This document shows, piece by piece, positions 1-64,000 of a stretch of DNA of 64,000 bases. The notes under the pieces are model-generated. The model did no database searches. It was not told the DNA's origin and saw only the letters and a program-made list of their open reading frames with translations. Location: assembly GCA_016210115.1 (NCBI GenBank), contig JACQUW010000159.1, forward strand, positions 1-64,000. The letters run 5' to 3'. Source of the stretch: Deltaproteobacteria bacterium. GTDB lineage: Bacteria; Desulfobacterota; Binatia; UBA9968. The first letter of the stretch is position 1. Each line of letters opens with the position of its first letter. Both the position numbers and the translations under genes were made by a program.

Positions 1-63
1 CGGGCTCATCGGACGTCCGCAGCCCTCCACCTTACGCCCCTTCGGCTCGAGTGTCACTTTCAT
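1..63 (-). CDS. Possible start of an unidentified gene running off the left edge
   Basis: Reading leftwards from an ATG at 63, 21 codons stay open to the window edge (N-terminus MKVTLEPKGRK, then a Cys-Gly pair). It would be the next gene downstream of the long minus-strand operon. No convincing ribosome binding site precedes the ATG and the piece is too short to recognise, so it may be chance. Confidence 0.25.
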   Translation of the reverse strand, partial: MKVTLEPKGRKVEGCGRPMSP

Positions 64-114
64 CGTTTAGGGAAACGTCAAACTTCATGAACATTCCCCT
101 TGAACGTGAAACGA

Positions 115-152
115 GAAAAGTAAAATGTTGGATAGGCTACGATTCACTTTTC
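115..152. repeat. Intergenic inverted repeat GAAAAGT/ACTTTTC
   Basis: A 7-base arm at 115-121 is repeated in inverse at 146-152 in an AT-rich stretch with several GTGAAA/TTCAC-like words. It sits just after the stop of the PaaA-like gene and resembles the short-word inverted repeats at 31833, 57802, 58840 and 59397. It could act as a weak terminator. Confidence 0.4.
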
Positions 153-178
153 ACTTTTAACTATTTACGCTCCAGCCG

Positions 179-910
179 CTACAGCGCAAGATCGATGCCT
201 TTCGGCAGCTCCGCCCCTATGCGATTTTTCGGTGGAAATTTGAGCCCGCACTCGCGCATCACCGGTTTAATGTCGTTGATATAGTCCTGCATGACCTCTC
301 CGCTCTCTTTATTCTTGAGACCAACCCTGACCGCGTATCGATTGGCGGCGCTATCCGGCCGGCCGAAGGAGAGGAGGGAAACTCCGAACCACTTGTTGAA
401 AAACTTTTGCGCCAGAGGACGCTTCCGCTTATCCTTGCAAAATTGTTTGACGACCTGCTCCCCAAACCCCTCGTGTTCCTCCTCTTCTTCCAGAATCTTT
501 CCCACGATGCGAGCATAAGGGGAATAGCTGCAATTCCGATAGAGGCTAAGCTGAAACTCACCGGCGCGATCGAAAAGAAACTGCGCGACGCCCAGCTCCA
601 ACCAGCTTTCCGCCAACGGCACCTGTTTTTTTCCTGTCGCAAGCTGATCCGTGACCAGCGCTTCTAAATTGCCTCCCAAGCCGCCATAGAGCTTCACAGT
701 ATCTTCATAGTGCTCCAACTCTTCCGCGATCTGAGAAGCAACGACTTTCTTGTACCGAAGCTCCGGAACGTATTTCAGCGCGTGTCCGAAAAGGTGAGCC
801 GCCATGCTTTCACGATAGGCTTGACTCTCCAGTAACTGTCGCACTGTTTTGAGATATCTCGGATCATCTTTGAATTGCCCTAATTGCATTTTCCTTGTGA
901 AAGCTTTCAT
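179..910 (-). CDS. PaaA-like di-iron ferritin-fold protein
   Basis: 243 residues. Paired ExxH motifs typical of carboxylate-bridged di-iron proteins are visible: a glutamate near 34, ExxH at 64-67, a glutamate at 118 and ExxH at 143-146 inside a run of five glutamates. Size and motif order resemble the catalytic PaaA subunit of phenylacetyl-CoA epoxidase and related ferritin-like oxygenases. The start at 910 is chosen because AGGAAGTCGAGG lies just upstream; the frame continues further upstream but there overlaps the DUF35 gene. It is the last complete gene of the operon. None of the other Paa epoxidase subunits (B, C, D, E) is nearby, so the hydroxylase role is inference; a ferritin-like redox or scavenging role is possible. 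Confidence 0.7.
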   Translation of the reverse strand: MKAFTRKMQLGQFKDDPRYLKTVRQLLESQAYRESMAAHLFGHALKYVPELRYKKVVASQIAEELEHYEDTVKLYGGLGGNLEALVTDQLATGKKQVPLAESWLELGVAQFLFDRAGEFQLSLYRNCSYSPYARIVGKILEEEEEHEGFGEQVVKQFCKDKRKRPLAQKFFNKWFGVSLLSFGRPDSAANRYAVRVGLKNKESGEVMQDYINDIKPVMRECGLKFPPKNRIGAELPKGIDLAL

Positions 911-1007
911 TCCTCGACTTCCTTCTCGCTGGAGTTTAATTCTCAACCGAAAAAACGAGCTTCTCGCGCCGCGATTAATCCCTCTCTGCTCGGTTCCCGT
1001 CGGCAGG

Positions 1008-1463
1008 CTAGACGGCGTGGTCTTCAATGGGCTCGAACGCGTGCAAGAAACGCCTCTCGCCTCCGGGTTCGCTCGAGACCTCAATCGGCCTGAATCCCAC
1101 CTTCTGGCCGAGCGTTATTTTTTTCGGATCCGAGCAGGAGATCAAACCGAAGATCCGCAGGCCGGCTACCTCAATAACGCCCAGCACCAAAGGTGAGCGG
1201 AAACCTTGCGGAACACCCGCCTCTTGGATGCAGAATGCGTGGACCGTGCCCTGCTCCGGTAGATCGACCCATTCGAACTGATCGCCGACACATTGAGGAC
1301 AGAATTTTCGCGGCGGCCAGTAAAGCGTGTCACAGGTGCGGCAACGCGTGGTCGTCAACCGCCCCTCGCTTAGGTGAATGTAGTATTCACTCAGGCTGTT
1401 AAAGGCGGCCGACTGGAGGGGATAGGGATCAGCAACGCGCAAATAGAGATCGCTCATAATCAT
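1008..1463 (-). CDS. DUF35 zinc-ribbon/OB-fold acyl-CoA-binding protein
   Basis: 151 residues. A rubredoxin-like zinc ribbon is formed by Cys41-x2-Cys44 and Cys55-x2-Cys58, followed by an OB-fold-like region, the layout of the DUF35/ChsH2 family. In archaea and actinobacteria such proteins form complexes with thiolases or thiolase-like aldolases and bind the acyl-CoA. Its ATG at 1463 overlaps the thiolase stop as ATGA, so the two are probably translationally coupled; a second ATG two codons later is also possible. The neighbour strongly supports a role as the thiolase partner. Final substrate unknown. Confidence 0.85.
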   Translation of the reverse strand: MIMSDLYLRVADPYPLQSAAFNSLSEYYIHLSEGRLTTTRCRTCDTLYWPPRKFCPQCVGDQFEWVDLPEQGTVHAFCIQEAGVPQGFRSPLVLGVIEVAGLRIFGLISCSDPKKITLGQKVGFRPIEVSSEPGGERRFLHAFEPIEDHAV

Positions 1464-2623
1464 GCGGCGCCATAAATGAGAACCAGATGCTCGCCCATCC
1501 CGCTGTTGTTGTGAGTCAGCCCGATTTTCGCTTCCCGGACTTGCCGTTCTCCCGCTTCGCCCCTGAGCTGCGAGTAAATCTCCGCCGCCTGGGCGACGCC
1601 GGTTGCGCCGAGGGGATGGCCACAGCCGATGAGCCCGCCGCGGGGATTCACGACGACCTTGCCCCCATAATCCGAACATCCCCGGGCCACAAACTCACCG
1701 CCCTCCCCCTTCTCGCAGAAGCCAAGCTCCTCGTAGGCGATGATCTCGGCGATCGAAAAACAGTCGTGAACCTCAGCGACGTCAATTTCTTCAGCGGTGA
1801 TTCCGGCCATGCCGTAAGCGTTAGCGGCAGCTTTTTTCATCGGCGGCCAATGGGAGTAGTCATCATGGAGAGCGGAAAGCGAGAATCCCTCCACGACCTG
1901 GCCGCTCCCCAGGATAAAGACCGGTCTGTCGGTTAAATCCCTTGCCCGCTCCTCCGAGGCAAGCACGATTGCTGCGGCCCCGTCCGTGATAGGTGAGCAC
2001 ATGTAGAGGCGCAGCGGAGTGGCAATCATTTTCGAGCAAAGAACCTGCTCCACCTCAGCGCCCTTTTGAAAATGCGCAAAGGGATTCTTTTTTGCGTGGT
2101 TGTGGTTCTTGACGGAGACTAGAGCGAGTTGTTCCTCCGTCGTGCCGTACCGGGTCATATGAGCCTGGGCGGCAAGCGCAAAACAGGGAGGCGCCGTGAC
2201 GCCGTAGCACGCCTCCCAGTCCCGATCAACGCCCGCTCCCATGTTGAAAAGAGCCTCATCCATATTGGGGAGATTGAGTTTTTCCACCCCCAAAACCATA
2301 ATCAGATCCGCAAACCCGGCGGCAATAAAAGCCTGAGCATAGCGGATTCCAACGCTGCCGCTCGCGCACATATGCTCGGTTCGCGCGGAAAGTTTCTGCG
2401 GCTTTATTCCAAGACACTCCGCGACAAGCGAAGCGATATGGCTTTGATTAGCAGTCCTTTCAGGCATGACGGTCCCCACGACCAACCCCTCGATATCTTC
2501 CGGCCGAAGACGAGAGTTGGACGCGAACACCGCCTTACCTGCTTCCCAGATAAGATCCTTTAGACCTGCTTTGCGGGCGCCAAACTGCGTCACGCCCGCA
2601 GCCACTATTGCAACCCGGCGCAT
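1460..2623 (-). CDS. Thiolase family acyltransferase (SCP-x-like)
   Basis: 387 residues. The nucleophile cysteine is Cys86 in HMCASGS, an HDCF motif lies in the second half, and the GHP histidine is His336 in CGHPLGATG. The C-terminal segment reads THNNSGMGEH rather than the Cys-Gly-Gly-Gly loop of classical biosynthetic thiolases, which places it with SCP2/SCP-x-type thiolases and their DUF35-dependent relatives. The likely reaction is CoA-dependent cleavage of a beta-ketoacyl-CoA, or the reverse. It starts 5 bases after the CoA ligase stop and is coupled to the DUF35 gene, so ligase, thiolase and DUF35 form a functional trio. Confidence 0.88.
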   Translation of the reverse strand: MRRVAIVAAGVTQFGARKAGLKDLIWEAGKAVFASNSRLRPEDIEGLVVGTVMPERTANQSHIASLVAECLGIKPQKLSARTEHMCASGSVGIRYAQAFIAAGFADLIMVLGVEKLNLPNMDEALFNMGAGVDRDWEACYGVTAPPCFALAAQAHMTRYGTTEEQLALVSVKNHNHAKKNPFAHFQKGAEVEQVLCSKMIATPLRLYMCSPITDGAAAIVLASEERARDLTDRPVFILGSGQVVEGFSLSALHDDYSHWPPMKKAAANAYGMAGITAEEIDVAEVHDCFSIAEIIAYEELGFCEKGEGGEFVARGCSDYGGKVVVNPRGGLIGCGHPLGATGVAQAAEIYSQLRGEAGERQVREAKIGLTHNNSGMGEHLVLIYGAA

Positions 2624-2628
2624 GAATT

Positions 2629-3969
2629 CTACGGCCTCTGTTCTTCGTAGAGTTTTCTGATCAGCTTTGCCTTCATCTCAAAGCGAGGCAGCGTCCCCGG
2701 GGGAACCAGCTCAACCGCAGGGCTGAAAATCAGCTTATTTTTAAGATTTTCTTCCACGTACCTTTTCAGGGCCTCAAGATTATCCACCGCGGTGCCGTGC
2801 TCAACCTGGATTTTAAGCGGCGGCTCAACCCGCGGTCCAGGCTGGTCGAGGAGTATCTGGATTTCGCCGGTGGTATTGGGCCGCATCTGGGACACCACGT
2901 CCTTGATGGCGGAGGGAAAAACGTTGACCCCCCTCAGGATCAGCATATCATCGGTGCGGCCGACAATGCGCATACGAAATCCGCTCCGGCGACACCGGCA
3001 CGGTTTATTCCATACCACCACCCGATCACGGGAGCGAAAGCGCAACAATGGGACGCAATCCCGTTCTATATGGGTAAAAACGATCTCGCCTTCGACTCCA
3101 TCCTCGATCGGGAGCGACTCGCCGCTGTCAGGATCGATAATCTCTGGAATGACGAAGTCCCCGGCCAAAAAGTGGTTCCCGGTGCGCTGGGGGCACTCCG
3201 CCGCATAAACTGTGACAACGTCGGCGTTCCCAGTTGCCTCGGTAACGACGGCTCCCCAAAGCTCTTCGATCCTCTCCCGGATTCCCGGCACTCCCCCCCC
3301 GGGCTCGGCGCCGCAGAGGATTCGTTTTATGCCGAGGGTCTTGGGATCGATCCCCATTTTTTCTCGGGCATAGTCGGCGAGATAAGATGCGTAGGAAGGC
3401 GTGCAGGTGATGATATCCGCTTTGAGATCCTGGATTGTGGCAATCAGGCGATCAGACGCTCCCGTCCCTACCGGCACAAAAGTCGCGCCGATCGCTTCGA
3501 TCGCGTTGGCAAGAGGCAGGCCGCCCACAAACATGCCGATACCGAATCCCATAATCACGATGCTTGTCGGCCTCACGCCCTCAGACCAGTAGCAGCGAGC
3601 GACGATCTCGATCCAGCGCTTTCGGTCGCGCTCGGTAATGCCGACGTAGCTTGGTCTTCCGGTCGTACCCGACGAAGAATGGAATCGAATTACTTGATCC
3701 AACGGGACCGCTGCATGCTCTCCGAGCGGAGGCTTCTTGAGCTGGCTTTCCCTCAGTTCATCTTTCGTCGTGAACGGAAGCCGCGCGATGTCGGCGACAG
3801 TTCTGATGTCGCTCGCCGCAATTCCTGCCTCCTTTAACTTTCTTCGGTAAAAAGGCGAGTTTTTCTTAAGGTAGTCGATCTGGGTGCGGAGCTTCCGCGC
3901 CTGAAGCTGCTGCAGGCGCGGTAGAGGCATGGTCTCCACCTTCTCGTTCCAGTATGGTGAGTATCTCAT
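2629..3969 (-). CDS. Phenylacetate-CoA ligase family enzyme (PaaK-like)
   Basis: 446 residues, the usual PaaK length. The adenylate-forming P-loop SSSGTTGRPS is at about 98-107, with the family's C-terminal GRTDDMLILRG hinge. It should activate a carboxylic acid to its CoA thioester with ATP. Placed between the HyuA/HyuB-type carboxylase genes and the thiolase, it fits activation of a beta-keto acid, as benzoylacetate-CoA ligase does in acetophenone degradation. It starts 10 bases after the hyuB stop, with no strong ribosome binding site, suggesting coupling. The aryl or alkyl preference cannot be read from sequence. Confidence 0.88.
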   Translation of the reverse strand: MRYSPYWNEKVETMPLPRLQQLQARKLRTQIDYLKKNSPFYRRKLKEAGIAASDIRTVADIARLPFTTKDELRESQLKKPPLGEHAAVPLDQVIRFHSSSGTTGRPSYVGITERDRKRWIEIVARCYWSEGVRPTSIVIMGFGIGMFVGGLPLANAIEAIGATFVPVGTGASDRLIATIQDLKADIITCTPSYASYLADYAREKMGIDPKTLGIKRILCGAEPGGGVPGIRERIEELWGAVVTEATGNADVVTVYAAECPQRTGNHFLAGDFVIPEIIDPDSGESLPIEDGVEGEIVFTHIERDCVPLLRFRSRDRVVVWNKPCRCRRSGFRMRIVGRTDDMLILRGVNVFPSAIKDVVSQMRPNTTGEIQILLDQPGPRVEPPLKIQVEHGTAVDNLEALKRYVEENLKNKLIFSPAVELVPPGTLPRFEMKAKLIRKLYEEQRP

Positions 3970-3979
3970 CGGATTGAAC

Positions 3980-5839
3980 CTAACGGATGTCTCCGGCGAC
4001 GACTTTCACGCCGTAGGGATGGACTTCGCCCGGCCCAAAGCCCATCTGCGGCTGCTTTTTAGCGAGCTCTGCGCGCAGTTTTTTTGTTTGCCCCCAATCG
4101 ATTTCAAAGAGTAGGGCTTCAGCGTCGACCGCCTTAATAGCCACCCCATAGACGTCCCGCGCCTTTTTCAGCGAGAGAAACTCGTCGATAACGTCCTCCA
4201 AGACAAGATTGGGGTCACGTTCTAGAGGATTCCCGTAACCACCCCCGCCGTTCGAGCCGAAGGTGATGTGATCTCCTTTCTTGAGCTTCACGTTGCAGGC
4301 ATACATGCCCAAATTTCTCTCTTCCGCCGTTCCTTTGTTCAGGACGAGCTTGTTCGGCCCGCCGTTGGTCCCGCCCCCGAGCCCCGGGGGCGTGACTTCT
4401 TCACGATCGCCATGGATCGAGTTCACCGCGTCCCCCATAACGTAGAAGTTGCGGTGGATGCCGAACCCGCCCCGATATTTTCCGTCACCGCACGAGTCCT
4501 GGATCGCCTCACATTGAGTGTAGAGGAAGGGATACCAACGCTCGTGAATCTCTATGGGTTGATTCGTCGCCCCGGCGCCGTAAAGCATCATCGCAAACGA
4601 GGGACCGTCTTTATAGCTTCGCGCGCCCTGTCCTCCCTCCAACCACGTGTAGGACACGTAGCGGCGCCCTGTCTTGGGATGGAATCCGCCGAAGCAGCAG
4701 TTGGAGAGATTCACCGTTCCGGCGAAGACTCTTTCCGGCTTGGTCTTGGAAAAGGCCAAACCCCACGCGCACATGGCTGCGGTATCGACCTTTTCATAGC
4801 CGCTCGCGCAGTAGCCGGCCATGGGTGTCGGCGGGAGCACGTGACAGGCGCTCCCGGGTTGAGTGATAACTTTGATGCAGCGAATAACGCCGTGATTCAG
4901 CGGCGCCAAATGCGGAAAACAGTGAAGGGTCCCATCGAAGGTAGCGGAGAGACACGCGGGCAAAGTGAGCCCGCTCGGCCCCTTCGGCGCCAGATCCGAG
5001 CCGGTCCAGTCAAAGGTGACCTGATCACCCTGGATAATCAATTTACAATGAATCTTCACCCGCGGCTTATCCGGATGTCCTTCGTCATGGTCGATATAAT
5101 CCACAAACTCGTAAGTCCCGTCGGCAAGCTCGGCAACCTCTTTGCGAAAGATCCGTTCGGAGTAGTTCATCGTTTCCTCAAAGGTATCGAGAATGGTCTT
5201 CTTGCCATACTTCTCGACGTACTCCAGCAGCCGGCTCTCCATGAGCCTGACCGCCCGATACTGCGCTGCCATGTCGCCGAAGCGCTCATAAGGCACTCGG
5301 ACGTTGAGCTTGATCAACTGCATCGCGGATTTTACCGGTTTATCTTTCTCGTAAACCCGCATGACCGGCAGAAAGAGTCCTTCGGCGTAGCTTTCGATCG
5401 CTTGCGGGTTAAAGGTAGCGGGAACCGGGCCTCCCATGTCGGACCAATGGCAGCAAGACACGGTAAAGGCAAACAGCTCTCCATCCACGAAGACCGGCCG
5501 GATAAGACGCACATCCAACGTATGCGTTCCGCCTCGATAGGGATCGTTCATGATGTAGACATCACCCGGGCGGATCTCTTCGATGTCTTCACGCAGGCAC
5601 TGGAGCGATGCCTCGTAGGTGCCCATGTGAGGAGTGATGTCACGAATTCCGTGCGCGACCAACCTTCCGTCGGCCGTTAGAAGCCCGACAGAATAGTCAT
5701 GGCCCTGGGTGATCACCGGACCATAAGCCACTCGCTCGACCAGGCGACTCGCCTGGGTGCACATGGCGCGAAAGCCGTTGCGAATCACCTCAAACGTAAT
5801 TGGATCCATGGAGGCAACAAATTCTTCTCTTTTTGACAT
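3980..5839 (-). CDS. Hydantoinase B/oxoprolinase-type subunit (HyuB-like)
   Basis: 619 residues, beginning with the typical DPITFEVIRNGF segment after a short N-terminal tail. GGAGG stands 7 bases before the ATG. HyuB-family chains pair with HyuA in N-methylhydantoinase, 5-oxoprolinase, acetone carboxylase and acetophenone carboxylase. The final proline/glycine-rich part carries GSNGGGGYGNP, usual for the family. A CoA ligase, thiolase and DUF35 follow directly, so I favour a ketone carboxylase role over hydantoin hydrolysis, by inference. The hyuA gene lies 40 bases upstream, separated by a palindrome. Confidence 0.87.
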   Translation of the reverse strand: MSKREEFVASMDPITFEVIRNGFRAMCTQASRLVERVAYGPVITQGHDYSVGLLTADGRLVAHGIRDITPHMGTYEASLQCLREDIEEIRPGDVYIMNDPYRGGTHTLDVRLIRPVFVDGELFAFTVSCCHWSDMGGPVPATFNPQAIESYAEGLFLPVMRVYEKDKPVKSAMQLIKLNVRVPYERFGDMAAQYRAVRLMESRLLEYVEKYGKKTILDTFEETMNYSERIFRKEVAELADGTYEFVDYIDHDEGHPDKPRVKIHCKLIIQGDQVTFDWTGSDLAPKGPSGLTLPACLSATFDGTLHCFPHLAPLNHGVIRCIKVITQPGSACHVLPPTPMAGYCASGYEKVDTAAMCAWGLAFSKTKPERVFAGTVNLSNCCFGGFHPKTGRRYVSYTWLEGGQGARSYKDGPSFAMMLYGAGATNQPIEIHERWYPFLYTQCEAIQDSCGDGKYRGGFGIHRNFYVMGDAVNSIHGDREEVTPPGLGGGTNGGPNKLVLNKGTAEERNLGMYACNVKLKKGDHITFGSNGGGGYGNPLERDPNLVLEDVIDEFLSLKKARDVYGVAIKAVDAEALLFEIDWGQTKKLRAELAKKQPQMGFGPGEVHPYGVKVVAGDIR

Positions 5840-5860
5840 GGAAAAACCTCCTATATGTAG

Positions 5861-5880
5861 GGGCGACCGGCCGGTCGCCC
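5861..5880. repeat. Perfect 20-base GC palindrome between hyuA and hyuB
   Basis: GGGCGACCGGCCGGTCGCCC is self-complementary over its full length. It ends on the first base of the hyuA stop codon and lies just ahead of the hyuB ribosome binding site. Palindromes of this type recur in many genomes as dispersed intergenic repeats. Here it could form an RNA hairpin that tunes the hyuA:hyuB ratio. Confidence 0.7.
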
Positions 5881-7928
5881 TAAAGGCTAAGAATTAAATT
5901 CAGATACTCATCCACGCTGGCCTTGACCGCCGGCGGGACCACAGTCGTGGAATCCGACTGTTCCACAATGGCCGGTCCATCAAAGGTGGCGCCGCAGCGA
6001 AGTTTAGCGCGGTCATAAATCCGGCTCGTCACCCATCCTCCAGCCTCGCGGAAATATACTTTACGCTCTCCCTTTAGAGCTTCTTTTGCCGTGCCCTTCT
6101 CCGGGTGCTTTTTGAGCTCTCCCTTAGGCGCCGGCCCTTTAGCCACCAGGCGCGCGTTGACGACCTCGACGTCGGCGAATTCCAACGGAACCGTATAACC
6201 AAATTCCTGCTCATGCCGGGCTAAAAAGTCCTGGACCAGCTTGTCGATATCTTCTCGCGCGAGCTCCCGGCTTGGAATCGGGAGCGTGAAATACTCGGTC
6301 TGAGGGAAGTACTTGACGTCGGCAAGACGCTCAAGCTCTATTTCTTTTTCCACCACGCCTTCACGACGCAGCGCCTCACGGGCATTGGCCTCGAGCTCCG
6401 TATAAGCTTTGTTCACCCTTGCGATATCCACTTCTTTCGCCCGCTGCAGAAGCGGCCGAAGATAATCTTGACGGATCTCAACCTGGAGCTGGCCAAAGGC
6501 CGAAGCAAGACCCGGATACTGCGGAACCAGAACCTTCGGGATTTTCAGCTCCCGCGCCGCTTCCGCCGCATGCAGGGGACCACCTCCGCCGAAAGCAAAA
6601 AGCGCAAACTCCCGCGGATCATAGCCTCTCTCGACAGAGATCAGCCGGGCAGCGTAGGCGATATTGGCATTGGCGACCCGCAGGATACCATCGGCCGCCT
6701 CTTCCACGGTCATGCCAAAAAAGTCCGCAATCTTCCCTTTGATGGCCTTCAGCGCGAGGTCAGGCTGGACTGTCATTTCTCCGCCCAGGAAGGTCTCCGG
6801 GTTGAGCCGGCCGAGAACAAGATTGCAGTCGGTATTGGTGGGCTCTTCACCCCCGAGGCCGTAGCAGGCAGGGCCGGGAAAGGCTCCGGCGCTCTGGGGA
6901 CCGTTTTTGAGAGTCCCTCCTTTGTCGATCCAGGCGATGGAGCCTCCACCGGCGCCGATCGAGTGGACATCGATGCACGGAAAGCGTATCGGAATTTTCC
7001 ATTCCACCTTCCAGCCGGACTCCATGGGAGGTTGTCCACGATAGATCACTGCGAGATCGGTGCTCGTTCCGCCGATGTCGAAGATAATGACGTTGGGAAA
7101 GCCCGCCATCTGACCGATATAAGCGCCCCCCACCACGCCTCCGGCCGGGCCGGACTGACAGGTCCGGGATGGGATCTCTCTGGCGACATCCAGGCTCATC
7201 ACTCCGCCGCCGGAATGGATGATCAGAGTATCGCCTTTATAGCCCCAAGTCCTCAGCTCTTTGGTAAGGTCGGCAAGGTAGCGATCCACGATGGGACCAA
7301 GATAGGCATTGACCGCGGTCGTGCTCGTGCGCTCGAATTCCTTGATCTCCGGAAAGATCTCGTAAGAGTGGCAGATATATGTTCCCGGCATCTCCTCTTT
7401 GAGAATCTCTTTCGTCCGGCGCTCGTGCTCCGAGTTCATGAAAGAATTGATAAAGCAGATCGCGACAGCTTCAATTCCCCTCTTCTTGAAGAGACGGGCT
7501 ACGTGCCTGACCTCTTGTTCGCTCAGAGGAGTCACCACGCTCCCCTCGTAATCCACTCTTTCGGTTACCCCTAAACGGTTACGCCGCGGGACCAGCGAAG
7601 GGTTAGGATCCCACGAAAGATCAAACAGCTCAGGCCGGTCAGCCCGAGCCGCTTCCAGGATATCGCGGAAACCCTTGGTTGTAACCAAACCGGTCTTGGC
7701 TCCTCGTCTCTGAATGATCGCGTTGGTTGCGATAGTGGAGCCGTGCTTGAAGACGATCATTTCCGAAGGCGAGATTCCTGCCTTTCTCAATGCATTCATG
7801 ACGCCTTCTATGAATGTCGGAGGCGTGGAAGGAACCTTTACATTTTTGATGTCTCCCGAAACCGTATCGAGACAGACGAGATCGCTAAACGTCCCCCCGA
7901 TGTCCACAGCCACAATGTACTTACTCAT
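5880..7928 (-). CDS. Hydantoinase A/oxoprolinase-type subunit (HyuA-like)
   Basis: 682 residues, the usual HyuA length. Two phosphate-binding segments of the acetate/sugar-kinase/Hsp70 fold are seen: DIGGTFSDL near residues 9-17 and FDIGGTSTDLA in the middle. HyuA subunits use ATP to activate a carbonyl substrate or bicarbonate together with HyuB. GAGAGGAG precedes the ATG. The frame opens 22 bases after the molybdenum hydroxylase large subunit. The gene order hyuA-hyuB-CoA ligase-thiolase resembles acetophenone carboxylation loci, except that only two carboxylase-type genes are present. Confidence 0.88.
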   Translation of the reverse strand: MSKYIVAVDIGGTFSDLVCLDTVSGDIKNVKVPSTPPTFIEGVMNALRKAGISPSEMIVFKHGSTIATNAIIQRRGAKTGLVTTKGFRDILEAARADRPELFDLSWDPNPSLVPRRNRLGVTERVDYEGSVVTPLSEQEVRHVARLFKKRGIEAVAICFINSFMNSEHERRTKEILKEEMPGTYICHSYEIFPEIKEFERTSTTAVNAYLGPIVDRYLADLTKELRTWGYKGDTLIIHSGGGVMSLDVAREIPSRTCQSGPAGGVVGGAYIGQMAGFPNVIIFDIGGTSTDLAVIYRGQPPMESGWKVEWKIPIRFPCIDVHSIGAGGGSIAWIDKGGTLKNGPQSAGAFPGPACYGLGGEEPTNTDCNLVLGRLNPETFLGGEMTVQPDLALKAIKGKIADFFGMTVEEAADGILRVANANIAYAARLISVERGYDPREFALFAFGGGGPLHAAEAARELKIPKVLVPQYPGLASAFGQLQVEIRQDYLRPLLQRAKEVDIARVNKAYTELEANAREALRREGVVEKEIELERLADVKYFPQTEYFTLPIPSRELAREDIDKLVQDFLARHEQEFGYTVPLEFADVEVVNARLVAKGPAPKGELKKHPEKGTAKEALKGERKVYFREAGGWVTSRIYDRAKLRCGATFDGPAIVEQSDSTTVVPPAVKASVDEYLNLILSL

Positions 7929-7950
7929 ATTTCTCCTCTCCCATCATCTG

Positions 7951-10260
7951 TTAAATCCAATCCGTCCGCGCTGTTTTCTTGTTCTTAAGGGCCTGTAAGA
8001 CTCTTTCCGGAGTGAGCGGCAGCTCTTTGATCCTCACGCCTACTGCATCGTAAATCGCATTGGCGATTGCCGGAGCGGTCCCGACCAACCCACACTCTCC
8101 CACGCCTTTGGCGCCAAACGGACCAGTGGGCTCGCCGGTCTCGACGATGATAGGAATGACTTTTGGGACATCGAGAGCGCTGGGGATGCGATAGTCCACC
8201 ATGGATGGGTTCGTAACCTTCCCGTCATCCAGGATCATCTCCTCCATCAAGGCATATCCCACCCCTTGAACAAATCCTCCCTGAATTTGTCCTTCGACCA
8301 CCGCAGGATTGATAGCTTTACCCACATCATGCGCGGCGACCGAGTTGACAATTCTCACATGCCCCGTTTCCGTGTCCACCTCCACTTCGACCATGTGAAC
8401 GCCGAATATGTAGGCGGTCATGGCGCCGAAAGGGTAGCCCATCACCACCGCCCTCTTGGCATCAAAGGGCGGCCCCTCCACCATAAATGAAGCGCTGCCG
8501 AGAATCGGCCCCTGTTTGGCCCAAAGGCTCATCCCGGCGATATCTCGAAAAGGTATTTTCCTTTCGGGCGAGCCGGCGACAAAAACGTAACCTTCTCTGG
8601 TCTCAAGATCCTGAGGATTCGCCTCCAGGCAATCCGCAGCCAGCGAAATAACCTGTTTCTTCGCCTCGCGCGCGGCCATGCGCACGGCATTGCCGGCTGT
8701 GTAGACCGTCCGGCTTGCCGTGGTCGCCCAATTATAAGGAGTCGTCTCGCTGTCCGAGGTCACGATTGAAACGTGCTCGTACGGAACCCCCAACTCCTCG
8801 GCCGCCATTTGACTGAGCGTCGTATCGGATCCTTGACCGATGTCCATGGCTCCGGTGAGCAGAACCACAGTTCCGTCTTCATTCATCTTCACTGTGGCGG
8901 CGGAGGAGACGATGCCGCTGATGTGGTTAATCGACGCCATACCTCGGCCGCGGTTCTTCTCTTTGGGCTTTCCCCAGCCGATCGCATCGCCCGCGCGCTT
9001 GAGGCACTCTTTATATCCGACGCTCCCGTAAGGATTGCCCCCTAAAGCCCTATCGCCGGTTTCAACGCCGTTCAGAGCCCGTATCTCCAGCGGGTCGATT
9101 CCCAACTGGTGCGCGATCTCGTCTAGCTGCGACTCTGAAGCGAAGGTCCCTTGCGGGTTGCCAAAACCGCGAAACGCTCCGCACTTGATTTTGTTAGTGT
9201 AAACGCAAAGCCCCTCGATCTTGACGTTTGGGATGCGATATGGCCCACGGGACATCATCGCCCCAAACCCGGCTATTCCCGGCCCATCGTCCGCATAGGC
9301 GCCCGTGTCAAATACGATCCGCACCTCTTTGGCGACGATATGTCCATCCTTCTTCGCCCCGGTTTTAATGTTGATAACGGCCGGATGACGCGGCCGGAGC
9401 GAGGTAAATTCTTCGTCTCTCTCAAGAATAATCTTGACCGGGCGAAACGCCACCTGGCTTAGAGCAACGCAGACCGGCTGCACAGTTGCCTCCACCTTGC
9501 CCCCAAAAGCTCCGCCGACCCTGGTTCCTATAACGCGGATCTTGCTCATGGGAAGCCCGAGCGACTGGTGGATCCGCGCCTGTGTAACAAAGACCGATTG
9601 CGTGGTGGTCCAGACGGTGACTTTTCCCGAGATATCCACAGAGGCAATGGCGCCGCAGGCTTCCATGTAGCACTGGTGCACCATCTGCGTCCTGAAAGTA
9701 TCTTCCAGCACGAGATCTGCCTGCTTGAACCCCAGCTCAACATCGCCTTCCAGAAACGTGGTGTGGGAACAAAGGTTTCCCCGCCAGACCGGATTAAAAA
9801 CTTTTGCGTAGCCGGCAAAATCGCCGTGGATAATCGGCGCGCCCTCCTCCATCGCCAGTAACGGATCGAAAACGGCCGGCAGCTCTTCGTATTCGACCGA
9901 AATCAGTTCCAGCGCATCCTTCGCAGTATTTTCATCAACCGCCGCCACCGCGGCAACGGGCTCACCGACATGCCGCACAACGCCTTGCGCGAGAATCGGC
10001 TCATCCAGAATGAACGCTCCCATCCTGGCTTGTGGAACATCTGAGCCGGTTAGAACGGCTTTTACGCCGGGAAGACGTTTGGCTCTCGAACAATCAATCT
10101 GCAGAATCCTGGCGTGAGCGTATGGACTGCGCAAGATTTTGCCGCAAAGCATCCCGGGGAGAACAAGGTCATCAATATAGATCGCCCTTCCCGTAGCCTT
10201 CTCCAGGGTGTCAGTTTTAGGAAGGCTTTTCCCTACGACAGAAAACTCCATTTGATTCAC
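7951..10260 (-). CDS. Molybdenum hydroxylase large subunit (xanthine dehydrogenase/CoxL family)
   Basis: 769 residues. It begins with the conserved VVGKSLPKTDTLEKATG segment, has GAFRGFG near residue 360 and GAKGVGECG near 721, where the glutamate is the conserved active-site base. The active-site loop is not the AYxCSFR loop of true form I CO dehydrogenase, so hydroxylation or reductive dehydroxylation of an organic ring (as in xanthine, nicotinate, isoquinoline or 4-hydroxybenzoyl-CoA enzymes) is more likely. The medium and small subunits are immediately upstream, giving a complete enzyme in order M-S-L. Confidence 0.9.
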   Translation of the reverse strand: MNQMEFSVVGKSLPKTDTLEKATGRAIYIDDLVLPGMLCGKILRSPYAHARILQIDCSRAKRLPGVKAVLTGSDVPQARMGAFILDEPILAQGVVRHVGEPVAAVAAVDENTAKDALELISVEYEELPAVFDPLLAMEEGAPIIHGDFAGYAKVFNPVWRGNLCSHTTFLEGDVELGFKQADLVLEDTFRTQMVHQCYMEACGAIASVDISGKVTVWTTTQSVFVTQARIHQSLGLPMSKIRVIGTRVGGAFGGKVEATVQPVCVALSQVAFRPVKIILERDEEFTSLRPRHPAVINIKTGAKKDGHIVAKEVRIVFDTGAYADDGPGIAGFGAMMSRGPYRIPNVKIEGLCVYTNKIKCGAFRGFGNPQGTFASESQLDEIAHQLGIDPLEIRALNGVETGDRALGGNPYGSVGYKECLKRAGDAIGWGKPKEKNRGRGMASINHISGIVSSAATVKMNEDGTVVLLTGAMDIGQGSDTTLSQMAAEELGVPYEHVSIVTSDSETTPYNWATTASRTVYTAGNAVRMAAREAKKQVISLAADCLEANPQDLETREGYVFVAGSPERKIPFRDIAGMSLWAKQGPILGSASFMVEGPPFDAKRAVVMGYPFGAMTAYIFGVHMVEVEVDTETGHVRIVNSVAAHDVGKAINPAVVEGQIQGGFVQGVGYALMEEMILDDGKVTNPSMVDYRIPSALDVPKVIPIIVETGEPTGPFGAKGVGECGLVGTAPAIANAIYDAVGVRIKELPLTPERVLQALKNKKTARTDWI

Positions 10261-10271
10261 TCCGATGCGCT

Positions 10272-10733
10272 CTAGCCGCGATCCTCACTTGCCGCCAGAA
10301 TCGCCTCAACGATCTTTGTGTAACCTGTGCAGCGGCAGAGATTGCCCGCTATCGAGGCCCTGACCTCGTCCTCAGTGGGCCTGGGGTTCTCATCCAAAAG
10401 AGCCTTTCCAACCATGAGCATTCCGGGAATGCAAAAGCCGCATTGAATCGCCGCGTGCTTGATGAATGACTCCTGGAGCGGGTGAAGGTGCGAGCCCTGC
10501 GCCAATCCCTCGATCGTAGTCACCTTTCGACCACGCGCGTCCATCGCCAAAGCCAGGCAAGAGCGAATTGGCCAGCCGTCCAAAAGAACGGTACATACGC
10601 CGCACTCCCCGATTCCGCAACCATCTTTTGTTCCGGTCAGGGCGAGATCTCGCCGAATCACCTCCAGCAGGGTTTGGTTCGGCTTTATCTCCAGCTCCAC
10701 AGGTTCGCTGTTAATCTCGAAGGCTAGTCGCAT
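10272..10733 (-). CDS. Molybdenum hydroxylase [2Fe-2S] small subunit (CoxS-like)
   Basis: 153 residues, the typical length. The plant-type cluster ligands are Cys39, Cys44, Cys47 and Cys59; the second cluster uses Cys98, Cys101, Cys133 and Cys135 (QCGFC ... CRCTGY). The usual Thr after QCGFC is Ile here. It passes electrons from the Mo site to FAD. AGGAAGCG precedes the ATG, which lies 2 bases after the medium-subunit stop. Confidence 0.93.
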   Translation of the reverse strand: MRLAFEINSEPVELEIKPNQTLLEVIRRDLALTGTKDGCGIGECGVCTVLLDGWPIRSCLALAMDARGRKVTTIEGLAQGSHLHPLQESFIKHAAIQCGFCIPGMLMVGKALLDENPRPTEDEVRASIAGNLCRCTGYTKIVEAILAASEDRG

Positions 10734-10735
10734 CT

Positions 10736-11608
10736 CTAATCGCTTCCTCCGGCTCTTTTCCAGGCCACTTTCAGAGCCCGTTGAACACAGACCCGCGCCA
10801 TCTCTCTTTTATACTCTTCGGATCCTCGTCCATCAGTCATCGGTTGAGCCTCGGCCGCGGCCATAGACGCCGATTGCTCGATGATCTCCGGAGAAAAATC
10901 CTTTCCCTCAAGGAAGGTGGCCGCCTCTTTGGCTAAGATGGGAAAAGGGCCCGCGGAGCCGAGCACAACACGAGCGGCCGTACAACCAGAGCTCGCATCC
11001 CGTCTCACACACGCGGCCACTTGTACAACTGCCATATCCGTTGCGGTGCGTTTAAATTTCAGATAGGCGCCACCGCTTCCCCGCGGAGGGAGAGGAACCG
11101 CGATCTCGGCCAAGATCTCATCGGGCTCGAGAGATGTCGTGTAATAGTCGGCGCAAAATTCGTCCACGGAGAGGTCTCGTTTTCCTGCAGCGCTCACGAG
11201 CTTAAGACGCGCGTTTAAACACAGAAGCGCAGGAGCCAAATCGCCGTTCGGGTCGGCGTGACAAAGGTTTCCTCCAACCGTCCCCATGTTGCGAATCGCG
11301 GGGGAGCCGATCTCTGACGCAGCCTCGGCCAAGAGAGTGAACCGCTCCCGAATCAATGGCTCGGTGGCAATTCTTCTGTGAATCACCAAGGGGCCGAATC
11401 TTAGGCCCTTGCGCTCCTGAAAAGAGAGTTTGTCGAGGCCCGGGATCGCCTTGATATTTACCAGAACTGCGGGACGGACGAGCCGGTTTTTCATCATGGC
11501 TATAAGAGACACTCCGCCCGCAATCAACTTGGCCTCTCCGCCATGCTGTTTGAGTAGCTGCGAAGCCCGGCGCAGGCTCTTAGGCTCCATATAGTTAAAC
11601 TCGTGCAC
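10736..11608 (-). CDS. Molybdenum hydroxylase FAD-binding medium subunit (CoxM-like)
   Basis: 290 residues. FAD-binding motifs are AGGVSLIAMM near 31-40 and TVGGNLCHADPNGDLAPALL near 109-128, both typical of CoxM/XdhB. GTG start (GTGCACGAGTTT), with AGGAGGGAAGG upstream. First gene of the M-S-L trio, 21 bases after the binding-protein gene. It hands electrons to an external acceptor. Confidence 0.92.
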   Translation of the reverse strand: MHEFNYMEPKSLRRASQLLKQHGGEAKLIAGGVSLIAMMKNRLVRPAVLVNIKAIPGLDKLSFQERKGLRFGPLVIHRRIATEPLIRERFTLLAEAASEIGSPAIRNMGTVGGNLCHADPNGDLAPALLCLNARLKLVSAAGKRDLSVDEFCADYYTTSLEPDEILAEIAVPLPPRGSGGAYLKFKRTATDMAVVQVAACVRRDASSGCTAARVVLGSAGPFPILAKEAATFLEGKDFSPEIIEQSASMAAAEAQPMTDGRGSEEYKREMARVCVQRALKVAWKRAGGSD

Positions 11609-11629
11609 AGCGCAAAAACCCTTCCCTCC

Positions 11630-12556
11630 TCATTGCAAATCCTGCGGCGTCAATTTCGCGACATTGCTTTGGTCCACCAACACGGTCTCGATCTCGACGA
11701 TGCGCGGCAGTGATTTACCCTTCACGTGGTCGACGGCCGCCTGCACTGCCAGCTTTCCCCAGGTCATCGGCTTCAACGCAATCGTCATGGCCAAATCCCC
11801 GGCCTTGACGGCCGCGACCGCCGGCGGCACGCCATTGAACCCGGTGACAATCACGCGTTTCTTCGCGGTCTTCACCGCCTGAACCGCTCCGAGCGCGAGC
11901 TCGTCGTTCATCGCATAGACCGCGTGCAGGTCCGGAACGGCCGTCAGCATGTCCTCCGCGAGCTTCAGCCCATCCGCTTTGGTAAGCGCCGAATGATGCC
12001 CCGCCACGATTCGGATGCCAGAGCGTTTGCCCACAACTTTCTTGAAGCCATTTTCCATATCGATAGAAACCGAGGCTCCGGCAGGACCCAGAAGCATGCC
12101 GACCTTGCCCCCGCTTCGCAGCTTACCGGCAAGCCATTCCCCGATTCGCTCGCCTTGCTTAATCCAGTCCGAACCCACAAAGGCGACATGGTATTTCGGA
12201 TCCACCGATCGCGCAACGCTCAGGACCGGGATTTTCGCCGCGCGCGCGGCCTCGTAAGCAGCCGTCCCTCCCGCCGAGCTTATCGGCGAAATCAAAATAA
12301 TATCAACCTTCGCCTGCACTAGGTCCAGCAAACCGTCGAGTTGTTTTACCTGGTCCTCCTCGGCGCGCACCAGCCGAAGTGTCACCCCCAGCTCCTGCGC
12401 CTTGGCTACCATTCCCTTCTCCATCGCCACATAGAACGGGTTGGTTGAAGAGGCCAGAGACACGCCGATCACCGGCTTTTTCTGCGCAACAGCCGACGAA
12501 ACCTGCAGCAACAACGCCACGGAGATACCCCATACCACCAGGATACGGGATGCCAT
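11630..12556 (-). CDS. Ribose-type ABC transporter periplasmic binding protein
   Basis: 308 residues. An N-terminal signal peptide (hydrophobic core VVWGISVALLLQV, cleavage after about residue 25 at SAVAQ) precedes a type I periplasmic binding domain starting KPVIGVSLAS, as in RbsB-like proteins. Its ATG overlaps the stop of the fused ABC gene as TGATG, so the importer is one transcriptional and translational unit. Despite the sugar-family fold, the surrounding aromatic and ketone genes suggest a non-sugar ligand; that is inference. Confidence 0.88.
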   Translation of the reverse strand: MASRILVVWGISVALLLQVSSAVAQKKPVIGVSLASSTNPFYVAMEKGMVAKAQELGVTLRLVRAEEDQVKQLDGLLDLVQAKVDIILISPISSAGGTAAYEAARAAKIPVLSVARSVDPKYHVAFVGSDWIKQGERIGEWLAGKLRSGGKVGMLLGPAGASVSIDMENGFKKVVGKRSGIRIVAGHHSALTKADGLKLAEDMLTAVPDLHAVYAMNDELALGAVQAVKTAKKRVIVTGFNGVPPAVAAVKAGDLAMTIALKPMTWGKLAVQAAVDHVKGKSLPRIVEIETVLVDQSNVAKLTPQDLQ

Positions 12557-15054
12557 CACGCTCTCCTCCTGAGCCACTCGAGTGCTGCGGCCGCGATAAA
12601 CACAAGCCCCAAAACGACCTGTTGCCAGTATGAATGTACATTCATCAAGTTGAGCCCGTTCTGGAGAAATCCGATCAGGAGCACCCCGAGCAGGGTCTGG
12701 AGCATGCTCCCCTCTCCGCCGCGCAGCGACGCTCCCCCGAGCACCACCGCCGCTATCGCGTAAAGCTCCATGAATACACCGACCGTGGGCTGGCCGGATT
12801 GCACCCGGGCAGCGATGATGAGACCACCCAGAGCTGCCAGCGTGCCGCAGATCGCGAAGCACGCGACAAGAATGCGGCCGACGCGAATCCCCGCCAGATG
12901 GGCCGCATCGCGGTTCCCCCCGACAGCGTAAACCCGCAGGCCGAAAGGCGTCCGGGCAAGAACAATTGCACCGGCCGCGAACGCGACCAGCGCGAGAAGA
13001 ACCGGAACCGGTATGCCCCAGAGAGTTCCGCTGCCGAGAGCGGCAAATGATTCCGGCAGGTCGGAAACCACAGATCCGCCGGTAACTGCCAGGGCCACGC
13101 CACGCGCGATTACAAGCGTCCCGAGCGTCGCAATGAATGGTGACACGCCCAATCCTGCAATGAGTCCACCGTTGATGAGCCCTAGAGCCACCCCGACGCC
13201 CACGCCAGCGGCAATCCCCAGCAGCAAACCATACTTCACCATTGTGAGCGCCGCCATGGATCCCGACAGGGCGACAACCGAGCCGACGGAAAGATCAAAC
13301 GCGCCCGCGACGATAACGAAGGTCATACCAATCGAAACCATCGCCAGAACCGAAACCTGAAGCAGAACATTGCGAATGTTTCCGACCGTGAGAAAGTGCT
13401 CGTTGAGAAAGGCCAGCGCCGTGACGAGCGCGATCAGAGCCAGCGGCAGAAAAAAGCTTACGCGGCCGACTCGGGACCGGCGCGCAGGGGCAGGCTCCAC
13501 TGGCCCTTCCGGGCGCGGAGTCGCCGGACCCGCCTCATCCTGAGAACGACTGGGCGAACTCACGCCCGCGGCACACGAAAGAAGATTGGCGGCTGTGGCA
13601 TTAGCTCGGGAAAACTCTCCGGCCATCTCACCTCGCCGAAGCACGACAATTCGATCTGAAAGCTCGAGCACCTCCGGAAAATCTGCGGAGGACATCAGGA
13701 TCGATCCTCCATCGCCAGCGTAGCCGGCAAGCAGGCGGTGAATTTCAGCGCGAGCGCGGATGTCTACCCCGTGCGTAGGCTCGTCGACCGCGAGCACGCT
13801 CGCGCCCGAAGCGAGCAAACGCCCGAGAAGCACTTTCTGCTGGTTTCCGCCACTCAGCTCGCGCACTTTAGCCCAGAGGCCCGGCGTCTTGATGGAAAGG
13901 CCATCAGTAAACCTCCGGCCAAGAGCCGCCATGCGCCGGCGCGAAATAAATCCCCACCGGCTTACCTGATCGAGACAGCTAAGCGCCAGATTCTCCGCCA
14001 CTGAGAGGGTCGGGATCAGGCCATCTTTGCGGTCTCCCGGAATCATGCCGACACCGCGCGCAAGCGCCTCGGCCGGGTGATGCAACCTCGCAGCCGCGCC
14101 ATTAACCCGTGCAGCTTCCACAACTTTCGGCAGGCTTCCACCAACCGCGGCAATAAGATCGGAGGCGCCCCCGCCCATCAGCCCGGTGACAGAAACGATC
14201 TCGCCACGGCCGACACCCAGCTCCACCGGCCGGGAGCCAAGCCTCACCCGAATACTGAGTTGCTCCGCCCCCGGTTTCTCCGCCGGAGCGGGCTCCACAT
14301 CCGCGATGTCACCACCGACAATCAACCGCACCAGCTCACGCGCATCAAGGGAGGCGACGGGCTGCGACGCAATCCGTCGCCCGTCGCGAAGAACTGTGAC
14401 GCGATCGGCAATTGACAACACCTCGTCAACTTTGTGGGAAACCAGCACGATGCCCGAACCGGAGGCGCGAAGTTTCGCCATCAGCTCAAGGAGTGCTTTG
14501 ATCTCTGCCGGTTCCAGGCTGGCGGTTGGCTCGTCCATTACCAGGAAACGGGCGCGGTGGACCAGCGCTTTGCCGATCTCGACGAGTTGCCGCTCAGCCG
14601 CCCAGAGCGAGCGGACCAGTCTGTGAGGTTCCAGACGCACACCGAGCCGCCCGAGAATTTCCCGCGCGCCGTCCAAAATCGCGCGGCGATCGACCAGCGG
14701 GACACCAAACCAGCGGTGCACCGCAATGTGTCCCGCATAGAGGTTTTCAGCCACGGTCAAAGAAGGAATGAGATGAGGTTCTTGATGGATGACGGCGATG
14801 CCCGAGGCGAGCGCTTCGTGAGGCGAGCCAAGCCGGAACGCTCGAGCACCGAGGCGCATCACCCCGGCATCGGGGCATATCGCGCCGCCGATGATCTTCA
14901 CGAGCGTGCTCTTGCCGGCGCCATTCTCACCCACAAGGGCGTGGATTTCACCGGGCCCGACATCGAAATCGACCGATTCAAGGGCGGCAACGCCGTGGTA
15001 GCGCTTGGTAATACCTCTCAGATGAAGTGGCTCGCTCGGAGCCGGGCTACCCAT
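12556..15054 (-). CDS. Fused ABC importer: RbsA-like double ATPase plus RbsC-like permease
   Basis: 832 residues in one frame. Residues about 1-505 hold two ATPase domains: GENGAGKST at 42-50, a weak signature LWAAERQ and FLVMDEPTAS in the first; in the second a degenerate P-loop region (GLMGGGASDL), LSGGNQQKVLLGRLL and DEPTHGVD. Residues from about 520 on are hydrophobic with repeated membrane segments and match RbsC/XylH-like permeases. In most CUT2 importers these are two proteins. No frameshift or stop is seen at the junction, which is a Pro/Glu/Ala/Arg-rich linker. The binding protein is translationally coupled downstream. Confidence 0.9.
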   Translation of the reverse strand: MGSPAPSEPLHLRGITKRYHGVAALESVDFDVGPGEIHALVGENGAGKSTLVKIIGGAICPDAGVMRLGARAFRLGSPHEALASGIAVIHQEPHLIPSLTVAENLYAGHIAVHRWFGVPLVDRRAILDGAREILGRLGVRLEPHRLVRSLWAAERQLVEIGKALVHRARFLVMDEPTASLEPAEIKALLELMAKLRASGSGIVLVSHKVDEVLSIADRVTVLRDGRRIASQPVASLDARELVRLIVGGDIADVEPAPAEKPGAEQLSIRVRLGSRPVELGVGRGEIVSVTGLMGGGASDLIAAVGGSLPKVVEAARVNGAAARLHHPAEALARGVGMIPGDRKDGLIPTLSVAENLALSCLDQVSRWGFISRRRMAALGRRFTDGLSIKTPGLWAKVRELSGGNQQKVLLGRLLASGASVLAVDEPTHGVDIRARAEIHRLLAGYAGDGGSILMSSADFPEVLELSDRIVVLRRGEMAGEFSRANATAANLLSCAAGVSSPSRSQDEAGPATPRPEGPVEPAPARRSRVGRVSFFLPLALIALVTALAFLNEHFLTVGNIRNVLLQVSVLAMVSIGMTFVIVAGAFDLSVGSVVALSGSMAALTMVKYGLLLGIAAGVGVGVALGLINGGLIAGLGVSPFIATLGTLVIARGVALAVTGGSVVSDLPESFAALGSGTLWGIPVPVLLALVAFAAGAIVLARTPFGLRVYAVGGNRDAAHLAGIRVGRILVACFAICGTLAALGGLIIAARVQSGQPTVGVFMELYAIAAVVLGGASLRGGEGSMLQTLLGVLLIGFLQNGLNLMNVHSYWQQVVLGLVFIAAAALEWLRRRA

Positions 15055-15082
15055 TTCGATCCCCGCGCCAAAGTTTCACTTT

Positions 15083-15247
15083 CTATCCCGCTAGAGGCAC
15101 CATCTCGCCCTTGTAGTGCACAACGGCACACTGAGGACAAAATTGGGGAGGCTTTTTCCCCTTACCAGTTTCAGCGTAGAGAATATAGCCGCACCGATTA
15201 CACCGATACCGTTTCTTTTGCTCGCTGTCTTTCTTTTTTGTCGCCAC
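15083..15247 (-). CDS. 54-residue zinc-ribbon protein overlapping the UbiD gene
   Basis: GTG start at 15247, stop TAG at 15083-15085. The lysine-rich N-terminus MATKKKDSEQKKRYR is followed by Cys16-x2-Cys19 (CNRCGY) and Cys37-x2-Cys40 (CPQC), a rubredoxin-like zinc ribbon, ending in HYKGEMVPLAG. AAGGGGGAAGG precedes the GTG. The start lies 50 bases inside the 3' end of the UbiD gene in another frame. Bacterial hydroxyarylate decarboxylases have a small zinc-ribbon D subunit next to their UbiD-type C subunit (BsdBCD, VdcBCD); this protein may be an analogue. Rubredoxin-type electron transfer is the alternative. Confidence 0.75.
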   Translation of the reverse strand: MATKKKDSEQKKRYRCNRCGYILYAETGKGKKPPQFCPQCAVVHYKGEMVPLAG

Positions 15248-16640
15248 GGTAGATTCCTTCCCCCTTCCAGCCGTCTATATAGTCGGACAAACGAACCGTA
15301 TCAGTCGGGAAATAACACGGGTTATGAACCATCTGCGACATTGGCTTGTCCATCCCGACGGGTTTGGTCGCATCAAATCCCATCTTTGTCACCACCCCGT
15401 CAGTCGAGGTTGGATCCAGCGGGCAACCCAGACTATCGGGAATCACAATAGTGTCCTTGATCCCCCTGCACCTGGTGGTAAAGGCCCATTCCACTTGCAC
15501 GTGATTGCGGGCATCGATGTCCTCATCCACAACGATCACATTCTTCACCCCTTGATAAGCAAGGACGGCGGACGCGACCTGCTTTCCCTGACCGGGATAT
15601 CTTTTTTTAATGCGCACCACACAATTAAAGTAGGTACAGCCGCCCTCTGTCAGGTAAACGTCGAGAATGCTCTCCTCGGGAAATACGCGGGCCACGACTT
15701 TATGAACCTCCGCCATATTGGTGATCAACATCGGCTGGTTCTCGTCCGGAGGCGGGCCGGTGATGATATCGTGATAGATCGGCTGATCCCGGTGGGTGAT
15801 AGCTTTTACATTGAAAATCGGCGCCAGCCGCTCGTCGCCGTAGTAGCCGGTAAATTCAACAAAGGGAGCCTCCAATTTCCGCTCGTGCGGCGGAATCTCT
15901 CCTTCCAGGATAATCTCTGCGGTCGCCGGGACATCCAGGTCGATGGTCTCGCATTTGACCATATCGATCGCCTTGCCGCGCTGCGCTCCGGCAAAAGAAA
16001 ACTCGTCCTCCTCCAAAGGCATACTGGTGGAAGCAGCCATCATGCAGTAGGGATCGACGCCGATCGCCACCGCCATCGGACAGGCTTCCCCTTGTTCCCA
16101 GTAGCGCATGATGATGTGCCAAAGATTGAACGGGCTCATCCACAACCCGGTCTGGTTCTTCTCATGGATAAAGAGCCGATGGACTGAGGCGTTGCGGGTC
16201 CTAGTCTCCGGATGCTGTACGATACAGCAGGTTGCGTCAATGTACCAGCCCCGGTCACGCTCGGCATGCCAGGTAATCGGGAACTTGTTAAGGTCTACTT
16301 TTCTTCCCTTGATGATGTTTTCCTTGCAAGGCCCGCTGCTCACGATTCGGGGAGAAAACTCTTTGAGCCGCTCCGAGCGCTTCACGTAGTCTTTTACGAA
16401 CGCCTCCGGCGTGGTGTTCAGCCCGAGACAAACCCTGCGCTGGGTTCCGTAGACACCCGACGCGACGGGTATGCCGTAGCCCTTTACGTTTTCAAACAGC
16501 AGCGCAGGCCCTCTTTCCTCGATCGACTTCTTGGTTACCAGGGCCGTTTCCAGATAGCGATCCACGGGTCGCCGCACGCGCTTCAGCTCGTTCTTCTCCT
16601 CGAGGAAACCAAGAAATTCCCTAAAGTCATTGAATTGCAT
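15198..16640 (-). CDS. UbiD family prenyl-FMN-dependent decarboxylase
   Basis: 480 residues, typical of UbiD/Fdc/AroY-type enzymes. The acidic active-site stretch lies near residues 243-265 (LEGEIPP ... LEAPFVEFTGYYG). The motif is EAPFVEF where the three other UbiD proteins of this window have EGPFGEW, so it belongs to another subgroup. These enzymes decarboxylate or carboxylate aromatic or alpha,beta-unsaturated acids with prenylated FMN; no UbiX prenyltransferase gene is visible here. GGGGTAGACG precedes the ATG. It sits between the flavoenzyme gene and the overlapping zinc-ribbon gene. Confidence 0.9.
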   Translation of the reverse strand: MQFNDFREFLGFLEEKNELKRVRRPVDRYLETALVTKKSIEERGPALLFENVKGYGIPVASGVYGTQRRVCLGLNTTPEAFVKDYVKRSERLKEFSPRIVSSGPCKENIIKGRKVDLNKFPITWHAERDRGWYIDATCCIVQHPETRTRNASVHRLFIHEKNQTGLWMSPFNLWHIIMRYWEQGEACPMAVAIGVDPYCMMAASTSMPLEEDEFSFAGAQRGKAIDMVKCETIDLDVPATAEIILEGEIPPHERKLEAPFVEFTGYYGDERLAPIFNVKAITHRDQPIYHDIITGPPPDENQPMLITNMAEVHKVVARVFPEESILDVYLTEGGCTYFNCVVRIKKRYPGQGKQVASAVLAYQGVKNVIVVDEDIDARNHVQVEWAFTTRCRGIKDTIVIPDSLGCPLDPTSTDGVVTKMGFDATKPVGMDKPMSQMVHNPCYFPTDTVRLSDYIDGWKGEGIYRGDKKERQRAKETVSV

Positions 16641-16658
16641 CGTCTACCCCTTCATCCG

Positions 16659-18605
16659 TTAGATTCTCGCGCCGAGTTTATAGCCTTCATGAATGGCATT
16701 GTGCATCGATCTGGGCCGCACCGCGTCTCCGATGACGTAGACCTCGTCAGCGCTGAACTCGAGGAGCGAGAGCAGCTCCTGCTGCGGCTGGCGAGGTCCT
16801 GCCTGAACGAACGTGTCCGCCTCGATAAAAATCTGCTTTCCTTCTTTGTTTCTGATCTGAATTCCTTTTTCGCTGATTTTCTCGATCCGGCTTGCGACGT
16901 GAATGGGGATCGAGAACTCTTTGATCCAGTTGTCGTGCCGCCATTTCCACGTGGGAATGACGTCCCAGCCGATTCTCGCCCCTTCCTCGATCACAACCAC
17001 GTTTTTCCCTCTGGCCGCCAAGCTCTCCGCCGTGACCAGGCCCATTCGGTCGCCGCCGAGCACCGCCACCTTTTGTCCAACGGGCGCTCCATTCTCGAGA
17101 ACGTCAGAGGCCTTGACCACTTTGGCTGCGCCTTTGATGACCCATGGCATCTTGGGAATGTCAGCTCCCGTCGCCACAACGACCACATCGGGAGTCTCCG
17201 CCTCGCACAGCTTCGGCGTGACCTCCGTATTGAGTTTTAGCGTAACACCGTATTTTTCGATCTGAGTCAGGTAGTGGTCGACCAGTTTGAGAAAAACCTC
17301 CCCGCCGCCGATTTCGCTTGAGGCTGAAATCAATTGGCCCCCAGCGCTTGCTTTCCTGTCATAGACCGAAACGTTGTGTCCTCTTCTGGCAGCGGTAATA
17401 GCGCATTCCAAGCCTCCGGGTCCAGCGCCAACGACCATAACCTTCTTTTTCCCGGCGGCCGGTGTAATCTGGTACTCGGGCTCGTACTCATGCCCCAGGC
17501 GTGGATTGACGGCGCATATATATGGAAGATTACGGAACATCCGGGAGAGACAAAGCAGCCCTCCTACGCAGGGTCTGATCTCGCGGGTGCGCTCTTGCTC
17601 CATTTTGTGCACGAGCTCAGGATCCGCCAGCAAAGGACGGCACACTTCCCAAAAATCGATCAGGCCTTCGGCTGCCGCTTTTTCAGCCATAGACGGATCA
17701 CCAAACCGGGGCCCGAACGCGACGGGAATGTTCACGGCCTCCTTCGCGGCTTTCGCCAGATGAAGCCAGTGATCCGTTGGAAGATCCCGCCCGAGGGCTC
17801 CGGTGCGGGACTCATGCCAGCCGACCACCAGGCTGATGCAGTCCGCCCCCGCTCTCTCGGCCATTCTCATAAACTCCAGGCATTCCTCCGGCGTATTGCC
17901 ACCGTACTCGTCCATCAATTCGACGCCGTTCAATCTGACGATCAGCGGTTTATCATCGCCGATGGTTTCTTTGATGCTCTGGATCAGCTCGACCATGAAT
18001 CTTCCGCGGTTCTCGACCGAACCGCCATACTCGTCGGTTCGCTGATTGATGAATTTCGAATTGAAGTCGGAAAGGAGATATCCCATGAAGCTGGTTACCT
18101 CCACGCCGCGAAACCCCGCCTCTATCGCGCGCCTCGCGGCCTGGGCGTGTTCATGAATGCACTCCTTGATCTGCGCCTTCGTCATCTCTCTCGGGGGCCT
18201 GAAGTGCTTCAGCGTCTGCTTGACGCTCGAAGGCTGAACGCAGTAGTCGAGCTCTATGCCGCCGTAGCGGCCGCCGTGGAGGATTTGCTGGATCGAAATC
18301 CCGCCCTGCCGATTAATCATCTCGGCCACCTTCGCAAGCGACGGGATGTACTTATCATCGTAGATGGCCAACTGGCGAAGATAGGCCTTCCCCTCCGCTT
18401 TGCGATCCGGGTACGCCCCCTGGTTTGTGATGATTCCGCAGCCTGTCTGCGAGATCACCTCCATCCGCGCCACTTCTCTTTCTGACGTGTACCCGTCCAG
18501 GGTATTGAAGTTAGAAACTCAGCAGGCGGCGTACTTGATTCGGTTGCGCGTCTCTAACCGGCCCAGGGTTCCCTTTTTAAAAAGCTCTGGAAATTTGATC
18601 GCCAT
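16659..18605 (-). CDS. Old Yellow Enzyme/2,4-dienoyl-CoA reductase-like flavoenzyme with probable selenocysteine
   Basis: 648 residues if the in-frame TGA at 18519-18521 is read as selenocysteine 29. The start ATG at 18605 has CGGAGG 6 bases upstream; MAIKFPELFKKGTLGRLETR is the normal N-terminus of this family. After RNRIKYAAC comes the TGA, then VSNFNTLDGYTSERE, with frame and homology uninterrupted. Aligning RNRI with the NRI block of YqjM-type Old Yellow Enzymes puts the TGA on the flavin-contacting cysteine. A TIM barrel fills residues to about 370, and an FAD/NAD Rossmann segment (VMVVGAGPGGLE) begins near 388. The iron-sulfur region is CVGGLLC then x11-Cys, one ligand short of the usual four. 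First gene of the operon; a likely role is reduction of an enoate or enoyl-CoA ring. Starting at GTG 18473 would remove the N-terminal strand and active-site loop. Confidence 0.85.
18479..18517 (-). promoter_or_regulatory. Candidate bacterial SECIS stem-loop
   Basis: One base after the TGA the mRNA can fold: TTTCT (18517-18513) pairs with AGAAA (18483-18479), and TACCC (18504-18500) pairs with GGGTA (18494-18490) around the loop TGGAC. The apical loop begins 19 bases after the TGA and has G at its second and third positions. Bacterial SECIS elements lie immediately downstream of the UGA with a small loop carrying an early G, so position and shape fit. Confidence 0.75.
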
Positions 18606-18912
18606 GAGATCCTCCGAAGGGACTTAAAAATTTCAAAGCCACGGCAGCAATATTTATGCCAACGATGGCATGTTTTTCAGCTCAACAAAAACACCCAACC
18701 GCCGTGTTTGTTCACCAGCCCCGCTTCTGCGCTTGGAAAAAATGAGACTAGATTCTCAAATTTCGGAAGCCGATGCGATGCTGCCATTTTCTTGGTTGCT
18801 TTGTCAAGCGAAAAAAAAGGCCTTACAGCGCGCAAATTCGGTCCGCTAAAAATTTTTCTCTTGCAAGATGCAAAACAAAAGTAATAAGAAAGCGTGGTGT
18901 GAGGTAAGCTCT
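18606..18912. promoter_or_regulatory. Divergent intergenic region with palindrome
   Basis: About 300 AT-rich bases separate the minus-strand flavoenzyme operon from the plus-strand UbiD gene, so promoters for both must lie here. ATGCCA-ACGA-TGGCAT at 18656-18671 is an inverted repeat suited to a dimeric regulator, next to an AT-rich CATAAATATT-like minus-strand -10 candidate. A TTGACA word on the minus strand near 18810 has no good partner. No coding frame is supported. Confidence 0.5.
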
Positions 18913-20343
18913 ATGCAGAATCTCAGGACATTCTTAAGCGGCGTGGAAAAACTTGGAGAACTTAAGATCGTCAGACAAGCCGACTGGAATCTTGAAATCG
19001 GAGCCATCACTGAAATCTCCGGGTCGGACCCGAACCCGCCGGCGCTGCTCTTTGACGAGATAAAGGATTACCCGGCGGGATACCGTATTTTTACGAACAT
19101 GTTTCAAACCCAGTCCCGCACCGCGTTGGCTTTGGGTTTGTCCACGGAGCTTCGAGGTGTCCCGCTGGTCCAGGCTGTGCGGGAGATGCTTCACGTCTCT
19201 TCGCCTCTGCCTCCGGTGATAAGAAAGGATGCGCCCGTCCAGGAGAATCTTTTCCTGGAAAAAGAAGTGAACGTGCTTCGCTTTCCGGCCCCGTGGCTTC
19301 ATCGCCAGGACGGCGGACGGTATCTCGGCACCGCCGACGCGGTGATTACTGCCGATCCGGATGCCGGTTGGGTGAATCTGGCGACGGCGCGGGTGCAAAT
19401 TCTTGGCGAGAACAGAGTGTCGCTCTACATCTCTCCCGGAAAGCAAACACGATTGATTGCCCAGAAATACTGGGAACAAGGCAAATCATGTCCGGTCGCG
19501 GTTGTGTGCGGCATTGATCCGGTCCTTTTTGCGGTCTCGGGGCTAGGGCTTCCCTGGGGCGTGTCGGAATACGATTTTGCCGGTCAGATCCAGAAGGCTC
19601 CCGTCGAGGTGATCAAGGGCGTTACGACCGGACTCCCCATTCCAGCGTCGGCGGAGATTGTTCTCGAAGGAGAGATTCCGCCACCGGATGTGGAGGCGGA
19701 GATCGAGGGGCCGTTCGGCGAATGGACAGGGTATTATGCTTCGGGCACGCGTCCCGCGCCGGTCATCCGGGTTAAAGCCGTCTATCACCGCAACGATCCG
19801 ATCCTGACGGTCATGCCTGATTTCAAGTGCTATCCCCTTTCGAGCTATGTGCATCTGATTTTTTCTGCGGCGCAGGTCTGGAATGAAATCGAGCAGTGCG
19901 GCGTTACCGACATTACCGGAGTCTGGCTGGCGGAATGGGGGCTGAGATTTTTCATCGTGATCGCTTTGAAGCAGCGGTACGGAGGCCACGCGCGCCAGGC
20001 TGCGCATATTACACTGGGAGCCAGAGAAGGCGGGTACCTGGGGCGCTTTGTGGTGCTCGTTGACGACGATATCGATCCGTCCAACATGGCGGATGTTCTC
20101 TGGGCCGTTTCCAGTCGTTGCGATCCCCAAACCTCCATCGAGATCGTCACCGGTTGCTGGAGCAGCCCGCTCGATCCCAGGCTCCCTCCATTCAAGAGGG
20201 CCGCGGGTGACTTCGTCAACTCGCGCGCGATCATTGATGCCTGCCGGCCCTTTTCGTGGCGCAATGAGTTTCCCAAAGTGCATTCCATTGACCCGGAGTT
20301 TAGGCGGCAGATGAGAGAAAAATGGGCGAACGTTTTTAAATAA
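18913..20343 (+). CDS. UbiD family decarboxylase
   Basis: 476 residues from ATG 18913, chosen because GTGAGGTAAG precedes it; an ATG 15 codons earlier lacks a ribosome binding site. N-terminus MQNLRTFLSGVEKLGEL is typical. The acidic active-site region is LEGEIPPPDVEAEIEGPFGE near residues 251-270. Prenyl-FMN-dependent decarboxylation of an aromatic or unsaturated acid is expected. It is followed by a bicupin gene and an NMT1-like binding-protein gene, a grouping seen twice in this region, suggesting linked uptake, decarboxylation and further conversion of one substrate class. Confidence 0.9.
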   Translation: MQNLRTFLSGVEKLGELKIVRQADWNLEIGAITEISGSDPNPPALLFDEIKDYPAGYRIFTNMFQTQSRTALALGLSTELRGVPLVQAVREMLHVSSPLPPVIRKDAPVQENLFLEKEVNVLRFPAPWLHRQDGGRYLGTADAVITADPDAGWVNLATARVQILGENRVSLYISPGKQTRLIAQKYWEQGKSCPVAVVCGIDPVLFAVSGLGLPWGVSEYDFAGQIQKAPVEVIKGVTTGLPIPASAEIVLEGEIPPPDVEAEIEGPFGEWTGYYASGTRPAPVIRVKAVYHRNDPILTVMPDFKCYPLSSYVHLIFSAAQVWNEIEQCGVTDITGVWLAEWGLRFFIVIALKQRYGGHARQAAHITLGAREGGYLGRFVVLVDDDIDPSNMADVLWAVSSRCDPQTSIEIVTGCWSSPLDPRLPPFKRAAGDFVNSRAIIDACRPFSWRNEFPKVHSIDPEFRRQMREKWANVFK

Positions 20344-20350
20344 AGGAGAA

Positions 20351-20416
20351 CCTCGGCGAACTCTGCGTCTCTGCGGTCGGATTTCCTATTCACCGCCGAG
20401 GCGCTGAGGACGCGGA
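20351..20416. repeat. REP-like palindromic element
   Basis: CCTCGGCG (20351-20358) is inverted at 20394-20401, and the flanking CTCTGCGTCTCTGCGG is imperfectly complementary to CGCTGAGGACGCGGAG. It lies between the UbiD and bicupin genes, beyond the UbiD stop. It looks like a dispersed intergenic repeat and could give an mRNA hairpin. Confidence 0.65.
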
Positions 20417-20453
20417 GAAAATCGAAACGATAAAACAATAGAAGGAGTCGATC

Positions 20454-21587
20454 ATGGGCGAAATGGCTGATTTGATGGCGGCGTTGCAGAAGACGCCCTA
20501 CCACCACTGGATGAAAGCCGAAGGAGTGCCCGTTGCGGAGGGCTACGGCATTGAAGATGTGCGCGAACTTCAACTGGCGCCGTGGCCGCGGATGGGAGGC
20601 CGAGGCAGCTTCATTCATCTCTATGGCATGGAAGGACTGACCGGGATGTACGTGGCCGAGATCCCTCCGGGCGACGCTTTGAAACCTGAGAAACACCTTT
20701 ACGAGGAAGTCATCTGCGTTTTGTCCGGACAGGGAGCGATGGAGGTCTGGCAGGACGAGCGCAAAAAGCAGACGTTTGAATGGGAGCCCTGGAGCCTTTT
20801 TTCTCCTCCGCTAAACGGCTGGCACCGGATGATCAATGGAGGAAGGGAGCCCGTCAGATTTCTGGCTGTGACCACCGCCCCTCTGGTCATGGACATATTC
20901 CACAGCGCGGAATTTATATTTGATTGTCCCCAGGCGTTTTCCGACCGGTACCGCGCGGAGGAGGGATATTTTTCCGTCGGCCAAAAGCAATACACGGTCG
21001 GCATGCAATCCATTTGGGAGACGAACTTCATCCCGAATGTCAAGGAGTTCAATATCAAGGATGAATTTTTTACCAAGGGGCCGGACATCAAGCTCGTCCA
21101 ATTTGAGCCTTGCGGAAATATCCTGGTCGGACATGTAGCGGATTGGCCCGTCGGGCTCTACCACAAAGCTCACTACCACGACGCAGGCGCGGTCCTCATG
21201 ATCCTGCGTTCCCAAGGTTACACTTTGCTTTGGCCGATGGACGCGGGAATTCGTCCTTACGAGAACGGGCGCGGCGGGGAGGTTGTGGAGGTCAAGTGGA
21301 GCGAAGGGGCTGTTTTAAGCCCTCCGGGCGGCTGGTTTCATCAACACTTCAATGCCGGAGCGGAAGCGGCGCGCCAGCTTGCGATAAGGTACGGCAGCCG
21401 GATTCACCGCACCGGCTTCCATCTGGCAGCCCAGAAAAAAACCGACGGGGTTTATATATCGGTGAAGGACGGCGGCACGATGATCGAATACGAGGACGAA
21501 GATCCGGAGATCCGGCGGCAATACGAAGCGGCGCTAAAAAAGAACGCAGTCCCCTGCAAAATGCCGCCGGTGAAATATTCACGGTAG
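20454..21587 (+). CDS. Bicupin protein (possible metal-dependent enzyme)
   Basis: 377 residues with two cupin domains. The first shows PEKHLYEEVICVLSGQG then PLNGWHRMIN; the second HKAHYHDAGAVLMIL then PPGGWFHQHFN. The histidines of the second domain could bind a metal, but the usual motif-1 glutamate is not at its standard place. About the size of gentisate and homogentisate-type bicupin dioxygenases but without their signature. A paralogue is at 26758. AGAAGGAGTCGATC precedes the ATG. Pairing with UbiD suggests action on the decarboxylated product, by inference. Confidence 0.8.
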   Translation: MGEMADLMAALQKTPYHHWMKAEGVPVAEGYGIEDVRELQLAPWPRMGGRGSFIHLYGMEGLTGMYVAEIPPGDALKPEKHLYEEVICVLSGQGAMEVWQDERKKQTFEWEPWSLFSPPLNGWHRMINGGREPVRFLAVTTAPLVMDIFHSAEFIFDCPQAFSDRYRAEEGYFSVGQKQYTVGMQSIWETNFIPNVKEFNIKDEFFTKGPDIKLVQFEPCGNILVGHVADWPVGLYHKAHYHDAGAVLMILRSQGYTLLWPMDAGIRPYENGRGGEVVEVKWSEGAVLSPPGGWFHQHFNAGAEAARQLAIRYGSRIHRTGFHLAAQKKTDGVYISVKDGGTMIEYEDEDPEIRRQYEAALKKNAVPCKMPPVKYSR

Positions 21588-21603
21588 GGAAGGAGAAAAT
21601 CAA

Positions 21604-22716
21604 ATGGTTTGGCCGCTCGGGTTTATCTTAAGTCTTATCCGACAAGAACTTCAGCTCCGCCCCCCATCCTGGCCTTCCCCCACAAGGGGGGAAGGTAAAA
21701 GAGCCTGCCTCATATCTCCTCCCCCCTTGCGGGGGAGGATTGAGGTGGGGGGTTTGATTGCCTCGACGCTTCTTTTCTTGGTGCTCCTTTCCACTTCAGC
21801 CGGCGCGCAGGCGCCGCTCAGGATCGGCACCATTCTCAGCGTTACGCAGGCTCCGCTTTGGGCGGGCATTGACGGCAAGTTTTTTCAAAAATACGGCATC
21901 AAGAACACGGAAGTGATCGTGTTTTCCGGCGGCCAGCCGGCTACCGCCGCTCTCATTTCCGGAGAGCTCAAGATCAACACGACCGGAGGTCCCGCCGTTA
22001 TCAACGCCCGGCTGCGCGGCGCAGATGTCGTAATCATTGCGCGAACCGTCGGAGTTTTCCCCTATACGCTTTACGTCTCGAAAGATATCCACGAGCCTTC
22101 GCAGCTCAAGGGAAAAAAGGTCGGCGTGAGCCGAATCGGCGGTTCGGGATACGACGCGTTGATATACGCGCTCAAGAGTATCAAGCTGGATCCCAAAAAA
22201 GATGTTACGATCCTGCAAATCGGCGGGTTTGCGGACCGGCTGGCCGCGCTCTCATCCGATGTAATTCAGGGAACGGTTCTCAACCCGCCCTTTACATTAA
22301 GAGCCAGAGAATTGGGGCTTCGCCCCCTTTATGATCTGGTCGCAAGCGGCATCACTTACCCCATCAACCAGATCACGACCACGCGCGCATTTATGAGGGA
22401 TCACCGGGATACGGTCAAGTCATTTCTAAAGGGTTTGATTCACGGGCTGGCGAGATTTCGCACGGACAGAGATTTCGCCATCCAGGTGCTGAGCAAGAAT
22501 CTCCGTGAAAGGGATCCCAAGATCCTCCAGGAGACCTACGAGTTCTGGCTCAAGGTCTTTCCTAAAGTCCCTTCTCCGGGTCCAGAAGACGCCACCGTCT
22601 TTCTCGAATTCATGCAGCTCAAAGAGCAACGGGATCCAAAGGAGTTCGTGGACGGATCTCTCGTCCAGGAACTCGAGCGGGAAGGATTTGTGGATAGCTT
22701 GTACAAAGGGCGATAG
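21604..22716 (+). CDS. NMT1/SsuA-like ABC substrate-binding protein, signal region interrupted by a repeat
   Basis: 370 residues. The mature domain begins after the hydrophobic segment IASTLLFLVLLSTSAGAQA (about residues 51-69), continuing LRIGTILSVTQAPLW and typical type II binding-protein segments. The first 50 residues are mostly encoded by a GC palindromic repeat (21657-21752) rich in Pro, Arg and Gly, so the signal sequence is either split or starts later. AAGGAGAAAATCAA precedes the ATG at 21604. No permease or ATPase is adjacent. Confidence 0.82.
   Translation: MVWPLGFILSLIRQELQLRPPSWPSPTRGEGKRACLISPPPLRGRIEVGGLIASTLLFLVLLSTSAGAQAPLRIGTILSVTQAPLWAGIDGKFFQKYGIKNTEVIVFSGGQPATAALISGELKINTTGGPAVINARLRGADVVIIARTVGVFPYTLYVSKDIHEPSQLKGKKVGVSRIGGSGYDALIYALKSIKLDPKKDVTILQIGGFADRLAALSSDVIQGTVLNPPFTLRARELGLRPLYDLVASGITYPINQITTTRAFMRDHRDTVKSFLKGLIHGLARFRTDRDFAIQVLSKNLRERDPKILQETYEFWLKVFPKVPSPGPEDATVFLEFMQLKEQRDPKEFVDGSLVQELEREGFVDSLYKGR
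21657..21752. repeat. Palindromic repeat element inside the binding-protein gene
   Basis: Two hairpins, CCTTCCCCC/GGGGGAAGG and TCCTCCCCC/GGGGGAGGA, are flanked by outer arms CCCCCCA and TGGGGGG. This is the architecture of a REP/BIME-like mobile repeat. It keeps the reading frame open and sits between the ATG and the signal-peptide core. Confidence 0.75.
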
Positions 22717-22749
22717 CAAGCGTCCGGAGCGGCCGGTCAGCACGCTTGC
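22716..22749. terminator. Hairpin between convergent genes
   Basis: GCAAGCGT (22716-22723) is inverted as ACGCTTGC (22742-22749), starting on the last base of the plus-strand binding-protein gene and facing the minus-strand UbiD stop at 22837. No clear T tract follows on either strand, so termination is plausible but unproven. Confidence 0.45.
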
Positions 22750-22836
22750 GAGCGAAATGCGATTGGCGGAACGAACGGAGAGAATGAGGTGGACCTTCGA
22801 TACGGCCCTTTGCTTCGCGCCAGGACCAAATTCGAA

Positions 22837-24294
22837 TCAGTCTATCCGGTCTCGCCAGCGCTTCAGGACGCTTTGTTTATATTCCGCTGAGAAGGCGTTT
22901 ACAGCCGGAAACTCCTCTTTCCATTCGTATGGCCTGCAAGCGTCTATGATCATTCGGTTGCTGCTGTAGTTCCGGGATGCTCTCTGGGCAGGGCTCAGCG
23001 AGGGATCGCTGCGGGTCGTCCATACGCCCTGAACGATGTCGGTGGCGCGGCCTACCTCGCACCGTGTGGCGATCGCCCAAATCACCTCCTGCGGATTCGT
23101 AATATCGACATCATCATCAACGACCACTACGAACTTCCCCCCCAATGCCCCCCCTCGGCACGAAGCCGCCGCCATGCCGGTTTGCTTTGCATGCCCCGCG
23201 TAAAGTTGCTTGATAGCAACGACCAGAAAGGGTCCCCCTGCTCCACCACCGCCGACAAATGACCAGACGCCCGTGATCCCGGGAATGCCCGCCTTCTCCA
23301 GTTGGTCCCATACGATGCCGCATCCTACTGGAATCGCGTAAGGAAAGGGCGCGGGCGGCTTTAGCGGTGGAAGCCCGAGCATGATCGGATCCTTTCTATA
23401 ATAAATCGCCCTGACTTGCATAAGGGGAACTTCCCCTACCGCGCTCGGGGTAAAATACCCCAACCATTCACCGAAGGGACCCTCGCGCGGCCATGCCACC
23501 TCGCCCGGAGGCGGAAGTTCCCCTTCTACGGCAATCTCGGCGTCCGCCGGAATCGGCAGCCCGGTGAACTCGCCCTTCACCACCCGCACCGGACGTCCCT
23601 TGAGCCATCCGGCGAAATCGTACTCCGACAGCGTAAATGGCGGAGCCGAGCCGGCAGCGAGCATCAGCGCCGGATCGTGGCCTAAGCAAACGACAACCGG
23701 ACAGCTTCTACCGTTGGCGTGGTACTTCTCCATATGGATGCGCCCGTGCTTGCCCTTATTGGGCTTCACGCTCATCGTATTGTGGCTTTGAACCATGCAG
23801 CGGTAGGCGCCGATGTTGACCACGTTTGTTTCAGGATCTCTCGTGATCACTCCAGCGCCTGTGCCGATGTATCGGCCCCCGTCCAACTCGTGCCAGCGGG
23901 GAGAGGGAAACTTCCAGAGATCAACGTCCTTATCGATCATCTGCAACTCGAAAACCGCGCCGTCTCGAACTTCAACCGGCGGGACCGCTTTAAAACTCGC
24001 CAGCTTTTTTCGCCACAGATCGGACACAGCGAGGGCTTCACCGTCTCCCGGAAGGCCAAGCAGGAGAGCGGTGCGTCGTACTGACCCGAAAGGGTTGGTA
24101 AAAATTCGAAATCCTACAGGATATCCCTTGACCCTGTCGAACAACAACGCGTGACCCTTCTTTTCCGCTACCGCTTCCGTAAGAGCGCCGATTTCTAAAT
24201 CCCAGTCGGCTTGTTCGAGAATTCTCAGCTCGCCCCAGCGATCGACGATTTCGATGAAGTCACGAAGATCTTCGAATTCGCGCTCCCCTTGCAT
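22837..24294 (-). CDS. UbiD family decarboxylase
   Basis: 485 residues from ATG 24294, which has AAGGAGG 6 bases upstream; the frame is open further but without a better start. The N-terminus MQGEREFEDLRDFIEIVDRW is typical, and the acidic active-site region VEGELPPPGEV ... EGPFGEWLGYF lies near residues 236-262. A glycine-rich insertion (FVGGGGAGGPFLV) is unusual next to the other copies. It is transcribed with, and just downstream of, the NMT1-like binding-protein gene at 24326. Confidence 0.9.
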   Translation of the reverse strand: MQGEREFEDLRDFIEIVDRWGELRILEQADWDLEIGALTEAVAEKKGHALLFDRVKGYPVGFRIFTNPFGSVRRTALLLGLPGDGEALAVSDLWRKKLASFKAVPPVEVRDGAVFELQMIDKDVDLWKFPSPRWHELDGGRYIGTGAGVITRDPETNVVNIGAYRCMVQSHNTMSVKPNKGKHGRIHMEKYHANGRSCPVVVCLGHDPALMLAAGSAPPFTLSEYDFAGWLKGRPVRVVKGEFTGLPIPADAEIAVEGELPPPGEVAWPREGPFGEWLGYFTPSAVGEVPLMQVRAIYYRKDPIMLGLPPLKPPAPFPYAIPVGCGIVWDQLEKAGIPGITGVWSFVGGGGAGGPFLVVAIKQLYAGHAKQTGMAAASCRGGALGGKFVVVVDDDVDITNPQEVIWAIATRCEVGRATDIVQGVWTTRSDPSLSPAQRASRNYSSNRMIIDACRPYEWKEEFPAVNAFSAEYKQSVLKRWRDRID

Positions 24295-24325
24295 TACAGG
24301 CCTCCTTGGAAATCTTGCGGGCGGA

Positions 24326-25336
24326 TCACTCTTTGGCTGCCGGATACTGCTTGCCCAGTTCCTCAAAAAAACCGGACTTTTCCAGTTCCAGCACAAAACG
24401 GGGTTCAATGAAGCCGTCAGGGTTGCCTTCCCGTACCCCCGTTCGCGTGCGTGACAGAATCTTCAGCATGGATCTGGCAGTACTGACGGAGGGAAGCGGC
24501 CTGCTGAGAATCAGCTTCCGGTACCGGCCGTAAATCGAATCAAGAATTTCCAGATCATCCGTCCGCGTGTATTTCTTAAGCACAGCGAGACTGGCTTCGC
24601 GATTGCTCTTGAAGAAGTAGGTCCCCTCAATCCACGTTTTGAGAAACTTGAGAGTCGTCTCTGGATTTTTGACAACGTAAGCTCGCCGCGAAAGGACACT
24701 TGCCGTCGAGATCTCAATCGCGAGACTGGAGAAATCGATCAGCAGTTTAAAACCCATTCTCGCGGCAGCCGCGGCCTGGGCTCCGATCAGCATCGTGCCA
24801 TGAATCGTGCCTGTCCGAAGGCCGCTGATCCGGGCGCCCAGGTCTCCAACGGCCAAGACCGTAACGTCGCGCTCGGACATACCGTTAAGCCGTAGAGCTT
24901 CACGGAGGGCAGCGTCGGTCAGAGCTCCGAGGGCGCTGATTCCTATGACCTTCCCGCGCAAATCCTGGGTTCCGGTGATGTTCGGATGGACGACCAGGTA
25001 GTGATCCAAACGATTCATGCTGGAACCGATGAGCGCGGTGTCGGCGCCTCCGAGATAAGCTTCGAGAGACGGCATTGCCGAATGAATGACATACTGGACA
25101 CTCCCGCCCAGCATGGCCATCACGCTTCGCGGCCCGCCCGGAATGTAGACCAGGCTGGGATCCAATCCATACTTTTCGAAAAGCCCTTTCTCTTTCGCCA
25201 CCCAAACCGGCGCCTGCGTTCCGGATATGGAGCCATAGCTTACATTAATCTTCTCTAGCGGTGAAACTGCCGCTCCCGATAGAGAGTGACAGACCGTGAT
25301 TAAAAGAACGGTACCAATAATGCTGAAGCCTTTCAT
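24326..25336 (-). CDS. NMT1/SsuA-like ABC substrate-binding protein
   Basis: 336 residues. Signal peptide MKGFSIIGTVLLITVCHSLS with cleavage near 24, then INVSYGSISGTQAPVWVAKE, the usual opening of this type II binding-protein family. Followed 31 bases later by a UbiD gene on the same strand, so it probably delivers the UbiD substrate or its precursor. No permease lies beside it; divergent from the related gene at 25567. Confidence 0.88.
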   Translation of the reverse strand: MKGFSIIGTVLLITVCHSLSGAAVSPLEKINVSYGSISGTQAPVWVAKEKGLFEKYGLDPSLVYIPGGPRSVMAMLGGSVQYVIHSAMPSLEAYLGGADTALIGSSMNRLDHYLVVHPNITGTQDLRGKVIGISALGALTDAALREALRLNGMSERDVTVLAVGDLGARISGLRTGTIHGTMLIGAQAAAAARMGFKLLIDFSSLAIEISTASVLSRRAYVVKNPETTLKFLKTWIEGTYFFKSNREASLAVLKKYTRTDDLEILDSIYGRYRKLILSRPLPSVSTARSMLKILSRTRTGVREGNPDGFIEPRFVLELEKSGFFEELGKQYPAAKE

Positions 25337-25566
25337 ATAGACACCCTCTTCCCGTTTTGGCCGCCTACGAACGACCGCGAGCGTTGGCTGGAAACTCTAG
25401 GAGGAAACCGCTGGCATAAAAATACAAAATGCGCTAATCATCGAGCCTAACTTAACGGGACGGATTTACGACCGAAAATCACAGTGCCTCTCCCGTTCAT
25501 GCTGAGCGTGTGGAACCCTGAACGGCCCCGGCCGAATCATCCACGTGGCCGTCCAATGAGGGAACG
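25337..25566. promoter_or_regulatory. Divergent promoter region between two binding-protein genes
   Basis: A 230-base gap between minus- and plus-strand NMT1-like genes. It contains CGAAAATCACAGTGCC (25473-25488), identical to a word at 28346-28361 just before another NMT1-like gene. The match could be a shared operator or chance. Confidence 0.35.
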
Positions 25567-26556
25567 ATGTTTAATAGAATGCGCCCAAAATTGCAACCGA
25601 CTTTCTTTTTGTTTCTGCTGGCGCTCGTTCTCAGCGTAACCCCGAAACTTTTCTGTCAGGAGACCATTCGAGTTGCTGTTCCGTTGTTCCCGCTCCTCGC
25701 CTTCCCCACCTTTGTAGCGCATGAAAAAGGTTTCTTCCAAAAGGAAGGGTTGAGAGCTGAAATCGTTCGCATCAACAGCACCCCGACAACGTTTCAAACA
25801 TTGATATCCGGCGGAGTTCACATAGCCGTGGGCGCGCCCGGCGGGCTTGTTACTTTGAACCTGCAAGGGATCGACGTCGTCGCCATTGGAAGCTGGGATA
25901 ACGTCATGCCGTATATTCTTGCGACCCGGGAGCCGATAAGCGACCTCCAACAGTTGCGCGGAAAGAGATTGGGAGTGAATCGCCCGGGCAGCACGCCGTG
26001 GCTCATCATGCGCGTCATGCTGGAAGATGCCGGCCTGGCCAAAGATATCAAAATGATGCCTCTGGCGGGAGGCTCCCAGGAGAGGCTCTCCGCCCTTAAG
26101 AGCGGCGCCATTGATGCGGCGCCTGTTTCTTGGGCCCTCGAACCCACGTTGAGAAAGATGGGTCTCCACCCTTTCAAAGGGAGCCGCCCTCCATTCATAA
26201 CCGGCGCCATTTGCGTCAAAAAATCCTACTTGCAGTCGCACCGTTCGACCGTAAAGGCATTTCTGAAAGGACTACTGGAAGCATCGCAGTATGTCCTGAC
26301 CGACAAGAAAGGAACATTTCCGATCCTTGCCAGGATTTTAAGGAGCGAGGACAAAGAAGGTCTCGAATATGTTTACGACTACATGCGCTCTTACGGCAGC
26401 CCCGGTCTTTACCCGCCCGAAGCATCGCTCAAGAATTTGTTGAGAATGTCAGCGTATGACGATCCGAGAGCGGCAGTTTTGCGGCCTGATATGATCATTG
26501 ACTTGTCTCTGCTGGAAGAACTCGGCCAGAGGAGTCCTCCGCCCGCCGGAAAATAG
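25567..26556 (+). CDS. NMT1/SsuA-like ABC substrate-binding protein
   Basis: 329 residues. A signal peptide (PTFFLFLLALVLSV core, cleavage near residue 30) precedes IRVAVPLFPLLAFPTFVAHE and the family segments LRGKRLGVNRPGS and AAPVSWALEP. The ligand is unknown; the family covers taurine, nitrate, aromatic sulfonates and thiamin precursors. It is followed by a MITE-like repeat and a bicupin gene on the same strand. No transporter subunits adjacent. Confidence 0.88.
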   Translation: MFNRMRPKLQPTFFLFLLALVLSVTPKLFCQETIRVAVPLFPLLAFPTFVAHEKGFFQKEGLRAEIVRINSTPTTFQTLISGGVHIAVGAPGGLVTLNLQGIDVVAIGSWDNVMPYILATREPISDLQQLRGKRLGVNRPGSTPWLIMRVMLEDAGLAKDIKMMPLAGGSQERLSALKSGAIDAAPVSWALEPTLRKMGLHPFKGSRPPFITGAICVKKSYLQSHRSTVKAFLKGLLEASQYVLTDKKGTFPILARILRSEDKEGLEYVYDYMRSYGSPGLYPPEASLKNLLRMSAYDDPRAAVLRPDMIIDLSLLEELGQRSPPPAGK

Positions 26557-26568
26557 GTCACGAAGACC

Positions 26569-26730
26569 AAAATCTCCCCTTACCCCTTCCTTCGTCTAGG
26601 CTCAGTGCATGCTTTTTTCAAAGAGGGGAACTCGGATAAAGAGAGAGGAGTTTCTAAGCACTTACAGTCCAATATCTTGCTTTTCTTCCGGAGATCATTC
26701 CCCTTTGAAAAGGGGAAAAGAGGGGGATTT
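26569..26730. repeat. MITE-like repeat with internal hairpin
   Basis: Imperfect terminal inverted arms AAATCTCCCC (from 26569) and GGGGGATTT (to 26730) enclose about 160 bases, including the 9-bp perfect hairpin TTCCCCTTT-GA-AAAGGGGAA at 26698-26717. No coding frame is convincing. Probably a non-autonomous mobile repeat that also acts as a hairpin between the two genes. Confidence 0.55.
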
Positions 26731-26757
26731 GAATTTCTGCTTAAGGAGTGACTGAAG

Positions 26758-27855
26758 ATGTCCAAAACCGCCGCGAAGTTTGACGAGTGGTATGTAAGGA
26801 GTTCGTACGAAGAATTCGTACAACAAGAGGGCGTGCCGCTGTATGAAGGAAGCGCTCTCGAAGACCTTGCGACGCTCGAGCTCGGAGACTGGGAGCGGAG
26901 AGGCGGAAAAGCCGCTTACACCCGGATGGGTGAGCAGGAAAATTACTCGCTTCAGATTGTTGAAATCCCGCCCAAGGGCGAGCTCAAGCCCGAGCACCAC
27001 GTTTACGATGCCGTCATGTACGTTATGAAAGGGAGAGGCGCAACAGCGATATGGCAGGAAGGAGAACCCAGGCAAACCGTGGAATGGGAAGAGGGTTCGC
27101 TACTGGCCATCCCGCTTAATGCCTGGCACCAGGAGTTCAACAGCTCGGGTGACGAACCGTGCAGGCTCCTCTTCGGAACCAATATGGCGCACGTGATCAA
27201 TCTTTACCACAACTTTGATTTTGTTTTTAACAATCCTTTCTCGTTTCAAGACCGGTACTCCTCCTCCATGAAAGAGTTCTATACGGACGGAGGAATCCAG
27301 CGGAACCTGAGACTCTTTGAGACCAATTTCATACCGGACATTAGACGGTTTGCGCTGGATCCGTATCCGGAGCGCGGGATCAGGACATCCATTATGCGTC
27401 TATCCATGGCCAGTGTGTCTCTTGGAATCCACGTCATGAGCGTTTCCGAAGGAACATACGTGACGGCTCACAGACATGATCCGGGCGCTCATGTCATCGC
27501 GATCGAGGGTCAAGGCTATGAGCTCCTTTTCATGCCGGGAGAGGAAAACCGGCGGCGCAAAGTGCCGGCAGATCCTTACGCGGTCATCGCCCCCCGCCGA
27601 AACGAGTATCATCAGCATTTTAATACCGGCAAGGGGATTTACAGGATGCTTGCGTTTAGAGGCGTTTCGCTCCGATACGGGAGCGGCAGGAAGTATGATC
27701 CCGCTTACACCGCGCAGGACAAAGATCCCTACGCCTACGGCTTTAAGATAAGCTACGAAAAGGAAGATCCCGCTATAAGAGAAGAGTACTACCGCGAGCT
27801 GGAAAAGAATGGCATCACTTTAAGAATGGAGCCGGTAGATCAGGGCGGAGGGTGA
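26758..27855 (+). CDS. Bicupin protein, paralogue of the one at 20454
   Basis: 365 residues with the same two-domain plan: PEHHVYDAVMYVMKGRG then IPLNAWHQEFN in the first cupin, and TAHRHDPGAHVIAI then RNEYHQHFN in the second. The HxH and HQHFN histidines match those of the paralogue, supporting a conserved metal site. TTAAGGAGTGACTGAAG precedes the ATG. Upstream is an NMT1-like gene, downstream a GlcG-like gene. Function unassigned; dioxygenase or lyase chemistry is conceivable. Confidence 0.8.
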   Translation: MSKTAAKFDEWYVRSSYEEFVQQEGVPLYEGSALEDLATLELGDWERRGGKAAYTRMGEQENYSLQIVEIPPKGELKPEHHVYDAVMYVMKGRGATAIWQEGEPRQTVEWEEGSLLAIPLNAWHQEFNSSGDEPCRLLFGTNMAHVINLYHNFDFVFNNPFSFQDRYSSSMKEFYTDGGIQRNLRLFETNFIPDIRRFALDPYPERGIRTSIMRLSMASVSLGIHVMSVSEGTYVTAHRHDPGAHVIAIEGQGYELLFMPGEENRRRKVPADPYAVIAPRRNEYHQHFNTGKGIYRMLAFRGVSLRYGSGRKYDPAYTAQDKDPYAYGFKISYEKEDPAIREEYYRELEKNGITLRMEPVDQGGG

Positions 27856-27900
27856 GGGTCAGTTGTGCGTGATGCCGCCTCGGGATATATGGTGAGGACA

Positions 27901-28332
27901 ATGAGGACCATCACAGCATTGAAACTATCGGAAGAGGGAGCCAATGCCGTTCTTCAAGCAGCGCTCGAAAAGGCCAGGAGCTTCGGAGTATCTGTGAGCA
28001 TTGCCGTGGTCGATGACGGCGGGCACCTTATGTCTTTTGCTCGCATGGATGGAGTGGAGCTTTATACGATTGCGATTGCCCAGGCTAAAGGACGAGGCGC
28101 CGCCCTGACGCGTTTTCCAACCGGCAAAAAAAGCCCCACCGGCAATGAAAGAACCGATCATCACGCGCTCGCCATCACGCTCGCTGCAGGAACAGACTCC
28201 TTCGTGACAATACCCGGCGGCGCGCCGATCATTTTGGACGGGCATTGTCTGGGAGCAGTCGGTGTGAGCGGCGCGGGAGAAAAGGATAGGGAGATCGCGC
28301 TCTCCGCCGCCAGAGCGCTCGAGACCGGTTGA
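27901..28332 (+). CDS. GlcG/HbpS-like protein
   Basis: 143 residues from ATG 27901, preceded by GGTGAGGACA; GTG 27865 and ATG 27889 are alternatives. The fold signature is clear: SVSIAVVDDGGHLMSFARMDG, and a C-terminal AVGVSGAGEKDREIA. GlcG/HbpS-family proteins bind heme, cobalamin or aromatic ligands, and often accompany catabolic operons without a known reaction. It starts 45 bases after the bicupin stop. Confidence 0.82.
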   Translation: MRTITALKLSEEGANAVLQAALEKARSFGVSVSIAVVDDGGHLMSFARMDGVELYTIAIAQAKGRGAALTRFPTGKKSPTGNERTDHHALAITLAAGTDSFVTIPGGAPIILDGHCLGAVGVSGAGEKDREIALSAARALETG

Positions 28333-28385
28333 GTTGGGGGAGTTTCGAAAATCACAGTGCCCAACCCACATGGAGGGGAATACAA

Positions 28386-29378
28386 ATGAAAATCCCGAAA
28401 ATCATTCTGATACTGAGCATCGGCTTTTCTGCAATCGCCTGGTGGGCGCGTCCCGCTGCTGCTTTGGACAACATCGTAATTGGATACCCCACCACCAGCA
28501 GTCAGTTCGTGCCCCTGTGGTTTGCGAAGGATGCCGGTCTTTATGAAAAGCATGGTCTGGATAGCAAACTGGTCTACATACAAGGGGGCAGCCTTCTCCT
28601 TCAAGCGATGCTGGCAGGCCAGGTTCAGAGCGCTCAGACAGGAGTAACTGAAGTTGTTCTCGCGGCCCTGCGCGGCGCGGACATGAAATTCCTGGGCATT
28701 ACGGCGAAGATTTTTCCCTATACCTTGATTGGGTCAAAAGAAGTGAAGAGCGCCGGCGAGTTAAAACGAGGGAAAATAGCGGTCAATCGGCTCGGCAGCG
28801 ACGTGAGCGCGGTAGGAACGCGGATGGCGTTAAGAAAGCTCGGCCTGAATCCTGAAAAGGACGTCACGATGCTTCAAGTCGGCGGCTCTCCGCAGCGTTT
28901 GGCCGCGCTGCAGTCGGGGAGCGTTCAGGGCGCTGCGCTCGACTTCATGTCGGCCTTGAGGCTGGCGAAGCAAGGTTTTAACGTCTTATCCCAGGTGAAT
29001 CTGAACTATCCATACCTCGGACTGCTCATCTCCGGAAGGTTCTTGCGCGAAAACCAGCCTGCGGCCGAGGCCTTTGTCAAAGCCTTCACCGAGGCGATAG
29101 CGCGCTTCAAAAACAACCGGGAGGAAGGCATCAGAGCCATCTCCCGCTATATGAAAACCAACGAAGCGGACGTTTTGAGCAAAGCCTATGATTTCATCTC
29201 CAAAGACTTCTATGGCGAGACCCTGGAGCCGGACGCCGAGGCTTTTCGAAATTTGCTCGACGAGATTGGCGAAAGAGAACCGGCGGCCCGAAAAGCTTCC
29301 GTTCACCAGTTCTTCGACCTGAGCATCGTTCGGAAACTTGAAAAGGAAGGCTTCTTTAAAGCCATTTACAAAAAGTGA
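28386..29378 (+). CDS. NMT1/SsuA-like ABC substrate-binding protein
   Basis: 330 residues from ATG 28386, with GGAGGGGAATACAA upstream. Signal peptide MKIPKIILILSIGFSAIAWW, cleavage near residue 26 (ARPAAA), then NIVIGYPTTSSQFVPLWFAK. Fourth member of this family in the window, again without permease or ATPase beside it. Part of the bicupin-GlcG-binding protein-racemase-like-CoA synthetase run on the plus strand. Confidence 0.88.
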   Translation: MKIPKIILILSIGFSAIAWWARPAAALDNIVIGYPTTSSQFVPLWFAKDAGLYEKHGLDSKLVYIQGGSLLLQAMLAGQVQSAQTGVTEVVLAALRGADMKFLGITAKIFPYTLIGSKEVKSAGELKRGKIAVNRLGSDVSAVGTRMALRKLGLNPEKDVTMLQVGGSPQRLAALQSGSVQGAALDFMSALRLAKQGFNVLSQVNLNYPYLGLLISGRFLRENQPAAEAFVKAFTEAIARFKNNREEGIRAISRYMKTNEADVLSKAYDFISKDFYGETLEPDAEAFRNLLDEIGEREPAARKASVHQFFDLSIVRKLEKEGFFKAIYKK

Positions 29379-29463
29379 CGCCGCATCAAATTGCACCGAC
29401 ACAGCCAAACTAGGAGAAATTGAGCGCTGTCAGTGATCGAACTGAGAACGGAGGAGGTGAGGT

Positions 29464-30168
29464 ATGATTCGTGTCGCATTTGCTATCGGAGGTTATCCTC
29501 CCGAAGAACATAAGCGCCGAGCCGATGTCGCTCTGTCCTATTCGACTTCCGAAGTTCAGGTCGGAATAGTGGACGTGAAAGCATCGCCGTATTTCTACGG
29601 CATGACGCCCGCAGAGATCCAGCTTGTCGCGCCCGCATATATTGATTGCTATAAGACGGCCGAACAAGAGGGCTACGACGCCGTGGTTCCTCTAGGCATG
29701 CTCGACCTGGGAGTTGATGGCGGGAAATCGGCTGTCGATATTCCGGTCGTCGGTCCTACCGAAGCCTGCCTTCACATCGCATCCGTTATCGGCGACCGCT
29801 TCGGGCTCATGGTTTATCACGAGAGCCTGGTCGCCTTCTCGCGCGCGATCGTTCGAAGATACGGGATGGAGCACCACGTCGTCGGTTTTGGCGTGAGCGG
29901 CTTTGATCTGCCCGATCTGGCCGCGCATCACGACGAAGTTGTCGAAAACTTCGTGCGGGAGGCCCGCGCCCTCGTGGCAAAAGGAGCCGAGGTGATCATT
30001 CCTATGGGAATCAGCCAATGCCCGGTTCACATCAACCCCGGCTGGCTTCAAGACCAGTTGGAGGTTCCCGTTGTGGAAGGCTTTGGCGCTCCTATCCGCA
30101 TGGCTGCCCTTTTGGTAAGTCTCGGCCTAACGCAGAGTCGCGCCCGCTGGCCCAAGTCAAGAACCTAG
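29464..30168 (+). CDS. Asp/Glu/hydantoin racemase-fold protein lacking the first catalytic cysteine
   Basis: 234 residues. The overall pattern (IDCYKTAEQEGYDAVV, VGPTEACLHIAS, an ARALVAKGAEVIIPMG segment) fits the Asp/Glu racemase superfamily, which also includes hydantoin racemase, maleate isomerase and arylmalonate decarboxylase. Where the first catalytic Cys is expected the sequence reads PLGMLDLGVDGG (76-87), with no Cys. The second site region has Cys186 in IPMGISQCPVH. A one-cysteine decarboxylase-like or noncatalytic role is therefore more likely than racemisation. GGAGGTGAGGT precedes the ATG. Next gene is an acyl-CoA synthetase. Confidence 0.75.
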   Translation: MIRVAFAIGGYPPEEHKRRADVALSYSTSEVQVGIVDVKASPYFYGMTPAEIQLVAPAYIDCYKTAEQEGYDAVVPLGMLDLGVDGGKSAVDIPVVGPTEACLHIASVIGDRFGLMVYHESLVAFSRAIVRRYGMEHHVVGFGVSGFDLPDLAAHHDEVVENFVREARALVAKGAEVIIPMGISQCPVHINPGWLQDQLEVPVVEGFGAPIRMAALLVSLGLTQSRARWPKSRT

Positions 30169-30197
30169 CGGCTTGGCAGTCGACGTAAGGGAACACT

Positions 30198-31820
30198 ATG
30201 TGGACTGATCAGTGGACTGGGAAGACCATCGGCGCGGCGCTCTCTGAGGCGGCCCGGCGCTATGGCGAACGAGTCGCCATGGTATTTGAGGATGGACCGG
30301 TAAGCTTCAGCGATCTCCATAAGACCTCCGGCCTGGTAGCCCGCGCCTTCCTCAATCTTGGCGTGAAGCGCGGTGACACGGTCGCGATCTGGATGGCCGG
30401 TTATGTCGAGTGGGCGTATCTCTATTATGGGCTGGCCAGGATAGGCGCCGTGATGGTGCCCGTAAACACCCGCTTCAAGCCCGAGGAAGTTGAGTACATA
30501 CTCAACAAATCGAGAGCGCGTTTACTGGTCTTCAAGGATGAGCCTCAGAGAAAGGACTACCTTGCCGTTCTCAACGAGCTCTGTCCTGAGATCGGCGCCG
30601 GCCTGGGCACTGGCGCTGTGTCGAGATTACCCAACCTTCAAGAACTCGTTGCGGTTTCAAACAGGCAATTGCCGGGCTGTGTCTCGTTTTCCGAATTCCT
30701 TGCGGCTGCTTCCACAGTCCCGGAAGAAAAACTGGTTGAGGCGGAGAGGCGCGTCAAAAGCGAGGATACAGCACTCCTCCAATTTACATCGGGAACAACC
30801 GCCATGCCGAAAGGCGCGATGCTGTATCACATGGCAATGCTCAGAGGGGCTTACTACTGCAGCCAGCCGCTCCGGCTTTCGGAAGAAGACCGTTTTTTCA
30901 GTCCACAACCGTTCTTTCACGCGGGCGGATCCATTCAGGTCATGCTCGCGCCCGTGGTTACCGGCTGCACGATGATTGTTCAAGCCTACTTTGATCCTGC
31001 CGAAGCACTCCGATTGATGGAAGAATACCGCTGCTCGACAACGATGGGACATCAGCCCCATTATATCGAGTACCTGAATCATCCTGATCTCAAGAAGCGG
31101 AGACTAAAGCTCGAGAAAGGCATGATTTTCGCCTCACCGGATGTAAACCGCAGGGTTTATGAAGAGCTCGGCATCCGTTTTCTGATCAGCCCCTACGGGC
31201 TGACAGAAACCCATCTGTCGGGAACCAGTTGCCGCATGGACGATAATCTGGAAAAGCGCCTAGCCACGGTAGGCCGGACTCACCCTGGAGTGGAGTTGGG
31301 CATAAGGGCTCCAGATGGCCCGGAATTTCTATCCCGGGGTGAAAAAGGCGAGGTCTGCATTCACGGCTGGGGCATCATGAAAGGCTACTTTGACGACCCT
31401 GTAAAGACAGAAGCCGTGCTCGACAGGGATGGCTGGTTGCGAACCGGAGATCTCGGTGCCATCGATTCGGATGGATACCTGCAGTTGATCGGCCGCATCA
31501 AAGACATGATCAGAGTGGGAGGTGAAAATGTTGCCGCGGCTGACGTTGAGGCTTTTTTGTTGCGCCATGAAAAAGTCAAGCAGGCGGTCGCTGTAGGCGC
31601 TCCAGACTCTCGTCTCGGCGAGGTTTGCGTCGCGTTCATCGAACTCAAGCGGGATGCGGAGGCGACGCAAGCGGACATCATCCGGTATTGCCAGGCAGGA
31701 CTGGCAAGCTTTAAAGTGCCGCGGCAGGTCCGGTTTGTGCGCGAGTGGCCGATGAGCGGGACCGGAAAAATTCAGAGATTTCTGCTGAAGGAGTCTCTGG
31801 CGGCAAACACTGATCGTTAA
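30198..31820 (+). CDS. AMP-binding acyl-CoA synthetase/ligase
   Basis: 540 residues. ANL-family motifs in order: TSGTTAMPKGAML (the ATP-binding loop) near 197-209, YGLTETH near 332, WLRTGDLG, GRIKDMIRVGGENV and the C-terminal catalytic lysine in GTGKIQRF. It forms an acyl-CoA from a carboxylic acid, ATP and CoA. End of the plus-strand run that began with the bicupin; 29 bases after the racemase-like gene. Substrate cannot be told. Confidence 0.9.
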   Translation: MWTDQWTGKTIGAALSEAARRYGERVAMVFEDGPVSFSDLHKTSGLVARAFLNLGVKRGDTVAIWMAGYVEWAYLYYGLARIGAVMVPVNTRFKPEEVEYILNKSRARLLVFKDEPQRKDYLAVLNELCPEIGAGLGTGAVSRLPNLQELVAVSNRQLPGCVSFSEFLAAASTVPEEKLVEAERRVKSEDTALLQFTSGTTAMPKGAMLYHMAMLRGAYYCSQPLRLSEEDRFFSPQPFFHAGGSIQVMLAPVVTGCTMIVQAYFDPAEALRLMEEYRCSTTMGHQPHYIEYLNHPDLKKRRLKLEKGMIFASPDVNRRVYEELGIRFLISPYGLTETHLSGTSCRMDDNLEKRLATVGRTHPGVELGIRAPDGPEFLSRGEKGEVCIHGWGIMKGYFDDPVKTEAVLDRDGWLRTGDLGAIDSDGYLQLIGRIKDMIRVGGENVAAADVEAFLLRHEKVKQAVAVGAPDSRLGEVCVAFIELKRDAEATQADIIRYCQAGLASFKVPRQVRFVREWPMSGTGKIQRFLLKESLAANTDR

Positions 31821-31832
31821 TGGTTAATGGCA

Positions 31833-31862
31833 AATAGTCAACAGGAAAGACCAATGACTATT
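31833..31862. repeat. Intergenic inverted repeat AATAGTCA/TGACTATT
   Basis: An 8-base inverted repeat (31833-31840 and 31855-31862) lies between the convergent stops of the synthetase and the LysR gene, in a region of GGTTAATGG/CCAATGAC-type short words. It may serve as a bidirectional terminator. The same word family recurs at 57802, 58840 and 59397. Confidence 0.5.
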
Positions 31863-31889
31863 GACCAATTCACGGTTTTTAAACCGTCT

Positions 31890-32798
31890 TTAGACCTTGG
31901 CAATCTTGCCGCGCCACTGGCGAAGAAGTGCCAGGAAAGCCTGCGCACTGCTCGAAAGCGGCCTTTGCTTGTTGTAGATAATGAATGTTTTTCCCTCCAG
32001 GGTTAGCCCTGGAAGCTTGATCGGCTTGAAGTCGCCCTTTCTGAGCGCAGGCCGCACCACTTCATGATAGAGGATCCCTATCCCTAACTTCTTTCTCACG
32101 GCCTTTTTGATTTCTTCGGGTGACTCGCAGCGCATGCCTATATTGGGCTTAAATCCGAGACTCTTTAGCTGTTTGAGAGTTGTCTCAGTTGTGGATTTGA
32201 GTCCTTTGCTTCCGCGAATGATAAGAGGCGTCTTGGCCAGATCAAATAAGCTCAATTCCTTCTTTTTAGCAACCGGATGATCCGGAGCGGCAAAGGCTAT
32301 GAGCTTGTGTGTGCCGTAAGATTCGGAGATCAGATTAGGAGAGGGCACTACGTGATTGACCACTGCGAGTTCCAGCTCTCCTCGCAGGACCTTTCTCTCG
32401 ATGGACCGGCTGGAGCCCGCAAAGAGCCGGGTCCGTACCTTCGGATGACTCCTTTTGAAGACGTCCAGCGCCGAAGGAAGCAGGATCGCTGAAGGAGAAT
32501 AAGTCCCTCCTACCGCCAGAGTTCCACTGTTGCGTGAAGGAGAAACCGCAAGAAAATTCTTGTTGAGCTTGTCAACCTCTCTTAAGATTCCGTGGACATG
32601 GGTCAAAAATACCCGTCCATCCTCGGTCAGCTTGACGCCTCTCCCATGCCGCCAATAAAGGGCCACTCCAAATTCGTCCGCTAAAATCTTAAGCTGTTGT
32701 GAAATGGTCGGCTGGCTGACGCCCAGTTCGTCTGAGGCCTTACTGAGGTTGAGGTGTCGCGCCGCAGTCGCAAAAATTCGCAGTTGATTGAGTGTCAT
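31890..32798 (-). CDS. LysR family transcriptional regulator
   Basis: 302 residues. The N-terminal winged helix (MTLNQLRIFATAARHLNLSK, then GVSQPTISQQLK) and effector domain with LAVGGTYSPSAILLPSALD are typical. It is convergent with the CoA synthetase and divergent from the GNAT-like gene, with a 102-base gap upstream. Its targets may be the binding-protein/UbiD run or itself; nothing links it to the MurF-like cluster. Confidence 0.92.
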   Translation of the reverse strand: MTLNQLRIFATAARHLNLSKASDELGVSQPTISQQLKILADEFGVALYWRHGRGVKLTEDGRVFLTHVHGILREVDKLNKNFLAVSPSRNSGTLAVGGTYSPSAILLPSALDVFKRSHPKVRTRLFAGSSRSIERKVLRGELELAVVNHVVPSPNLISESYGTHKLIAFAAPDHPVAKKKELSLFDLAKTPLIIRGSKGLKSTTETTLKQLKSLGFKPNIGMRCESPEEIKKAVRKKLGIGILYHEVVRPALRKGDFKPIKLPGLTLEGKTFIIYNKQRPLSSSAQAFLALLRQWRGKIAKV

Positions 32799-32900
32799 GA
32801 AAAATTACCTCGTTCCATTGTGGCTGGTCGGGGTCGGAAATATCTGCTCCCTTTTACCTGACTTCTAAAAAAGAAACAAGCGCTCCATAACCAATGTTTT

Positions 32901-33740
32901 ATGGCCCTCTATAGAAAGAAGGCTATTGTGTTTCCGATCTCTTTGATAACCTTGACAGATTTTGTTCCACGCAGGTATAAGCAATGTTCATGTGACCGCG
33001 AGAGGAAATATCACTGGAGTTGCTCTCGAATTCTCACAGAGGGTTCTTATATTACACAAACAAACCTGCAGTGTCTCATTTTTAGGATCCGCGAATTGCA
33101 AAGAGCCGTCGGAACGGTGAGGCTGACCCTGACGGTTCCTGCGTGGCTCCTTAGAAAAAAATATCTGGTGTTGGTTAAAGACCTGCAATCCCCAGTTCCT
33201 CCGCTGCCCGTTGACCGTAAGATGAACTGGACACTCCTGACGGAATCCGTGCTTCCGCAGGCCCTGTCCATAAATCCTGCACTGACGGAGCACGAGATCC
33301 GACGCCGCTGGAGCGAGGGGCAGAACTGCCACTTGTGTTGGATCGAGGGACAGATAGCCCATTACAGATGGGACACGAGCAGGCCGGCTTACCTCCCCTA
33401 TCTTGGCAAGACGTTCGACGTTCACGAGGGAGATCTATTGATCACGGAAGCGTACACCCACGGCAAATTTCGCAATCTCGGCATCCACACGATCTCAAGC
33501 CTGCTTGCAATGCATCAGGCCAAAAACACGGGTTTCACACGCGTGATTGGGTTGGCAGCCTGCTGGAATTCACCCGCCCTGCGAGCGATGCGCAAGGCAG
33601 GGCGTCAGAGTGTCGGAACTGTCGGATATTGGCATGTTATAGGAACGCGTTATTACTTTGCCACTGGATCCGCGTCTTTCGATGACAAGGGCAACATGGT
33701 TATTCTCCGTAGCCAAGCTGCTGGTCAAGGCAGACTTTGA
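32901..33740 (+). CDS. GNAT-like acetyltransferase
   Basis: 279 residues as an open frame; the true start may be later, since the first 60 residues look poorly conserved and no good ribosome binding site is seen. The C-terminal half shows the acetyl-CoA-binding pattern GKFRNLGIHT followed by a helix and NSPALRAMRKAG, as in GNAT proteins. It ends 9 bases before the convergent stop of the first MurF-like ligase. A fragment of a second copy survives at 36738-36835. Probably acylates a product or intermediate of the ligase cluster; the acceptor is unknown. Confidence 0.65.
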   Translation: MALYRKKAIVFPISLITLTDFVPRRYKQCSCDRERKYHWSCSRILTEGSYITQTNLQCLIFRIRELQRAVGTVRLTLTVPAWLLRKKYLVLVKDLQSPVPPLPVDRKMNWTLLTESVLPQALSINPALTEHEIRRRWSEGQNCHLCWIEGQIAHYRWDTSRPAYLPYLGKTFDVHEGDLLITEAYTHGKFRNLGIHTISSLLAMHQAKNTGFTRVIGLAACWNSPALRAMRKAGRQSVGTVGYWHVIGTRYYFATGSASFDDKGNMVILRSQAAGQGRL

Positions 33741-33748
33741 AACCTCAG

Positions 33749-35047
33749 CTAGACAGAAGTCCATAGTCCCTTCCAGTCCCGTTCCAGCATCGGACAGCGG
33801 TCACATAGATTGTACCTGGCATGACAATAAGTCAGTTGGCAGCCGACCCGCCGTCCCAAAAGAGCCAGGGTAATCCGGTCGAGACGCTGCGTACCGCGCC
33901 CTTTTATCAGCACAACGTCTCCCGGTCCTAGGTCGGACTGCAGTGCCTCTGCCGCCTTGCGAAAACTTTTGCCGGTATTAACCAGAGACTCCAATGAAAG
34001 CCCTGCACGCCGTGCGGCCGCCCTGCCAACCCTGAGATTTTTTCCAGTAGTGAGAAAGATCGCTCGATAAGCAATCCGGCCAATCCGCTCACCAAGGCGG
34101 CAATAGATAACATGTTGCCTGCCGACCGGCTCAGATACATCGCCAAGCACAACGAACCGTCTCCTCGCAGGAATTTGCTCCAGAACGTCCAGCGCAGCGT
34201 CGATGGTCTCCTCTGGTGACTTAAAATCGTCGCGCAGGATGATCGCTCCATTGGGAAGATGCACAGGCTCCAGCCGGCCCGGAGTAGGCTCCACCTCCTC
34301 AAGCGCCGAAATGACCTGAGCAAGCGAGAATCCCTCGCTAAGCGCCACCGCCGCCAAAATAGGGTACACCATCGGCCGCCCGACCAGCCGAACGTGAACG
34401 GACCGCGCCCCGATAGGGGTGTGAAGGGTAAACCGGGTTCCGTGCGGCCAGTCAAGTTTCATGTCCGTCGCCCGAAAATTACTTCCTTCGTCAAAGCCGA
34501 AGGTCACAACCCGAGCCCGGGTCTCCCCCGCCATCCACCGCACATTCGGGTCGTCCCCATTGAGCACGGCCAAACCGGAAGCAGACAAAGCCCGCACCAT
34601 TACCGCTTTTTCATGTCGCGTCACATCGAGATTCTTGAAAGTCCGGTTGTGTTCGCTCCCAATCGAAGTGACCACCGCAACATCCGGCCGAACTGCCCCC
34701 GCATATCTTGCCATCTGCCCCGGTCCATCGATCCCCACCTCCATCACGGCATGTTTCTGTCCAGGACGAGCGCGAAAGAGCGCCTGTCCGACCCACACCT
34801 TAGAGTTAAGCCCTATGAGTCGATGGGGAGTTCTTCCCAAGGCGAAACTAACAGCCCGGGCGGTGGTCGTCTTCCCGAACGATCCCACCACAGCGATCAC
34901 GCGCGTGGAGCGCAAGAGTGTCTTGCGGTAGAGACCGCCTAAATTGCACAGGACGGGCCAAAGCAAATTTTCCGCTTCGGCCAATGCCTGACGTCGCCCC
35001 AATGAAGTAGAGATCAGGGCGGGTGAAATGCTCAACCTATAGGGCAA
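33749..35047 (-). CDS. MurF-like amide ligase A with C-terminal Cys4 motif
   Basis: 432 residues from a TTG start at 35047. That start reproduces exactly the spacing of the two ATG-started paralogues (LPYRL ... SLGRRQ at 16-20 ... Walker A VGSFGKTTT at 54-62), and GGAG lies 8 bases upstream. The central Mur-ligase domain shows EVGIDGPGQMARYA, TSIGSEHNR and NGDDPNVRWM; the C-terminal domain DDFKSPEETIDAALDVL and PGDVVLIKGR. The N-terminal UDP-sugar domain of real MurF is absent. Cys403, 408, 415 and 418 form C-x4-C-x6-C-x2-C followed by PMLERDWKGLW. Predicted to make an amide bond via an acyl phosphate; substrates unknown. Confidence 0.85.
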   Translation of the reverse strand: MPYRLSISPALISTSLGRRQALAEAENLLWPVLCNLGGLYRKTLLRSTRVIAVVGSFGKTTTARAVSFALGRTPHRLIGLNSKVWVGQALFRARPGQKHAVMEVGIDGPGQMARYAGAVRPDVAVVTSIGSEHNRTFKNLDVTRHEKAVMVRALSASGLAVLNGDDPNVRWMAGETRARVVTFGFDEGSNFRATDMKLDWPHGTRFTLHTPIGARSVHVRLVGRPMVYPILAAVALSEGFSLAQVISALEEVEPTPGRLEPVHLPNGAIILRDDFKSPEETIDAALDVLEQIPARRRFVVLGDVSEPVGRQHVIYCRLGERIGRIAYRAIFLTTGKNLRVGRAAARRAGLSLESLVNTGKSFRKAAEALQSDLGPGDVVLIKGRGTQRLDRITLALLGRRVGCQLTYCHARYNLCDRCPMLERDWKGLWTSV

Positions 35048-35319
35048 AACACTGTCTCCGAGCCGCTGAGAATGTCTTACGGATAATATCACGGCTGAGA
35101 ATGCTGCTCCAGAACAGGAGACGCTCTCTACGCATTGGGCAGGAATACTCATTAGCGTCAACGATCACCCTTGACGATGAAAACCATCACCTGAGCCAGA
35201 AGCCAACGCCGACGGCGAGAGAGAGGGTCGCAGATGTCCGATGAGAGAAGTTAATGATAATCCTTTATAACAGATCCGTGAACTGCTAAATAAATAAATG
35301 CGCGGAAGGAATTTGCGCC

Positions 35320-36705
35320 GTGTCTAGCTGGCTCTTCCCCCGTATCGTCCTCCCGCTTTACGAACACCTGACAGGCAGGCGCCTCTGGACGGGGTTCCGC
35401 GACCTTATGGAGCTTCAGTGGCGGAGCGCAGAAGAGCTGGAGGAGCGGGCCCTCAAGAAGCTCCAGCCTCTTTTAATTCACGCCGCCACACACGTGCCGT
35501 ACTACCGCGAGCTCTTTAAGCTCGCGGCGATTTCGCCTGGCGAGATCCGAACGGCGGCCGATCTCGCGCATATCCCGATTACGACGAAGGCCGACCTGCG
35601 CAAGAATTTTCCGACTAGAACCACCGCGGAAAATATCCCTCGAACCCGGCGATGGAAGAGTAGGACTTCCGGATCCACCGGGCTCCCGTTCGAGTTCTAC
35701 GAGGATCGTGCGAGCATAGGTCCGAGTCTGGCCTCTTACCTCTTTTTCAGGCAGTGGGCGGGTGTTCCTATCGGCGATTCAATGATCTATGTCGGATCAG
35801 TGGACCAGTTTGGACCCACTGGCGTCCGTTCGTCGAGATTCATGCACGCGGCCCGGAGAATCTTCCTTGGAGAAAGGATTGTAAATCTCTTGGGTGATGA
35901 GGTCTCAACGAAACACCTTTTGGCTAAGATAGCGTATCTCCCGATCCGCCGCCCGTATTTTGTCTGGGGAGCTCCCTCCTATATTGCCAGCCTCGCGACA
36001 CAGATCATCGAGGACGATATCAAACTTCCAATCTATCCCAAAGCTATCATTTGCTTTGCCGAAACTCTCACGCCGACAAATTTGGAAATCATCGAACGGG
36101 CCTTCAGATGTCGTGTCGTTAACCACTACTCATGCTTTGAGATCCCTCACATGGCGCAAACATGCCCCGATCACGCGGCAGTATTTCATATCAATAGTGA
36201 GCTCGTCGTCATTCGGGTGGTCCGGGAGGATGGCAGCTCTGCGATCCCCGGTGAGCGGGGCCGCACCGTGATCACGGATCTTTCAAACTATGTGATGCCA
36301 TTTGTCAACTACGATCTTGGCGACTTTGCTGTGCAGGGTTCGCCGTGCCCCTGCGGTCGAGGTTTTCCAACCTTGCAAGGAATCGAGGGCCGGACAACGG
36401 AAAGCATCCAAACTCCGTCTGGAACGATAATCTCCGGCGCCGCTTTAGGCCGGTTCCTCCTGCCCTACTGCCTTTCTACCGGATATATCTGGGAATATCA
36501 GGCCGTGCAGATCACAGATCACAGAGTGGTCCTTCGAGTGGTGCCCGCTGCCAATTTCAGCCGGAACGTAACGCAAAAATTAGAGCGCGAGCTGGAACGC
36601 TTTTTGGGGCCGGGTCTCAGCGTGCAGGTCGAAATCGCGGACCGTATTCCGCCGGAGCCTTCGGGCAAGCGCCTCATTATCAAATCATGCCTGAACAAAA
36701 GCTGA
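35320..36705 (+). CDS. CapK/PaaK-like adenylate-forming enzyme
   Basis: 461 residues from GTG 35320, with GGAAGGA 9 bases upstream. It has HVPYYRELF, the P-loop SGSTGLPFEF, HYSCFEIPHMAQTCPDH, a CPCGRGFPT cysteine cluster and a GRTTES hinge, all as in the PaaK/CapK branch of the ANL superfamily. CapK-type members occur in capsule and exopolysaccharide clusters rather than in CoA catabolism. It lies head-to-head with ligase A and is followed by a terminator-like hairpin. It probably activates a carboxylate for transfer in the same pathway as the MurF-like ligases. Confidence 0.85.
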   Translation: MSSWLFPRIVLPLYEHLTGRRLWTGFRDLMELQWRSAEELEERALKKLQPLLIHAATHVPYYRELFKLAAISPGEIRTAADLAHIPITTKADLRKNFPTRTTAENIPRTRRWKSRTSGSTGLPFEFYEDRASIGPSLASYLFFRQWAGVPIGDSMIYVGSVDQFGPTGVRSSRFMHAARRIFLGERIVNLLGDEVSTKHLLAKIAYLPIRRPYFVWGAPSYIASLATQIIEDDIKLPIYPKAIICFAETLTPTNLEIIERAFRCRVVNHYSCFEIPHMAQTCPDHAAVFHINSELVVIRVVREDGSSAIPGERGRTVITDLSNYVMPFVNYDLGDFAVQGSPCPCGRGFPTLQGIEGRTTESIQTPSGTIISGAALGRFLLPYCLSTGYIWEYQAVQITDHRVVLRVVPAANFSRNVTQKLERELERFLGPGLSVQVEIADRIPPEPSGKRLIIKSCLNKS

Positions 36706-36706
36706 C

Positions 36707-36737
36707 GGAGGTTCTTACATTCCAAAAGGGAACCTCC
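36707..36737 (+). terminator. Hairpin after the CapK-like gene
   Basis: GGAGGTTC (36707-36714) and GAACCTCC (36730-36737) are perfectly complementary, two bases after the stop codon. The following bases are only moderately T-rich. Confidence 0.6.
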
Positions 36738-36835
36738 TGTCGTTCATATTTAGGATCCAGCGATTGCAAGGAGCTGTCGGATGCAGATTCACGGAATGGC
36801 TGGGGCGCCGCATTACCCAAGCAGCGGCGTCGTAG
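36738..36835 (+). pseudogene. Remnant of a second GNAT-like gene
   Basis: Translation here gives SFIFRIQRLQGAVG, matching CLIFRIRELQRAVG of the gene at 32901, and the DNA word TTTAGGATCC is shared. Homology then fades and the frame stops at a TAG. As in the intact copy, the fragment lies against the 3' end of a minus-strand MurF-like ligase. The rest of the gene (roughly 0.6 kb) is missing, so this is a deletion remnant of a duplicated GNAT-ligase unit. Confidence 0.65.
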
Positions 36836-38159
36836 GTGTAGTCAATGACGACTCCTGCACCAATTTCCAAAGTCCCTGCCAGTTCTTCTCGATCATCGGA
36901 CAGCGATCACATAAATTGTAGCGAGCACAGCAGTAGACGAGCTCGCAGCGGACCGTCCGCCCCATGAGTGCCAGCGCAACACGCTCCAGACGTTGCGTAT
37001 TCCGCCCTTTGATCAGCACAACGTCGCCGGGCCCAAGGTCCGACTGCACAGCCTCTACCGCCTTGCGAAAATTCTTTCCCGCACTAATCACAGAAGCCAA
37101 TGAAAGCCCCGCCGTCCGTGCGCCTGCCCTGGCAACTCTGAGATTTTTTCCACTCGTTAGAAAGATCGCTCGAGAGGCAACTTGACCAATGCGCTCCCCG
37201 AGACGGCGATAGATGACATGTTGCCGGCCGACCGGCTCCGATATGTCACCCATCACCACAATCCGTCTCCTCGCGGGAATTTGGTTCAAAACGTCCAGCG
37301 CCGCGTGGATTGCCTCCTCTGGCGACTTGTAGTCATCGCGCAACAGAATGGCGCCATTAGTAAGATGTACAGGCTGCAGCCGGCCCTGCGTCGGCTCCAT
37401 CGCCTCAAGCGCAGCAATAACCGCATCAAGCGGGAAGCCTTCATTGAGAGCAACCGCAACCGCCGCCAAAGTTGCGTAGACTCCCGGGCGCCCAATCAGC
37501 CGAACGCAAATGTCGTGGAAACCCATAGGGGTGAGAAGACGGAACCGAGTTCCGCGCGGCCATTCCAACTTCATGGCAGTCGCCCGGATGTCATTAGCCT
37601 CGCCAAAACCAAAAGTCACGACCCTTGCCCGTGTCTGGCCTGCCATCCAGAGGACGTTCGAGTCGTCGCCATTAAGCACAGCTAAACCTGAGACGGGTAG
37701 AATCCGGACCATCTCCGCCTTTTCATTCCGAGTCACCTCAAGGCTGCCAAGACTGCGGTTGTGGTCGCTCCCCACTGCGGTCACCACAGCGATGTCGGGG
37801 CGGACGGCATGCGCATATCTCGCCATCTGACCAGGTCCAGTGATTGGCACTTCGACCACCGAATGCCGCTGACGAGGACGCGGCCGAAAAATGGTCGCAC
37901 AAAGCCACACTCGAACGTGAAGGATCACGCCGGGGTTAGGCGCTTCTCCGAGAGCGGAAAGTACGGCGCGAGCGGTGGTAGTCTTGCCAAAGGAACCCAC
38001 CACAGCGACAACTCGCGTGGAGCGTAAGATGGTTCTCCGATAAAGATTCGCCAAACGGCACAGAAGCGGCCAAACTGCCACTTCTACCTTCCCGATTAAC
38101 TCACGCCGGCCCAACGGAGTTAAAGCCAGCGCAGGTAGGCTCCGGAGCTTATAGGGCAA
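36813..38159 (-). CDS. MurF-like amide ligase B with C-terminal Cys4 motif
   Basis: 448 residues from a TTG start at 38159, with residue spacing identical to its paralogues (LPYKL, PLGRRE at 15-20, VGSFGKTTT at 54-62). Same domain plan and motifs as copy A. The MurF hallmark E-x-G is EVPITGPGQMARYA here, with Pro for Gly. Cys405, 410, 417 and 420 form the conserved motif, with an extra Cys411. The C-terminus is about 14 residues longer (VQESSLTTPTTPLLG) and runs into the GNAT remnant, consistent with a deletion having moved its stop codon. Confidence 0.83.
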   Translation of the reverse strand: MPYKLRSLPALALTPLGRRELIGKVEVAVWPLLCRLANLYRRTILRSTRVVAVVGSFGKTTTARAVLSALGEAPNPGVILHVRVWLCATIFRPRPRQRHSVVEVPITGPGQMARYAHAVRPDIAVVTAVGSDHNRSLGSLEVTRNEKAEMVRILPVSGLAVLNGDDSNVLWMAGQTRARVVTFGFGEANDIRATAMKLEWPRGTRFRLLTPMGFHDICVRLIGRPGVYATLAAVAVALNEGFPLDAVIAALEAMEPTQGRLQPVHLTNGAILLRDDYKSPEEAIHAALDVLNQIPARRRIVVMGDISEPVGRQHVIYRRLGERIGQVASRAIFLTSGKNLRVARAGARTAGLSLASVISAGKNFRKAVEAVQSDLGPGDVVLIKGRNTQRLERVALALMGRTVRCELVYCCARYNLCDRCPMIEKNWQGLWKLVQESSLTTPTTPLLG

Positions 38160-38244
38160 AATACACCCCCGTGCATCCCCGCACTGCAAGGCAATGCTTC
38201 ACCCTGTTCTGCTTACCAGCGGGATGCTTCATACAGTTGCGCTA

Positions 38245-39549
38245 TCATCCTCTCACCCACAACCCTTTCCAGTCCCGGTCCAACATTGGACACCGAGCGC
38301 ATTGAGTTAATCGAGCATTACAGTAAGTCAGCTTGCATCGGACCGTCCGCCCCATGAGCGCCAGGGCGACTCGTTCGAGACGTTGCGTCTGACGGCCTTT
38401 GATCAGCACAACGTCCCCGGCGCCAAGGTCGGAAGGTAGGGCTTCCACCGCCTTGCGCACGCTTCGTTCTGCTTTGATCATTGCGTCGGAAGGAAGCCCT
38501 CCTTGCCTCGCTCCCGCCATACACGCGCTGAGGTTGTCTCCAGACATCACAAAGATCGCCTGAGAAGCGGCGCCTGCCAGCCGCTCGCCGACGCGGCGAT
38601 AGACGGCGCGTCTCCTGCCGGCCGGTTCCGACACGTCACCCAATACCAAAATGCGCCGCTTACCACGGATGTCGGCGAGGACATCGAGCGCCGCTTCGAT
38701 GGTTTCAAGCGACGCCGTGAAATCATCCCGCAACAGGATCGCGCCGCTCGGGAGGAACACGGGCTGCAAACGGCCCGGTGTGGGATCGAGTCCTTCCAAC
38801 GGGGAGATTGCTTCGTCCAGGGGAATATTCTCATTCAGCGCAACGGCCACTGCAGCCAAGATCGCATAGATTCCCGGTAAGCCAATCAGCCGAACATGAA
38901 CCGCTCTCTTGCCCGCAGGCGTGTGAAGAGTGAACCTGGTCCCATGAGGCCACTCAAGCGCTACGTCGGTCGCGCGGAATTCGCTTGTATCGCTCAAACC
39001 GAACGTAACCACTCTCGCTTTGGTTGCGCCTGTCATCCACCGAACGTTCGGATCATCCCCATTGAGCACCGCCAAACCGGACGCGGGTAAAATACGCACC
39101 ATCTCCGCCTTTTCGGTCCGAGTGACCTCCAGATTCGGAAGGCTCCGATTGTGTTCGCTGCCCACAGAGGTCACTACGGTAATGTCCGGCCGGATGGTGC
39201 GTGCACGTTTGGCCATCTGACCCGGACCGTCGATTCCGACCTCGATCACGGCGTTGCACTGCCCCGGACGAATACGGAAGATCGATGCAGCTACCCACGC
39301 CACCGAGTTCAAATTCAGGCGCCGGTGGGGTATTCCTCCAAGGGCCGAAACGACAGCACGCGCCGTTGTGCTTTTGCCATGCGAGCCCACTACGGCCACG
39401 ATCCGCGAAGACCGCAGGATTGTCCACCGATAGAGACCCGCCGCCCCGCAGAGAAACAACCCGATATGATCGCCGGCGACGGCAAGCAACTGGCGCCGTC
39501 CCAGTGACGTCCCGATGCAAGCGAGGAGAAGCCGAAGCTTATACGGCAT
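38245..39549 (-). CDS. MurF-like amide ligase C with C-terminal Cys4 motif
   Basis: 434 residues, ATG start. Walker A is VGSHGKSTT (54-62), slightly different from the VGSFGKTTT of the others. It keeps EVGIDGPGQMAKRA, TSVGSEHNR, NGDDPNVRWM and the C-terminal GDVVLIKGRQTQRLERVALALMG ending. Cys405, 410, 417 and 420 form the terminal motif. It lies between copies B and D on the same strand with short gaps (about 85 and 23 bases), so B, C and D form one operon. Confidence 0.87.
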   Translation of the reverse strand: MPYKLRLLLACIGTSLGRRQLLAVAGDHIGLFLCGAAGLYRWTILRSSRIVAVVGSHGKSTTARAVVSALGGIPHRRLNLNSVAWVAASIFRIRPGQCNAVIEVGIDGPGQMAKRARTIRPDITVVTSVGSEHNRSLPNLEVTRTEKAEMVRILPASGLAVLNGDDPNVRWMTGATKARVVTFGLSDTSEFRATDVALEWPHGTRFTLHTPAGKRAVHVRLIGLPGIYAILAAVAVALNENIPLDEAISPLEGLDPTPGRLQPVFLPSGAILLRDDFTASLETIEAALDVLADIRGKRRILVLGDVSEPAGRRRAVYRRVGERLAGAASQAIFVMSGDNLSACMAGARQGGLPSDAMIKAERSVRKAVEALPSDLGAGDVVLIKGRQTQRLERVALALMGRTVRCKLTYCNARLTQCARCPMLDRDWKGLWVRG

Positions 39550-39572
39550 AGAAATCTACAAGCGGACCCATA

Positions 39573-40874
39573 TCAAACCGTAACCCGCATTCCGTTCCAA
39601 CCTCTTTCCAACATAGGACACTGATCACAGCGCTCCACCTTGGCGCCGCAGTGCTTCAACTCACAACGCACATTTCTCCCCATGAGCATAAGGGCCAGCC
39701 GCTCGAGACGCTGCGTATCCCGGCCCTTGATCAGCACAACATCGCCTGGCCCGAGGTCGGACTCCAGCGCCTCGATGGCCTTGCGCATGCTTCCCTGCGC
39801 GTCAACCAGTGCCTCGGTCGCGAGTCCTCCAAGCCTTGCCCCAGCTCTGTAGAACCGGACGTTGCTTCCTGTGAAAACAATCGCCCTTGACGCCACCTCT
39901 GCAATGCGCTGACCAAGGCGGCGATAGATGGTATTCTGAGGGCCTGGGGGCTCCATCACGTCACCGAGCACCACGATCCGCCTGCGAGCGGGGATCTGCT
40001 CCAAAATGTCGAGCGCCGCGTCGATGGTTTCCAACGGCGACTTGAATTCATCGCGTAAAAGGATCGCGCCATTGGAGAGGCGTACCGGCTGGAGGCGACC
40101 GGGGGTAGGGTCCAAGGCTTCGAGCGCCGCAAGAAAGTCATCGAGCGAAAAATTCTCATTTAGGGCAACGGCAACCGCTGCAAGAATTGGATAGACCATC
40201 GTCCGACCAATCAAACGGACGCGGAGGGAGCGCTTTTCTGTCGCCGTATGTAGCGTGAAACGGGTTCCGTCCGGCCAGTCTAATCTGACGTTCGTGGCCC
40301 TGACGTCGTTTCTCTCGCCAAACCCGAAGGTGATGACCCGCGCTCGGGTTTGTTCCGCCATCCATCGAACGTTCGGGTCATCACCATTGAGCACGGCCCA
40401 GCCTGAGCTGGAAAGAACACGCACCATCTCTACCTTTTCGGCCCGCGTCGCCTCGAGACTCCCGAGTCTTCGGTTGTGTTCGCTGCCGATGGATGTGACC
40501 ACGGCAACATCGGGTCGAAGGGTCCTTGCGTACTCGGTCATTTGTCCCCGGTCGTTTATACCGACCTCGATGACACCATAGGCCTGGCCCGGGCGAACTG
40601 AGAAGATAGATCGAGCCACCCAGCCTCCGCTGTTGTAGGGCATGTGTTCAGGGGCTGTTCCTCCGAGAGCAGAAATGACGGCACGGGCGGTTGTAGTCTT
40701 GCCGAAGGAGCCGACCACCACGACGATGCGGGATTTCCGCAAAACGGTCGTGCGATATAGATGGGCAATACCATAGAGAAAAGGCCCGGCGCGATGCCAG
40801 GCGGCATAGCGCAACTGGAGCCGCCCAAGCGGAGTCCGAAAAAGGCTCGGCACGTCGAATAATCTATAACGCAT
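39573..40874 (-). CDS. MurF-like amide ligase D with C-terminal Cys4 motif
   Basis: 433 residues, ATG start. Walker A VGSFGKTTT at 54-62, EVGINDRGQMTEYA, TSIGSEHNR, NGDDPNVRWM, and DEFKSPLETIDAALDIL where the others have DDFKSP or similar. Terminal cysteines are 404, 409, 416 and 419 (CELKHC ... CDQCPMLERGW). It is the most divergent at the C-terminus. First of the three-ligase operon; 75 bases after the stop of the LuxE/CapK-like gene, which would be transcribed before it. Confidence 0.87.
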   Translation of the reverse strand: MRYRLFDVPSLFRTPLGRLQLRYAAWHRAGPFLYGIAHLYRTTVLRKSRIVVVVGSFGKTTTARAVISALGGTAPEHMPYNSGGWVARSIFSVRPGQAYGVIEVGINDRGQMTEYARTLRPDVAVVTSIGSEHNRRLGSLEATRAEKVEMVRVLSSSGWAVLNGDDPNVRWMAEQTRARVITFGFGERNDVRATNVRLDWPDGTRFTLHTATEKRSLRVRLIGRTMVYPILAAVAVALNENFSLDDFLAALEALDPTPGRLQPVRLSNGAILLRDEFKSPLETIDAALDILEQIPARRRIVVLGDVMEPPGPQNTIYRRLGQRIAEVASRAIVFTGSNVRFYRAGARLGGLATEALVDAQGSMRKAIEALESDLGPGDVVLIKGRDTQRLERLALMLMGRNVRCELKHCGAKVERCDQCPMLERGWNGMRVTV

Positions 40875-40949
40875 GCGCTGGGCCGGTTACACTGCTGCTG
40901 CAATTCTCTCCCGCTCGTGGCTCTCCGTAATCATGCGTGCTCGTTCCTT

Positions 40950-42587
40950 CTACTCAGAGGGCCGCGAGAGGTACAGATGGAGAATCTTGCCGGATGCCGT
41001 GGTCTGCGGCGCGCGCCGCTCCAGCTTGACGAATTTAGCGTCTCTCCACAACATTCCCATGAGCTTTTCTGCCCCCGATCCAATACTGATCGCCGACAGA
41101 AATGCCTGGATGACCAGAGCTTCATTCATCGGACCGAGTTTGGGATGAACCAGTAGTCTCAACCGAGGACTGCCATCCTCCGCCTGCTCTTCCACAAGCT
41201 GGTAGTCCGTGGGCGCCCCTCCGAACCGAGCCGGCAGGATTTCTTCGAGAACTCTTATGACGTCACTGTCCAGAAAAGTCATCCCTCCGGCGGTTAGTTT
41301 TTCGTGGCTTCGGATTGTGTGTAAATGAGTCTCCCATCCGAGCCGCTCCAGCGGACAGCCACATGCTCGCCTGGTCAGGATAGCCTGATCTCCCATGGAA
41401 ACGTTCAAGAGAATAAATGGGGCTGTGGAGCGGAGCGATGACAAGAGAAGCCCGCTCCGGGGAAGGCCGCACTCCTCACCCGCTGAGCCCGCTTGAATGA
41501 GAGCATGGAGATCGTGTAGCAGATGGACTTCATCGGGAGCCTCAGGCGCGAGGCAACCCTGGCCAACAGAGCTACATTCGATAATCGCATAGCGTGGTGC
41601 CGCTTCAGCGCCGGTTCGACGTATCACAGTCAGACGCGCTTCTGTAAGCGGCTCGCCCACCACCGTGAATTGGGCACCTTCAAGGTCGATGCCGAGTTCG
41701 AGGGCTGCCTGACAAAGACGCACGGCAGAGCTGGCAAAAGCAAATAGGTGGGGAACAGCTTTGGATTTAAGGCTCGTCTGCATCCACTGAAGGATTGGAA
41801 ACGGATCATCCACAGGAACATGTTCGGGGGGCGGCAACGGCACCCTTGCCATGAGACTGGCCCATCGCATAATTCTGGCGCTCCAGCGGTAGCGTGGATG
41901 CAGTCCCTCTGCAGCCGGATTGACCTGCGAAAACCATCGAGCCGGCGGCAAGCCGAAGCTGCCGAACTCAATGAGGCGAGCGATCGCTCCGCCTCCGGGC
42001 ACTTGCCAATGAGCCTTCACCCAGCCTGCCCCTCCTCGAGCGTGCAGAGCCAAAAAAGTGTCCACAGCGCAGTCCCGGATAAAAGCTAAGTCGATCAGAA
42101 CCGGCGTCCCCTCACCCCGGCTCCCGCTTGTACTTACAGACACGTGAAACTCTGACAAAGGATTGCGAAAGCGCTCGGGATTGACAGAAAACGTGCTGCT
42201 CCCACGCACGACCGGCTTACGTCCCTTGAACTCATCCACGGTAAGATAGACGCCTTCGCGAAGCAGCCGATGCAGAGCTGCTTCTATGCCTCCTTCGCTT
42301 ACCAGTCGTTCCAGATCCCCATACTCGCATCCGGACAACTGCAGAAGTTGTCGGTATGGACTCACCGGGTTTTCGCAAATAGCCACGCGTGAAAGCGTTA
42401 AAAAATCGGCCTCTCTTTGCCCCAATCGTCGGCGCAGGCTCGCCCTCGCCTCTTCCATACTTATCCGCTGGAGCAGTAAGCGTGGCAGGAGCAAAAAAAA
42501 ACGGGCTCCGATCACTATGTCATTGAGCGGAAGACCCGAATGTAAAACCGAAAACACAACTCCCCAAAACTGCACAAAAGATCGCAA
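40950..42587 (-). CDS. LuxE/CapK-like adenylate-forming enzyme
   Basis: 545 residues, longer than CapK. The P-loop is STSGSRGEGTPV, followed by an IIECSSVGQGCLAPE segment and a RRACGCPLERLGWETH cysteine-containing stretch equivalent to the PaaK CPCG cluster. The first 45 residues include a hydrophobic patch (FFLLLPRLLLQR) that may anchor it to the membrane. It probably leads the minus-strand operon with ligases D, C and B, so acyl activation and amide ligation are likely co-expressed. Function inferred from family only. Confidence 0.75.
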   Translation of the reverse strand: MRSFVQFWGVVFSVLHSGLPLNDIVIGARFFLLLPRLLLQRISMEEARASLRRRLGQREADFLTLSRVAICENPVSPYRQLLQLSGCEYGDLERLVSEGGIEAALHRLLREGVYLTVDEFKGRKPVVRGSSTFSVNPERFRNPLSEFHVSVSTSGSRGEGTPVLIDLAFIRDCAVDTFLALHARGGAGWVKAHWQVPGGGAIARLIEFGSFGLPPARWFSQVNPAAEGLHPRYRWSARIMRWASLMARVPLPPPEHVPVDDPFPILQWMQTSLKSKAVPHLFAFASSAVRLCQAALELGIDLEGAQFTVVGEPLTEARLTVIRRTGAEAAPRYAIIECSSVGQGCLAPEAPDEVHLLHDLHALIQAGSAGEECGLPRSGLLLSSLRSTAPFILLNVSMGDQAILTRRACGCPLERLGWETHLHTIRSHEKLTAGGMTFLDSDVIRVLEEILPARFGGAPTDYQLVEEQAEDGSPRLRLLVHPKLGPMNEALVIQAFLSAISIGSGAEKLMGMLWRDAKFVKLERRAPQTTASGKILHLYLSRPSE

Positions 42588-42799
42588 AGGGCAAAGAAAC
42601 CTACTACTATTGCCGTTGAACTGTCAATTAAGGACCTTTGCGCTTCCAGGTCCTGCATGGATCTTTTGTTCCTCGCTTATGGCTCCAGGCATTTACGGAG
42701 GAACGCGCTAACGGACGTTGATCTCGCGTTGACAGGGAAAGTTTTTTTCAGATACTGTGTTTCGCGAAAGGCGGTTCAGCCGAACGCAGAGATGACGAT

Positions 42800-44716
42800 A
42801 TGTGCGGGATTTGTGGCGTTGTTTATTCTGATTCTGAGCGGCCTGTCGACCCGGACATGCTCCGCCGGATGACAGAGATCATGGTCCACCGCGGTCCGGA
42901 CAGTCACGGGTATTACACCGCGCCTGGAATCGGCTTCGGCGTCCGGCGTCTGAGCATCATCGATCTGGAGACCGGGGATCAGCCGATCTCGAATGAAGAC
43001 GGAACGGTCACAGTCGTTTGTAATGGGGAGATCTATAATTTCCCGGAACTGCGGCAAGAGCTTCTCTCCGCCGGTCACCGCTTCCGCACCCGATCAGACG
43101 TCGAGGTGATCGTCCATCTCTACGAGGATTACGGCGTTGAATGCCTGCATCGCCTGCGCGGAATGTTCGGCTTCGCGTTGTGGGATACACGCCGCCGGCG
43201 GCTCATGCTGGCGCGGGATCGGCTGGGCATCAAGCCCGTGCATTACGCCGTTGAGCAGGATGGCTGCTACTTTGCTTCGGAGATGAAATCGATCTTGATC
43301 GGCGACCAAGTCGAGCGTCAACTCGACGTGCGGGCGTTGCAGGATCTCTTCACCTTTGGATTTGCTCTCGGACCGAGAACCTTCTTTACCAGGATCCGGC
43401 GGCTCCAACCGGGACACTACCTGCTCTACCACGATGGGGTTGCCTCAACCCACAAATATTGGGACGTTACCTTCCCCGAGAAAAATGACCGCAGTCCTCA
43501 TTTAGGCGCTGGAGAATGGGCCGAGTCGCTCCTGGAAAAACTCCGGGAGTCTGTACGAATCCACCTCCGGAGCGATGTCCCGGCCGGAGCGTGGCTCAGC
43601 GCCGGCATCGACTCGAGCTCGGTCGCACGCTTGATGAGTGAGTCGACCGAGCGCCCTGTTCAGACCTTCACTCTGGCCTTTGAAGACCTCAATTTCGATG
43701 AGGTTCACGGACAAAATACTCTTGACGCCTATCCGGGTTATGATCTGCCTAACTCTCGCGAGATCTGCACGGGAAAGGATCTCGCGCTGTTGCCGAAGGC
43801 GCTCTGGCATTGCGAAGATCACTCTACGACTGGCCTGGAGATTCCGCACCTGATTCTCTCTGAGTCGGCTTCCCGGCGCGTCAAGGTGGTCCTGACCGGG
43901 GAAGGGTCGGACGAGATGTTCGGCGGCTACAGGTGGTTCCAGGTTGATAAACTTTTGCGGCCCCTTGCGTGGGTTCCGCTTTCCCTTCGCAGACTGATGC
44001 TGCTGGGCCCTCTCATCCCAAAGTTGTGGCCTGGGGCGAGCCGGGCGCATCTGGCCCCCCGGCAGATGAACCTGCTCCGCTATGCGAAACTGATCGCTCC
44101 CCTGCAAGTGAATGTGCGGCAGCGATTTTTCTCGCCTGACCTCGAGCAGGAAATCGCGATCACAAGAGATCAGGAGCCGGTTTTGGTCCTACCGGATGGC
44201 TTCCAGAACTGGCACCCGTTTTGCCAGCTCCAGTACTACGAGATCAAGATCCGCCTGCCTGATTATATCGTTCACCACCTCGATCGGATGTCTATGGCGC
44301 ATTCCCTGGAGGTGCGCGTTCCCTTTCTTGATCACGAGCTGGTCGAATTTTGCGCGCGTATTCCTCCGCGCCTGAAGATGCGAGGACTCAAGGAGAAATA
44401 CATCCTGCGCAAGGCCATGCGAGGCGTATTGCCAAAGGAAATCGTGCAGCGAAGAAAGCGTGGCTTGAGGGCTCCCGTCGACTCATGGTTCGAGAACGAC
44501 CTGCCGGAGTTCGCCGTGGACCTGCTTTTAAAAGAGAGACTCCGTGAGAAGGGCTACTTCAGTCCCGACTTCGTAGCTCATATGCTTCGGGAGCACAGAG
44601 CCGGCGCGAAGTTCTTTGCAGCCCCATTGCTGGGAGTGTTGGTAACGCAGTTATGGGATGAACTATTCATGAAAGGCTGCCGGCCCAATGCAGATTCCGC
44701 TACTTTGCGGTTGTGA
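42800..44716 (+). CDS. AsnB-like glutamine-dependent amidotransferase/synthetase
   Basis: 638 residues. The start is fixed by MCGICG: Cys2 is the N-terminal nucleophile of the glutaminase domain, with RGPDSHG at 31-37, NGEIYN at 75-80 and Asp100. The PP-loop is SAGIDSS (267-273) instead of SGGxDSS, and GEGSDEMFGGY is conserved. The family's DEP-type substrate loop is replaced by HCEDHSTTGLEIP. Related enzymes in polysaccharide and exosortase-associated clusters amidate unknown acids. Divergent from the LuxE/CapK-like gene with a 212-base gap. Likely amidates a carboxylate in the cluster's product rather than making free asparagine. Confidence 0.85.
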   Translation: MCGICGVVYSDSERPVDPDMLRRMTEIMVHRGPDSHGYYTAPGIGFGVRRLSIIDLETGDQPISNEDGTVTVVCNGEIYNFPELRQELLSAGHRFRTRSDVEVIVHLYEDYGVECLHRLRGMFGFALWDTRRRRLMLARDRLGIKPVHYAVEQDGCYFASEMKSILIGDQVERQLDVRALQDLFTFGFALGPRTFFTRIRRLQPGHYLLYHDGVASTHKYWDVTFPEKNDRSPHLGAGEWAESLLEKLRESVRIHLRSDVPAGAWLSAGIDSSSVARLMSESTERPVQTFTLAFEDLNFDEVHGQNTLDAYPGYDLPNSREICTGKDLALLPKALWHCEDHSTTGLEIPHLILSESASRRVKVVLTGEGSDEMFGGYRWFQVDKLLRPLAWVPLSLRRLMLLGPLIPKLWPGASRAHLAPRQMNLLRYAKLIAPLQVNVRQRFFSPDLEQEIAITRDQEPVLVLPDGFQNWHPFCQLQYYEIKIRLPDYIVHHLDRMSMAHSLEVRVPFLDHELVEFCARIPPRLKMRGLKEKYILRKAMRGVLPKEIVQRRKRGLRAPVDSWFENDLPEFAVDLLLKERLREKGYFSPDFVAHMLREHRAGAKFFAAPLLGVLVTQLWDELFMKGCRPNADSATLRL

Positions 44717-44773
44717 TTGTGTCAGGCGCTTTGATACGATCCGCTGGCGTGCTCAGCAGACGTGCCGCAAGAA

Positions 44774-45322
44774 TCATCGGAGACACAACGGCGGAGTTAA
44801 TCGCCCGCGCGCTGTACCCTGCCGCCTGGATTTGGCGAGCACAGTCTTATTGGGCGCTGCATGACAACTGAGCCAATCCCGGCAACAGGAGGTTCCCGTC
44901 TTTTTCTCCACGGTTACCGTGAATCCGCGATCTTTCAACCCCCTTACCAGCGCGTGTGCGCAGGTGGTTTTACCTACGTTGCTCGAAAATCCCGCAACCA
45001 CTATGATCGGCGGCTCCGGAGCCTTTGATCGCTTCACATCCGGCAGCTTCTCAGTGAAACGCGTCAAATTCACCGATTTCCCTCGACGATCGACCAACAC
45101 TCCTCTGATCCTGATGCGAAACCGCTCGAACGAGTCAGCGGTCCAATTGATAAACCCTCCACAATTGACTCCGCAGACAGCATCGATGACATCTCCTCCT
45201 CGAACGCTTCCGTTCGATCGCCCGGTGATAGGATTCTTTACGCCGCCAATAATCAGTGGAGGAGCATAGCGATTGCCTGCAACTCCGACACAAGGACCCT
45301 GCTCAGCGTTTCGTTGCGCAAT
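44774..45322 (-). pseudogene. P-loop NTPase fragment, apparently truncated or frameshifted
   Basis: Open for 182 codons from just after a TAG (45323-45325) to TGA at 44774, but with no ATG. The earliest plausible starts are GTG 45100 or TTG 45097, both poorly placed. The translation has GGDVIDAVCGVNCGGF, then a Walker A AGFSSNVGKTT, then KKTGTSCCRDWLSC, and stops soon after, too short for a complete NTPase. Its upstream end overlaps the gene at 45253-45561 in the -1 frame. A single gene broken by a frameshift and 3' loss is the simplest reading. Confidence 0.5.
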
Positions 45323-45561
45323 CTAACCCGGTGCCCTTCGGCATAGAGACGCTCGATGTAATTGGACTTCGAAAGCCCGCACCGACGAGACGGCACACGA
45401 ACAATCTCTCCGAAGAACAAATCATTCATCCGCATAGAACGCTGCGGATCATATTGGAGGTAAGGTTGATTTAAGAAGTATGGCAGCGCGCGACGCAGAA
45501 CGCCTCCAAAGATAACGTTCTCCGGATCAGCTCGAAACCGCTTTATCAAATTTGTCCCCAA
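45253..45561 (-). CDS. Small protein of unknown function, possibly the front half of a split gene
   Basis: 102 residues from a TTG start that overlaps the CapK-like gene by 16 bases. It contains NDLFFGEIVRVPSRRCGLSK and no recognisable domain. Its C-terminal end lies over the start of the P-loop fragment in another frame; a -1 shift between 45322 and 45253 would join the two into a protein of about 260 residues. Confidence 0.45.
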   Translation of the reverse strand: MGTNLIKRFRADPENVIFGGVLRRALPYFLNQPYLQYDPQRSMRMNDLFFGEIVRVPSRRCGLSKSNYIERLYAEGHRVRLRNETLSRVLVSELQAIAMLLH

Positions 45562-46901
45562 TCAAGATCATCGTAGTTCGACTTAACAAGGGAACGCGCG
45601 ACCAGGAACTTGCCGTTCGGCTCCGGCCTGATCTCGGGAACAAGGACGACGAGGAAATCCGCGCCCGGTCCCAAAAGTTCGGTCACCTGTTTTTTGAGTC
45701 TAGCCAGTTCCCGGACACCAGGTCTTGGGCTTGCGACGACCTCGAGTCTTATTCTGTCTGCTTTCTCTTGAATAATTCGGTACTGCTGGATCCACGGACA
45801 ATCGTCGATAAAGCATAGAACGATGCTGTAGGGATGGACCAATTTCCCACCGGGGAGGACCAGGTAATCGATCATGCGGCCCTGGATTTCCCTTATCGTC
45901 GAAAACGGCCGGCTACACCGGCAGAGGTCAGATCCCCTAGTGACAATGTCCCCCAGACGGTAACGGATGAATGGCATAGTGAAAGAATGCAGACTTGTCG
46001 CCACCACCTCTCCCCTCTCGCCTTCTTCCGCCGGCCGCCCTTGTTTGAGGATCTCGATAACAACGTTATCATCGCAGGTGTGATATTCCCCGGTCTCTTT
46101 GCATTCCCATGCTAGGCAACCTACTTCGTAGCAGCTATACATATCGTACACCGGGGCTCCGAAAGCTTCTCGGATTTGCCGGCGCATCGCTGAAGTTAGA
46201 ACTTCCCCCGTTGACATCACAAACCGGGGACGCGCCTTTTGCTGGGCACGCCCCGGGGCACTATAGGCCACTTGCGTGAGGACACCGGCGAGGCCACTGA
46301 CAATATCCGGGCGGAATTCCTGCAAACGGCGCAAGATTTCTTGAGGCGGCCGCAGGCAATCCACGCTCTGGGTACGATAGAAACCCAGATGCCTCAGGAT
46401 CTTTTTTTGAGCCCAGCCGCCCGCGTGATCCCGGTAACCGAGCAGCTCGACTCGGGCATGCCGGTCCGTCACGCGACGGCCGAAATCGTGCATGCCGCGA
46501 AGATGGAAAAACTGCCAGTTCAAGTCCTCCAACCAGCCGCGCCGGATCGCCAGTTCCTCCCCACTTGAACCGCTGGTTCGATGCACAAAAAGACGGTCAA
46601 GCTTTGCGTTGCGCGCTATGACCTCCTTCGCAGGCAACAGCCGCAAATCCTTTTTCGAGGTGACGGGAATTTTACGCAAGTCCTCGACTGTCCTGATGTC
46701 CTGCGGCTTAAGATCCCGGCCGTCGAATAGTCTGCGATAATAGGGAACGTGATCGTAAGCATGGGCAATAATACGACGCAGTCGGTGACGCCGGAAATTG
46801 TCTAGCTCGCCGCGTGAGAATGGACGAACGCGCAGGAGGGAACAAAGGGCGCCACAGAGGCGTCGGTGAGACGGGTCTTTGCGATGAAGAATCGGCTTCA
46901 A
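45546..46901 (-). CDS. CapK/PaaK-like adenylate-forming enzyme
   Basis: 451 residues. HVPYYRRLFDG, the P-loop HRTSGSSGEELAI, MYSCYEVGCLAWECKETGEYHTC, a CRCSRPFST cluster and IQGRMIDYL follow the PaaK/CapK plan and resemble the gene at 35320. It begins 5 bases after the small exported-protein gene, so the two are in one operon. Third acyl-activating enzyme in region 3. Confidence 0.85.
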   Translation of the reverse strand: MKPILHRKDPSHRRLCGALCSLLRVRPFSRGELDNFRRHRLRRIIAHAYDHVPYYRRLFDGRDLKPQDIRTVEDLRKIPVTSKKDLRLLPAKEVIARNAKLDRLFVHRTSGSSGEELAIRRGWLEDLNWQFFHLRGMHDFGRRVTDRHARVELLGYRDHAGGWAQKKILRHLGFYRTQSVDCLRPPQEILRRLQEFRPDIVSGLAGVLTQVAYSAPGRAQQKARPRFVMSTGEVLTSAMRRQIREAFGAPVYDMYSCYEVGCLAWECKETGEYHTCDDNVVIEILKQGRPAEEGERGEVVATSLHSFTMPFIRYRLGDIVTRGSDLCRCSRPFSTIREIQGRMIDYLVLPGGKLVHPYSIVLCFIDDCPWIQQYRIIQEKADRIRLEVVASPRPGVRELARLKKQVTELLGPGADFLVVLVPEIRPEPNGKFLVARSLVKSNYDDLDWGQI

Positions 46902-46906
46902 CTAGA

Positions 46907-47323
46907 CTAGTCAGCCCAACTTATGACGGCGCGATCCACTCTCCCATCACGGGTGACCTCCGCAATGAGCCCGTTCTCCGCCAGTCTTGTTCTGGCGCGA
47001 ATTGTTTTTCCCGTATCTCGTCCGACAATGATTATCGGCTGCGACCAATCCTCAGCGCCTGTGAGTTCGAAATGCGCCCTCAGATCTGTTCTATCTTGAT
47101 CCTGGCCAGAGCCCGCCTTTACCAGCAGGTAAGTTCCCTCGCGCTTATAATAATAGTTCGCCAGCCCGGGATCGTCGGATCGAATCCACCAACCATCTAT
47201 GTTTCGGATAAATCCCATCCGGGAATACTGAGAAAAATGGACGGTAACCTGCTGAATTGAAAGGGGAGCAGCGGAAAGGGCAATGAATATTAGCAGCAGA
47301 CCTGCCGGGCCTAATGTCGCCAT
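46907..47323 (-). CDS. Small exported protein of unknown function
   Basis: 138 residues. A hydrophobic N-terminus (GPAGLLLIFIALSAAPLS) looks like a signal peptide with cleavage near residue 23. The mature part is rich in Trp, Tyr and Arg (DGWWIRSDDPGLANYYYKRE) and probably beta-rich. It is the first gene before a CapK-like enzyme. No family recognised. Confidence 0.65.
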   Translation of the reverse strand: MATLGPAGLLLIFIALSAAPLSIQQVTVHFSQYSRMGFIRNIDGWWIRSDDPGLANYYYKREGTYLLVKAGSGQDQDRTDLRAHFELTGAEDWSQPIIIVGRDTGKTIRARTRLAENGLIAEVTRDGRVDRAVISWAD

Positions 47324-47353
47324 ATTAACGACGTCAGCTTTGAGTGAAAAAAG

Positions 47354-47373
47354 TTCGAATTCCGAAATTCGAA
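47354..47373. promoter_or_regulatory. Perfect inverted repeat TTCGAATT-CCGA-AATTCGAA
   Basis: 8-base arms with a 4-base spacer, upstream of the small exported-protein gene (starts at 47323 on the minus strand) and downstream of nothing on that strand except the hydroxylase subunit's stop at 47439. It could be an operator for the CapK-like operon or a weak terminator. Confidence 0.45.
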
Positions 47374-47438
47374 TTCACCAATTGTATAGGGGTTGTTGCT
47401 CGGAAAAGCTCTCCACGCGCTGGCCGAGAATCCCCGGA

Positions 47439-49685
47439 TTAAGTCTCCCGCTTCCTGCTCTCTCTGAGCGCTCGCCAGACTCGCTCCGGCGTCAGAGGAA
47501 GATCGCGAATTCTTACCCCCCTCGCGCGCGCGAGCGCGTTGGCCACTGAAGGGGCTACCGAGAGAATACCTCCCTCACCCATTCCCCGAACTCCGTACGG
47601 TCCCGGACCATCGTGGTTTTCTACCAGAACAGTTTCGAACTCCTCGGGGACGTCCGCGAAGCCGGGAACCCGGTAGTCGATGAGATTGGGAGTGATGAGC
47701 TGGCCGCCTTCATAAACCATCTGCTCAAAAAAAGTGTGGCCAATCCCCATCATCGCGGCCCCCTCTTCCTGACCGGCGCATTGTTCCGGGTGAATGGCCT
47801 TGCCTACGTCGGCAACTGAGATAAATCTTTTGATACGAATCTCTCCGGTTTCCTCATTGATCTCGATTTCGGAGCTGCCCATGCCGACCTCCCAGAAAAC
47901 CGGCAACTCGGGCGCGACCTCAGGGCCGATATCTCCCCGCCCGATCAACTCCCCCCCTACGCTTCCGATTTTGCCGTCAGATCTAAGCACTCCCCCGAAG
48001 CGGCGCGCCAGCGCTTCCTGAAAGGTCAGGCGGGCCTCGCCGCAGACCATAGCCCCAGCTTGGAAGCGCACCTGTTTTGGTGGGACACCGAACGTCTCCG
48101 CGCCGATTCTTGAGAGTTGCGCCTTTAGATCTCGCGCCGCCTTTTGCACCGCGAGCCCCATAAGCGTGGTGGAGCGACTCGATCCGGTTGAACTGTCGTA
48201 AGGCGTGACCTTCGTGTCGGCGCCACCGATGCGAAGTTTATCGAGCGGGACGGCAAGCTCTTCGGCGACGATCTGAGAGAGGACGGTCCTGACTCCCTGC
48301 CCCATTTCCGTGCTCCCGGCCAAGATATGCACGTTGCCATCGGTCTGGAGACGAACCATGGCAACCGAGATGGGCGTCGCGCCAGCATTGGTCACGGCGC
48401 ATGCAAGCCCGATCGGCGCATCTTTTTGCCGGGCGCGCCTTTTCCAGTGGCTGGCCGAGAGGAGCTTCTTTAAACTCAAGGGGAGGTCCGCGTCCATACC
48501 TTTGAGCTTCGGCCGAAGCTCCTCGCCCTTTTTCAGCAGATTTTTAAGACGCAACTCCGCCGGGTCGATTCCCAGTCGAGCCGCAATGCTGTCCATCTGC
48601 GATTCGCAAGCGAAGATCACCTGAGGCGCGCCGATGGCTCGAAAAGAGCCTGCCGAACCGGAATTCGTATAGACACAATACGCATCCGTGCGGATATGCG
48701 GGAAGCGGTAGGGCCCGATGACTCTGGTGGCGGCCCTGATCGTTACGGCGGGACCGTTGTCAGCATAACCGCCTGTGTCGAGGTAGATTTCGGCTTCCCT
48801 CGCAACCAGGGTTCCATCTCTCTTGACGCCGGTTTTCAGTCTTATTCTTGCCGCGTGCCTGCGGACGGTAAGCATGGATTCGGTCACCGAATTGCAGATG
48901 CGCACGGCTCTTTTCGCCTTCCGCGCCAGAGCCACCACCAACGGCTCGAATTTCGTATAGGACTTACTCCCGAATCCGCCCCCAAGGTAAGGAATCACCA
49001 TCCGGACCTTGCTTGCCGATATGCGGAAGATTTTGGAGATATCCGCGCGAACCTGAAAAGGATGCTGTGCCGAAGACCAGACCGTAATTCCCTCATCACT
49101 GAACTCGGCAATCACGGAGTGCGGCTCCATCGCATAGTGATAGACCATAGGAAAAGTGAATTGTTCTTCGACGATCTCATCGGATTCGGCAAAGCCTTGC
49201 TCTACGTTTCCTCTCTCCACATGCTCGTGGCTGCAGATGTTGTTCGGCGAATTCTCATGAACTAGCGGCGCCCCCTTTTGGAGCGCTGCATCGAGCCCAA
49301 CTGCCGCGGAAAGCTCTTCATACTCTACCTGCAGCAACGAGAGCGCTTCCTGAGCGGTCTCAAGATCCACAGCAGCAACCACAGCCACGGGTTCACCGAC
49401 GTAACGGGTTTTTCCCATCGCGATCACGGGCCGGCCGTTATAAATGGGATCCAAATCAGAAATATCGCCTGCCGTGAGAACCGCCGCGACTCCAGGTAAG
49501 GCCTCGGCCGCCGAGGCGTCAACTGATAAAATACGAGCGTGCGGATAAGGACTGCGGAGAATCTTCCCCTGAAGCATTCCCGGTATAACAAGGTCACCAG
49601 TAAACCTTGCCCGTCCCGTCACTTTCTCAATCCCGTCAACGCGAGGCACGTTCTGTCCGACAAACTCAAGCGCCTGTTTGGCCAT
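47439..49685 (-). CDS. Orphan molybdenum hydroxylase large subunit
   Basis: 748 residues from ATG 49685, preceded by GGAGCAGGAAAA; an upstream in-frame extension has no such site. It has VGQNVPRVDGIEKVTGRARF, the loop GSFRAIG in place of GAFRGxG, and the active-site glutamate in GVRGMGEGG near the C-terminus. No medium or small subunit gene is adjacent, so it must use subunits encoded elsewhere or act differently. Upstream lies a UbiD gene on the same strand. Confidence 0.88.
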   Translation of the reverse strand: MAKQALEFVGQNVPRVDGIEKVTGRARFTGDLVIPGMLQGKILRSPYPHARILSVDASAAEALPGVAAVLTAGDISDLDPIYNGRPVIAMGKTRYVGEPVAVVAAVDLETAQEALSLLQVEYEELSAAVGLDAALQKGAPLVHENSPNNICSHEHVERGNVEQGFAESDEIVEEQFTFPMVYHYAMEPHSVIAEFSDEGITVWSSAQHPFQVRADISKIFRISASKVRMVIPYLGGGFGSKSYTKFEPLVVALARKAKRAVRICNSVTESMLTVRRHAARIRLKTGVKRDGTLVAREAEIYLDTGGYADNGPAVTIRAATRVIGPYRFPHIRTDAYCVYTNSGSAGSFRAIGAPQVIFACESQMDSIAARLGIDPAELRLKNLLKKGEELRPKLKGMDADLPLSLKKLLSASHWKRRARQKDAPIGLACAVTNAGATPISVAMVRLQTDGNVHILAGSTEMGQGVRTVLSQIVAEELAVPLDKLRIGGADTKVTPYDSSTGSSRSTTLMGLAVQKAARDLKAQLSRIGAETFGVPPKQVRFQAGAMVCGEARLTFQEALARRFGGVLRSDGKIGSVGGELIGRGDIGPEVAPELPVFWEVGMGSSEIEINEETGEIRIKRFISVADVGKAIHPEQCAGQEEGAAMMGIGHTFFEQMVYEGGQLITPNLIDYRVPGFADVPEEFETVLVENHDGPGPYGVRGMGEGGILSVAPSVANALARARGVRIRDLPLTPERVWRALRESRKRET

Positions 49686-49890
49686 TTTTCCTGCTCCAAA
49701 TATAATTTTTTTTCCGACCCTAACAAACGCGCGCAGGTTGCGCAAGGAAACTGGGGTTGTCCCGTTTTGCCGTTCGTGACAAGAATCTGGTGCTGATAGG
49801 AAAAGCGTTTGGAGAATACGCCGGGACGCGAAATCAGCGAGCGATCTGGTCCTTGGGATTTACTGGCGAGATTTCAGGGCTGGTTTCAAA

Positions 49891-49922
49891 GGGCGGGAGC
49901 GGACTGCTTTCCTCTCCCGCCC
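49891..49922 (-). terminator. GC hairpin after the UbiD gene
   Basis: GGGCGGGAG and CTCCCGCCC form a perfect 9-bp stem with a 14-base loop, starting 14 bases after the UbiD stop codon; in the minus direction it is followed by TTTG. A reasonable intrinsic terminator separating UbiD from the hydroxylase subunit. Confidence 0.6.
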
Positions 49923-49935
49923 ATGATTAAAACGG

Positions 49936-51423
49936 TTATCCTTCGATCACCTTTCTCCACTTCGCCCTGACCTTCTCTTTCAGCTCCGGGCTGGATTCGG
50001 CGACCGGCGGAAAATCTTTCATCCACTCAAAGGGCCGGCAGGCGTCGATCACCGCTCTGGAGTTGAATCCTTTCTTTCCGGGCTGGATTCGCGGATCGAG
50101 GGGACCGCTCCAGCAGCGCCGGAGAATCTCGATGGATTCCACGGGATCCGAACGGGTAGACAGGGCCCACAGAACATCAAACGTGTTGGTAGGATCGATG
50201 TCTTCATCCACTACGATCACATAGCGGCCCAGATAGGCGCCCGCATGCACCTGCGAGGCCACAAGCATAGCTTGACGTGCATGGCCCGGATAGCGCTGCT
50301 TAATAGAAATGATGTTCAGAAGTCTTCCTCCTCCAGCCTCATGGCACCAGACTCCCTTCACATCCGGCACGCCCGCCTTCTCAACCTGCTCCCAAATGAG
50401 CGCTGCTTTTACAAAACACTTTGCCAAGGAGTAGTCTGAAGGCGGTCTTCCCGGACGCGCGCACGTCAGAATAGGATCGTTCCGATGATAGATATTTTGC
50501 ACGCGAACCACCGGCTCGGGCCGGGTAGAGCTGGCGTAGTAACCCGTCCACTCACCGAAGGGTCCCTCTGCCTTAACGTCATTAGGATCCATGAATCCTT
50601 CGATAACGATCTCGGCATCCGCAGGAAAAGGAAGCCCTGTCGCTTTGCCCTCTATGACCTCTATCGGGCTTCCTTTGAGACCGCTTGCGTAGTCGAACTC
50701 GGAGACGCCGTAGTCAATCTCGTTCCCCGAGACCATAAAAAGGACCGGGTCCTGCCCTACCGAAATCACAACCGGGCACGGCTTTCCCTGCTCGAAATAT
50801 TTCTGCCGCTGAATGCGCCCGTGCTTTCCAGGAGAAATATAAAGCCCCATGCTTTTCTCATCGTGGACCATTCCTCTGTAGGCGCCGAAGTTTACCCAAT
50901 TCTCTTCAGGGTCCCTTGTAATAACAAGACAGGCGGTGCCAATGAAGCGGCCGCCGTCAAGCTCGTGGATGAGCGGAACCGGGAACTTCAAGAGATTGAC
51001 ATCGTTTCCCGAAAGGACGTTTTCCAAAACCGGCCCCTTCTTCACCACTTTTGACGGGATCGGCTTATGGGCGGCAAGCTTCTGCCGGAACGCGCGTACC
51101 AGGTCTAGCCCGGATAGATCCAGGGGCAGGCCCAAGTTGAGAGCCATTCTTTTGAATGAGGCGTTTTGTGCAAAGAGCGCGCGGTAACCTTTGGGATAGT
51201 CTTTGATATTGTCGAAAAGAACCGCCGGCACCGAACCCTTGCTCTCTCTGGCAACAAGCTCTGAGAGGGTTCCCATTTCAAGATTCCAGTCGGCCCCGTC
51301 AATTTTTTTCAGCTCCCCGAAGCTGTCCACGATTTCCAGCCATTCGCGGAGATCTTTGTAGGCGGGAGTTTTACCGGATTTGATATCTTCCTCAGCGATC
51401 TTCCTTGCCTCTAAAGCAGTCAT
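49936..51423 (-). CDS. UbiD family decarboxylase
   Basis: 495 residues. AAAGGAGC precedes the ATG. It has a 23-residue N-terminal extension before DLREWLEIVDSFGEL. The acidic active-site region is VIEGFMDPNDVKAEGPFGEW, near residues 279-298. Fourth UbiD in the window and closest in motif to the copies at 18913 and 22837. No UbiX is seen. Its upstream neighbour is an iron-type ABC ATPase, about 110 bases away, so it may have its own promoter. Confidence 0.9.
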   Translation of the reverse strand: MTALEARKIAEEDIKSGKTPAYKDLREWLEIVDSFGELKKIDGADWNLEMGTLSELVARESKGSVPAVLFDNIKDYPKGYRALFAQNASFKRMALNLGLPLDLSGLDLVRAFRQKLAAHKPIPSKVVKKGPVLENVLSGNDVNLLKFPVPLIHELDGGRFIGTACLVITRDPEENWVNFGAYRGMVHDEKSMGLYISPGKHGRIQRQKYFEQGKPCPVVISVGQDPVLFMVSGNEIDYGVSEFDYASGLKGSPIEVIEGKATGLPFPADAEIVIEGFMDPNDVKAEGPFGEWTGYYASSTRPEPVVRVQNIYHRNDPILTCARPGRPPSDYSLAKCFVKAALIWEQVEKAGVPDVKGVWCHEAGGGRLLNIISIKQRYPGHARQAMLVASQVHAGAYLGRYVIVVDEDIDPTNTFDVLWALSTRSDPVESIEILRRCWSGPLDPRIQPGKKGFNSRAVIDACRPFEWMKDFPPVAESSPELKEKVRAKWRKVIEG

Positions 51424-51531
51424 AAAATTGCTCCTTTCTCTTCTCTTCGCCGATCAGCCATGAGCCACAACACAGCCCGCGTTGATTATATTCAAGCTGA
51501 ACGGTGAAATCCAGTTGCCGGTGGCCTTGGG

Positions 51532-52680
51532 TCAGTTCCCCAGCATCGATTCGTCCATCCCCTCTATATCCTCAGCCGGTAGACCATTGCAGCTCTGCGG
51601 GTCCAGATGGAGATACACAGTCTCTCCCGGGCTCATGGTCAGAAAAGGGTGGGTATGAACCTTTAACAACGTGTCACCCACTGCTATCTGGCAGTGGTAG
51701 GCATCGCCCATAAAAATTGCCTCTTTGACTGTACCCTCAACGACGTTCTCGAGTTGCTGAGGTTTCTGCTTGTGCACCTGGATATGCTCCGGACGGATCG
51801 ATATAACTGCGGGGTGACCCTTTTCCAGGCGGGTCGCAGGAATGAAAGTAAAGACACCTTTTTTGGTTTCGATTTTGGCTGGCTTGGAGTCTCCCGGCGA
51901 CTCGACCACTTTGCCGTCGATAAGGTTGGTAAGACCCAAAAACGTCGCTGTGAACTTTCGCTTCGGTCGCGAATAGAGTTGGTGGGGGGTTCCCACTTCA
52001 ATCAGTTTACCCGCATGCATCACCGCGATTTGATCGGAAATAGCGAGGGCCTCCGCCTGATCATGCGTGACAAAAATAGTCGTAATATTGATCCTTCTTT
52101 GCAGCGCCTTGATCTCCAAGCGCATCTGCACTCGGAGCCTGGCGTCGAGATTGCTCAGCGGCTCATCCAGAAGCATCACCTTTGGCTCGTTGACGAGCGC
52201 TCGGGCGAAAGCAACCCGCTGCTGTTGCCCTCCTGAGAGCTTTGGGGCGGGCCGGTCCTCCAGACCGTGAAGCCCAACGATCTTCAGCACGTCCTCCACC
52301 CTTTTTTTGATCTCGCTCTTGGGCCGGCGTTGGATCGTCAATGGATAAGCCACGTTCTCAAAAACGGTCATGTGAGGCCAGATCGCGTACGACTGGAAAA
52401 CCATTCCGATGGGACGCTTGTTTGTAGGCACGTAGATTCGCTCCCCGGAGGAAAACACCGGCTTCCCGTCTATGTTAATCGTTCCCTTTTCAGGTCTTTC
52501 AAGCCCCGCAACACATCTCAGAGTCGTCGTCTTTCCGCATCCGCTCGGCCCCAGAAAAGTGTAGAGCGATCCCTCCGGAATATCGAGCGAGACACCCTTC
52601 AGCACATGAACCCGCTCTTTGTCTTCCCCGAAGAACTTCTCCAAAGACTCAATCTTAACCATATATCTCTTTTCCGCCAT
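51532..52680 (-). CDS. ABC transporter ATPase (FbpC/PotA/UgpC type)
   Basis: 382 residues from ATG 52680, with AGGGGGACTTC upstream. Walker A GPSGCGKTTT near 46-55, Q-loop VFQSYAIWP, signature LSGGQQQRVAFARAL, Walker B MLLDEPLSNLD and H-loop FVTHDQAEAL are all intact. A C-terminal TOBE-like domain has ISIRPEHIQVHKQK. This class drives Fe(III), polyamine, sulfate or glycerol-phosphate uptake. The fused permease gene lies 50 bases upstream. Confidence 0.9.
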   Translation of the reverse strand: MAEKRYMVKIESLEKFFGEDKERVHVLKGVSLDIPEGSLYTFLGPSGCGKTTTLRCVAGLERPEKGTINIDGKPVFSSGERIYVPTNKRPIGMVFQSYAIWPHMTVFENVAYPLTIQRRPKSEIKKRVEDVLKIVGLHGLEDRPAPKLSGGQQQRVAFARALVNEPKVMLLDEPLSNLDARLRVQMRLEIKALQRRINITTIFVTHDQAEALAISDQIAVMHAGKLIEVGTPHQLYSRPKRKFTATFLGLTNLIDGKVVESPGDSKPAKIETKKGVFTFIPATRLEKGHPAVISIRPEHIQVHKQKPQQLENVVEGTVKEAIFMGDAYHCQIAVGDTLLKVHTHPFLTMSPGETVYLHLDPQSCNGLPAEDIEGMDESMLGN

Positions 52681-52730
52681 GAAGTCCCCCTGTATCGATT
52701 GGGCTAAACCCATCCTTCGTTAAATAGAAG

Positions 52731-54425
52731 CTAGTCCGCAATGCCTACCTTTGCACCTAATTTCCGGGCTACATACGCCATGGCGACCAAGAGAAGGACC
52801 ATCAAAACCCCAAGAGCGCATACGAAGGAATATTGCCCCCCTTCCCACAGGTCAAAGGCCATGATGGAAAGCACGGTGCTATTGTAGGAATAAAGCAAAA
52901 TTGAGGTGGATAACTCCCTTAGAGAAATGATGCTGATGTAAATCCAGCCCGCCACAAACCCGGGCATAAGCAGCGGAAGAAGAACCTTCCTGAAGGTTTG
53001 AAACCAGGTACCCCCGCTTGCCAGAGAGGCCTCTTCAAGCTCCTTATTGATCTGAATCATCGAAGCCGAGGCGGCACGAATCCCGTAAGGCATAAACTTC
53101 GTCATGTAAGCCAGCAGCAATACCCAGATGGTCCCATAAATCGGTATCGGTAGGGTAAGGTAGACCCATATCAGGCTCACGCCCAAAACGATTCCCGGCA
53201 TCGCGATAGGGATAAAGGTCATATTATCTAACATCGCCCTGCCCGGAAGCTTACTTTTTACTGTGATCCAGGCAATCACCGAGGTTAACAACATGACCAA
53301 GGTGGCAGAACCCACTGAGAGATAGAAGCTGTTTTTAAAGGCGGTTAGGGCCAATGGGTAGTTTAGGATATACTTGTAATTGGACAGAGTCAGCTTGGCC
53401 ATAAGCTCACGCGAGGGAACGCCGTAGTAAGGAATAAAAGAGGACCAGAGAAGCACAAACACAGGAAGAATCACGGCGAGGAAGAAAATAAGAAAGGAGC
53501 TGGCGCAGGTAACATACTTCCATGGTCCCAGATCAATAACCCTCGGGCGGTATCCCTTTCCTGTGACCGTGGCATAGCGCTCTTCGCGCCTGGTAATCCT
53601 TCCGTAAATAAGAACCCCAGCCGTGCTGATCAAGAGGAGCGTAACGGCATAGGAGCCGGCGAGACCAAAATCGGACGGGAACTGATGGATGGCAAGAAAG
53701 ATCTTGGTGGTGAAGACTGATATCTTTGCGGGCACCCCCACCAAGGCCGGAACCTCAAAGGCCTCGATCGCTCTTACAAACATGATCAGAATGACACTGA
53801 ACATGGCCGGTCGCATGAGCGGGAGGGTTATGCGCCTGAATGTCGTAAAGGTGCTCGACCCCGCGGATAGGGCCGCCTCTTCGAGGGAGGTATCCATATT
53901 CCGGAAGGCAGCCGACATCAGCAGAAAAACCAGGGGATAGAGGTGAATCGCCTCAGCCCAGATCATCCCCCACATCGAGTAGACGTTGAAGGGAGCAGAC
54001 TCCAGTCGAAGCAGCTCTTTTACCACCAGATTGATAAGACCGATCTTGGGGCTAAGGAGGAGAATCCATGCGATCGTGCTCAGAATCCCGGGGATAATGA
54101 ACGGAATCAAAGCCATGACCACAAACAGCTTCTTCAATGGAGTATTGGTCCGTTCGCTGACCCAGGCCAGAAAGGTTCCGATCAGGAAGGTGACAAGACA
54201 GACTCCAATGGCAAAATGGAGAGAGTTCAAAAAGAGGAGGTAAAATTCTTTGTCAAAATAGGCTTTGATGTAGTTCTGAATCGTGTAAGTCGCCCCCGGC
54301 TCTCCTATGGGCGCGCTACGGATACTTCCGTAGAGTAGCATCACCAGGGGAACGCCTGCCAGATAAAGGACAAACAAAGAGCAGCCTATGAGGACCAGGG
54401 TCTGCGAATTGAAAAATCGCTTCAT
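52731..54425 (-). CDS. Duplicated-domain ABC permease (FbpB/ThiP-like)
   Basis: 564 residues with about twelve hydrophobic segments and two EAA loops, EEAALSAGSSTFTTFRRITL and EEASLASGGTWFQTFRKVLL, showing two fused permease domains as in FbpB and ThiP. It pairs with the ATPase downstream. No periplasmic binding protein gene is adjacent; the next gene upstream is an unrelated SsuB-like ATPase after a 244-base gap with no coding frame I can support. Confidence 0.9.
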   Translation of the reverse strand: MKRFFNSQTLVLIGCSLFVLYLAGVPLVMLLYGSIRSAPIGEPGATYTIQNYIKAYFDKEFYLLFLNSLHFAIGVCLVTFLIGTFLAWVSERTNTPLKKLFVVMALIPFIIPGILSTIAWILLLSPKIGLINLVVKELLRLESAPFNVYSMWGMIWAEAIHLYPLVFLLMSAAFRNMDTSLEEAALSAGSSTFTTFRRITLPLMRPAMFSVILIMFVRAIEAFEVPALVGVPAKISVFTTKIFLAIHQFPSDFGLAGSYAVTLLLISTAGVLIYGRITRREERYATVTGKGYRPRVIDLGPWKYVTCASSFLIFFLAVILPVFVLLWSSFIPYYGVPSRELMAKLTLSNYKYILNYPLALTAFKNSFYLSVGSATLVMLLTSVIAWITVKSKLPGRAMLDNMTFIPIAMPGIVLGVSLIWVYLTLPIPIYGTIWVLLLAYMTKFMPYGIRAASASMIQINKELEEASLASGGTWFQTFRKVLLPLLMPGFVAGWIYISIISLRELSTSILLYSYNSTVLSIMAFDLWEGGQYSFVCALGVLMVLLLVAMAYVARKLGAKVGIAD

Positions 54426-54669
54426 CCTATCTTCTCCCGATCCGGCTTCCTAGCCTGGATTATTCACCGCCTTACAGAGGTCTTGGGGCGAGCCCTTCTG
54501 TCCCAGGCCAAAAGGCCTTTGCCCTGAGGGATGCTTTCAAACTTCCGGTCTGGAGCCTCGCCGAGCACAGAATGAAGCATATGGCCAACCCTCCCTCCTC
54601 CACATCATCGCATCTGCACGGTCCTTCGATTTCACTGCTCAGGACAGGTGTGCCCTCTCCGCCTCAGGC

Positions 54670-55485
54670 CTAGGCGTCGATATTATGGACGACCTGATCC
54701 GCCACCATGGTTTTCCGGACCTCTTCCTCGATCTGGTTCCACAGGCAATCTTCGTATTCCAGGAATATCTTCTCCCGCTTTACCGAAAGTTTGCGCGGCC
54801 GGGGAATGTCCACCTTGAGCACATCCTTTACTCTCCCGGGGCGGGCGCCAAAGATAATGACACGGTCAGCCAGATAGATCGCCTCATTGATCTGGTGGGT
54901 AATGAAAAGTACGGTTTTCTTCGCCTCATTCCATATGCGGAGCAACTCGAGTTGCATAATCTCGCGAGTCTGAGCATCCAGAGCGGCGAAGGGCTCGTCC
55001 ATGATTAGAATCTCCGGATCCACGGTCAGCGCCCGAGCCAGATTGCATCTCTGTTGCATTCCTCCGGAAAGCTCGTGGGGAAAATGATCGTCGAAGCCGG
55101 AAAGCCCTACCAGCTTTATGAACTTCCGCGCCCTTTCCTGCTCGGCGGGGCCGGCCAACCCCCTGCATTCCAATCCAAAAATAACGTTTTTGAAAACAGT
55201 TCTCCACGGAAGAAGACACGGATCTTGAAAGACCATTGCCCGATCTGTTCCGGGCCCCTTGACCTCTTTCCCGTCGAGCATGATCCTGCCTGAAGTGGGC
55301 TTGAGCAATCCGTCCGCTATATTAATGAAGGTAGTCTTGCCGCAACCGCTGGGACCTACGATGGTAACGAACTCGCCGTCCTCGACCGCGAGGTTGACGT
55401 TGTCAAGCGCCAAAAGCCTTCCTCCGGTCCGCGGCTGGTAGTACTCCATCCGTAACCCGATTGCCTGTAATTTAGTCTTTGCCAC
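54670..55485 (-). CDS. ABC transporter ATPase (SsuB/TauB/NrtD type)
   Basis: 271 residues. Walker A GPSGCGKTTF near 42-51, VFQDPCLLPWRTV, signature ELSGGMQQRCNLARAL, Walker B ILIMDEPFAALD and FITHQINEAIYLAD are the pattern of nitrate/sulfonate/taurine importers. No permease is adjacent. It is the only ATPase in the window fitting the four NMT1/SsuA-like binding proteins, so it may energise them together with a permease elsewhere. Divergent from the GntR gene. Confidence 0.9.
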   Translation of the reverse strand: MAKTKLQAIGLRMEYYQPRTGGRLLALDNVNLAVEDGEFVTIVGPSGCGKTTFINIADGLLKPTSGRIMLDGKEVKGPGTDRAMVFQDPCLLPWRTVFKNVIFGLECRGLAGPAEQERARKFIKLVGLSGFDDHFPHELSGGMQQRCNLARALTVDPEILIMDEPFAALDAQTREIMQLELLRIWNEAKKTVLFITHQINEAIYLADRVIIFGARPGRVKDVLKVDIPRPRKLSVKREKIFLEYEDCLWNQIEEEVRKTMVADQVVHNIDA

Positions 55486-55589
55486 TTTGCCTCCTTAAAA
55501 AATTTTGTTTCTCCACTTAGCCTCCACGGGGCTTTCGGACATAATTCTTCCATAAATCGTTCCGCCATTGCAAGTTGTTTCTACGTTCC

Positions 55590-55650
55590 TTGACAAGCCC
55601 GTGGGGATCGGATAGGTACCTACCGGGCAGGATTGCATAAAATTTTTTAT
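55590..55650 (+). promoter_or_regulatory. Promoter and operator candidates for the GntR gene
   Basis: TTGACA (55590-55595), a 17-base spacer and TAGGTA (55613-55618) make a plausible promoter. The -10 overlaps the palindrome TAGGTACCTA (55613-55622), and a perfect ATAAAA-TT-TTTTAT inverted repeat follows at 55637-55650. Autoregulation by the GntR protein at one of these sites is likely. Confidence 0.5.
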
Positions 55651-55662
55651 AACAAATGTCCG

Positions 55663-56382
55663 ATGACTTACCCTCTCAGAAAATTAAAGCCGGCAGCCAA
55701 ACCCGTTGAGAGCCTCTCCGCTCGCGTCTATCACGAGATTAAAGGGCTCATTCTCCGCAATGAAATCATGCCCGGCCAAAAGCTTCATCATCAGGAGCTG
55801 AGCGAGCGCCTCGGCGTCAGCAGAACTCCGGTGCGGGAAGCGCTGACTCGTCTCGTCCAGGAAGGATACGCCAGCCTCCTGCCGAATCGGGGTTTTATCT
55901 GTAAAGAGATCAGATTGCAAGAGGCGGAAGAGCTGTACGATTTAAGGGAAGCGCTGGAGGCGTTTGCTGTGGAAAAGGCGATCGAAAAATTGAGCCTGGG
56001 CTCGCTGGCGGAACTCGAGCAGAAAGTTGAGCTTTACGGCCGTGACATTCACAAACGGTTTACCCGGGAGAGGCTGATCTATGATCAAAACATTCACCTG
56101 GAGATCGCCCAGATTGCCGGAAACGAAACGCTGAAGCGCTCTCTCCAGCAGGTGTTTGAGCGCATCATCCTCAAGAGGAAAACCGATGGTCTTTACGATC
56201 TGTCCCGCGCCGTCAGCGCGCACCAGGAGCATGTGGCAATTGCGCAAGCTATAAAGCGCCGCGACGTGTCCGCAGCGGTGCAAATCGTTCGAGGCCATAT
56301 ACAGGAAGGCAAGAAAAACGTTCTAAGGGATCTACAGGCGAGAAACGAGATCCGGGATTTTCAAATTCAAACCGAGAGTTAA
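55663..56382 (+). CDS. GntR family regulator with FCD domain
   Basis: 239 residues from ATG 55663; a TTG ten codons earlier is possible, and neither has a clear ribosome binding site. The winged helix spans about 16-80 (LSERLGVSRTPVREALTRL), followed by an all-helical FCD domain with likely metal and ligand contacts in YDQNIHLEIAQIAGN and AHQEHVAIAQAI. FadR-type regulators usually control the adjacent catabolic operon, here the hydantoinase-like and molybdenum hydroxylase genes, in response to a carboxylate ligand. Confidence 0.92.
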   Translation: MTYPLRKLKPAAKPVESLSARVYHEIKGLILRNEIMPGQKLHHQELSERLGVSRTPVREALTRLVQEGYASLLPNRGFICKEIRLQEAEELYDLREALEAFAVEKAIEKLSLGSLAELEQKVELYGRDIHKRFTRERLIYDQNIHLEIAQIAGNETLKRSLQQVFERIILKRKTDGLYDLSRAVSAHQEHVAIAQAIKRRDVSAAVQIVRGHIQEGKKNVLRDLQARNEIRDFQIQTES

Positions 56383-56421
56383 AGAGGCAGCAGCCTAAAA
56401 TTATAAACTTTAGGAGGGGGC

Positions 56422-57792
56422 ATGAACGCAGATTTGGTCATAAAAAACGGCTGGGTCGTAACGCCGGAGGAAACCTTCAAAGGCGGGGTCGCCATTAAGG
56501 ACGAAAAATTCGTTGCGCTTGGAACGGATGACGTGTTGCCCACGGGCAAGGAAGAAATTGACGCCAAGGGAAAATATATCCTTCCGGGCATCATTGACGG
56601 CCATGTGCATTTTCGAGAGCCGGGATTAGGCTACAAGGAAGATTTTACCACCGGCTCTACGGCGGCAGTTTGTGGCGGGGTCACGATGGTGATGGATATG
56701 CCCAATGTGACGCCACCAACGGCGGACGCCGAAAAGGTCAGAGATAAAATCAAGCTCGCGGAGGGTAAGTTCCTGACCGACGTCGCTTTTTTCGGTGTCG
56801 TCGTCCAGACCAACATCGAACAGATCCTTCCTATGGCTGAGGCCGGTGTTATCGGCTACAAGATCTTTTTCGGAGAGACGATCGGAAATCTTCCTTTTCC
56901 CGATGACGGGGCTTGTCTGGATGCCTTCAGGTTCATAGCCCAATCGAAGCTTCCCCTGGGGATCCATGCGGAGAACCGGCAGATCATGGCTTACCATACC
57001 AATAAGCTCAAGGCTGAAGGGAAGAACGACCCGATCTACTGGGAGTCTTCACGCCCGGACATCTGTGAGGCGGAATCCGTTCACCACGCTATCTTCTTTG
57101 CCGAAACCTTCGGCACCAAGCTCCACGTCTACCACATGAGCTCTAAGCAGGCGGCCTGGATGGTTCGAGACGCAAAGGCGCGTGGCTTGAGAGTCACCGC
57201 GGAAACCGGTCCCCACTATCTTCTGCGGGAATATAAAGACATGGCTGAAGTGGGTCCCCTCCTGAAAATGAATCCTCCGGTTCGGAGCCGCGACCACGCG
57301 GAGGTTCTCTGGGATGGATTGCTTAACGGCTACATCGATATGATCGCTACCGACCACTCTCCTCATACCCTGGAAGAAAAAGGTTCGGACATCACCGGTA
57401 AAATGACCAAGCCCGCTATCTGGGACTGCATTTCCGGATTCTGCGGAGTAGAGACCGCCGTTCCCGTGATGCTGACGGAGGTGAACAAGGGACGGATGAC
57501 TCTCAACCATTACGTAAAGCTTACTTCGGAAAATCCCGCCAGGGTGTGGCAGATCTATCCCAAAAAAGGATGCATCCGTCTCGGATCGGACGGCGATGTG
57601 ACGATTGTGGATTTGGAGAAAGAAGGAACCATCGATGTCAACAAGCTCCACAGCAAGAACAAACCCAGCCCGTGGCACGGCTGGAAGGTTAAGGGGATGC
57701 CTGTCTGCACGATCGTGCGCGGCCACGTGCAGATGCGTGACGGAGAGGTGGTTGGAAAGCCCGTTGGCAAAGTTGTGCGACCTAACCCGTAA
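56422..57792 (+). CDS. Dihydropyrimidinase/allantoinase/dihydroorotase family amidohydrolase
   Basis: 456 residues. Metal ligands of the cyclic-amidohydrolase family are all present: His61 and His63 in DGHVHFREPG, the carboxylated Lys147 in GYKIFFGE, His182 in HAENRQ, a histidine at 235-238 in HVYHMSS, and Asp311 in TDHSPHT. It hydrolyses a cyclic amide such as a dihydropyrimidine, hydantoin or allantoin. TTTAGGAGGGGGC precedes the ATG, 40 bases after the GntR stop. Context with a molybdenum hydroxylase suggests N-heterocycle degradation. The exact substrate cannot be read from sequence. Confidence 0.9.
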   Translation: MNADLVIKNGWVVTPEETFKGGVAIKDEKFVALGTDDVLPTGKEEIDAKGKYILPGIIDGHVHFREPGLGYKEDFTTGSTAAVCGGVTMVMDMPNVTPPTADAEKVRDKIKLAEGKFLTDVAFFGVVVQTNIEQILPMAEAGVIGYKIFFGETIGNLPFPDDGACLDAFRFIAQSKLPLGIHAENRQIMAYHTNKLKAEGKNDPIYWESSRPDICEAESVHHAIFFAETFGTKLHVYHMSSKQAAWMVRDAKARGLRVTAETGPHYLLREYKDMAEVGPLLKMNPPVRSRDHAEVLWDGLLNGYIDMIATDHSPHTLEEKGSDITGKMTKPAIWDCISGFCGVETAVPVMLTEVNKGRMTLNHYVKLTSENPARVWQIYPKKGCIRLGSDGDVTIVDLEKEGTIDVNKLHSKNKPSPWHGWKVKGMPVCTIVRGHVQMRDGEVVGKPVGKVVRPNP

Positions 57793-57801
57793 ATAGTAAA
57801 T

Positions 57802-57858
57802 GGTGAACAGTCAATGGACCACCCCCACCTTCTGCTCGCCAATTATTGGCTGTTCACC
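57802..57858. repeat. Intergenic inverted repeat GGTGAACAG/CTGTTCACC
   Basis: Perfect 9-base arms at 57802-57810 and 57850-57858, embedded in repeated 7-base words such as AATAGTA, GTCAATG and CTATTCA on both sides. It lies between the hydrolase and the medium-subunit gene, and could attenuate or stabilise the transcript. Confidence 0.6.
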
Positions 57859-57910
57859 GTGCAGTTTTCTTTATTGACTATTTGCTATTCACTATTGAAT
57901 AGACTGAATC

Positions 57911-58825
57911 ATGAAGAGACCTGAACCGCTTGAAATTTATCAGCCGACCTCGCTCGGCGAAGCCAGCGCGATACAGAGAAACAACGGGCCCGGGGGCTAT
58001 TTCCTTGCAGGGGGAACGGATCTGGTTATCGCTATCAAAGAGAAAGGTATCGTGCCCCGCTACGTGGTGGATCTCAAGACAATCCCGTCTCTCAACAGGA
58101 TCCGCGAGAATCCGGACGGATCCGTCACGATTGGGGCGCTGGCAACGATGAGAGAGGTGGAAACCTCCGTATTGATCTGCAGGAAATATCCTTTCCTGGC
58201 TCAAAGCGCCGCCGAGGTGGGCTCGATTCAGATCCGTAATCGGGCAACCATCGGCGGAAACATGGCAAACGCCACGCCATCCGCGGATGTAGCCCCTTCC
58301 CTGCTGGTTTTGGAGGCCACGGCAAAAGTTTTCGGGCCTGATGGGGAAAAGATTCTTCCCCTCGATGAGTTTTTCGTCGGTCCGGGCAAAACCGTGATGA
58401 AACAAGAGGAGATCCTGACGGAGTTGACAATTCCAGCTATGCCATCGGGCTTGGTGGGAGAATACATCAAATTCTCGCCGAGGGAGATGATGGATCTTGC
58501 CTACGTTGGGGTAGCTGTGGCGCTGGCTTTGAACAGTTCAGACCGAACGTGCCGGCAAGCGCGAATTGCCCTGGGCGCTGTTTCGCCGACACCGATGAGA
58601 GCCCGGAAAGCTGAGGCCGTTCTCCTCGATCAAAAAATCACGGCGGAGCTGGCGGAAAGGGCGGGAGAAGAGGCCGCCGGAGAAAGCAAGCCGATCAGCG
58701 ATGTGCGTTCTTCTGCCGACTACCGCAGGGAGATGGTCCGCGCGATGACCAAACGCGCTTTGCTCAATGCGGCCTCAGGGAAAGCGCCCGTGACGTGGGC
58801 GGAGAGAAGAGAGCGAAGATATTAG
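57911..58825 (+). CDS. Molybdenum hydroxylase FAD-binding medium subunit (CoxM-like)
   Basis: 304 residues. FAD motifs AGGTDLVIAI near 33-42 and TIGGNMANATPSADVAPSLL near 113-132 are typical. First of a complete M-S-L set downstream of the GntR and amidohydrolase genes. Inverted-repeat gaps of about 90-120 bases separate it from its neighbours, unlike the tightly packed set at 7951-11608, so the three genes may be differently balanced. Confidence 0.92.
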   Translation: MKRPEPLEIYQPTSLGEASAIQRNNGPGGYFLAGGTDLVIAIKEKGIVPRYVVDLKTIPSLNRIRENPDGSVTIGALATMREVETSVLICRKYPFLAQSAAEVGSIQIRNRATIGGNMANATPSADVAPSLLVLEATAKVFGPDGEKILPLDEFFVGPGKTVMKQEEILTELTIPAMPSGLVGEYIKFSPREMMDLAYVGVAVALALNSSDRTCRQARIALGAVSPTPMRARKAEAVLLDQKITAELAERAGEEAAGESKPISDVRSSADYRREMVRAMTKRALLNAASGKAPVTWAERRERRY

Positions 58826-58839
58826 TCAAGGATTAATAG

Positions 58840-58885
58840 GTCATTGGTCAATAGAAGAAGGCGGTCCGACCTATTGACCATTGAC
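58840..58885. repeat. Intergenic inverted repeat built from GTCAATGG-type words
   Basis: GTCATTGGTCAATAG (58840-58854) and CTATTGACCATTGAC (58871-58885) pair over 14 of 15 bases. It lies between the medium and small subunit genes. Confidence 0.65.
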
Positions 58886-58913
58886 GTATTATCATTGACC
58901 ATAAAGGAAAAGC

Positions 58914-59393
58914 ATGAAGAAGCAAATTAACATCACATTGAACGGCCGGCGGATGCGTCTTGAGGTTCCGGCCCATCGCCTTCTGCTGGATCTCCTGAGG
59001 GACGAAATCGCATTAACCGGAACAAAGGAGGGCTGTGGAACCGGCGACTGCGGCGCCTGCACAGTCCTCCTGAATGGAAAACCCGTCAACTCGTGTCTGA
59101 TCCTATCAGGCGAGCTTCACGGCGCAGACATCGTCACCATCGAGGGACTTAAGATCGGCCCCGAGTTCCACCCCGTTCAAAAAGCCTTTATCCAGGATGG
59201 AGGAGCTCAATGCGGTTACTGTACGCCGGGCATGCTTATGATGTCGAAGGCGCTCCTGGATGAGAACCTGAACCCAACCGAAGAGGACATCCGGTTTGCG
59301 CTTTCAGGCAATCTCTGCCGCTGCACCGGTTACGCCAAAATCATCCAGGCCGTTCAGGACGCGGCCGCGGAGCTGCGGGCCAGAAACGTTTAA
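58914..59393 (+). CDS. Molybdenum hydroxylase [2Fe-2S] small subunit (CoxS-like)
   Basis: 159 residues. Cluster ligands Cys41, Cys46, Cys49 and Cys61, then Cys100, Cys103, Cys135 and Cys137 (QCGYC ... CRCTGY) are complete. AAAGGAAAAGC precedes the ATG. Electron-transfer subunit between the large subunit's Mo site and FAD. Confidence 0.93.
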   Translation: MKKQINITLNGRRMRLEVPAHRLLLDLLRDEIALTGTKEGCGTGDCGACTVLLNGKPVNSCLILSGELHGADIVTIEGLKIGPEFHPVQKAFIQDGGAQCGYCTPGMLMMSKALLDENLNPTEEDIRFALSGNLCRCTGYAKIIQAVQDAAAELRARNV

Positions 59394-59396
59394 AAT

Positions 59397-59462
59397 GTTC
59401 AATCGGTTCAAGGGTTCCAAGCGTTCAAACGACTTGAACGATTTGAACGATTTGAACCTCTT
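59397..59462. repeat. TTGAAC/GTTCAA word repeat
   Basis: GTTCAA-type and TTGAAC-type words alternate with 7-11-base spacing, e.g. GGTTCAA against TTGAACC and CGTTCAA against TTGAACG, so the RNA can form several alternative hairpins. It fills the gap between small and large subunit genes. Confidence 0.6.
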
Positions 59463-59483
59463 TTAGACTTAAAGGAGCCACGA

Positions 59484-61781
59484 ATGTCCGAGTTAACCGT
59501 CGTCGGAAAGCCTGTCACGCGCGTGGACGTGGACGCGAAAGTGACGGGTGAGGCGATTTACGGCTACGATCTGGTGCTGCCCAACATGCTTTACGGAAAG
59601 GCCGTTTTCAGCACGCGCCCCCACGCCAAAATCAAACGCATCAACACGGAAAAGGCCAGGAGCTATCCCGGCATCGTCGCCGTGATCACCGGCGAAGACG
59701 CGCCCTGGACGCATGGCGAGTCCATCAAGGACAAGCCTTTTCTGGCCCGTGGCAAGGTTCGGTACATCGGCGAGCCGGTCGCCGCCGTCGCCGCGGTCGA
59801 TGAAGATACGGCTCAGGCCGCCGCCGCTCTTATCGAGGTTGAATACGCGGATCTGCCCTCATACTTTTCGCCGGTAGAGGCCTGCGCGCCCGGGGCGATT
59901 CCCATCCATGAGGACTTCGCCAGCTACCGGAAAGCCGAGTTCATCGTGGGCGGATCCATGCCGAATGTCTGCGAACATTTTAAACTCAGAACCGGGGATG
60001 TGGAGCGCGGCTTCAAAGACGCAGACTTGATTTTGGAAGAACGCTACACGGTCCCGACAATCCAGCACGCGGCGATGGAGCCCCATTCAGCCCACGCCCA
60101 GGTAGATCCCGTAACCGGCAGACTTACCCTGTGGGTCGCCAATGACGCGCCCTTTCGCGCCCTCCATGAGATCGCCGAAGCGCTTGGCCTGCCGAATGAA
60201 AAAATTCGACTGATCAATCCCCTTCAGGGAGGCGGCTTTGGCTCCAAGGGAGGGCTCAAGGTAGAGACTGTCGCGATGGCTCTGGCCTATCACACACAGG
60301 GGAGGCCCGTGCGAGTCAAGTTCAACCGGCAAGAAACGTTTATATCGACGCTCGTCCGCCACGAGTGCACTGTCTATATCAAGAGTGGAGTGAAAAAAGA
60401 CGGGACACTCGTCGCGCGTGAGATGGTCCTCTACTGGGGTGGTGGCGCGTACGCGGAAAAGAGCCCGACGGTCTGCATCCGAGGAAGCCTTCCCGCTCCG
60501 GGCCCCTACCGGATTCCCCATGTCAAAGTCGACGGCTACGCGGTCTACACGAATAAGCCCGTCTCAGGAGCCTTCCGCGGCTATGGCATACCCCAGGGGG
60601 CCTGGGCCTGCGAGCAGCACATGGACGAGCTGGCCTTGCGTCTCGGAATGGACCCGCGCGACCTCCGGTTAAAGAACATCTTTGTCGATGGCGACCTGTC
60701 CTACTGGGGTGAGCAGCTCCACAGCGTCGGTCTGAAAGAGACATTGGTGAAAGCGACCGAAGCCATCGACTGGGACAAACCTCGTCCCGAAGGAATAGGC
60801 CGCGGATTCGCATGCATTTCGAAGCCCACCCGCACTCCCACCACTTCAAGCGCCGCGGTCTATGTTGACGCCAAGGGAGAGGTCACGGTTCTCGCAGGAA
60901 CGGTGGAGATCGGACAGGGTTGCAGCACGATTCTTTCTCAGGTCGCAGCTGAAGAATTAAAGGTTCCCATTCAGCAGGTCCGCATGCATCCTCTGGATAC
61001 GGACGTGATTCCGTTCGACGCTTCCACCACGTCCAGCAGAAGCACGTACCATATGGGCAACGCCGTTCGCCTTTCCGCGATTCAGGCGCGCGAGCAACTC
61101 GCCGAGATAGCAAGCCCGATGCTCGAGGCGCGCAAGGAAGATCTGGATTTTAAAAATGGCCGGGTATTTCTGAAAGACCATCCCCAAATGGCTCTTTCTC
61201 TGGGTGAGGTGATAAAAAGGAAGTTCGGACCCGAGGGAGTCGTTCGCGCTGACGCTTCTTATTGCTATGAGATCGGAAAGGACCTGGACCTGGAAACAGG
61301 ACACAGCGATCACGCGTCGGCTTTTTATATGTACGCAACCCAGGCCGCCGAAGTTAAAGTAGACACGGAGACAGGGAAGATCAAGCTGCTTCGCATGTCA
61401 GCGGCCCACGATGTCGGGAAGGCGATTAATCCTTTGAACTGCGCCGCCCAGATCGAGGGAGGGCTCGCGATGGGAATCGGCTCGGCGCTCCACGAGGAGC
61501 TCGTGGTCGATGACCAGGGGAAGGTAAGAAACCCGTCTTTCCTTGACTACCATCTGGTGACATCTCTGGATCTGCCGCAGATGATTCCGATCATCGTGGA
61601 ATGCTCGGAACCAGAAGGACCTTACGGCGCCAAAGGATTGGGAGAGCCCGGTCTAGCGCCTACGCCGGCAGCAATCGGCAACGCAGTCGCGAACGCGATC
61701 GGGTTCAGGATCTATGACCTGCCTCTGACACCGGAGCGGGTCTACTGGGCGATCAAGAAAAAAGGGAAAGAGGCTGCATAA
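59484..61781 (+). CDS. Molybdenum hydroxylase large subunit (xanthine dehydrogenase family)
   Basis: 765 residues. It has VVGKPVTRVDVDAKVTGEAI at the start, the loop GAFRGYG near 361, and the active-site glutamate in GAKGLGEPG near 717. No AYxCSFR loop, so not form I CO dehydrogenase. AAAGGAGCCACG precedes the ATG. With an amidohydrolase upstream and a binding protein downstream it probably hydroxylates an N-heterocycle or aromatic ring taken up from outside. Confidence 0.9.
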   Translation: MSELTVVGKPVTRVDVDAKVTGEAIYGYDLVLPNMLYGKAVFSTRPHAKIKRINTEKARSYPGIVAVITGEDAPWTHGESIKDKPFLARGKVRYIGEPVAAVAAVDEDTAQAAAALIEVEYADLPSYFSPVEACAPGAIPIHEDFASYRKAEFIVGGSMPNVCEHFKLRTGDVERGFKDADLILEERYTVPTIQHAAMEPHSAHAQVDPVTGRLTLWVANDAPFRALHEIAEALGLPNEKIRLINPLQGGGFGSKGGLKVETVAMALAYHTQGRPVRVKFNRQETFISTLVRHECTVYIKSGVKKDGTLVAREMVLYWGGGAYAEKSPTVCIRGSLPAPGPYRIPHVKVDGYAVYTNKPVSGAFRGYGIPQGAWACEQHMDELALRLGMDPRDLRLKNIFVDGDLSYWGEQLHSVGLKETLVKATEAIDWDKPRPEGIGRGFACISKPTRTPTTSSAAVYVDAKGEVTVLAGTVEIGQGCSTILSQVAAEELKVPIQQVRMHPLDTDVIPFDASTTSSRSTYHMGNAVRLSAIQAREQLAEIASPMLEARKEDLDFKNGRVFLKDHPQMALSLGEVIKRKFGPEGVVRADASYCYEIGKDLDLETGHSDHASAFYMYATQAAEVKVDTETGKIKLLRMSAAHDVGKAINPLNCAAQIEGGLAMGIGSALHEELVVDDQGKVRNPSFLDYHLVTSLDLPQMIPIIVECSEPEGPYGAKGLGEPGLAPTPAAIGNAVANAIGFRIYDLPLTPERVYWAIKKKGKEAA

Positions 61782-61826
61782 CCGGAGCTCTTCCACTCGG
61801 AGAATAGAAACAGGGAGAAAACGCGG

Positions 61827-62858
61827 ATGCCGAAAAAAATCGTCCATCTTACGAGCCTTCTGAGCGCGATCTTCATTATTTTCTTCGCCTACCGGGCCGC
61901 CGGCCAGGATTATTATCAGGGCAAAACTATTCGCATTATTGTGGGTTTTTCCGCGGGTGGAGGCTTCGATACCTATTCGCGAGTCATAGCCCGGCATTTC
62001 GGCAGGCATATTCCCGGCAATCCGACGGTCATCGTAGAAAACATGACGGGCGCGGGCAGCTTGATAGCCGCAAATCACCTATATGGAAGGGCGAAGCCGG
62101 ACGGGCTTACAATCGGAAACTTCCACGGCGGTCTGCTTCTGCAGCAGATTGTGGGCCGCAAGGGGATCGAATTCGACGCGAGGAAGTTTGAGTGGGTCGG
62201 GCTTCCCGTGAGCGATACCTCGGCTTGCGCTCTCACCAAAGCCAGCGGCGTTACGAATCTTGACCAATGGATTGCCGCTAAACAGCCCGTGAAGATCGGA
62301 ACCGAAGCCCCGGGCGCAAGTACCAGTGACATCGCAAGAGTACTCCGGGCTGCCCTCAACCTTCCCATGCAACTCGTGGAAGGATACAAGGGCACGGCCG
62401 ACATCCGGCTGGCCGCGGACTCCGGTGAAATTGCAGGCGGTTGCTGGGCGTGGGAGTCCATACGGACCACCTGGCAGAAGAGTTTAGAAGCCGGCAATGT
62501 GAAAGTCGTTGTTCAGGTGGTCGCGAGGAAACATCCCGAATTGAAAGACGTTGGCAACGCGATTGACTACGCGAAGACCGAGGAATCGAGGTCTTTGATC
62601 GACGCGGGAGTGCAAAAACCCGCCACGGTGTATCGCGCCTATTCCCTTCCCCCCGGGACCGCCAGGGAGCAGGTAAAAATCCTGCGCAACGCTTTTATGG
62701 CCACCATGAAGGACCCGGAATTCCTGGCCGAAGCGAAAAAGGCCAAGCTCGACCTGGATCCCATGCCTGGAGAGGAAGTCGAAAAAGTCGTCGCGGGACT
62801 TTTTAAGATATCCCCGGGTCAGACAGCAAAGCTCAAAGAAGTCCTGGCGCCGAAGTAA
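61827..62858 (+). CDS. TctC/Bug-type extracytoplasmic binding protein
   Basis: 343 residues. A signal peptide (IVHLTSLLSAIFIIFFAY core, cleavage near residue 26) precedes YYQGKTIRIIVGFSAGGGFDTYSR and PGNPTVIVENMTGAGSL, the hallmark segments of tripartite tricarboxylate transporter receptors. The membrane partners TctA and TctB are not adjacent. Presumably binds the substrate, or a carboxylate related to it, of the preceding catabolic genes. Confidence 0.9.
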   Translation: MPKKIVHLTSLLSAIFIIFFAYRAAGQDYYQGKTIRIIVGFSAGGGFDTYSRVIARHFGRHIPGNPTVIVENMTGAGSLIAANHLYGRAKPDGLTIGNFHGGLLLQQIVGRKGIEFDARKFEWVGLPVSDTSACALTKASGVTNLDQWIAAKQPVKIGTEAPGASTSDIARVLRAALNLPMQLVEGYKGTADIRLAADSGEIAGGCWAWESIRTTWQKSLEAGNVKVVVQVVARKHPELKDVGNAIDYAKTEESRSLIDAGVQKPATVYRAYSLPPGTAREQVKILRNAFMATMKDPEFLAEAKKAKLDLDPMPGEEVEKVVAGLFKISPGQTAKLKEVLAPK

Positions 62859-63016
62859 TTTTGAACTTTCCAGTAGAAGAGACGGGTTGAAGATCCGCAC
62901 TTCCGTTCGTTGTGCCACCTCTTGGCGACTAAAGCCGCGCCCGCCCGCCATCATCGACCTTTATTGAGATCGCTCGGCATGTAATCCTCTGATCCTGGAG
63001 CAAGGAGAATCGCCCC

Positions 63017-63778
63017 GTGGCGTTACTTGAAGAATTCGAAGAGTCCGGAAACTGGCTGTTTCGCTGGCGCAGTTACCTTCCCCTCGTTCTTGGCGTTCTG
63101 ATTTTTTCCGGCTTGTCATACTTCAAATATCCCTTTGGATCGCATCGTCTCGATGAGCTTTGGGAGGTCGTATGCCTCTGCGTCTCCGTTTCAGGGCTTT
63201 TGGTTCGAGCTCTCACGATTGGATTCGCAGCGGGCCGTACGTCCGGCCGTAATACAGAGCGCCAGGTTGCGGATTCTCTCAATACGACTGGCATGTATTC
63301 GATTGTTAGAAATCCGTTGTACCTTGGAAATTTTCTTATGGTGCTGGGCGTCGTGATATTCCTCAGGATCTGGTGGATACCGTTGCTGTACATGTTGCTA
63401 TTTACGGTCTACTACGAGCGCATCATATTCGCCGAGGAGATGTTCCTGAGACGCAAGTTCGGGAAATCGTACTTGGACTGGGCCGCCAGGACACCCGCCT
63501 TCTTACCGAAACTGAGCCACTGGCGATCGCCTGCACTGCCTTTCTCCTGGCGAAAAGTGCTCCGTCGCGAATACCACGGGGCATTCGGGGTAATCATGGC
63601 AATGTTTCTATTGGAGGTCACGTCTGATTGGTCTGTGGGGCGTGGGTTGGTGATTGAGGGAATGTGGAAATATATTCTTTCGTTCAGTGTTGGAACGTAC
63701 GTTGTTCTTAGATTCCTGCACAAGCATACAAAAGTACTCAAAGCCGGTCGTCAACAAAAGAACAGCGTTGCCACCTAA
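63017..63778 (+). CDS. Integral membrane methyltransferase (isoprenylcysteine/phospholipid methyltransferase family)
   Basis: 253 residues from GTG 63017, with AAGGAGAATCGCCCC upstream. About five hydrophobic segments; the S-adenosylmethionine-binding signature appears as GMYSIVRNPLYLGNF followed by RIIFAEEMFLRRKFG, as in the PEMT/ICMT family. It methylates a lipid, or a membrane-embedded small molecule. It follows a 158-base gap and need not belong to the hydroxylase operon. Confidence 0.85.
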   Translation: MALLEEFEESGNWLFRWRSYLPLVLGVLIFSGLSYFKYPFGSHRLDELWEVVCLCVSVSGLLVRALTIGFAAGRTSGRNTERQVADSLNTTGMYSIVRNPLYLGNFLMVLGVVIFLRIWWIPLLYMLLFTVYYERIIFAEEMFLRRKFGKSYLDWAARTPAFLPKLSHWRSPALPFSWRKVLRREYHGAFGVIMAMFLLEVTSDWSVGRGLVIEGMWKYILSFSVGTYVVLRFLHKHTKVLKAGRQQKNSVAT

Positions 63779-63816
63779 CCTGAGTGTTCAACTTCGCATG
63801 ACGCAGCGTGACGGAC

Positions 63817-64000
63817 ATGTCGCGGTACGCCATCTTAAATAGGATCCAACAGCTGGACCCTGAAAACGACCATCAGCGAATCGTTTTCCTCTCAACCCGG
63901 TACGACTTTCCCTTCGACACGACGCGTTCGCTGGAATTCGCGCTTTTCCGCACGTTCTGCGTCCCCAGCATCTCGGCTCTTCTGCACCGCACGAAAGAAT
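63817..64000 (+). CDS. MpaB/DUF2236-like protein, cut by the right edge
   Basis: 61 codons are visible from ATG 63817. The text LDPENDHQRIVFLSTRYDFP followed by ALFRTFCVPSISALL resembles the N-terminal block of oxygenase MpaB/DUF2236 proteins (latex-clearing-protein-like hemoproteins). The heme-binding part lies outside the window. The ribosome binding site is weak and the start could be slightly different. Confidence 0.65.
   Translation, partial: MSRYAILNRIQQLDPENDHQRIVFLSTRYDFPFDTTRSLEFALFRTFCVPSISALLHRTKE

Follow-up and report, generated by a model that had tools for sequence, protein, structure and literature searches.

A probable selenoprotein of the Old Yellow Enzyme superfamily with selenocysteine predicted at the flavin edge

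Gene organization at the locus

The window analyzed here is the whole 64,000-nucleotide stretch of contig JACQUW010000159.1 from the Deltaproteobacteria bacterium assembly GCA_016210115.1 (GTDB lineage Desulfobacterota; Binatia; UBA9968). Its minus strand carries a gene for a reductase of the Old Yellow Enzyme (OYE) type with a TGA codon close to its start. An earlier sequence-only reading had described this frame as a long one that begins behind a strong Shine-Dalgarno sequence and is interrupted once by a TGA following a cysteine, and a script re-check bore this out: the ATG lies at 18605-18603, the single in-frame TGA (18521-18519) comes directly after Cys28, and 619 sense codons separate it from the TAA. 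The Pfam Oxidored_FMN match begins ahead of codon 29 and extends across it. The features of the gene and of its same-strand surroundings are as follows.

16659..18605, minus strand: OYE-type reductase coding sequence, 648 residues with selenocysteine (Sec) read at 29, TAA stop at 16661-16659 (script-checked, Pfam)
18611..18615, minus strand: Shine-Dalgarno GGAGG, 5 nt ahead of the ATG
18519..18521, minus strand: UGA codon 29, read as selenocysteine, the same TGA occurring in three genomes
18479..18517, minus strand: SECIS-like stem-loop; upper stem 18504-18490, apical loop UGGAC 18499-18495, lower stem ending at 18517 and 18479
17583..18587, minus strand: Oxidored_FMN (OYE barrel) domain, residues 7-341 (Pfam)
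17514..17570, minus strand: Fe-S linker with Cys346, Cys352 and Cys364, and Gly at the fourth-cysteine position 349
16683..17447, minus strand: Pyr_redox_2 (FAD/NAD(P)) domain, residues 387-641 (Pfam)
15198..16640, minus strand: UbiD-family decarboxylase, 18 bases downstream of the reductase gene (TIGR00148, over its cut-off)
7951..11608, minus strand: three-gene molybdenum hydroxylase resembling 4-hydroxybenzoyl-CoA reductase or xanthine dehydrogenase (best models under cut-off)
2629..3969, minus strand: PaaK-like aryl-CoA ligase far along the same-strand run (models under cut-off)

The same-strand downstream run also includes a fused ABC transporter, a sugar-type binding protein, a thiolase, and hydantoinase A/B-type subunits related to caprolactamase and acetophenone carboxylase; most models for these neighbors, other than that of UbiD, scored under their cut-offs. 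The downstream genes may be transcribed as one operon. Four UbiD-family decarboxylase genes occur in the window as a whole (15198-16640, 18868-20343, 22837-24408 and 49936-51423).

For the OYE-type protein itself, the best 25 of 71 NCBIfam matches were all under their own cut-offs, the top model being the mycofactocin-system OYE with 404.6 bits against a cut-off of 793.15. The linker at 17514-17570 (residues 346-364) is a peculiarity of its own, in that an OYE-type linker offers only three cysteine ligands. Residue 349 is Gly in 11 of the 15 clade rows, namely in the Sec row, in nine Ser rows and in the Cys homologue L031; L047 has Asp there, and L048-L050 have Cys.

Distribution of the TGA codon among relatives

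The 20 close rows of the alignment have TGA (3), Cys (6) or Ser (11) at the codon-29 column. The two further TGA genes belong to genomes of the same family, namely Deltaproteobacteria bacterium NC_groundwater_356 (G019; locus L042, with L028 judged from identical hits to be the same contig stretch) and G007 (L093), with a homologue 84% identical to the window protein. The nearest TGA-free row, L031 from bacterium CPR1 (78% identity), has TGC for Cys, and Cys also occupies the column in L047-L051. The eleven Ser loci use TCG (nine loci) or TCC (two loci) and come from genomes that carry the names Deltaproteobacteria, Acidobacteria, Rokubacteria, Anaerolineales, Planctomycetota or simply bacterium. 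At greater distance, 24 rows have KYAATE or KYASTE, with one residue fewer at the column. Before all counts L044 (33% over 81 residues) was excluded, and repeats were left uncounted where they came from the same genomes (L023-L025 and L030 from those of L033-L035 and L043; L089-L092 from those of L039, L032, L037 and L041).

In a maximum-likelihood tree of 44 rows the three TGA rows group together in a single clade (96/88) whose sister is the Cys row L031 (99/99), and both together fall inside a Cys and Sec group with a support of 85/96 that is under the strict threshold. A single change from Cys to Sec would be the simplest reading of column and tree. The occurrence of the TGA in one and the same column in three genomes, where the nearest TGA-free relatives have Cys, is beyond chance; an in-frame UGA that aligns with Cys and is kept in independent genomes is what is looked for in a selenoprotein. 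The presence of Ser in a sister group shows that a thiol or selenol at residue 29 is dispensable in some relatives.

Further TGA genes were found neither in 148 genomes of the class nor in 149 genomes of the phylum of CPR1, nor among the matches listed from 395 phylum genomes, of which 30 loci were read at the column, so that within the genomes searched the TGA form is confined to one clade. Two observations on the homologous loci are recorded here for their own sake. The reading frame changes inside the homologue near position 3731 of L042/L104 and near 6653 of L043, either by assembly error or in reality, and in bacterium CPR1 the Cys homologue lies in a 996-codon open reading frame (L105, 1-2988, minus strand) that stays open far upstream of it, as a fusion or a mere open frame.

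Selenocysteine machinery

The source assembly (8.35 Mb in 431 contigs, 99% complete, 8.9% contamination) holds the selenocysteine genes for which the sequence-only reading had proposed a search. Contig C216 carries adjacent selA (605.7 bits) and selB (390.2 bits) genes, adjoined by a selD with one TGA of its own, while a tRNA-Sec with anticodon UCA (76.7 bits) lies on contig C32 and an fdhA with one TGA on contig C103. A second selB-like stretch (L009, G000:C366:143-1426; 193.8 bits, under the family cut-off) has one internal TAG and is perhaps a remnant or a contaminant.

There is some chance that contamination has brought together sel contigs and a window from different organisms, a doubt that loses importance because two further TGA genomes, G019 and G007, both carry selB together with TGA-containing selD. 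Each of these has two selD genes (L078 and L081 in G019, L076 and L080 in G007), every one with a TGA; a motif search caught the selD TGA in two of five selD loci, and the TGA counts for selD rest on a separate analysis. The machinery is nevertheless no predictor of Sec, since nine of the 11 Ser genomes carry selB. Overall, selB was found in 26 of 31 genome entries, equivalent to 21 of 26 distinct genomes once the duplicate entries judged by identical hits (G097, G100, G101, G102 and G109) are merged, these counts leaving out the five genomes of L047-L051.

A conserved hairpin after the TGA

The SECIS-shaped stem-loop that had been noticed directly after the TGA was recovered, and it is common to all three TGA genes. 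Its upper hairpin is TACCC-UGGAC-GGGUA, with the loop 19 nt past the TGA. According to the available text of a recent review, a bacterial SECIS element has its loop 16-37 nt away, a G in the first two loop bases, a stem of 4-16 and an energy of at most -7.5 (PMC13188914). When this rule was applied to a 45-nt fold, all three TGA genes passed with 5 or 6 stem pairs and with the common loop UGGAC 19 nt after the UGA, and none of 17 Cys or Ser relatives did. This simpler 45-nt version was chosen after the outcome of a first script was known, in which the window hairpin failed, L042 passed, another hairpin was selected for L093, and 311 of 1500 random TGAs passed.

The window hairpin alone is not beyond chance, as 265 of 1989 TGAs in the window (13%) pass the same rule. 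Its folding energy is ordinary (z -0.49, and -1.86 and -0.25 for the other two TGA genes), and covariation counts were not significant: 119 of 500 shuffles reach the two compensatory pairs found in the lower stem. No Rfam family matched the window at gathering scores, and the matches around the gene were at chance level. Between the window gene and L042, by comparison, third positions differ in 47% of 253 codons overall, and the longest unchanged run is codons 32-38, which make up the upper hairpin; between the window gene and L093 (108 codons) it is codons 31-38. The loops of the fdhA hairpins lie 18 nt after the UGA in the source genome and in CPR1, and 19 nt in G007. It is by its conservation and not by its stability that the hairpin supports the selenocysteine case.

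Position of residue 29 in the enzyme

By sequence, the best match among solved structures is 2-naphthoyl-CoA reductase (NCR, PDB 6qkg; 458.7 bits, 38% identity), followed by 2,4-dienoyl-CoA reductase (FadH/DCR, PDB 1ps9; 282.5 bits), and YqjM scores 112.5 bits, or 113.7 with the barrel alone. A structure predicted from 31 rows with Cys in place of Sec has a mean pLDDT of 89.7 and matches NCR with a TM score of 0.93; trimethylamine dehydrogenase (TMADH) and histamine dehydrogenase are among its next fold matches. Residue 29 aligns with Val38 of NCR, His26 of DCR, Cys26 of YqjM and Cys30 of TMADH, positions that were counted by hand on printed alignments, the NCR count adjoining an alignment gap. 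The proposal that the TGA sits where YqjM has its redox-tuning cysteine therefore agrees with the alignment. In the available text on NCR, the hydride-donating N5 of FMN is described as near DCR His26, with Val38 taking its place in NCR (PMC6502838), and residue 29 is accordingly placed, by homology, at the N5/C6 edge of the flavin.

NCR has the catalytic residues Tyr197, His284 and Tyr82, a Glu341 that lowers the FMN potential, and a Trp459 that blocks the NADPH site. NCR residues Y197, H284, Y82, R245, N247 and E341 correspond to Y176, H264, Y75, R224, N226 and E320 of the window protein, and all six are kept in 15 of 15 clade rows of alignment A2.

Probable substrate and role of selenium

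The gene surroundings in the other genomes resemble those in the window. Ahead of its TGA gene, G007 has a pair of CoA-transferase genes and a pair of UbiD genes along with a PaaK-like ligase and an amidohydrolase. In G019 the TGA gene is likewise preceded by the PaaK-like ligase and the amidohydrolase, together with the final part of a UbiD gene; UbiD and PaaK-like ligase genes are near all three TGA genes. A search with the window UbiD proteins also placed UbiD close to three Ser genes (L033, L039 and L043); none of the six Cys genes had one nearby within the contig stretches covered. A scan of neighbors in the Cys stretches L105, L107 and L110 showed AMP-binding ligases near the Cys gene in the latter two. 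Neighbors of the UbiD and aryl-CoA-ligase-like kinds suggest the reduction of an aromatic or cyclic acyl-CoA, and an aryl- or enoyl-CoA type substrate seems somewhat better than an even bet.

The locus very likely encodes an OYE-superfamily selenoprotein of the NCR/DCR type whose Sec lies at the flavin edge, and the enzyme probably works like the NCR and DCR reductases. In the mechanism that we propose, SelB and tRNA-Sec would decode the UGA at codon 29, aided by the hairpin that follows, and Sec29, beside Cys28, would lie against the N5/C6 edge of FMN. A selenolate there would tune the flavin potential and could act as a redox or proton partner that responds fast and reversibly. Electrons from NAD(P)H or a ferredoxin would arrive via FAD and the Fe-S site, FMN N5 would pass a hydride to an aromatic or cyclic unsaturated acyl-CoA, and Tyr176, His264 and Tyr75 would form the proton relay. 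We give even chances to a non-covalent tuning role of selenium. It is unlikely, though conceivable, that Sec29 takes part in hydride transfer to an aromatic acyl-CoA through a bond to FMN or through direct redox exchange with it, either as a 6-selenocysteinyl-FMN or as a flavin-selenium pair in which Cys28 and Sec29 form a reversible bond. To our knowledge, no seleno-flavin catalytic center of this kind has been described.

The strictly covalent variant, in which Sec29 is bonded to FMN C6 as a 6-seleno-flavin, appears more doubtful still. Cys30 of TMADH is bonded to FMN C6 as 6-S-cysteinyl-FMN, a cofactor reportedly also named for histamine dehydrogenase in the title of a study, and this variant draws on the alignment of residue 29 with that cysteine and on the appearance of both dehydrogenases among the fold matches. 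Against it, the protein is closer in sequence and fold to NCR and DCR, which have Val and His at the column, and the bond would be impossible for the Ser relatives.

Alternative readings of the TGA codon

An ordinary stop at codon 29 would mean that translation starts at GTG 18473 (604 residues), that the gene is a decaying pseudogene, or that the TGA is an assembly error. An open reading frame from GTG 18473 does exist; its product, though, would be without the conserved NRIKYAAC strand, and the identical TGA in three separate genomes speaks against assembly error, which had been named beforehand as a possible refutation. Between the window gene and L042, the 226 codons after the TGA show 87 silent and 30 replacement differences, which points to strong purifying selection downstream. 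Ahead of the TGA, residues 21-28 are identical in the three TGA genes with silent changes in three codons, and residues 4-20 vary (47, 59 and 82% for the three gene pairs, against a mean of 56% in 21 intact pairs of similar distance), so that residues 4-28 evolve like those of the intact pairs. We therefore regard an ordinary stop as very improbable. Decoding of the UGA as another amino acid, for instance as Cys by an unusual tRNA, would fit the Cys of the nearest relatives but is given slightly less credence again in view of the canonical tRNA-Sec, selA-selB-selD and the TGA-containing fdhA and selD in the assembly.

We thus return to selenocysteine as the predicted product of codon 29, a reading in which we have very high confidence. 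It had been put forward from the window letters and is supported by the sel machinery, the TGA column in three genomes and the Cys of the nearest relatives, including the one at 78% identity.

Significance

The statement that no characterized selenium-containing enzyme of the OYE type was known holds within the literature covered. No OYE or Oxidored_FMN family appears in Table 1 of the 2026 review, which comprises 119 prokaryotic selenoprotein families (PMC13188914), and no OYE-type selenoprotein was found in the open-access literature searched (with passages of PMC13365417, PMC8395237, PMC12093976, PMC5500553, PMC13101529, PMC12016498 and PMC11574389 among the sources). The present case would bring an OYE-type family into the known prokaryotic selenoproteins and would tie selenium to a probable aromatic-acid metabolism in uncultured groundwater bacteria. 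The flavin-edge residue shapes OYE chemistry and is a target of mutagenesis, as PDB titles for C25 variants of XenA and TsER indicate, and the natural series of Sec, Cys and Ser forms of one enzyme would offer a test of the effect of selenium beside a flavin.

Comparison with known systems

With the catalogued prokaryotic selenoproteins, as presented in the available text of the review, the window gene has in common the UGA, the hairpin, the Cys homologues and the sel genes, whereas the flavoprotein entries there, e.g., CoA-disulfide reductase and type III sulfide quinone reductase, belong to other families (PMC13188914).

YqjM-class OYEs (YqjM, XenA, TsOYE) have Cys26 at the aligned column where Sec is predicted here, and YqjM Cys26 is listed, in the available part of the source, among the residues that contact FMN and substrate (PMC4002455). 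These enzymes are single-domain proteins, in contrast to the extra FAD domain here, and the His164/His167 pair of YqjM is Thr/Met by alignment. Assignment to the YqjM class was therefore rejected on the extra domain, the His pair that is not kept and the far lower score; of the earlier comparison with YqjM-type enzymes the Cys26 column stands, but the whole enzyme has three domains and is nearest to NCR and DCR.

NCR, an OYE-family enzyme classed as a type III aryl-CoA reductase (PMC6502838), shares the same three-domain fold and resembles the window system in the UbiD genes near all three TGA genes. It differs in having Val38 at the FMN instead of Sec29, four cysteines for a [4Fe-4S] cluster where Gly349 takes one place here, and Trp459 instead of Phe438. 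Since the four-cysteine cluster and the Trp459 and Val38 features are not found, the enzyme was not classed as NCR. DCR has the three-domain plan in common with the window enzyme and carries F424 at the NCR Trp459 position, like Phe438 here, an arrangement by which NAD(P)H may reach the FAD; it has His26 at the column in place of Sec29 and is without the Glu that NCR and the window protein both have.
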